Origin: a virus
DNA length: 20,037 nucleotides
Strand: one strand, 5' to 3'
IMG/VR virus record: IMGVR_UViG_3300025889_016057
Location: 1 to 20,037 of that record
A model generated the notes under the pieces. That model was not told the DNA's origin. It was given only the letters and a program-made list of their open reading frames with translations, and searched no databases. Of the stretch, positions 1 to 20,037 are shown piece after piece; the first letter of the stretch is position 1, and each line of letters begins with the position of its first letter. A program made the translations under genes and the position numbers.

Positions 1-1179
1 CATGGAGATGTTAGTACAAATAGAGTAGGTATAAATAAGTCTAACCCTGAATATACTTTAGATGTTAATGGTACTACAAATATTAACGGAAATACTACAA
101 TAACCGGATCACTTACAGCAACTGGCCTAACCCAAGGTGCAGGTACAAATACAGTTGCAATGTATGACACTGGATCAGGCCAATTTTTCTATACAGCATC
201 TAGTGCTATTGGGGGAGGTACTGACACTAACTTTGCTAATACAGATTTAACATTTACTGCAGATAGAAATCATGATAGTAATGGCTTTGATTTCATTGTA
301 ACAGCAGATAGTGGTGCTTTTAATAGTGCTTATGTTGGTTATTCATTAACTCCTTCATTAGGCATGGGACTCCCTGCTACTACTAGTTCTTTTATAGGTA
401 TTGGTAACAGCTATTTACAAATCGATTCTTCATCTACAGGGAATACATTTAGTGAAATACGCATTGCAGGAACCTCTAGCATACTCGCAGGAGATTCAGA
501 ATTAACTATTAATTCTCAAAATAAAAATCACGATTTTGTAGTATATGGAGCTACCGATACTTCATTGTTAGTAACAGATGCTAGTACAGATCGTGTTGGT
601 ATTGGTAAAAACACACCTAACTCCAAACTAGATGTTAACGGAGACACTATTATTTCGGGGTCTACTACGATAAAAAATCTAGGATCAACTGCATTAAATG
701 TAATAGGAAGTGGTAGCAATAACATATTAGAAGTAAACGGATCAGTAGGAGAACTATTATCAGTAACAGATTCAAACACCGGAGCTTTATTCACAGTAAA
801 CAATTCGGCATCTGAAACCATGTTACAAGTTAATTCCGACAACACCATAACATATGGTATTCCTTCTAAACCTGCTCTTCAAACAACTACTACTGCAAAC
901 GTAGGAACGTCTCCAACCGTAATTTATAATATCCCAACCTCTTCATACACAGGAGCATTTGTTGAATATACCATAACAAGCGAGAGTAATGCGCGCACCG
1001 GCAAAATTGATGCTATTTGGAACTCAGGCACAATAAACTTTGCCGATGTAACTGGATCTGGAATCGGAACTACGTCTGGATTTACATTTGCTGTAATTTT
1101 ATCCGGTAGTAATGCTGTTATAACAGGATCTGCGTCGACAACAGATTGGACGGTAAATGCTATTATAAGAAGTATATAA
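1..1179 (+). CDS. Tail fibre/adhesin-like structural protein, 3' part
   Basis: The reading frame is open from the first base of the window, so the gene starts upstream; the internal ATG at 160 is not a convincing start. The protein is rich in Ser, Thr, Gly and Asn and contains two copies of a 16-residue unit of the type VGI.K..P...LDVNG (nt 25-72 and 595-642), each followed by a stretch of short beta-strand-like repeats (nINGNTTITGS, TIISGSTTIKN). Such units are typical of phage fibre and baseplate-associated beta-helical proteins and of some bacterial adhesins. The C-terminal 100 residues look like a separate compact beta domain. It is followed after 3 nt by another structural gene, supporting a virion-surface role. 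The exact fibre identity and receptor cannot be read from the sequence. Confidence 0.75.
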   Translation, partial: HGDVSTNRVGINKSNPEYTLDVNGTTNINGNTTITGSLTATGLTQGAGTNTVAMYDTGSGQFFYTASSAIGGGTDTNFANTDLTFTADRNHDSNGFDFIVTADSGAFNSAYVGYSLTPSLGMGLPATTSSFIGIGNSYLQIDSSSTGNTFSEIRIAGTSSILAGDSELTINSQNKNHDFVVYGATDTSLLVTDASTDRVGIGKNTPNSKLDVNGDTIISGSTTIKNLGSTALNVIGSGSNNILEVNGSVGELLSVTDSNTGALFTVNNSASETMLQVNSDNTITYGIPSKPALQTTTTANVGTSPTVIYNIPTSSYTGAFVEYTITSESNARTGKIDAIWNSGTINFADVTGSGIGTTSGFTFAVILSGSNAVITGSASTTDWTVNAIIRSI

Positions 1180-1182
1180 GTT

Positions 1183-2193
1183 ATGAGTGTAAACACAAAA
1201 CAATTGGTAATATCAGGTAGTACTACAGTTGGACCTGCATACGAATATTATGGTATGGGCCGGTTAGGTTGGACTGACATACCGGGAGCAGTTGATTTTT
1301 TAGATAGTTCTTCTAGAATATTTTATCCGTCAACACAAGAATCAACTACAGATTTACGTTTAACTGCAACAGATCCATTTTCGATTAATTTTTGGGTAAA
1401 AGCAGGATGGGATGCGAATCTGGATACAGAAGGAAGATATATATATATTATTAGCTGGGCCGGCAGTGATACAGGATCTAATAGTAATAATTTCTATAAT
1501 AATCACATAGAAGTATATTATGATGAACGGGACAACCGACTATGGTTTTCAATGTCCAATGTATCCGCATCTTTAAATGTAATTACTTCGAATTTTTATT
1601 TTTTTCATAACCCCACAACATCAGCTGTTACAGGACATGGAACTAATTATCCTACAGATAACTGGACTGCAACTAACCCAGGAAATACTAATGATAATGG
1701 TTTTAGTATGTTAACCATTACATATGATGGAAGTGAAAACTTAGTTACTGGATTTCGAATGTATTGGAATGGGAATGACGCCGGAGCTCCATTTGGCACG
1801 GAACAAAATCTAAATGGCGGTATAACTAATATGGACACATCTACTCCTAGATTATTCTCAGTTTTAGGAAGATCTACAGCCGCTGTAGGATCAGGTGATG
1901 AAGGAGCTGGTAGACAAGGTGGTAATACTGGGACTACAATTATAGATGAAGTGAGCATATGGAATGAAGAATTATCTGCCAGCGATATAACTAATTTATG
2001 GAATAATGGAGAAGGTGGCACGATATCTAGATATAACCAACCTCCTAATTTAATTACTTATTATTCTTTTGACAAGCCCTACATAAATACTACTGAAAGA
2101 CTAATCAATCCTGTTTGGCCTAATAATGGTTTAGGATTATTACAATATAGCGGTAGTAGTGGACTTACATCAGGATCAAATAAAATATATTAA
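1183..2193 (+). CDS. LamG/concanavalin A-like distal structural protein
   Basis: 336 residues beginning MSVNTKQLVISGSTT. The centre looks like a laminin-G/concanavalin-like jelly roll: FSINFWVKAGW near residue 67, a run around LTITYDGSENLVTGFRMYWNG, and the C-terminal signature IIDEVSIWNEELSASDI, which closely matches LamG-3 domains that bind glycans. A trailing segment has YYSFDKP followed by Gly/Ser-rich sequence. It starts 3 nt after the upstream fibre gene, in the same frame, with the start context AAGTTATG. Likely a fibre tip or accessory adhesin recognising host surface sugars; the domain assignment is by motif reading, and the substrate is unknown. Confidence 0.7.
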   Translation: MSVNTKQLVISGSTTVGPAYEYYGMGRLGWTDIPGAVDFLDSSSRIFYPSTQESTTDLRLTATDPFSINFWVKAGWDANLDTEGRYIYIISWAGSDTGSNSNNFYNNHIEVYYDERDNRLWFSMSNVSASLNVITSNFYFFHNPTTSAVTGHGTNYPTDNWTATNPGNTNDNGFSMLTITYDGSENLVTGFRMYWNGNDAGAPFGTEQNLNGGITNMDTSTPRLFSVLGRSTAAVGSGDEGAGRQGGNTGTTIIDEVSIWNEELSASDITNLWNNGEGGTISRYNQPPNLITYYSFDKPYINTTERLINPVWPNNGLGLLQYSGSSGLTSGSNKIY

Positions 2194-2194
2194 T

Positions 2195-2461
2195 ATGACA
2201 TACTGGTATAAAATAAACATAACAGATTTTTGGTCATTAGACTCTTCAATTGTTTTAACTTTTAATTGTAAAAAAACTGACAGCGTAATGATTATACAAA
2301 CAAATACAGAACTAGATTCGTATTTAGAACAATATTCATCACTAAACGAAGTAATAACTGTTTGTAATACACCTAATTCAGGTTATGCTACAATGGATCC
2401 AGATTTCCAACCCAATTATCATTCTGAGTGTGATGATGTTATAATAAGATATTATGAATAA
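2195..2461 (+). CDS. Small unknown protein, downstream of fibre genes
   Basis: 88 residues, taken from the ATG at 2195 (MTYWYKINITDFW), which sits 1 nt after the stop of the LamG-like gene; an upstream in-frame ATG at 2159 would overlap that gene by 35 nt and add a non-conserved-looking 12 residues. The protein is acidic, with aromatic residues at both ends and three Cys. No family recognised. Position directly behind two fibre-type genes suggests a fibre-associated or structural accessory protein, but this is inference only. Confidence 0.6.
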   Translation: MTYWYKINITDFWSLDSSIVLTFNCKKTDSVMIIQTNTELDSYLEQYSSLNEVITVCNTPNSGYATMDPDFQPNYHSECDDVIIRYYE

Positions 2462-2463
2462 AA

Positions 2464-2784
2464 ATGTTCAATCAAACATACATATCAAAATCTGATATAC
2501 ATGGTTATGGAGTATTTGTTACGGAAGATGTTGCTGCAGGTGGCATCATAATACAACATCCATGTGTACCAATACAATCACGTAGACCAATACCACCAGA
2601 AATTGCTACTTATTTGTTTGGAGATGGAAAGGGCATTGCAGCAGTGTTTGGAAATGCTTCATACATCAATTCAAGCAAAACACCGAATGTCCGGCATGAA
2701 CTAGATTTCAAATCAAATGTTATAACAGTGACAGCCGTACAAGATATTGCTGCACACACGGAAATAACATTGAATTACATGTAA
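2464..2784 (+). CDS. Small SET-domain protein
   Basis: 106 residues. The order of SET motifs is clear: SDIHGYGVFVTEDVAAGGII at residues 10-29 (the N-terminal S..HG.Gvfa...i..G), SYINSSKTPNV at 66-76 (corresponding to the RFINHSC.PN SAM-binding motif, with Ser in place of the usual His), and AHTEITLNYM at 97-106 (the GEELT.nY motif ending in the catalytic-type Tyr). Family members are SAM-dependent protein-lysine methyltransferases; compact viral versions of about 120 residues exist. There is no post-SET cysteine cluster. It begins 2 nt after the preceding gene. A target cannot be inferred. The altered NHS motif leaves open that it is a weak enzyme or a binding-only fold. Confidence 0.75.
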   Translation: MFNQTYISKSDIHGYGVFVTEDVAAGGIIIQHPCVPIQSRRPIPPEIATYLFGDGKGIAAVFGNASYINSSKTPNVRHELDFKSNVITVTAVQDIAAHTEITLNYM

Positions 2785-2803
2785 CAAATATTTATATTAA
2801 AAG

Positions 2804-3100
2804 ATGAAAAAGGCCACTCACATATTAAATGAAGCCATGGTAATACCATTACAACAATATGTTACTAAGATGGTACAGCAAGGATTTCAATACAATTATG
2901 ACACTGCATTCAAAGCAGAATTAAAAAGAGCTATTGAAGCTGCGATAATGCCAATACTTAAAAAATATGGGTATATTGTTCAAACAGAAACTGGATACGA
3001 TTGGTCAGGAATCAAAGATGTGGATTTGGATGAGTCTGCAGAACGTGCACTACGAGAATCAATTCACAAATATATGAAATCTAACAAATGGAAAAACTAA
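2804..3100 (+). CDS. Unknown small protein with capsid-targeting-like N-terminus
   Basis: 98 residues, mostly predicted helical and mixed-charge (for example AFKAELKRAIEAAIMPILKK). The N-terminus MKKATHILNE|A ends in an LxE/A-type site at residue 10, like four other proteins in this window and like T4 internal-protein leaders removed by the prohead protease. No catalytic motif recognised. The last 13 nt overlap the start of the next gene. It is preceded by an AT-rich gap holding TATTTATA at 2789-2796. Function unknown; a packaged internal virion protein is a possible reading. Confidence 0.6.
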   Translation: MKKATHILNEAMVIPLQQYVTKMVQQGFQYNYDTAFKAELKRAIEAAIMPILKKYGYIVQTETGYDWSGIKDVDLDESAERALRESIHKYMKSNKWKN

Positions 3101-3492
3101 AGCACTTACTCATAGAACAACAAACCAAATGTCCTATTGCTACACAAGACATCGATGTTAATTTAAAAAATCGCAAAAAGGCAATTGACGAATACATGTA
3201 TGGACCATTAGATCCAAATCAACCAAATGAAGAATACTGGGAAGGTATTGCTGCAGAATGGAATATGGATGACGCAGCCCAAGCAAAGAGTGCAGTCTGC
3301 GGTAATTGTGCAGCATTTGATATCACAAAAAAGATGCAAGACTGTATTGCTAAAGGTATCGGATCAGAACCAGGGAGTGATGCATATGATACTATCGATG
3401 CGGGAACATTAGGATATTGTAAATTTTTAAAATTCAAATGTGCCGCTAAAAGGACTTGCTCTGCTTGGGTGGAAGGCGGACCAATAAAATAA
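3088..3492 (+). CDS. Cysteine-rich HiPIP-like protein
   Basis: 134 residues. The N-terminus MEKLKHLLIE|Q fits the leader motif shared with other genes here. The C-terminal half has CGNC at 71-74, then C86, GYCKFLKFKC at 110-118 and RTCSAW at 122-127. The pattern CxNCxxF ... GxCxxFxxK ... CxxW resembles high-potential iron-sulfur proteins, whose four Cys bind a 4Fe-4S cluster; C71, C74, C111 and C124 would be the ligands and C86 and C118 extra. The gap between the second and third Cys (36 residues) is longer than in typical HiPIPs. It overlaps the preceding gene by 13 nt. Alternatives are a zinc-binding or disulfide-stabilised structural protein. Confidence 0.65.
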   Translation: MEKLKHLLIEQQTKCPIATQDIDVNLKNRKKAIDEYMYGPLDPNQPNEEYWEGIAAEWNMDDAAQAKSAVCGNCAAFDITKKMQDCIAKGIGSEPGSDAYDTIDAGTLGYCKFLKFKCAAKRTCSAWVEGGPIK

Positions 3493-3496
3493 ACAA

Positions 3497-4063
3497 ATGA
3501 CACCAAACTTCATACCACATACTAAATTTCATCGAGCGTCATGGTACAATGAACCGGGACAGTGTGATTGGTATTGGTATGCTCCAAGAAAGTCATGGAA
3601 GTTAAACCGAGATAAGAATTTTTATGATAGTCTGGATCCGCAGCTTGTTGATATAGTTAAAATGCTTCATGCACGCGGAATGCTTACCACTCCAAGTTGT
3701 ACAGGTCATGTCAGAGATGAATCTTATTATTCAGATATATGGAATTCATTGAAACAGCAAGAATCCAGAATACAAAAGAATGGCATTCAGCTTGTTAATC
3801 CAGAAAACAATCACGATGTGCAATACAAAGACTCAGCATATAAACTTCCATGGTCACAACAGAAGTTTGTTAGTACTGGAATGAAACATGGACCAATTGG
3901 TTGTTTAGGAGTACATCCAGGTAAACACAGAAATCAATTGCCAGATCGAGTCCCAGGATTCATCACAAAACAGGATGGCGCATTTACTATATATTTAACT
4001 AAATCTGATTCAGCTGACGAAATTGCAGAAAAATGGAATCAGTTTAAAATGAAACTGTCATGA
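3497..4063 (+). CDS. Unknown 188-aa protein
   Basis: Aromatic-rich N-terminal half (WYNEPGQCDWYWYAPRKSW) followed by a helix (DPQLVDIVKMLHARGM) leading into LTTPSCTGHV, where a Cys and His are separated by two residues. The C-terminal third, GPIGCLGVHPGKHRN then GAFTIYLTKSDSADEIAEKW, looks like a small alpha/beta domain. I do not recognise the family. It starts 4 nt after the Cys-rich gene and its stop overlaps the lysozyme start by 4 nt (ATGA), implying translational coupling with the lysozyme. No signal peptide or membrane segment. Confidence 0.6.
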   Translation: MTPNFIPHTKFHRASWYNEPGQCDWYWYAPRKSWKLNRDKNFYDSLDPQLVDIVKMLHARGMLTTPSCTGHVRDESYYSDIWNSLKQQESRIQKNGIQLVNPENNHDVQYKDSAYKLPWSQQKFVSTGMKHGPIGCLGVHPGKHRNQLPDRVPGFITKQDGAFTIYLTKSDSADEIAEKWNQFKMKLS

Positions 4064-4833
4064 TAAGTTTACGGAACATATTGTTAGAAGTTAAAACCTC
4101 AGATTTTATACAGAAACTAAAAAAGTGGGAAAACAGCATAATGAAAGGCTGGGATCCTAAACAAAAGAAATGGTTTCCTCATGACAGTTTAGAAGGCGGC
4201 ACTCCTACTATTGCATATGGCCATAAGCTAAAAACAAATTCAGAATATGCAGCTGGGATATCAGATGACGATGCTACCGAACTGTTGTTAGCTGATATTG
4301 ATAAAGCAATCAACAAGATTAAAACAAAATTGGAAATTTCTAACTTTGATTCATTTCCGTTGTCGATTCGACAAGCTCTGGTAAATGCAGCATATCGTGG
4401 AGAATTGAAATCTGGACACAAAACGGTTGAGTATATCAGAACCGGGCAGTGGAACAAGGTCGCAGATGAATATTTGGACAATCAAGAGTATAGAACCGGC
4501 GACCAAGGTGTCAAAACAAGAATGGATTGGAATGCGGCTCAATTCAGAGACTATGCAAATAAAATAGCTCAGACTGCATTGAAGAATGACGACATCATGA
4601 TATTGCCTGCAATCACAGAACCAACTCAAGAAGTTACTATCAAGGTGAACAAGCAAGTGCTACCAATCAAGCTGATTGTGTTGAAAATATATGATGCCGC
4701 CGGCAGGGAAGTTAAAATGCATCGATGGTTGGATGTAAAACAAGGCATATTGCAATTTAAATCACCAAATGAACCAGGAACATACATTTTACGTTTAAAT
4801 AACTCGGCATCTACACGATTACAAGTAAAGTAA
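4060..4833 (+). CDS. GH24-type lysozyme with C-terminal sorting-domain-like tail
   Basis: 257 residues. Residues about 16-170 form a T4-lysozyme/GH24 muramidase: catalytic Glu is likely E24 (KKWENSI), followed by an 11-residue insertion relative to T4 lysozyme, an acidic pair D42/E45 in the Asp position, and TPTIAYGHKL with T50 matching the conserved Thr. DDDATELLLADIDKAI and the later GVKTRMDWNAAQF match further family helices. It would cleave peptidoglycan glycan strands. Residues about 193-257 are a beta-rich domain (LKIYDAAGREV, then PGTYILRL) resembling Bacteroidota T9SS C-terminal sorting domains, without the usual PNP motif. The N-terminus MISLRNILLE|V resembles a capsid-targeting leader, and there is no Sec signal. 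It may be the lysis endolysin or a virion-carried lysozyme. Confidence 0.8.
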   Translation: MISLRNILLEVKTSDFIQKLKKWENSIMKGWDPKQKKWFPHDSLEGGTPTIAYGHKLKTNSEYAAGISDDDATELLLADIDKAINKIKTKLEISNFDSFPLSIRQALVNAAYRGELKSGHKTVEYIRTGQWNKVADEYLDNQEYRTGDQGVKTRMDWNAAQFRDYANKIAQTALKNDDIMILPAITEPTQEVTIKVNKQVLPIKLIVLKIYDAAGREVKMHRWLDVKQGILQFKSPNEPGTYILRLNNSASTRLQVK

Positions 4834-4871
4834 ATTTTGGATAGTATTATTTATTTATATATAATATAGAT

Positions 4872-5099
4872 ATGAATAGTAATAGTACTTATTTAGATAG
4901 AATTATTAAAACAGCTTTAACTGTGTTTACTAGTTCTGAGTTAGATCCATTGGATGCCTTCCCTGAAAATTGGCCGTTGGATCGATGCAATTTGTTTCTA
5001 GACAATCTGTTAGAATATTGCGCACACCCAGATCGAGAAATGTGGGAACAAGCAGCAATTATACGAGATGTCAAAGAAGAAATCAACAAAACGTGGTAA
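4872..5099 (+). CDS. Small protein with UVR-like C-terminal motif
   Basis: 75 residues. The C-terminal helix REMWEQAAIIRDVKEEI (residues 55-71) matches the UVR motif pattern (.E.AA.lRD.i..l) found in UvrB, UvrC, McsA and ClpC. The N-terminal part is unrecognised (DPLDAFPENWPLDRCNLFLD). Its last 32 nt overlap the start of the ClpS gene in another frame, so the two are probably translated together. Because UVR motifs occur in Clp regulators as well as in repair proteins, the neighbour makes a Clp link attractive, but a single short motif is weak evidence. The gap upstream holds TATTTATA at 4852-4859. Confidence 0.55.
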   Translation: MNSNSTYLDRIIKTALTVFTSSELDPLDAFPENWPLDRCNLFLDNLLEYCAHPDREMWEQAAIIRDVKEEINKTW

Positions 5100-5322
5100 A
5101 TACGAAGTGTTTGTGCTCAATGATGATACTCATTCGTTTGGCGAAGTAATCAGTGCGTTAATGGAGGTTTGCGGTCAAAACAGATTTCAAGCCGAACAAT
5201 GTGCTGTGATTACACATAATACGGGCCAATGCTCCGTGTTTATCGACAAACATGACATTAGTATGGAGATTTACGAAGACCTTGTAAAAACCGGGTTAAA
5301 CTGCAAAATACAAAAACAGTAA
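5068..5322 (+). CDS. clpS: ClpS-like Clp protease adaptor
   Basis: 84 residues, nearly all of it the ClpS core. The substrate-pocket signature is LNDDTHSF at residues 17-24 (N18, D19 correspond to the N-degron-binding Asn-Asp of ClpS) and ITHNTGQC at 48-55 (H50 for the pocket His). EVCGQNRFQAEQCAVITH is very close to the Bacteroidota style of ClpS. Known ClpS proteins deliver proteins with N-terminal Leu, Phe, Tyr or Trp to the host ClpAP/ClpCP protease, or block other substrates. A phage copy could redirect host proteolysis. The start at 5068 overlaps the upstream UVR-like gene by 32 nt; the basic leader MSKKKSTKRG is short. It ends in a 1-nt TAATG overlap with the next small ORF. Confidence 0.8.
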   Translation: MSKKKSTKRGKYEVFVLNDDTHSFGEVISALMEVCGQNRFQAEQCAVITHNTGQCSVFIDKHDISMEIYEDLVKTGLNCKIQKQ

Positions 5323-5498
5323 TGCGAATACTATATTACAATATCCGTACGGCCTTTGCCCATGCTAGATATCATCGCTATCTGAGAAAAATGACATATT
5401 ACAGAGAACGTAAAGACTTAGTAAAATTTAAACAAGCTGTGCATCAGGCAGAAGATGCTTGGCGCAAAGTAGTATATTTCACACAAAAATTAAAATAA
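5322..5498 (+). CDS. Small basic unknown protein, 58 aa
   Basis: ATG shares its A with the stop codon of the ClpS gene (TAATG), and the ORF fills the gap up to the next gene, leaving 7 nt. The 58-residue product is basic and aromatic (MRILYYNIRTAFAHARYHRY...) and ends in a helical stretch with Trp (HQAEDAWRKVVYFTQ). No family recognised. The coupling by stop-start overlap and the lack of other coding potential in this gap are the main support. Confidence 0.6.
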   Translation: MRILYYNIRTAFAHARYHRYLRKMTYYRERKDLVKFKQAVHQAEDAWRKVVYFTQKLK

Positions 5499-5505
5499 AC
5501 AAGTT

Positions 5506-5892
5506 ATGGGTAAAAAAGCAGCACATACCGGAATGTCTCCGAAAGATATTTCTGTGAATGCAATGGATAAATTTATTTCCAGAAATGATCGTAAGCGAGA
5601 AATCGAATTTCAACGATTAGGACGTTACAAACATGAGTCTCAGGCCATTGACCTGTGGCCGATGCAAGATCAAATTGATTATTATGAAAAGAATGCAGAC
5701 CGACTTCGCTTTCAAAGAACTTATCCTAGCTATTCAGTGTGGAGACAAGCAGTTCTAGACAAGTCCGGAGTGTATCCTTCTACATTCATAACATTCACTG
5801 CACCACACCGTGAAATGATGCGAAACATGTATGCCGCACAAACATCGATAGCAGAAGCAGTTGATCGTTTAAGAACCTTGGGAGTGTACTAA
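5506..5892 (+). CDS. Unknown 128-aa protein
   Basis: The product begins MGKKAAHTGMSPKDISVNAM and is basic and charged. A central segment, AIDLWPMQDQIDYYEKNADRLRF, and the end, APHREMMRNMYAAQTSIAEA, are likely helical. No catalytic motif or family recognised. The start has the AAGTTATG context seen at five other genes in this window, and the stop lies 1 nt before the HNH gene start, so the two are probably cotranscribed. Confidence 0.6.
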   Translation: MGKKAAHTGMSPKDISVNAMDKFISRNDRKREIEFQRLGRYKHESQAIDLWPMQDQIDYYEKNADRLRFQRTYPSYSVWRQAVLDKSGVYPSTFITFTAPHREMMRNMYAAQTSIAEAVDRLRTLGVY

Positions 5893-5893
5893 T

Positions 5894-6460
5894 ATGGATA
5901 TGGCAGAAAAAGAAAAGAAGTACAAGTATGTGTACGGACGGGGACGCAGTGCTCTTAATATAGGAGAGTCTGAAATACGTTATGCAATGGAGAATACCAA
6001 GTCCAATGCAGAAGCAGCCCGGTTCATGAAAGTGTCTTTTACTACTTATAAAAAGTATGCCAAAATGTATACGGATCCAGCAACAGGAAAGACTCTGTAT
6101 GATATGCATACCAACCAAGAAGGATATGGAATCACAAAAAATGTCTCTAGAGCTAAAGCTGGAAAGTATTCTATAGAAAAGATACTGTCAGGCGAGCATC
6201 CAAATTATCCAACATGGAAACTCAGAAATCGATTGTTAGCATTAGGCATATTAACAGAAGAATGTAGTAGTTGCGGATATGCAGAACGCAGAATAACAGA
6301 TGACACTGTGCCTTTGCTACTGGATCATGTTGACGGAGACACAACCAATCACCGCATAGAAAACATACAGCTGTTGTGTTTAAATTGTTACTATCAACAA
6401 ACCGGCAATCCTTACAACCAAAACAAAGAGCAGTATTGGAACTATAATCTGCTAGACTGA
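5894..6460 (+). CDS. HNH endonuclease with N-terminal helix-turn-helix
   Basis: 188 residues. A helix-turn-helix-like segment (SNAEAARFMKVSFTTYKKYA, about residues 37-56) precedes a zinc-supported HNH domain: CSSC at 124-127, LLLDHVDGD at 141-149 carrying the catalytic D144-H145, N152/N157, and LLCLNC at 160-165 supplying the second Cys pair. Such proteins cut DNA and in phages are often free-standing homing endonucleases, sometimes packaging-linked or regulatory. The gene is not within an obvious intron. MDMAEK offers a second possible start at 5900. It is followed directly by the 27-bp tandem repeat. Confidence 0.8.
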   Translation: MDMAEKEKKYKYVYGRGRSALNIGESEIRYAMENTKSNAEAARFMKVSFTTYKKYAKMYTDPATGKTLYDMHTNQEGYGITKNVSRAKAGKYSIEKILSGEHPNYPTWKLRNRLLALGILTEECSSCGYAERRITDDTVPLLLDHVDGDTTNHRIENIQLLCLNCYYQQTGNPYNQNKEQYWNYNLLD

Positions 6461-6470
6461 TATATTTATT

Positions 6471-6550
6471 AATATATGAAACTACGAGATATACTTTAAT
6501 ATATGAAACTACGAGATATACTTTAATATATGAAACTACGAGATATACTA
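6471..6550 (+). repeat. 27-bp tandem repeat, about three copies, over a start region
   Basis: Units at 6471-6497, 6498-6524 and 6525-6550 are identical for about 25 nt; only the last bases of copy 3 differ. Each unit contains AATAT, an ATG and codons for M-K-L-R-D-I-L. In copies 1 and 2 the frame stops at once (TAA at 6497-6499 and 6524-6526), giving two seven-codon mini-ORFs at 6476 and 6503. Copy 3 reads on into the 554-aa gene as MKLRDILLEQ. The repeat is thus a triplication of the ribosome-landing site and leader codons. Confidence 0.95.
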
Positions 6551-8194
6551 CTAGAACAATCAAATAAATTTGATGCAAAGGCAGTAGCAGATAAAATCTA
6601 CAATGCCAAAGGCTATGTTTACGATAATGAACAAGAAGCCATTAACGCCGTGAAGTCGATAAAAGATATAAATCAATTGGAACAGGTTGAAGACAAGTTT
6701 ATAGAACTATCAGAAGGTCGTACCATATCCGAATATCTTATAAGCTTCTTAGATAATTTTAAACAAAATTTCACAGTATTAAACCATTTATATTCAATAT
6801 CAAAAAACAATCGTATTGCATTAGAATCTCTGGTATATCCATATGCAGCAGAGTTAATATATGAATATAAAAGAGATATAGCCCGGGTTGGATCTGATAT
6901 TCAAAAGAAACAAGGACAAACTAATACGGTTGGTTTGAAAGATGCCGGACTTTTATTCGACTGGTTTAAACCGTATTTAGGTGAAGCTAACTTTAAAAAG
7001 TGGGTTCCGATAGTTCAAGATCCGCAGTATATTGATAATCCATTTAATGCGTATCAAGCTGAAGAACAATTTAAATATGGAAAAACTAAAGCAGTATCAT
7101 CTAGTACAATTTTAGTTGGTCAATTAATTGTTGGAATAATTGCAACGGTTGCATCGGGCGGGTTAGCAGCACCAGCAGTAGTCGGATGGCTTGCATTAGG
7201 AACTGCTACTGGAATGGGGCTATACGATGCAGCACAAGAATATAATCTAGGAAACAAGCAGACAGCTGGAATCATGGCAGCAATCGAAGTATTGCCATTA
7301 GTATCAAAAATACCTGGAGTTAAACAAGCAGTTAGAACGGTTGGTAAAAGTTTGGCCACGAAGTTAGCTGCAGGTTCGAAATATCTTACTAGCCAAGAAC
7401 GATTTTTAGCAAATCAGCTAGCAAAATATGAAGAAGCAATCCAAGCTGAGTTAAAAGAATTAGAAAAAACTGTTAAAAATCAAGGCGATTTGCCTTCATC
7501 GATGGAGGTGCCTTCATCAGTTAAGACTGGTAAGGAGGATATCCCGTTGCAAAAAATCTATGGTACTGGATCTGGCGTAAAAATAGGAACATACGGCAAG
7601 ACGGCAGTTGGTAACCCTCAAGCTGTATTCGGGATAATAAATGATTCTGGCCTAAGCAAATATATCGGATATTATGCTGTAAAAGACGGAGCAGAGACAA
7701 TATATAAATTAACTACGAAAATGGAATGGGAAGGAGAAGGATTTAAACGAGTATTAACTGCGATTTCTAAAATTCTTCCCGATCACATTTTATTTGAAAA
7801 AACGAGTATATCTACAGATGCAATTAAATGGTGGCACAGTCAGATAAAAAATGGATATAAACCAACAAGCAAAACATTTGAAGTGCCATTAAATAACGCC
7901 GGCGTAAAGTTAAAAGTAACTAAACCAACCAATTTTGCAGATGCGTTACTTAGTAAAGAAGAAGCTGAGTTAGCAATCGAAACAATTGAGAAACAGGACT
8001 GGTTTAAACGGATTCCTGGTGCTAAATTAACTATCGGCCCGCAGGAGACATCTGTGCGCTCGGCTTATCCTGTTTTTAAAATTGAGGTTACATTGCCAGA
8101 ATTACAGTCGACTACTAAATCATTAAATAACTTAGGCATAGCACGTTCAATGATAGCACCAGCCGTTGCTGACAAATTAAATTCAAAAGAATAA
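6530..8194 (+). CDS. Large protein with hydrophobic core, putative internal virion protein
   Basis: 554 residues. The N-terminus MKLRDILLE|Q carries the leader motif shared in this region. Residues about 1-185 are mixed-charge helical. Residues about 190-270 are hydrophobic and Gly/Ala rich (VGQLIVGIIATVASGG, AVVGWLALGTATGMGL, then GIMAAIEVLPLVSKIPGVK), resembling two or three membrane-insertion helices of a glycine-zipper type. A charged coiled-coil-like stretch follows (AKYEEAIQAELKELEKTVK), then a mixed alpha/beta C-terminus. I do not recognise a family. Soluble flanks, an internal membrane-active segment and a possible capsid-targeting leader would suit a protein ejected with the DNA. The upstream gap holds TATTTATT and the tandem repeat; the start is copy 3 of that repeat. 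Confidence 0.7.
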   Translation: MKLRDILLEQSNKFDAKAVADKIYNAKGYVYDNEQEAINAVKSIKDINQLEQVEDKFIELSEGRTISEYLISFLDNFKQNFTVLNHLYSISKNNRIALESLVYPYAAELIYEYKRDIARVGSDIQKKQGQTNTVGLKDAGLLFDWFKPYLGEANFKKWVPIVQDPQYIDNPFNAYQAEEQFKYGKTKAVSSSTILVGQLIVGIIATVASGGLAAPAVVGWLALGTATGMGLYDAAQEYNLGNKQTAGIMAAIEVLPLVSKIPGVKQAVRTVGKSLATKLAAGSKYLTSQERFLANQLAKYEEAIQAELKELEKTVKNQGDLPSSMEVPSSVKTGKEDIPLQKIYGTGSGVKIGTYGKTAVGNPQAVFGIINDSGLSKYIGYYAVKDGAETIYKLTTKMEWEGEGFKRVLTAISKILPDHILFEKTSISTDAIKWWHSQIKNGYKPTSKTFEVPLNNAGVKLKVTKPTNFADALLSKEEAELAIETIEKQDWFKRIPGAKLTIGPQETSVRSAYPVFKIEVTLPELQSTTKSLNNLGIARSMIAPAVADKLNSKE

Positions 8195-8198
8195 TTTT

Positions 8199-8945
8199 AT
8201 GATATCATTGAAACCACTCATACTAGAAGGTCGTTATGATGCAATGGTTACTCAACTATCTAAACGACTGCTACAAGTAGTAAAAGATAGTTACGCGGCA
8301 GTTTCAGATCCACAAGGCGAATTTGCAGGAGAAAAAATATATTTCACTGCACAGGAAACAGTGCCTCCTATAGATGATGATAGTAGGTTTAGACACATAT
8401 ATTTTGAAGAAGTAGAAAATGAAACTATTCCATTAGAATTTTATCTGCAACTCAAAGTGCAGTGGATTCAAGATTATGATGATTTCCGTAAAGGTGGTGA
8501 TGCATACAACGAAGTAACTCGTAACGGCGAAGAAGTTCCATTAATCGAATTACGGTTTGAACTAGACCCAGCAGAATATCCTAAGATACTAAGCCACGTG
8601 GCCATGGAGATGCGAGACACACTTCGTCATGAAATAGAACATTTAACACAGAGCGGATGGAATACTAAAGGCAACAAGTTTATGCCATCTGATTTAGCAA
8701 CCAGAAAAAAGATACAATCCGGTCAGTTACCAGCATTCAAATACTTCACGCTTCCAAAAGAAGTAGATGCAAACATTCAAGGTTTATATTTTCAAGCCAA
8801 GAAACAAAGAACACCATTTAAAACTGTAGCAAATGATTATTTAGATTTATTTGTTCCGGATGTAATAACACCACAAGAAAAAGAAATGATATTGGATGTT
8901 TGGCGAGCAAGACTACCAGCATTATCAATAAGACAGGAACTATAA
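8199..8945 (+). CDS. HExxH zinc metallopeptidase-like protein
   Basis: 248 residues. The active-site helix TLRHEIEHLTQSGW places H144, E145 and H148 in a classical HExxH zinc site. LPKEVDANIQGLYFQAKK offers E188 as a likely third ligand, as in gluzincin-type Glu..A patterns. This arrangement predicts a zinc-dependent peptidase, about 250 residues as in related phage proteins. The N-terminus MISLKPLILE|G resembles a capsid-targeting leader with an ILE/G site. It starts 4 nt after the 554-aa gene and is followed by a conserved virion-type protein, so it may be a packaged or maturation-related peptidase. The substrate is unknown. No signal peptide. Confidence 0.72.
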   Translation: MISLKPLILEGRYDAMVTQLSKRLLQVVKDSYAAVSDPQGEFAGEKIYFTAQETVPPIDDDSRFRHIYFEEVENETIPLEFYLQLKVQWIQDYDDFRKGGDAYNEVTRNGEEVPLIELRFELDPAEYPKILSHVAMEMRDTLRHEIEHLTQSGWNTKGNKFMPSDLATRKKIQSGQLPAFKYFTLPKEVDANIQGLYFQAKKQRTPFKTVANDYLDLFVPDVITPQEKEMILDVWRARLPALSIRQEL

Positions 8946-8960
8946 TAAAGGAACACCAAG

Positions 8961-9599
8961 ATGCCATACACTTATAAAAAACAAGACAACAAGTATTGTG
9001 TATACAAAAAGGACTCTGGAGAAAAGGTTGGATGTACCGATGGTACCAAGACAGCATTAAAGAAATATTTAGCAGCATTGCATATCAATGAAAAAATTAA
9101 GGGAGCTGATGGAAAGGCTTGTTGGGATGGATATCGATATGCAGGAACGGAGAATGGCAAAGATAAATGCGTAAAGGTGAAAACAAAAAAAGAAGCTAAA
9201 CTACCAAAAACCGGGTTTTCACGTAAAGAAGACATGATTATGTACGAAGAAGGCGAAATGTGTGACAAATGTGCAGCTGACCTATTAAGAGACATACAAG
9301 AAGGCATGTACGCCGACACAATAACAGAAGCAGAATACAGAGGACGCAAAGTTAAATTGAACAAGCCGATGCGTGGTGATGTTAAAAAGTTCAAAGTGTA
9401 TGTGAAAGATCCTAAAACAGGAAATATTAAAAAGGTAAACTTTGGACATGGAGGTACCAGTGCCAAAAAAGCCGGACAGAAAACTATGCGTATTCGAAAA
9501 AATAATCCTAAAGCTCGTAAGTCATTCAGAGCACGTCATAACTGTGATAACCCAGGACCAAAGACCAAAGCCAGATATTGGTCGTGCCGCAAATGGTAG
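8961..9599 (+). CDS. Conserved marine-phage basic protein with three modules
   Basis: 212 residues, strongly basic. Module 1 (1-44) is MPYTYKKQDNKYCVYKKDSG... to a YLAALHINE helix; module 2 (about 48-75) has ACWDGYRYAGTENGKDKC; module 3 (about 125-212) begins EYRGRKVKLNKPMRGDVKKF and ends RARHNCDNPGPKTKARYWSC. From memory these modules recur, separately or joined, in T4-like marine phages, where they are treated as structural or unknown proteins. At residues 121-124, ITE|A is a good prohead-protease-type site exactly before module 3. Also a CDKC pair at 101-104. One of the few genes here with a Shine-Dalgarno-like AAAGGA upstream. Confidence 0.75.
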   Translation: MPYTYKKQDNKYCVYKKDSGEKVGCTDGTKTALKKYLAALHINEKIKGADGKACWDGYRYAGTENGKDKCVKVKTKKEAKLPKTGFSRKEDMIMYEEGEMCDKCAADLLRDIQEGMYADTITEAEYRGRKVKLNKPMRGDVKKFKVYVKDPKTGNIKKVNFGHGGTSAKKAGQKTMRIRKNNPKARKSFRARHNCDNPGPKTKARYWSCRKW

Positions 9600-9631
9600 G
9601 ATATTTGAATTAATTTTCTTATATTCATATC

Positions 9632-9757
9632 ATGAAACAAATACAAGTTACCCAGCAAGAAATTTATGATGCAATGCGACCCAACGTGGAACGCAACAAG
9701 AAAAAGTATACCCGCAAGAAAAAACATAAAAAATCTGAAAATAATTTGGATTCGTAA
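9632..9757 (+). CDS. Small highly basic protein, 41 aa
   Basis: ATG at 9632 gives MKQIQVTQQEIYDAMRPNVE followed by a Lys/Arg-rich tail (RNKKKYTRKKKHKK) and a short acidic end, stop at 9757. The first half is helical with VTQ.EI.DAMR, the tail could bind nucleic acid. Similar tiny basic proteins of this plan occur in T4-like phages, as far as I recall, without known function. It sits between two regulated-looking gaps; the upstream gap has TTTTCTTATATTCATAT at 9614-9630, a degenerate copy of the element before the next two genes. Other-frame ORFs across this stretch look spurious. Confidence 0.6.
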   Translation: MKQIQVTQQEIYDAMRPNVERNKKKYTRKKKHKKSENNLDS

Positions 9758-9760
9758 CTT

Positions 9761-9784
9761 ATTATTCTTATATTATATATGTAA
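9761..9784 (+). promoter_or_regulatory. Candidate promoter element upstream of AAA+ gene
   Basis: A 24-nt sequence centred on TTCTTATATTATATAT is repeated without mismatch at 11022-11045 ahead of the VWA gene. Here it ends 17 nt before the ATG at 9802. Degenerate relatives lie at 9614-9630 and 19378-19396, also just upstream of genes. The position and the TATA-rich core suggest a phage-class promoter or operator. Confidence 0.5.
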
Positions 9785-9801
9785 TAAAAAATTAATGAGT
9801 T

Positions 9802-10941
9802 ATGAAAGAAGTAATTGGATTACCAAAATTAGTAAACGGAGTTTACACTGTAACAGATGCAACAACTGCAGAAGATATCACGCATATGTTTCGTGATGAC
9901 ATGATTAAATTAGCAGTAGAAAACAGTCAAATTTTAAAATTTAATCCGGAAACGGGTCGCGGAAAACGAGTAGACAATGACTCAGTGGCAAATGACCTAA
10001 TCACAGAAACAAGACAATCAACAGTTGATATGACAGATCCAGTATTGCAATTTATTAATAATGCAGCAAGCATTAAGCCAGACACATTGGAGATGTCTGA
10101 CATCAAATGGAAGTATTTAATTAGATCGGTAGTTCGAGGAAAGAACATCATGATGTGTGGTCCCGCAGGCTGCGGTAAGACAATGGCAGCGCAAGCATTG
10201 CCAGAAGCAACCGATAGACCATTCTTTTATTTTAACCTTGGAGCTACGCAAGATCCTAGATCCACTCTGATTGGTAACACTCATTTCAAAGATGGAGCAA
10301 CGGTGTTTGACAAATCATCATTTGTTAAGGCAATTGAAACTGAGAATGCTGTGATATTGCTTGATGAGTTATCCAGAGCGCATCCAGAAGCATGGAACAT
10401 CTTGATGACAGTGCTAGATGAAAAACAGCGTTACCTGAGATTAGATGAAGATGTTGATTCTCCGGTAATCCAAGTAGCATCTGGTGTATCATTCATAGCA
10501 ACTGCCAATATCGGTACCGAGTACACATCCACCAGAACATTGGACCGTGCCTTGATGGATCGTTTCGAAATTATTGAAGTAGATATTCTGAACAAAGAAC
10601 GTGAAGCTGCACTATTGGCCAAGAAGTTCCCGAAGTTAGGATCTGAACAAATTGCCTCGGTTGCAGATATTGCTGGCATCTCCCGACATGAATGGAGAGA
10701 AGAAGAAGGCAAACTAAGCACAATGATGTCTACCAGGATGTCGGTACGAGTGTGTGAATTGCTTGAAGATGGTTTCACACTAGAAGAAGCCGCACAGGTA
10801 GCAATCTTTCCTTTCTTTGATGCAAGCGGAGGAGTAGACTCAGAAAGAACATTCATCAAGCAAGTAGTTCAGAAGCATTTGGCTACTGCCGAGCAAGACA
10901 TATTCAACACGCAAGGTGTCGACAAGGAATTGTCTCTATAA
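9802..10941 (+). CDS. MoxR/CobS-like AAA+ ATPase
   Basis: 379 residues. Walker A is GPAGCGKT at 120-127, Walker B VILLDELSR at 184-192 (D188, E189), sensor 1 is the Asn of ATANIG near 236, and RTLDRALMDRF at 245-255 supplies arginine-finger and AAA+ lid signatures. An N-terminal extension of about 100 residues precedes the ATPase. This is the MoxR/CobS branch of AAA+ proteins, which work with VWA-domain partners to remodel or metal-load target proteins; T4-like marine phages carry CobS-like genes whose target is not established. The next gene is exactly such a VWA partner, so the two probably form one chaperone machine. Start context GAGTTATG; a terminator-like hairpin follows. Confidence 0.85.
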   Translation: MKEVIGLPKLVNGVYTVTDATTAEDITHMFRDDMIKLAVENSQILKFNPETGRGKRVDNDSVANDLITETRQSTVDMTDPVLQFINNAASIKPDTLEMSDIKWKYLIRSVVRGKNIMMCGPAGCGKTMAAQALPEATDRPFFYFNLGATQDPRSTLIGNTHFKDGATVFDKSSFVKAIETENAVILLDELSRAHPEAWNILMTVLDEKQRYLRLDEDVDSPVIQVASGVSFIATANIGTEYTSTRTLDRALMDRFEIIEVDILNKEREAALLAKKFPKLGSEQIASVADIAGISRHEWREEEGKLSTMMSTRMSVRVCELLEDGFTLEEAAQVAIFPFFDASGGVDSERTFIKQVVQKHLATAEQDIFNTQGVDKELSL

Positions 10942-10960
10942 CAATTTTTCATAGCTCAGG

Positions 10961-10996
10961 AAGAAGTTGGCAGGTGAAATAAACTGCCTTCTTTTT
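10961..10996 (+). terminator. Rho-independent terminator after AAA+ gene
   Basis: AAGAA (10961-10965) and GGCAG (10969-10973) pair with CTGCC (10984-10988) and TTCTT (10989-10993) around a 10-nt loop, with a 3-nt bulge (GTT), followed by more T residues to 10996. It lies 20 nt after the AAA+ stop and ahead of a fresh promoter-like element. Confidence 0.65.
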
Positions 10997-11021
10997 CTAT
11001 ATCTGGTTGGATATTAACAAA

Positions 11022-11045
11022 ATTATTCTTATATTATATATGTAA
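11022..11045 (+). promoter_or_regulatory. Candidate promoter element upstream of VWA gene
   Basis: Exact 24-nt copy of the element at 9761-9784, here 10 nt before the ATG at 11056 and just after a terminator hairpin. Sharing this element would let the ATPase and its VWA partner be switched on together although they lie in separate transcription units. Confidence 0.5.
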
Positions 11046-11055
11046 ATTAGAAGTT

Positions 11056-12981
11056 ATGAAAAAAATTGAAATTAATGAAATGCAAGGTAGTCGAAGCAGC
11101 TTCTGGATGGATAGAACCATGTTTGGAGATTGGAAAGTGGGTAGTAGTATTGACTACACTAAACTGGCTTCCACACAGAGAGCTATAGGTAACTTTGTTA
11201 ACATTGTTACTGGCAAACAAATTCCAGTAGTATTTAAATCTTCAGACGCAAGTTACACTGATGGAGAACGAATTGTAATTGGTACGGATATGTCAGCTAA
11301 ATCATTTGATTCGACGGTTGGTTTAGCATTGCATGAAGGTTCGCATATCGCACATACAGATTTCCAACTACTTAAGAAGTTCAGTGCCGAAGTATCAATG
11401 CAAGGCTTAGATCCGGATATGAAATTTGGCGATCATGAATATTCTATAATCAAAGATTTATTGAATTGGATAGAAGATCGCCGTATTGATATGTTATCTT
11501 ATAAGGTAGCACCTGGATACAGAAATTACTATGAATCAATGTATGACAAATACTTTAATTCTAAAATAGTAGACAAAGCTCTTAAAGAAGGTGCGAAGCG
11601 AGAAGAGTCATGGGATGATTATTTGTTTCATATCATCAACTTTACTAATCCAAATCGAGATTTAAAAGCATTGAAACTGCTAGCAGAAGTATGGATGATG
11701 ATTGATCTGAACAATATTCAGCGACTTAAGTCAACGCGTGATGCATTTGTGTTAGCATGCAGTATTTTCAAAAAAATTAATAACCATTTAGCAGAAGAGG
11801 CTGAGAAGCTACCGCAAGGTTTACAGCAACAACCGACTGCTGACGGATCTGTGGAAGGAGATGGAGATATCGGAGAGATGTCAGATGCAACTGATTCAGA
11901 CGCAAACGATTCAGATGAGGCTCCTATATTAACAGATCGCCAGCAACAGCAGTTAGATAAAGCTATTAAAAATCAGCGAGACTTTTTGAATGGTGAAACT
12001 AAATTAGCTGGGCGAAAGCTGACTAAAGCACAAGCTCAGACAGTAACATCAATTAAAGAAGCTGGAACTGAGGTTGTGCAGATTCCGAAACGATATGGTA
12101 GTGATATAGAAAAAGTTGAGACAGTAGTTATACGCAAATTAACTAAAAATCTTATCAATGATTTCAGTGAATTATTCTTACATAGTGAAGGTTGCCAATA
12201 CCAAATGCAACAAGCAGTTTTAAGCGGTATCATGTTAGGCAAGCAGTTAGGTCGAAAATTGCAAATTCGAAATGAAAACCGAACTCTTAAGAGCAGCAGA
12301 TTAGAAACTGGTAAAATTGATAGAAGATTGATTGCTGAGTTAGGATATGGTAACGTGAATGTGTTTCATCGCATAGTAACCGACACATATAAAAATTTCA
12401 TGATTCACATCAGCATCGACGCATCCGGCTCCATGTATGGTAGCAAAATGCGAAACGCAGTTAAATCTGCAGTAGCAGTAGCACAAGCAGCATCAATGAC
12501 TACCGGAATCCGTGTGCAGATATCGTTACGTGGAACAGCTGGTAGTACGGATAAGATACACACGCTGTATGCATATGATAGTGCAACGGATAAAATGACT
12601 AAAATTAAATCATTGTTTCGTTATCTAGGTACCTTTGGATGTACTCCAGAAGGAGGTGCTTTCAAGAGTATCGAAAAGTATATCATTCAGGATGCTAAAA
12701 GTGATGAATGCATATTCATAAATTACTCAGATGGAGAACCAAGTAACTATGTAGCTGAACCAGTTATGTACACAAAGCGTGTAATAGAGTCATTCAGAAA
12801 TCATGGACTTAAAATTATAGGATTTTTTATTCCTGACAGAGGTGGATATGTATATGAATCAACTCAGCGTAAATTCAAAACAATGTACGGACAAGATTCT
12901 GAATTTATTGACTCTACCAGATTAATTGAAATTGCAAAAAGTTTAAATGCAAGATTCTTAGAACAAAAAACAATAGCATGA
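11056..12981 (+). CDS. CobT-like VWA-domain protein with HExxH-type motif
   Basis: 641 residues. The C-terminal third is a von Willebrand A domain with a complete metal-ion site: HISIDASGSM (D455, S457, S459), GCTPEGG (T530) and NYSDGEPS (D559). The N-terminal part has ALHEGSHIAHTDF at 91-103, where HEGSH (93-97) looks like an HExxH zinc-peptidase helix. Between them is an acidic, low-complexity linker (residues about 260-310, SDATDSDANDSDEAP) as found in CobT-type proteins. With the CobS-like ATPase upstream it makes a MoxR-VWA pair. The HEGSH motif suggests metal binding or proteolysis in addition to partner binding. Start context GAAGTTATG; the stop overlaps the next start (ATGA). Confidence 0.8.
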   Translation: MKKIEINEMQGSRSSFWMDRTMFGDWKVGSSIDYTKLASTQRAIGNFVNIVTGKQIPVVFKSSDASYTDGERIVIGTDMSAKSFDSTVGLALHEGSHIAHTDFQLLKKFSAEVSMQGLDPDMKFGDHEYSIIKDLLNWIEDRRIDMLSYKVAPGYRNYYESMYDKYFNSKIVDKALKEGAKREESWDDYLFHIINFTNPNRDLKALKLLAEVWMMIDLNNIQRLKSTRDAFVLACSIFKKINNHLAEEAEKLPQGLQQQPTADGSVEGDGDIGEMSDATDSDANDSDEAPILTDRQQQQLDKAIKNQRDFLNGETKLAGRKLTKAQAQTVTSIKEAGTEVVQIPKRYGSDIEKVETVVIRKLTKNLINDFSELFLHSEGCQYQMQQAVLSGIMLGKQLGRKLQIRNENRTLKSSRLETGKIDRRLIAELGYGNVNVFHRIVTDTYKNFMIHISIDASGSMYGSKMRNAVKSAVAVAQAASMTTGIRVQISLRGTAGSTDKIHTLYAYDSATDKMTKIKSLFRYLGTFGCTPEGGAFKSIEKYIIQDAKSDECIFINYSDGEPSNYVAEPVMYTKRVIESFRNHGLKIIGFFIPDRGGYVYESTQRKFKTMYGQDSEFIDSTRLIEIAKSLNARFLEQKTIA

Positions 12982-13514
12982 TACAAGAAAGAAAACAGAC
13001 CGGGGGCCGAGTAGTGAATCTCCCGGTGTATGTGAGCAATCACATTACTGATGAAATGATCGAATTGTTTCTACAAACAGGAGCGGCACTAACAGTTAAT
13101 GCAGGCAGAATCAGCGAGCAGGTAGTTTTACCCTATCTGGAACAGTTCTTTGAAAGTCCCGGCAAGATTGTGGATGCAGATGGATTTGATCATTTGTTTG
13201 AAACGGGTATGCGAAATGAACATAAAAAACTAGCAATCAGAAAAACAAGTGCTGCTGCTAAAAACATAGGCAAGAACAAAGAAGGACGTTGTGATACTAT
13301 ATCATTTCATCATGCAATGGCAAATGCAATCTATGTTATAGACGCAGCAATCTTCTATGATAAAGCTATCTTGAACTATGATAAAACTGGCAATTGTTAT
13401 GATGTAAACTTCTATTCGGATATGCAGTTGCAGGGAAAAGGTAAGCGAATCGGGTGCAATGCATGGAAGAACACTGAAATGCTTATAAATCATGCCACGA
13501 AAATTCCGTTGTAA
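12978..13514 (+). CDS. Unknown protein coupled to the VWA gene
   Basis: 178 residues, starting inside the stop of the VWA gene (ATGA overlap of 4 nt), so expression is likely coupled. The N-terminal half is a soluble alpha/beta region (VNLPVYVSNHITDEMIELFL), the second half has several aromatic and Asp residues (VIDAAIFYDKAILNYDKTGN, DVNFYSDMQLQGKGKRIGCN). I do not recognise the family and see no membrane segment. The coupling argues for a role with the AAA+/VWA pair, perhaps as a substrate or third subunit. Confidence 0.6.
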   Translation: MIQERKQTGGRVVNLPVYVSNHITDEMIELFLQTGAALTVNAGRISEQVVLPYLEQFFESPGKIVDADGFDHLFETGMRNEHKKLAIRKTSAAAKNIGKNKEGRCDTISFHHAMANAIYVIDAAIFYDKAILNYDKTGNCYDVNFYSDMQLQGKGKRIGCNAWKNTEMLINHATKIPL

Positions 13515-13578
13515 TATTTATAAAAAGAATTGGAATTGTTAATAAGTTTCATAATATTAAATAAAAAAAAGGTTATAA

Positions 13579-15201
<1,623 letters not shown>

Positions 15202-15204
15202 ACC

Positions 15205-15444
15205 ATGATAAAGCCAATACACATACATAACGACACGGCATATGAAATCATACGCGTGAAGCAGATGGATCGATTCTTTGACAAAGAACAACGAGTTATC
15301 AAAGACAATGTTAAATTGTATCGAGATTGGTTAGGATGTGATCATGTGCTTCAGAATGCTACACAGTTCTTGTTTTGTAACACTATTCAAGATGTTTCCT
15401 GGGAGGATGTAGCAGAACCTGAAACGGAAGAAAGCCATGAGTAA
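15205..15444 (+). CDS. Unknown 79-aa protein
   Basis: Starts 3 nt after the GroEL stop. The product begins MIKPIHIHNDTAYEIIRVKQ, has a helical centre (YRDWLGCDHVLQNATQFLFC) and an acidic end (EDVAEPETEESHE). No family recognised. Close spacing suggests cotranscription with groEL, and the acidic tail is compatible with a small partner protein, but there is no GroES-like mobile-loop signature. Its end overlaps the next small ORF by 8 nt. Confidence 0.6.
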   Translation: MIKPIHIHNDTAYEIIRVKQMDRFFDKEQRVIKDNVKLYRDWLGCDHVLQNATQFLFCNTIQDVSWEDVAEPETEESHE

Positions 15445-15601
15445 GAAAGAAGAAAAGCGTATTTGGAAAAAGGTTAAGGAGCTCCGAAAGAAAGGGCTCC
15501 TTCCTCTTCCAACTGCGGAGGATATTAAGGATGAACCTACTGCACTAGCTAATTCGCAATACAGATTAAAACGCAACAAAGATGCAGAAGAAAAAGCCTG
15601 A
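15437..15601 (+). CDS. Small charged protein, 54 aa
   Basis: ATG at 15437 overlaps the previous stop by 8 nt; the ORF ends with TGA at 15601. The product MSKKEEKRIWKKVKELRKKG is a charged amphipathic helix, followed by LLPLPTAEDI and a second basic stretch (YRLKRNKDAEEK). It fills an otherwise empty gap and overlaps the next gene by 20 nt, a chain of overlaps typical of phage operons. Function unknown. Confidence 0.6.
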   Translation: MSKKEEKRIWKKVKELRKKGLLPLPTAEDIKDEPTALANSQYRLKRNKDAEEKA

Positions 15602-15959
15602 TCAAGTAGTTGACAATCCTGGAATAATGCCTTACACTACAAACGTAGGAGCTCCTGCAATACGTAAAGAGGACATAGAGCTATGGAAGCAACGTGCTGT
15701 AGTGAAGGTCAACCATCAACTTAAAACTAGGTTTGACGAGCTAAAGAAACAATACGAGCAACTAGTAGATGAGGCTTATTGGAATGATCTTGTATACAAT
15801 GCAAAGTACTCTTTCGAGCCGATCATTGGAGAAACGTATCATTTATACTACAAGAACGATAAACCATTCCTATCCCTTATCTCACCAGACGAATGGGATA
15901 AGCCTTTTATTGGATCGTTTACGCTAGATACTAATAACAAATGGATAAAACAAAAATAA
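15582..15959 (+). CDS. DUF2452-like conserved protein
   Basis: 125 residues. NPGIMPYTTNVGAPAI near the N-terminus, then a helical WKQRAVVKVNHQL region, FDELKKQYEQLVDEAYWNDL, and FEPIIGETYHLYYKNDK followed by FLSLISPDEWDKPFIGSF, match in order the blocks I remember from DUF2452, a family common in Bacteroidota chromosomes and of unknown function. Length agrees (usual members about 130-160 residues). Probably acquired from a host. It overlaps the preceding small ORF by 20 nt. Confidence 0.65.
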   Translation: MQKKKPDQVVDNPGIMPYTTNVGAPAIRKEDIELWKQRAVVKVNHQLKTRFDELKKQYEQLVDEAYWNDLVYNAKYSFEPIIGETYHLYYKNDKPFLSLISPDEWDKPFIGSFTLDTNNKWIKQK

Positions 15960-15965
15960 ATAATT

Positions 15966-16244
15966 ATGGGAAGTGTAATAACATATGATGAAGAGTGCCC
16001 TAAATGCAAACAAGAAAAGGGATTTAGTGATTTTTATTATAAGAATGGCGAAGAATATTTTTCATGCCAAAATAAAGAATGTGGGTTTGGTTACAAATAT
16101 GAATGGAAAAGAGATAAAGACCATAAACTAGTAACCAGAGATGGAAGCAATGATTGTAAATTTGATAATCTAATCATGGTTGAAACTGTTTATGAAAATG
16201 GTAAAGAAACTATTACTGAATTAAACCAAAACGAAGATGCGTAA
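15966..16244 (+). CDS. Small zinc-ribbon protein
   Basis: 92 residues. CPKCKQEKGFSDFYYKNGEE followed by YFSCQNKECGF gives a CxxC...CxxxxC zinc ribbon in the first 40 residues, as in many phage nucleic-acid or transcription accessory proteins. The rest is charged and beta-like. The C-terminus ..LNQNEDA overlaps the start of the next gene by 8 nt. Its last codons lie in a repeat that recurs just before thyA. Binding partner unknown. Confidence 0.65.
   Translation: MGSVITYDEECPKCKQEKGFSDFYYKNGEEYFSCQNKECGFGYKYEWKRDKDHKLVTRDGSNDCKFDNLIMVETVYENGKETITELNQNEDA
16219..16239 (+). repeat. Direct repeat, left copy, flanking ABC membrane gene
   Basis: AATTAAACCAAAACGAAGAT plus the G of the ATG; it matches 17056-17076 at 20 of 21 positions, and weaker similarity runs on for about 15 nt (GTAA...CATAGA). 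Both copies end in the ATG of the following gene, and both can be read as the protein end LNQNED. Confidence 0.85.
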
Positions 16245-17061
16245 GGTCATAGATATATTTACAGAGTATAAGTGGAAATTACTATTAATTTATTTATTTA
16301 TGTTGATAACCGAGTTGTCAATCATATCTCAACCATTTCTACTTGGTAAAAGTATTGACGGATTAATTAGTGGTGGTTGGATTTGGGTTGGTTTATTATT
16401 CTGTTCTTATTCAATCTCAAATCTTTTCCATTATAAAAGAATGGTGTATGATACTAAAGTTTATACTCAAATATATAACGATATTGTTTTAAGATTTTTG
16501 AAAAAATCAAACGATGATGATTCTAAAAAAATAGCAAGAACTGATATGGCACATGATATTGTTGGTGTGTTGGAGGGTTACGTTCATTATTATATTGCAA
16601 CAATAATTACAATTTTTGGCTCAATAGGTTTTATATACTATTCAAATTTTAAAGTAGGGTTATTAGTTACTTTAGCATTAATTGTTATAACATTGGCGGT
16701 TTTGTTTTTCTATAAAAAAATAAGACAAGCCATCAACGTGAAAAACAATCATTATGAGAATAAGGTAACAGCAATGCAAAGAGGTTATGATAGTTCGGTT
16801 TCTTTTTTTAATCGTAGAAGGAGACTAGAGATATTTGAGTCAACACTACAAGGTAAAAACTGGCTTTTAGTTGGGATGATAAAATTAGTATTTTTGGTCA
16901 GCTCTATAGTACTCCTTATAACAACTTCAGATAATATCACAGCCGGTAGTGTGATTACAATATATTCTTATGTTAACAATTTTTTAATATCATTAATGTC
17001 AATTCCAGTTGCATTTGAGATGTATTCAAGATTGAGTAATATTATAAAAAGAATTAATTAA
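16237..17061 (+). CDS. ABC-exporter six-helix membrane domain, no ATPase
   Basis: 274 residues, with about six hydrophobic helices: LLLIYLFMLITELSIISQP, WIWVGLLFCSYSISNLF, YIATIITIFGSIGFIYYSNF, VGLLVTLALIVITLAVLFFY, LVFLVSSIVLLITTS and a last one near NFLISLMSIPVAF. Loops carry the coupling-helix style charged stretches and FLLGKSIDGLISGG, as in ABC exporters. The ORF ends where the nucleotide-binding domain would begin; no Walker A, signature or Walker B is present. Short TMD-only proteins of this type occur in bacteria without known function. In a phage it may alter the host envelope or exclude other phages, or recruit a host ATPase. Composition is more T-rich than neighbours and the gene is bracketed by a direct repeat, suggesting insertion. 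Confidence 0.8.
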   Translation: MRKVIDIFTEYKWKLLLIYLFMLITELSIISQPFLLGKSIDGLISGGWIWVGLLFCSYSISNLFHYKRMVYDTKVYTQIYNDIVLRFLKKSNDDDSKKIARTDMAHDIVGVLEGYVHYYIATIITIFGSIGFIYYSNFKVGLLVTLALIVITLAVLFFYKKIRQAINVKNNHYENKVTAMQRGYDSSVSFFNRRRRLEIFESTLQGKNWLLVGMIKLVFLVSSIVLLITTSDNITAGSVITIYSYVNNFLISLMSIPVAFEMYSRLSNIIKRIN

Positions 17062-17076
17062 ACCAGAACGAAGATG
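17056..17076 (+). repeat. Direct repeat, right copy, overlapping thyA start
   Basis: One mismatch in 21 nt against 16219-16239. It contains the stop codon of the ABC membrane gene (17059-17061) and the ATG of thyA (17074-17076). Read in the zinc-ribbon frame it encodes LNQNEDE and a stop, almost the same C-terminus as that gene (LNQNEDA). Confidence 0.85.
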
Positions 17077-17952
17077 AGTAAAAACATAGAAAAACAATAC
17101 CTAAAACTACTCAAAGACATTCTAGACAATGGAGTAGAAAAAGATACTCGAAATGGTAAAACCCTTTCAGTATTTGGTAGACAGATTCGTCATGATATGT
17201 CAAAAGGATTTCCTTTACTCACAACAAAGAAAATGTATTGGAAAGGAATTGTAACAGAATTGTTATGGTTCCTACGTGGTGATACTAACATTAAGTTCCT
17301 TGTTGATAATGATTGTCATATTTGGGATGGAGACTATAGTAAAAGTGGTCGAACCGATGGCGAACTCGGACCTATCTACGGTAAGCAATGGAGAGATTGG
17401 GGAAGTAAAAAAATGTATGGTCAAGGTGAATCCACAATGTATGGTGGAATAGACCAAATTTCAAACCTAATCAATGACCTCAAAACAAACCCAGATTCAA
17501 GAAGATTAATGGTTAGTGCTTGGAATGTTGGAGAATTGGATTCAATGGTTCTTCCACCTTGTCATTATGGATTTCAGTGCTACGTAAGAGATGGTAAGTA
17601 TCTTTCATTAATGTGGAATCAACGTTCAGTAGATACATTCTTAGGTTTACCATTCAACATAGCATCTTACGCTTTACTGCTTGAAATAATCGCAAAAGAA
17701 GTTAATATGGTTCCTGATGAGTTAATTGGAAATTTAGGAGATGTTCACCTTTATACCAATCACATTGAGCAGGCAAAGGAACAGATAACAAGAGAGCCGA
17801 TGGGGTTACCTAAGTTAATTATCAACAATGAATTTTGGAACCCAGATGATAGTATGTTAAGTATAGAGCAAGTAAAACATATGAAAGTAGATGATTTTAT
17901 TTTAGATGGATATCAATCACACTCACCAATTAAAGCACCTTTATCAAATTAA
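17074..17952 (+). CDS. thyA: Thymidylate synthase
   Basis: 292 residues, classical ThyA. It makes dTMP from dUMP with methylene-tetrahydrofolate, feeding phage DNA synthesis. Seen: FGRQIRHDM and FPLLTTKKMYWKGI near the N-terminus, WDGDYSKSGRTDGELGPIYG in the dUMP/folate site, DSRRLMVSAWN at 141-151 with the phosphate-binding Arg pair, catalytic Cys163 in LPPCHYGFQCY, and QRSVDTFLGLPFNIASYALL at 183-202. LGDVHLYTNHIEQA completes the signature. QRSVD has Val where Cys or Ala/Ser is common. The start ATG lies in the right copy of the direct repeat; an 11-nt gap separates it from the ABC gene stop. Close to host-type enzymes in style. Confidence 0.96.
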   Translation: MSKNIEKQYLKLLKDILDNGVEKDTRNGKTLSVFGRQIRHDMSKGFPLLTTKKMYWKGIVTELLWFLRGDTNIKFLVDNDCHIWDGDYSKSGRTDGELGPIYGKQWRDWGSKKMYGQGESTMYGGIDQISNLINDLKTNPDSRRLMVSAWNVGELDSMVLPPCHYGFQCYVRDGKYLSLMWNQRSVDTFLGLPFNIASYALLLEIIAKEVNMVPDELIGNLGDVHLYTNHIEQAKEQITREPMGLPKLIINNEFWNPDDSMLSIEQVKHMKVDDFILDGYQSHSPIKAPLSN

Positions 17953-17964
17953 AAAATATAAGTT

Positions 17965-18297
17965 ATGAAACAACTATTAATAACATTAATACTGAGTATT
18001 AGCATCGGGTCATACAGTCAACAATCATATGATTTGCAAATGCCAAAATTCACCACCAATAAAAAATACAAGCCCAGATATGGAATAACAGTATCTCCTG
18101 CATTGGGACTAGGAATGATGCTAGGAGGCACAGTTTTCGTTGTGGCAGGTGCAGTTACTGGACCAGTAACGCAAGAAACAGAAACCGGACAAATTGTACC
18201 TAAACCATTCTATCAGCAAGGAGCAAAGGCACTTGCTATTGTGTCAGGCGGAGTATTGATTTGCACGGGAATCATAATAACATTCGGCGCTAATTAA
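17965..18297 (+). CDS. Signal-peptide membrane protein, unknown
   Basis: 110 residues. MKQLLITLILSISIGSYSQQ is a Sec signal peptide with a likely cut after Ser-Tyr-Ser. Two further hydrophobic segments follow, LGLGMMLGGTVFVVAGAVTG and ALAIVSGGVLICTGIIITF, both glycine-rich. It would sit in the inner membrane. No family recognised. It opens the envelope-protein cluster at the right end; start context ATAAGTTATG. Candidate holin-like or superinfection-exclusion protein, but neither can be shown. Confidence 0.6.
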   Translation: MKQLLITLILSISIGSYSQQSYDLQMPKFTTNKKYKPRYGITVSPALGLGMMLGGTVFVVAGAVTGPVTQETETGQIVPKPFYQQGAKALAIVSGGVLICTGIIITFGAN

Positions 18298-18307
18298 TAT
18301 TTATAAT

Positions 18308-18321
18308 AAACAAAGGGTTAC
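18308..18321 (+). repeat. Inverted repeat, left arm, flanking membrane coiled-coil gene
   Basis: AAACAAAGGGTTAC, perfectly complementary over 14 nt to GTAACCCTTTGTTT at 18745-18758. The two arms bracket the 130-aa gene: one in its leader, one 11 nt after its stop. Confidence 0.8.
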
Positions 18322-18340
18322 AAAACAGAAAGAACAATTT

Positions 18341-18733
18341 ATGGAAACACTTTATTTTACTTTAGGTATCGCTTCGGTAGTAGTTGCAGTAGTAGCTGTG
18401 GTTGCTGTTTGGGCGGGGTTCAAGGTAGGCAAGGTATCTGCAGAACAAAAAGAGTTAGAAAGATCTGTGTTTGATGGTCTGTGTGCATCACGTAGAGATA
18501 TAACAATGGTTGAACGAACAATTCAAAATGGAATTGACAACGACCATCGAGACATGGATAATCGTTTAGAATCATTTGAAAGAAACATGCAAGAAATGTT
18601 TCAACATGTAGATCGACAGATACGAGGAGTCGATGAGCATGTAGAACGAGTAACCGATGAATTATACAGACATATCGATTCTCGTGTAGACAAACTTGCA
18701 GCAAAGCAAGAAAAACAATTAATTAACGGATAA
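18341..18733 (+). CDS. Membrane-anchored coiled-coil protein
   Basis: 130 residues. A single N-terminal hydrophobic helix, FTLGIASVVVAVVAVVAVWA, is followed by a long charged coiled coil (heptads such as NRLESFERNMQEMFQHVDRQ and RVTDELYRHIDSRVDKLAAK). Predicted topology is one transmembrane helix with a helical rod, side unknown. Small proteins of this build occur in phages near lysis or membrane modules. The helix is Val/Ala rich and uninterrupted, so it is an anchor rather than a cleaved signal. Flanked by a 14-bp inverted repeat. Confidence 0.65.
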   Translation: METLYFTLGIASVVVAVVAVVAVWAGFKVGKVSAEQKELERSVFDGLCASRRDITMVERTIQNGIDNDHRDMDNRLESFERNMQEMFQHVDRQIRGVDEHVERVTDELYRHIDSRVDKLAAKQEKQLING

Positions 18734-18744
18734 TATTTAATCAA

Positions 18745-18758
18745 GTAACCCTTTGTTT
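18745..18758 (+). repeat. Inverted repeat, right arm
   Basis: GTAACCCTTTGTTT, the reverse complement of 18308-18321; it sits between the stop at 18733 and the next ATG at 18762 and is followed by a T run. Base-pairing of the two arms would close the whole gene transcript into a loop. Confidence 0.8.
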
Positions 18759-18761
18759 TTT

Positions 18762-18968
18762 ATGTCAGCGATTAGACCAAACCGAAATTTTGATAATGAA
18801 ACCACAGTTCATACTCCGTACTCAGAATTAATGAAACAACATGTTAATACTCAGCATGGACATCTAGTAAATAAGCAGCCTATCCGCACTAATAACGCAC
18901 TTAAACGTAATTTGGATATCAGAGATTCACAATCTGTAAGATCAGTGTATAATAAATTTTTTAAATAA
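18762..18968 (+). CDS. Unknown 68-aa polar protein
   Basis: MSAIRPNRNFDNETTVHTPY onward; ATG at 18762 is chosen over a TTG at 18753 that lies in the inverted-repeat arm. The protein is polar, rich in Asn and His (ELMKQHVNTQHGHLVNKQ), without signal peptide or membrane segment. No family recognised; it is unusual in being the one soluble-looking product inside the envelope cluster. Confidence 0.55.
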   Translation: MSAIRPNRNFDNETTVHTPYSELMKQHVNTQHGHLVNKQPIRTNNALKRNLDIRDSQSVRSVYNKFFK

Positions 18969-19001
18969 CTTAATAATTGATTAAAATTAAATTAATGTAA
19001 A

Positions 19002-19286
19002 ATGAAAACAATAAACTTATTTATACATGTAGCAGTTTTATTTTTAACTATTTCATGTGCAACAAAAAAGCCAAATTGCGAAGCCTATTCAACCGATAAC
19101 TATGTGGTTACAGAAATTAACATTCATATACCCGAACATCATCATCATTTTGAGAAAGTAACGCGTTGCTATTGGCATCCTGCAGCTAGCTATGTGTATT
19201 TGGATACTATGTGGCAACCTGAGTTGGGATACAATGAAATAGAAAGAATAAAAATGGTTCGATCCGGACAAGCGCTTGTAGACTAA
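19002..19286 (+). CDS. Small lipoprotein, unknown
   Basis: 94 residues. MKTINLFIHVAVLFLTISCA is a signal peptide with lipobox LTISC, so the mature protein would start at Cys19 and be lipid-anchored. After it comes a histidine cluster (PEHHHHFEK) that could bind metal, then CYWHPAASYVYLDTMWQPEL. No family recognised. Part of the envelope cluster. A following gap holds a palindrome and a terminator. Confidence 0.65.
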   Translation: MKTINLFIHVAVLFLTISCATKKPNCEAYSTDNYVVTEINIHIPEHHHHFEKVTRCYWHPAASYVYLDTMWQPELGYNEIERIKMVRSGQALVD

Positions 19287-19309
19287 TCGAATTTAAAAAA
19301 TATCACCTT

Positions 19310-19330
19310 CTCAGCAATAGTATTGCCGAG
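19310..19330 (+). promoter_or_regulatory. 21-bp interrupted palindrome, possible operator
   Basis: CTCaGCAATA - g - TATTGCcGAG: arms of 10 nt that pair at 9 positions around a single central base. It lies 24 nt after the lipoprotein stop and directly before the terminator hairpin. A one-base centre fits a protein-binding dyad better than a tight RNA hairpin, although it could form a stem with a five-base loop. Confidence 0.45.
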
Positions 19331-19370
19331 CCAACTCCTAGCATTAATTTGTTAGGAGTTTCTTGGTTTT
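19331..19370 (+). terminator. Rho-independent terminator after lipoprotein gene
   Basis: AACTCCTA (19333-19340) pairs with TAGGAGTT (19353-19360); CCAA/TTGG outside it can extend the stem with a two-base bulge. The loop is 12 nt, and TTTT follows at 19367-19370. The 122-nt gap 19287-19408 that holds it also contains the palindrome before it and a TTCATATAATATATA stretch (19382-19396) that may be the promoter of the next gene. Confidence 0.7.
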
Positions 19371-19408
19371 ATAACATTTTTTTCATATAATATATAAAAA
19401 ATAAAGTT

Positions 19409-19828
19409 ATGAAGAAGTTAGTTATATTATTAGCATTGTTATTACCTGGCGAATCATTTTCGCAAGAACAAGAATTCAATTGGAACGACCCAGTTTATTA
19501 TGAACAGGTAGGACCATATTGTGACACAAACAAGTGCGGCAGATGGTTAACTTATTATCCTAACGGAGAAGTTGCAATGGTTGAAACTTTCAATGAACAA
19601 GGAGAGCTAACAGGTGAACGAGTTACATTCAGAATAGATGGTACTATTAAACATTACACTGAATGGAGATATGGTTATAAAATCGGTAAAGAAATATACT
19701 TTGATGAAAAAGGATACCCAACACAATTCATTGACCATATGAAGCCTACAACATCAATCTGTGATGGAGAAGAATTAGATGAAATTTTATGGGAAATTGA
19801 ACAAGATAACAAAAGACAAAATAAATAA
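19409..19828 (+). CDS. Secreted MORN-like repeat protein
   Basis: 139 residues. Signal peptide MKKLVILLALLLPGESFS with a likely cut before QEQEF. Mature part contains MORN-2/YwqK-like units: GRWLTYYPNGEVAMVETFNE, GERVTFRIDGTIKHYTEW and GKEIYFDEKGYPTQF, each with the G.w..Y..nG pattern. Such exported repeat proteins are abundant in Bacteroidota, where their roles are mostly unclear. Cys in GPYCDTNKCG could form a disulfide after export. Probably a host-derived envelope protein. Start context AAAGTTATG. Confidence 0.7.
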   Translation: MKKLVILLALLLPGESFSQEQEFNWNDPVYYEQVGPYCDTNKCGRWLTYYPNGEVAMVETFNEQGELTGERVTFRIDGTIKHYTEWRYGYKIGKEIYFDEKGYPTQFIDHMKPTTSICDGEELDEILWEIEQDNKRQNK

Positions 19829-19829
19829 T

Positions 19830-19988
19830 ATGACACCAGACGAATATTTAGGACTGATCATAATCATCTCCATGTTAGGGATGCTAATCGCAGGAGTAAT
19901 ATGGTGGGTAGGAAAAGATATCCTCCACGAATTAAGGCACCAGAATCACTTATTAAGAGAGAAAAATGAGAAAGATAAAACATTATAG
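19830..19988 (+). CDS. Small single-span membrane protein
   Basis: 52 residues from ATG 19830 (MTPDEYLGLIIIISMLGMLI), 1 nt after the preceding stop; an upstream in-frame ATG at 19779 would overlap the MORN gene by 50 nt. One hydrophobic helix, YLGLIIIISMLGMLIAGVIW, then a basic, helical tail (ILHELRHQNHLLREKNEKDK). Size and layout resemble a small spanin or holin subunit; the next ORF, overlapping out of frame by 23 nt, starts like a lipoprotein, as in i-spanin/o-spanin pairs. Not proven. Confidence 0.55.
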   Translation: MTPDEYLGLIIIISMLGMLIAGVIWWVGKDILHELRHQNHLLREKNEKDKTL

Positions 19989-20037
19989 TCACGAAAAGAA
20001 GACAGCATTAGCAGCAGTTCTAGTTGCGGGTTGTATA
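19966..20037 (+). CDS. Putative lipoprotein, 5' part
   Basis: ATG at 19966 opens a frame that runs off the window: MRKIKHYSHEKKTALAAVLV followed by AGCI. The stretch ALAAVLVAGC is a lipobox (LVAGC) after a basic n-region, which predicts lipid attachment at Cys23. It overlaps the end of the small membrane protein by 23 nt in another frame, so the pair is compatible with an overlapping spanin arrangement. Confidence 0.5.
   Translation, partial: MRKIKHYSHEKKTALAAVLVAGCI

Follow-up and report, generated by a model that had tools for sequence, protein, structure and literature searches.

A short stop/start joint bounds single-gene cassettes, probably exchanged by recombination, in uncultured phages

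How the mosaicism of phage genomes arises at gene borders has long been asked. Shared sequences conserved at such boundaries have been proposed but, to our knowledge, rarely found. The question is raised by a viral locus (IMG/VR record IMGVR_UViG_3300025889_016057, positions 1-20,037, one strand; this whole stretch of 20,037 nucleotides is hereafter called the window) in which a membrane gene next to thyA carries nearly the same short sequence at both of its ends. Does this sequence record the arrival of one gene, or something more general? A preliminary description of the window favored the former view, namely, that a small zinc-ribbon gene once ended directly on thyA and that the membrane gene was inserted between them with duplication of the junction. 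The features concerned are listed here; a joint is the short sequence at which one gene stops and the next one starts, and joint scores come from a position weight matrix (PWM) trained only on the joints of other phages, for which the 95th percentile of the null maxima was 11.9 bits.

15565..15588, plus strand: degenerate joint ATTAAAACGCAACAAAGATGCAGA in front of the DUF2452 gene (9.5 bits)
15582..15959, plus strand: DUF2452 gene, 125 aa, left neighbor of the zinc-ribbon gene (PF10504, E 2e-10)
15966..16244, plus strand: small CxxC...CxxxxC (zinc-ribbon-like) gene, 92 aa, with the joint peptide LNQNEDA-stop as its tail (open reading frame, ORF; 79% homologue in locus L086)
16219..16244, plus strand: joint 1 (zinc-ribbon gene/abc), AATTAAACCAAAACGAAGATGCGTAA (29.7 bits)
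16237..17061, plus strand: abc, TMD-only ABC membrane gene (PF13748), 274 aa (profile search, predicted fold)
17056..17081, plus strand: joint 2 (abc/thyA), AATTAAACCAGAACGAAGATGAGTAA (29.7 bits; same place after abc in locus L230)
17074..17952, plus strand: thyA, thymidylate synthase, 292 aa (PF00303, E 1e-100)

The two copies of the repeat (16219-16239 and 17056-17076) are identical at 20 of 21 positions, and at 30 of 35 when extended to 16219-16253 and 17056-17090. With up to three mismatches allowed, they are the only copies in the window, far above the 0.01 expected from shuffled sequences. Each copy includes the ATG of the next gene (at 16237 and 17074), and translation in the zinc-ribbon frame gives LNQNEDA-stop for the left copy and LNQNEDE-stop for the right copy. 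The repeat with its ATG and the similarity beyond it, as well as both peptides, had thus been described correctly, as had the gene between the copies, a TMD-only ABC gene next to thyA. Its product matches PF13748 (ABC_membrane_3) with E 2.3e-21 and 76.8 bits (cut-off 27), and the predicted structure (pLDDT 87) has the TMD fold of type-IV exporters, with TM287/288 and TmrAB as the top folds. What sets abc apart from such exporters is the lack of a nucleotide-binding domain in the protein and the recurrent thyA neighbor in phages; the adjoining genes being zinc-ribbon-like and thyA, no ATPase is adjacent either. The zinc-ribbon label itself is plausible by the CxxC...CxxxxC pattern and weakly supported by profiles.

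Upstream of the degenerate joint at 15565..15588, for which a score of 9.5 bits is expected about 0.1-0.3 times per shuffled window, an ORF ends with the tail LKRNKDAEEKA. Judged from its sequence, the window appears to hold a short piece of a joint array consisting of the zinc-ribbon gene, abc and thyA. Elsewhere, a joint-like sequence of 17.4 bits (6412-6435), which encodes NQNKEQ and has no start codon, lies inside an HNH-type ORF and may be a chance match. Close by, at 6469-6549, a perfect 27-bp tandem repeat in three copies (TTAATATATGAAACTACGAGATATACT) spans the start of the 6530 gene, and each copy contains the start ATGAAACTACGAGATATACT (MKLRDI...). Similar N-terminal peptides ending in [LI]xE occur in five proteins of the window (genes 2804, 3088, 4060, 6530 and 8199; MKKATHILNE, MEKLKHLLIE, MISLRNILLE, MKLRDILLE and MISLKPLILE, respectively); these are reminiscent of the capsid-targeting sequences of T4 that are cleaved by the prohead protease.

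The consensus joint is TTAAACCAAAACAAAGATGAGTAA, also written ATTAAACCAAAACAAAGATGAGTA, and the window version is AATTAAACCARAACGAAGATG. Across 165 distinct joint contexts there is little conservation past about -21 and +14, so that what the contexts have in common is the joint itself rather than a gene. The consensus stops the upstream gene in each frame, as LNQNKDE-stop (GAT GAG TAA), as KPKQR-stop (AGA TGA), or at the TAA of TTAA, and the protein started by its ATG most often begins with MSK. Stops in all three frames fall within 26 nt in 96 of 163 joint contexts, and in at least two frames in 155; upstream ORFs indeed end in every frame (clear cases among these contexts: 55, 35 and 27). 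LNQNKDE forms the C-terminus of dozens of unrelated proteins. Because this tail is generic to the joint, the LNQNEDE of the right copy is not specific to the zinc-ribbon gene, and its earlier interpretation as a remnant of that gene is abandoned.

Adenine occupies positions -3, -6, -12 and -13 in 97-100% of joints, as opposed to frequencies of 0.32-0.68 at the other gene starts of the window; the non-A positions C-5, C-10, C-11 and G-1 are fixed at 86-94%. G at -4, present in both window copies, is the rarer base there (14 of 119 joints). No dyad was detected in the joint, and the four joints that were folded yielded no stable fold, and a folded element was rejected. Nor is there homogenization of joints within genomes (differences, 2.16 within and 2.13 between). 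In Flavobacterium johnsoniae, A at -3, -6, -12 and -13 raises translation initiation (PMC6847099). This correspondence, along with GroEL relatives in Bacteroides phages, suggests that the joint is an A-rich, Bacteroidota-type translation start plus ATG, and that the joint phages infect Bacteroidota.

The joint is by no means confined to this locus. An IMG/VR scan for TTAAAMCARAACRAAGATG yielded at least 117 stretches with the joint, and a second scan, for a variant with an AAG insert (...AAAGAAGATGA), yielded 53, many on new contigs. Four large contigs, of 242, 210, 246 and 380 kb, contain 27, 14, 14 and 23 sites, respectively, arranged in one or two same-strand arrays with almost all sites on one strand, compared to 0-2 sites per contig for a reversed-pattern control. 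The ORFs started by joints (376 in 273 families; median length, 64 aa) are mostly small unrelated genes, and 217 of the 376 end on another joint. Among 100 such cassettes, Pfam matches fell into 16 families, most cassette genes having no assigned function. Occurrence of the repeat before many unrelated genes, which the preliminary description had named as refuting the insertion, is therefore what related phages display, in about 270 families. At the sensitivity used, neither abc nor the jumbo arrays matched any cultured phage in INPHARED, where the 33-nt consensus joint gave, among the matches listed, only E values of 0.3 or worse. In GTDB genomes, a joint 24-mer had no match and a 20-mer matched four contigs, one with a clear array (L287) and another with two joint-like sites (L285), both probably phage contigs within the assemblies. 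The L287 array (positions 3784-4700; contig CAKZOX010000136.1) has the same cassettes and belongs to a Campylobacteraceae MAG bin, in which the contig is probably a phage contig.

The same next cassette was retained in only 1 of 40 homologous pairs in which the next cassette was identified. Over 153 homologous pairs, mean identity climbs from 0.31-0.35 on the upstream side of -20 to 0.72-0.91 within the joint and remains at ~0.75 in the gene, and at the 3' end it drops to ~0.3 a few codons past the next ATG. Module identity thus breaks at a conserved joint sequence, as sought in a boundary sequence. Both flanks were unrelated in 25 of 38 joint families versus 5 of 45 families of non-joint small genes from the same loci (p ~2e-7; one pair per family, <=110 aa, >=85% identity), in loci that had been picked for carrying joints, with exact duplicates removed and ORFs called mechanically. 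Versions of this comparison restricted to the upstream flank point in the same direction, and individual cassettes are 97-99% identical amid unrelated surroundings. The exchange data come throughout from metagenomic contigs, among which there may be chimeras. Assemblers can be led astray by short repeats, and the joint is about as long as the shortest k-mers in common use; being this short, it is unlikely to have caused misjoining in all cases, so that assembly is an unlikely explanation for the whole set of flank changes.

The zinc-ribbon gene follows this pattern. Its 79% homologue in L086 ends with ELKQNKDE-stop and is connected by TTAAAACAAAACAAAGATGAG to a different gene; more copies of AAAACAAAGATG stand at the adjoining gene starts. 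In a renewed search, relatives with an alignment were limited to L086 and L087, and among the homologues found there was no zinc-ribbon gene placed directly on thyA, the arrangement that had been postulated as ancestral. L087 is a near-identical phage contig (vwa gene, 99.7%; following genes, 100%; protein level) that ends 57 nt into the zinc-ribbon gene, as would be expected if assembly had broken off at a variable position.

Homologues of abc were found at 57 IMG/VR loci. Of 33 distinct viral homologues (loci L230-L283), 13 lie directly downstream of thyA, and several more are within ~1 kb of it, among them L230 and L247, where the order is reversed; the gene orders indicate a lasting association of abc and thyA. 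In L230, which has the nearest abc (86%), a 50-aa gene precedes joint, abc, joint, 75-aa gene, joint, 67-aa gene, joint, ~40-aa gene, joint and thyA; behind thyA comes a homologue of gene 18341 of the window. The window, with zinc-ribbon gene, joint, abc, joint, thyA, lacks the three cassettes that separate abc from thyA in L230, and its abc is preceded by a different gene. As far as the two sequences tell, one of the two loci gained or lost three cassettes at exactly this place. Given the widespread linkage and the position of abc before thyA in L230, abc is not clearly the newcomer. In L114, yet another gene and then a joint stand directly upstream of thyA, and a DUF2452 homologue lies nearby. 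In this locus (1625-3473), thyA is split by an insert of ~890 bp with a 230-aa ORF that matches NUMOD/I-HmuI-like endonuclease domains. In L241 and L275, only the last residues of thyA precede abc, which suggests more introns or split genes.

We consider it probable (roughly 0.75), on the evidence of sequence comparison, that single-gene cassettes are exchanged by recombination at the stop/start joint in these uncultured phages. Under this model, the joint would supply a stop for the upstream gene in each frame and a strong start with ATG for the next one; with three-frame stops and a start, a gene between two joints could be joined to any neighbor regardless of frame. Joints would build arrays of single-gene cassettes in a group of uncultured phages, recombination from joint to joint would gain, lose and reshuffle cassettes, and selection would retain the joint as a stop/start signal. 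The agent would most likely be the general homologous or annealing machinery of the phage. For RecA-type recombination, a joint of about 20 bp is short, which counts against exchange by that route. In 12 joint contigs, all of them incomplete, neither a RecT nor an ERF annealing recombinase was found, and weak RecA-like matches occurred in 5.

A competing explanation, which we regard as unlikely although it deserves attention, is that the joint serves only as a strong initiation signal with a compact stop/start overlap, while ordinary illegitimate recombination moves the genes and selection preserves or restores the joint. The adenines at -3, -6, -12 and -13 fit the start determinants of Bacteroidota, joints within a genome are no more alike than those of different genomes, and shared selection on a start signal could conserve the joint without any crossover there. 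Such selection does not readily account for the similarly fixed C-5, C-10, C-11 and G-1, for the other genes of the window, which do without a joint, or for flank changes, which are much more frequent at joints than beside the non-joint small genes of these loci. Still less probable is the recognition of the joint by a dedicated enzyme, a site-specific recombinase or a homing endonuclease, that cuts or recombines there and moves cassettes integron-style. The array layout and the exchange of single genes do resemble integron cassettes, but no site-specific or annealing recombinase is common to the joint phages in the 12 contigs: tyrosine recombinases (PF00589) are missing from all 12 of these fragments, as opposed to 14 of 14 positive control genomes, a serine resolvase occurs in one, and the joint neither has a dyad nor folds. 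Were the joint nonetheless the recognition site of such a cassette system, lytic phages would possess an integron-like, frame-independent means of collecting and shuffling single accessory genes.

The reading from which this analysis started, a single insertion of abc that duplicated the zinc-ribbon/thyA junction, is now very improbable. The rarer G at -4 shared by both window copies speaks for it. Against it stand the generality of the joint across phages, the L230 arrangement with abc before thyA and no zinc-ribbon gene, the 13 loci with abc directly after thyA, and the lack of a zinc-ribbon/thyA junction among the homologues found. With the joint recurring widely and no empty zinc-ribbon/thyA site found, we rejected a target-site duplication; what survives of the insertion claim is that the membrane gene forms a module, with near-identical repeats at its borders that coincide with gene ends.

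Among known systems, the joint comes closest to the start-associated sequences (SAS) of cluster K mycobacteriophages, 5'-GGGATAGGAGCCC, which belong to one phage cluster, precede largely constant gene families and are optionally accompanied by 17-bp inverted repeats (PMC3203893). Both are short, asymmetric repeats directly upstream of the starts of many unrelated genes, with almost every copy in the same orientation; in contrast to SAS, the joint is A-rich, includes the ATG and all-frame stops, and bounds genes that change neighbors between phages. With a different sequence and no dyad, the joint works like SAS but is not SAS. To explain the mosaicism of lambdoid phages, short conserved boundary sequences have been suggested (Clark 2001; Susskind and Botstein 1978; both as cited in PMC3029335), and the idea is also mentioned in PMC2327257. 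They share with the joint a short common sequence at module borders and a possible site of homologous exchange; the difference is that one joint is common to hundreds of single-gene modules in many phages and doubles as stop and start. Integron cassettes likewise form same-strand arrays of mostly single-gene modules that share a joint and occur in shuffled order; unlike integrons, the joint phages have no integrase in the 12 contigs, no attC-like dyad, and a start codon inside the joint. Among open-access papers, no earlier description of the joint was found, the nearest being those on SAS and boundary sequences.

Here, one short sequence with a plausible dual stop/start role is found at hundreds of single-gene borders, and homology breaks there. 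The joint makes the boundary-sequence model directly testable, and it provides a marker for exchangeable accessory genes in uncultured phages.
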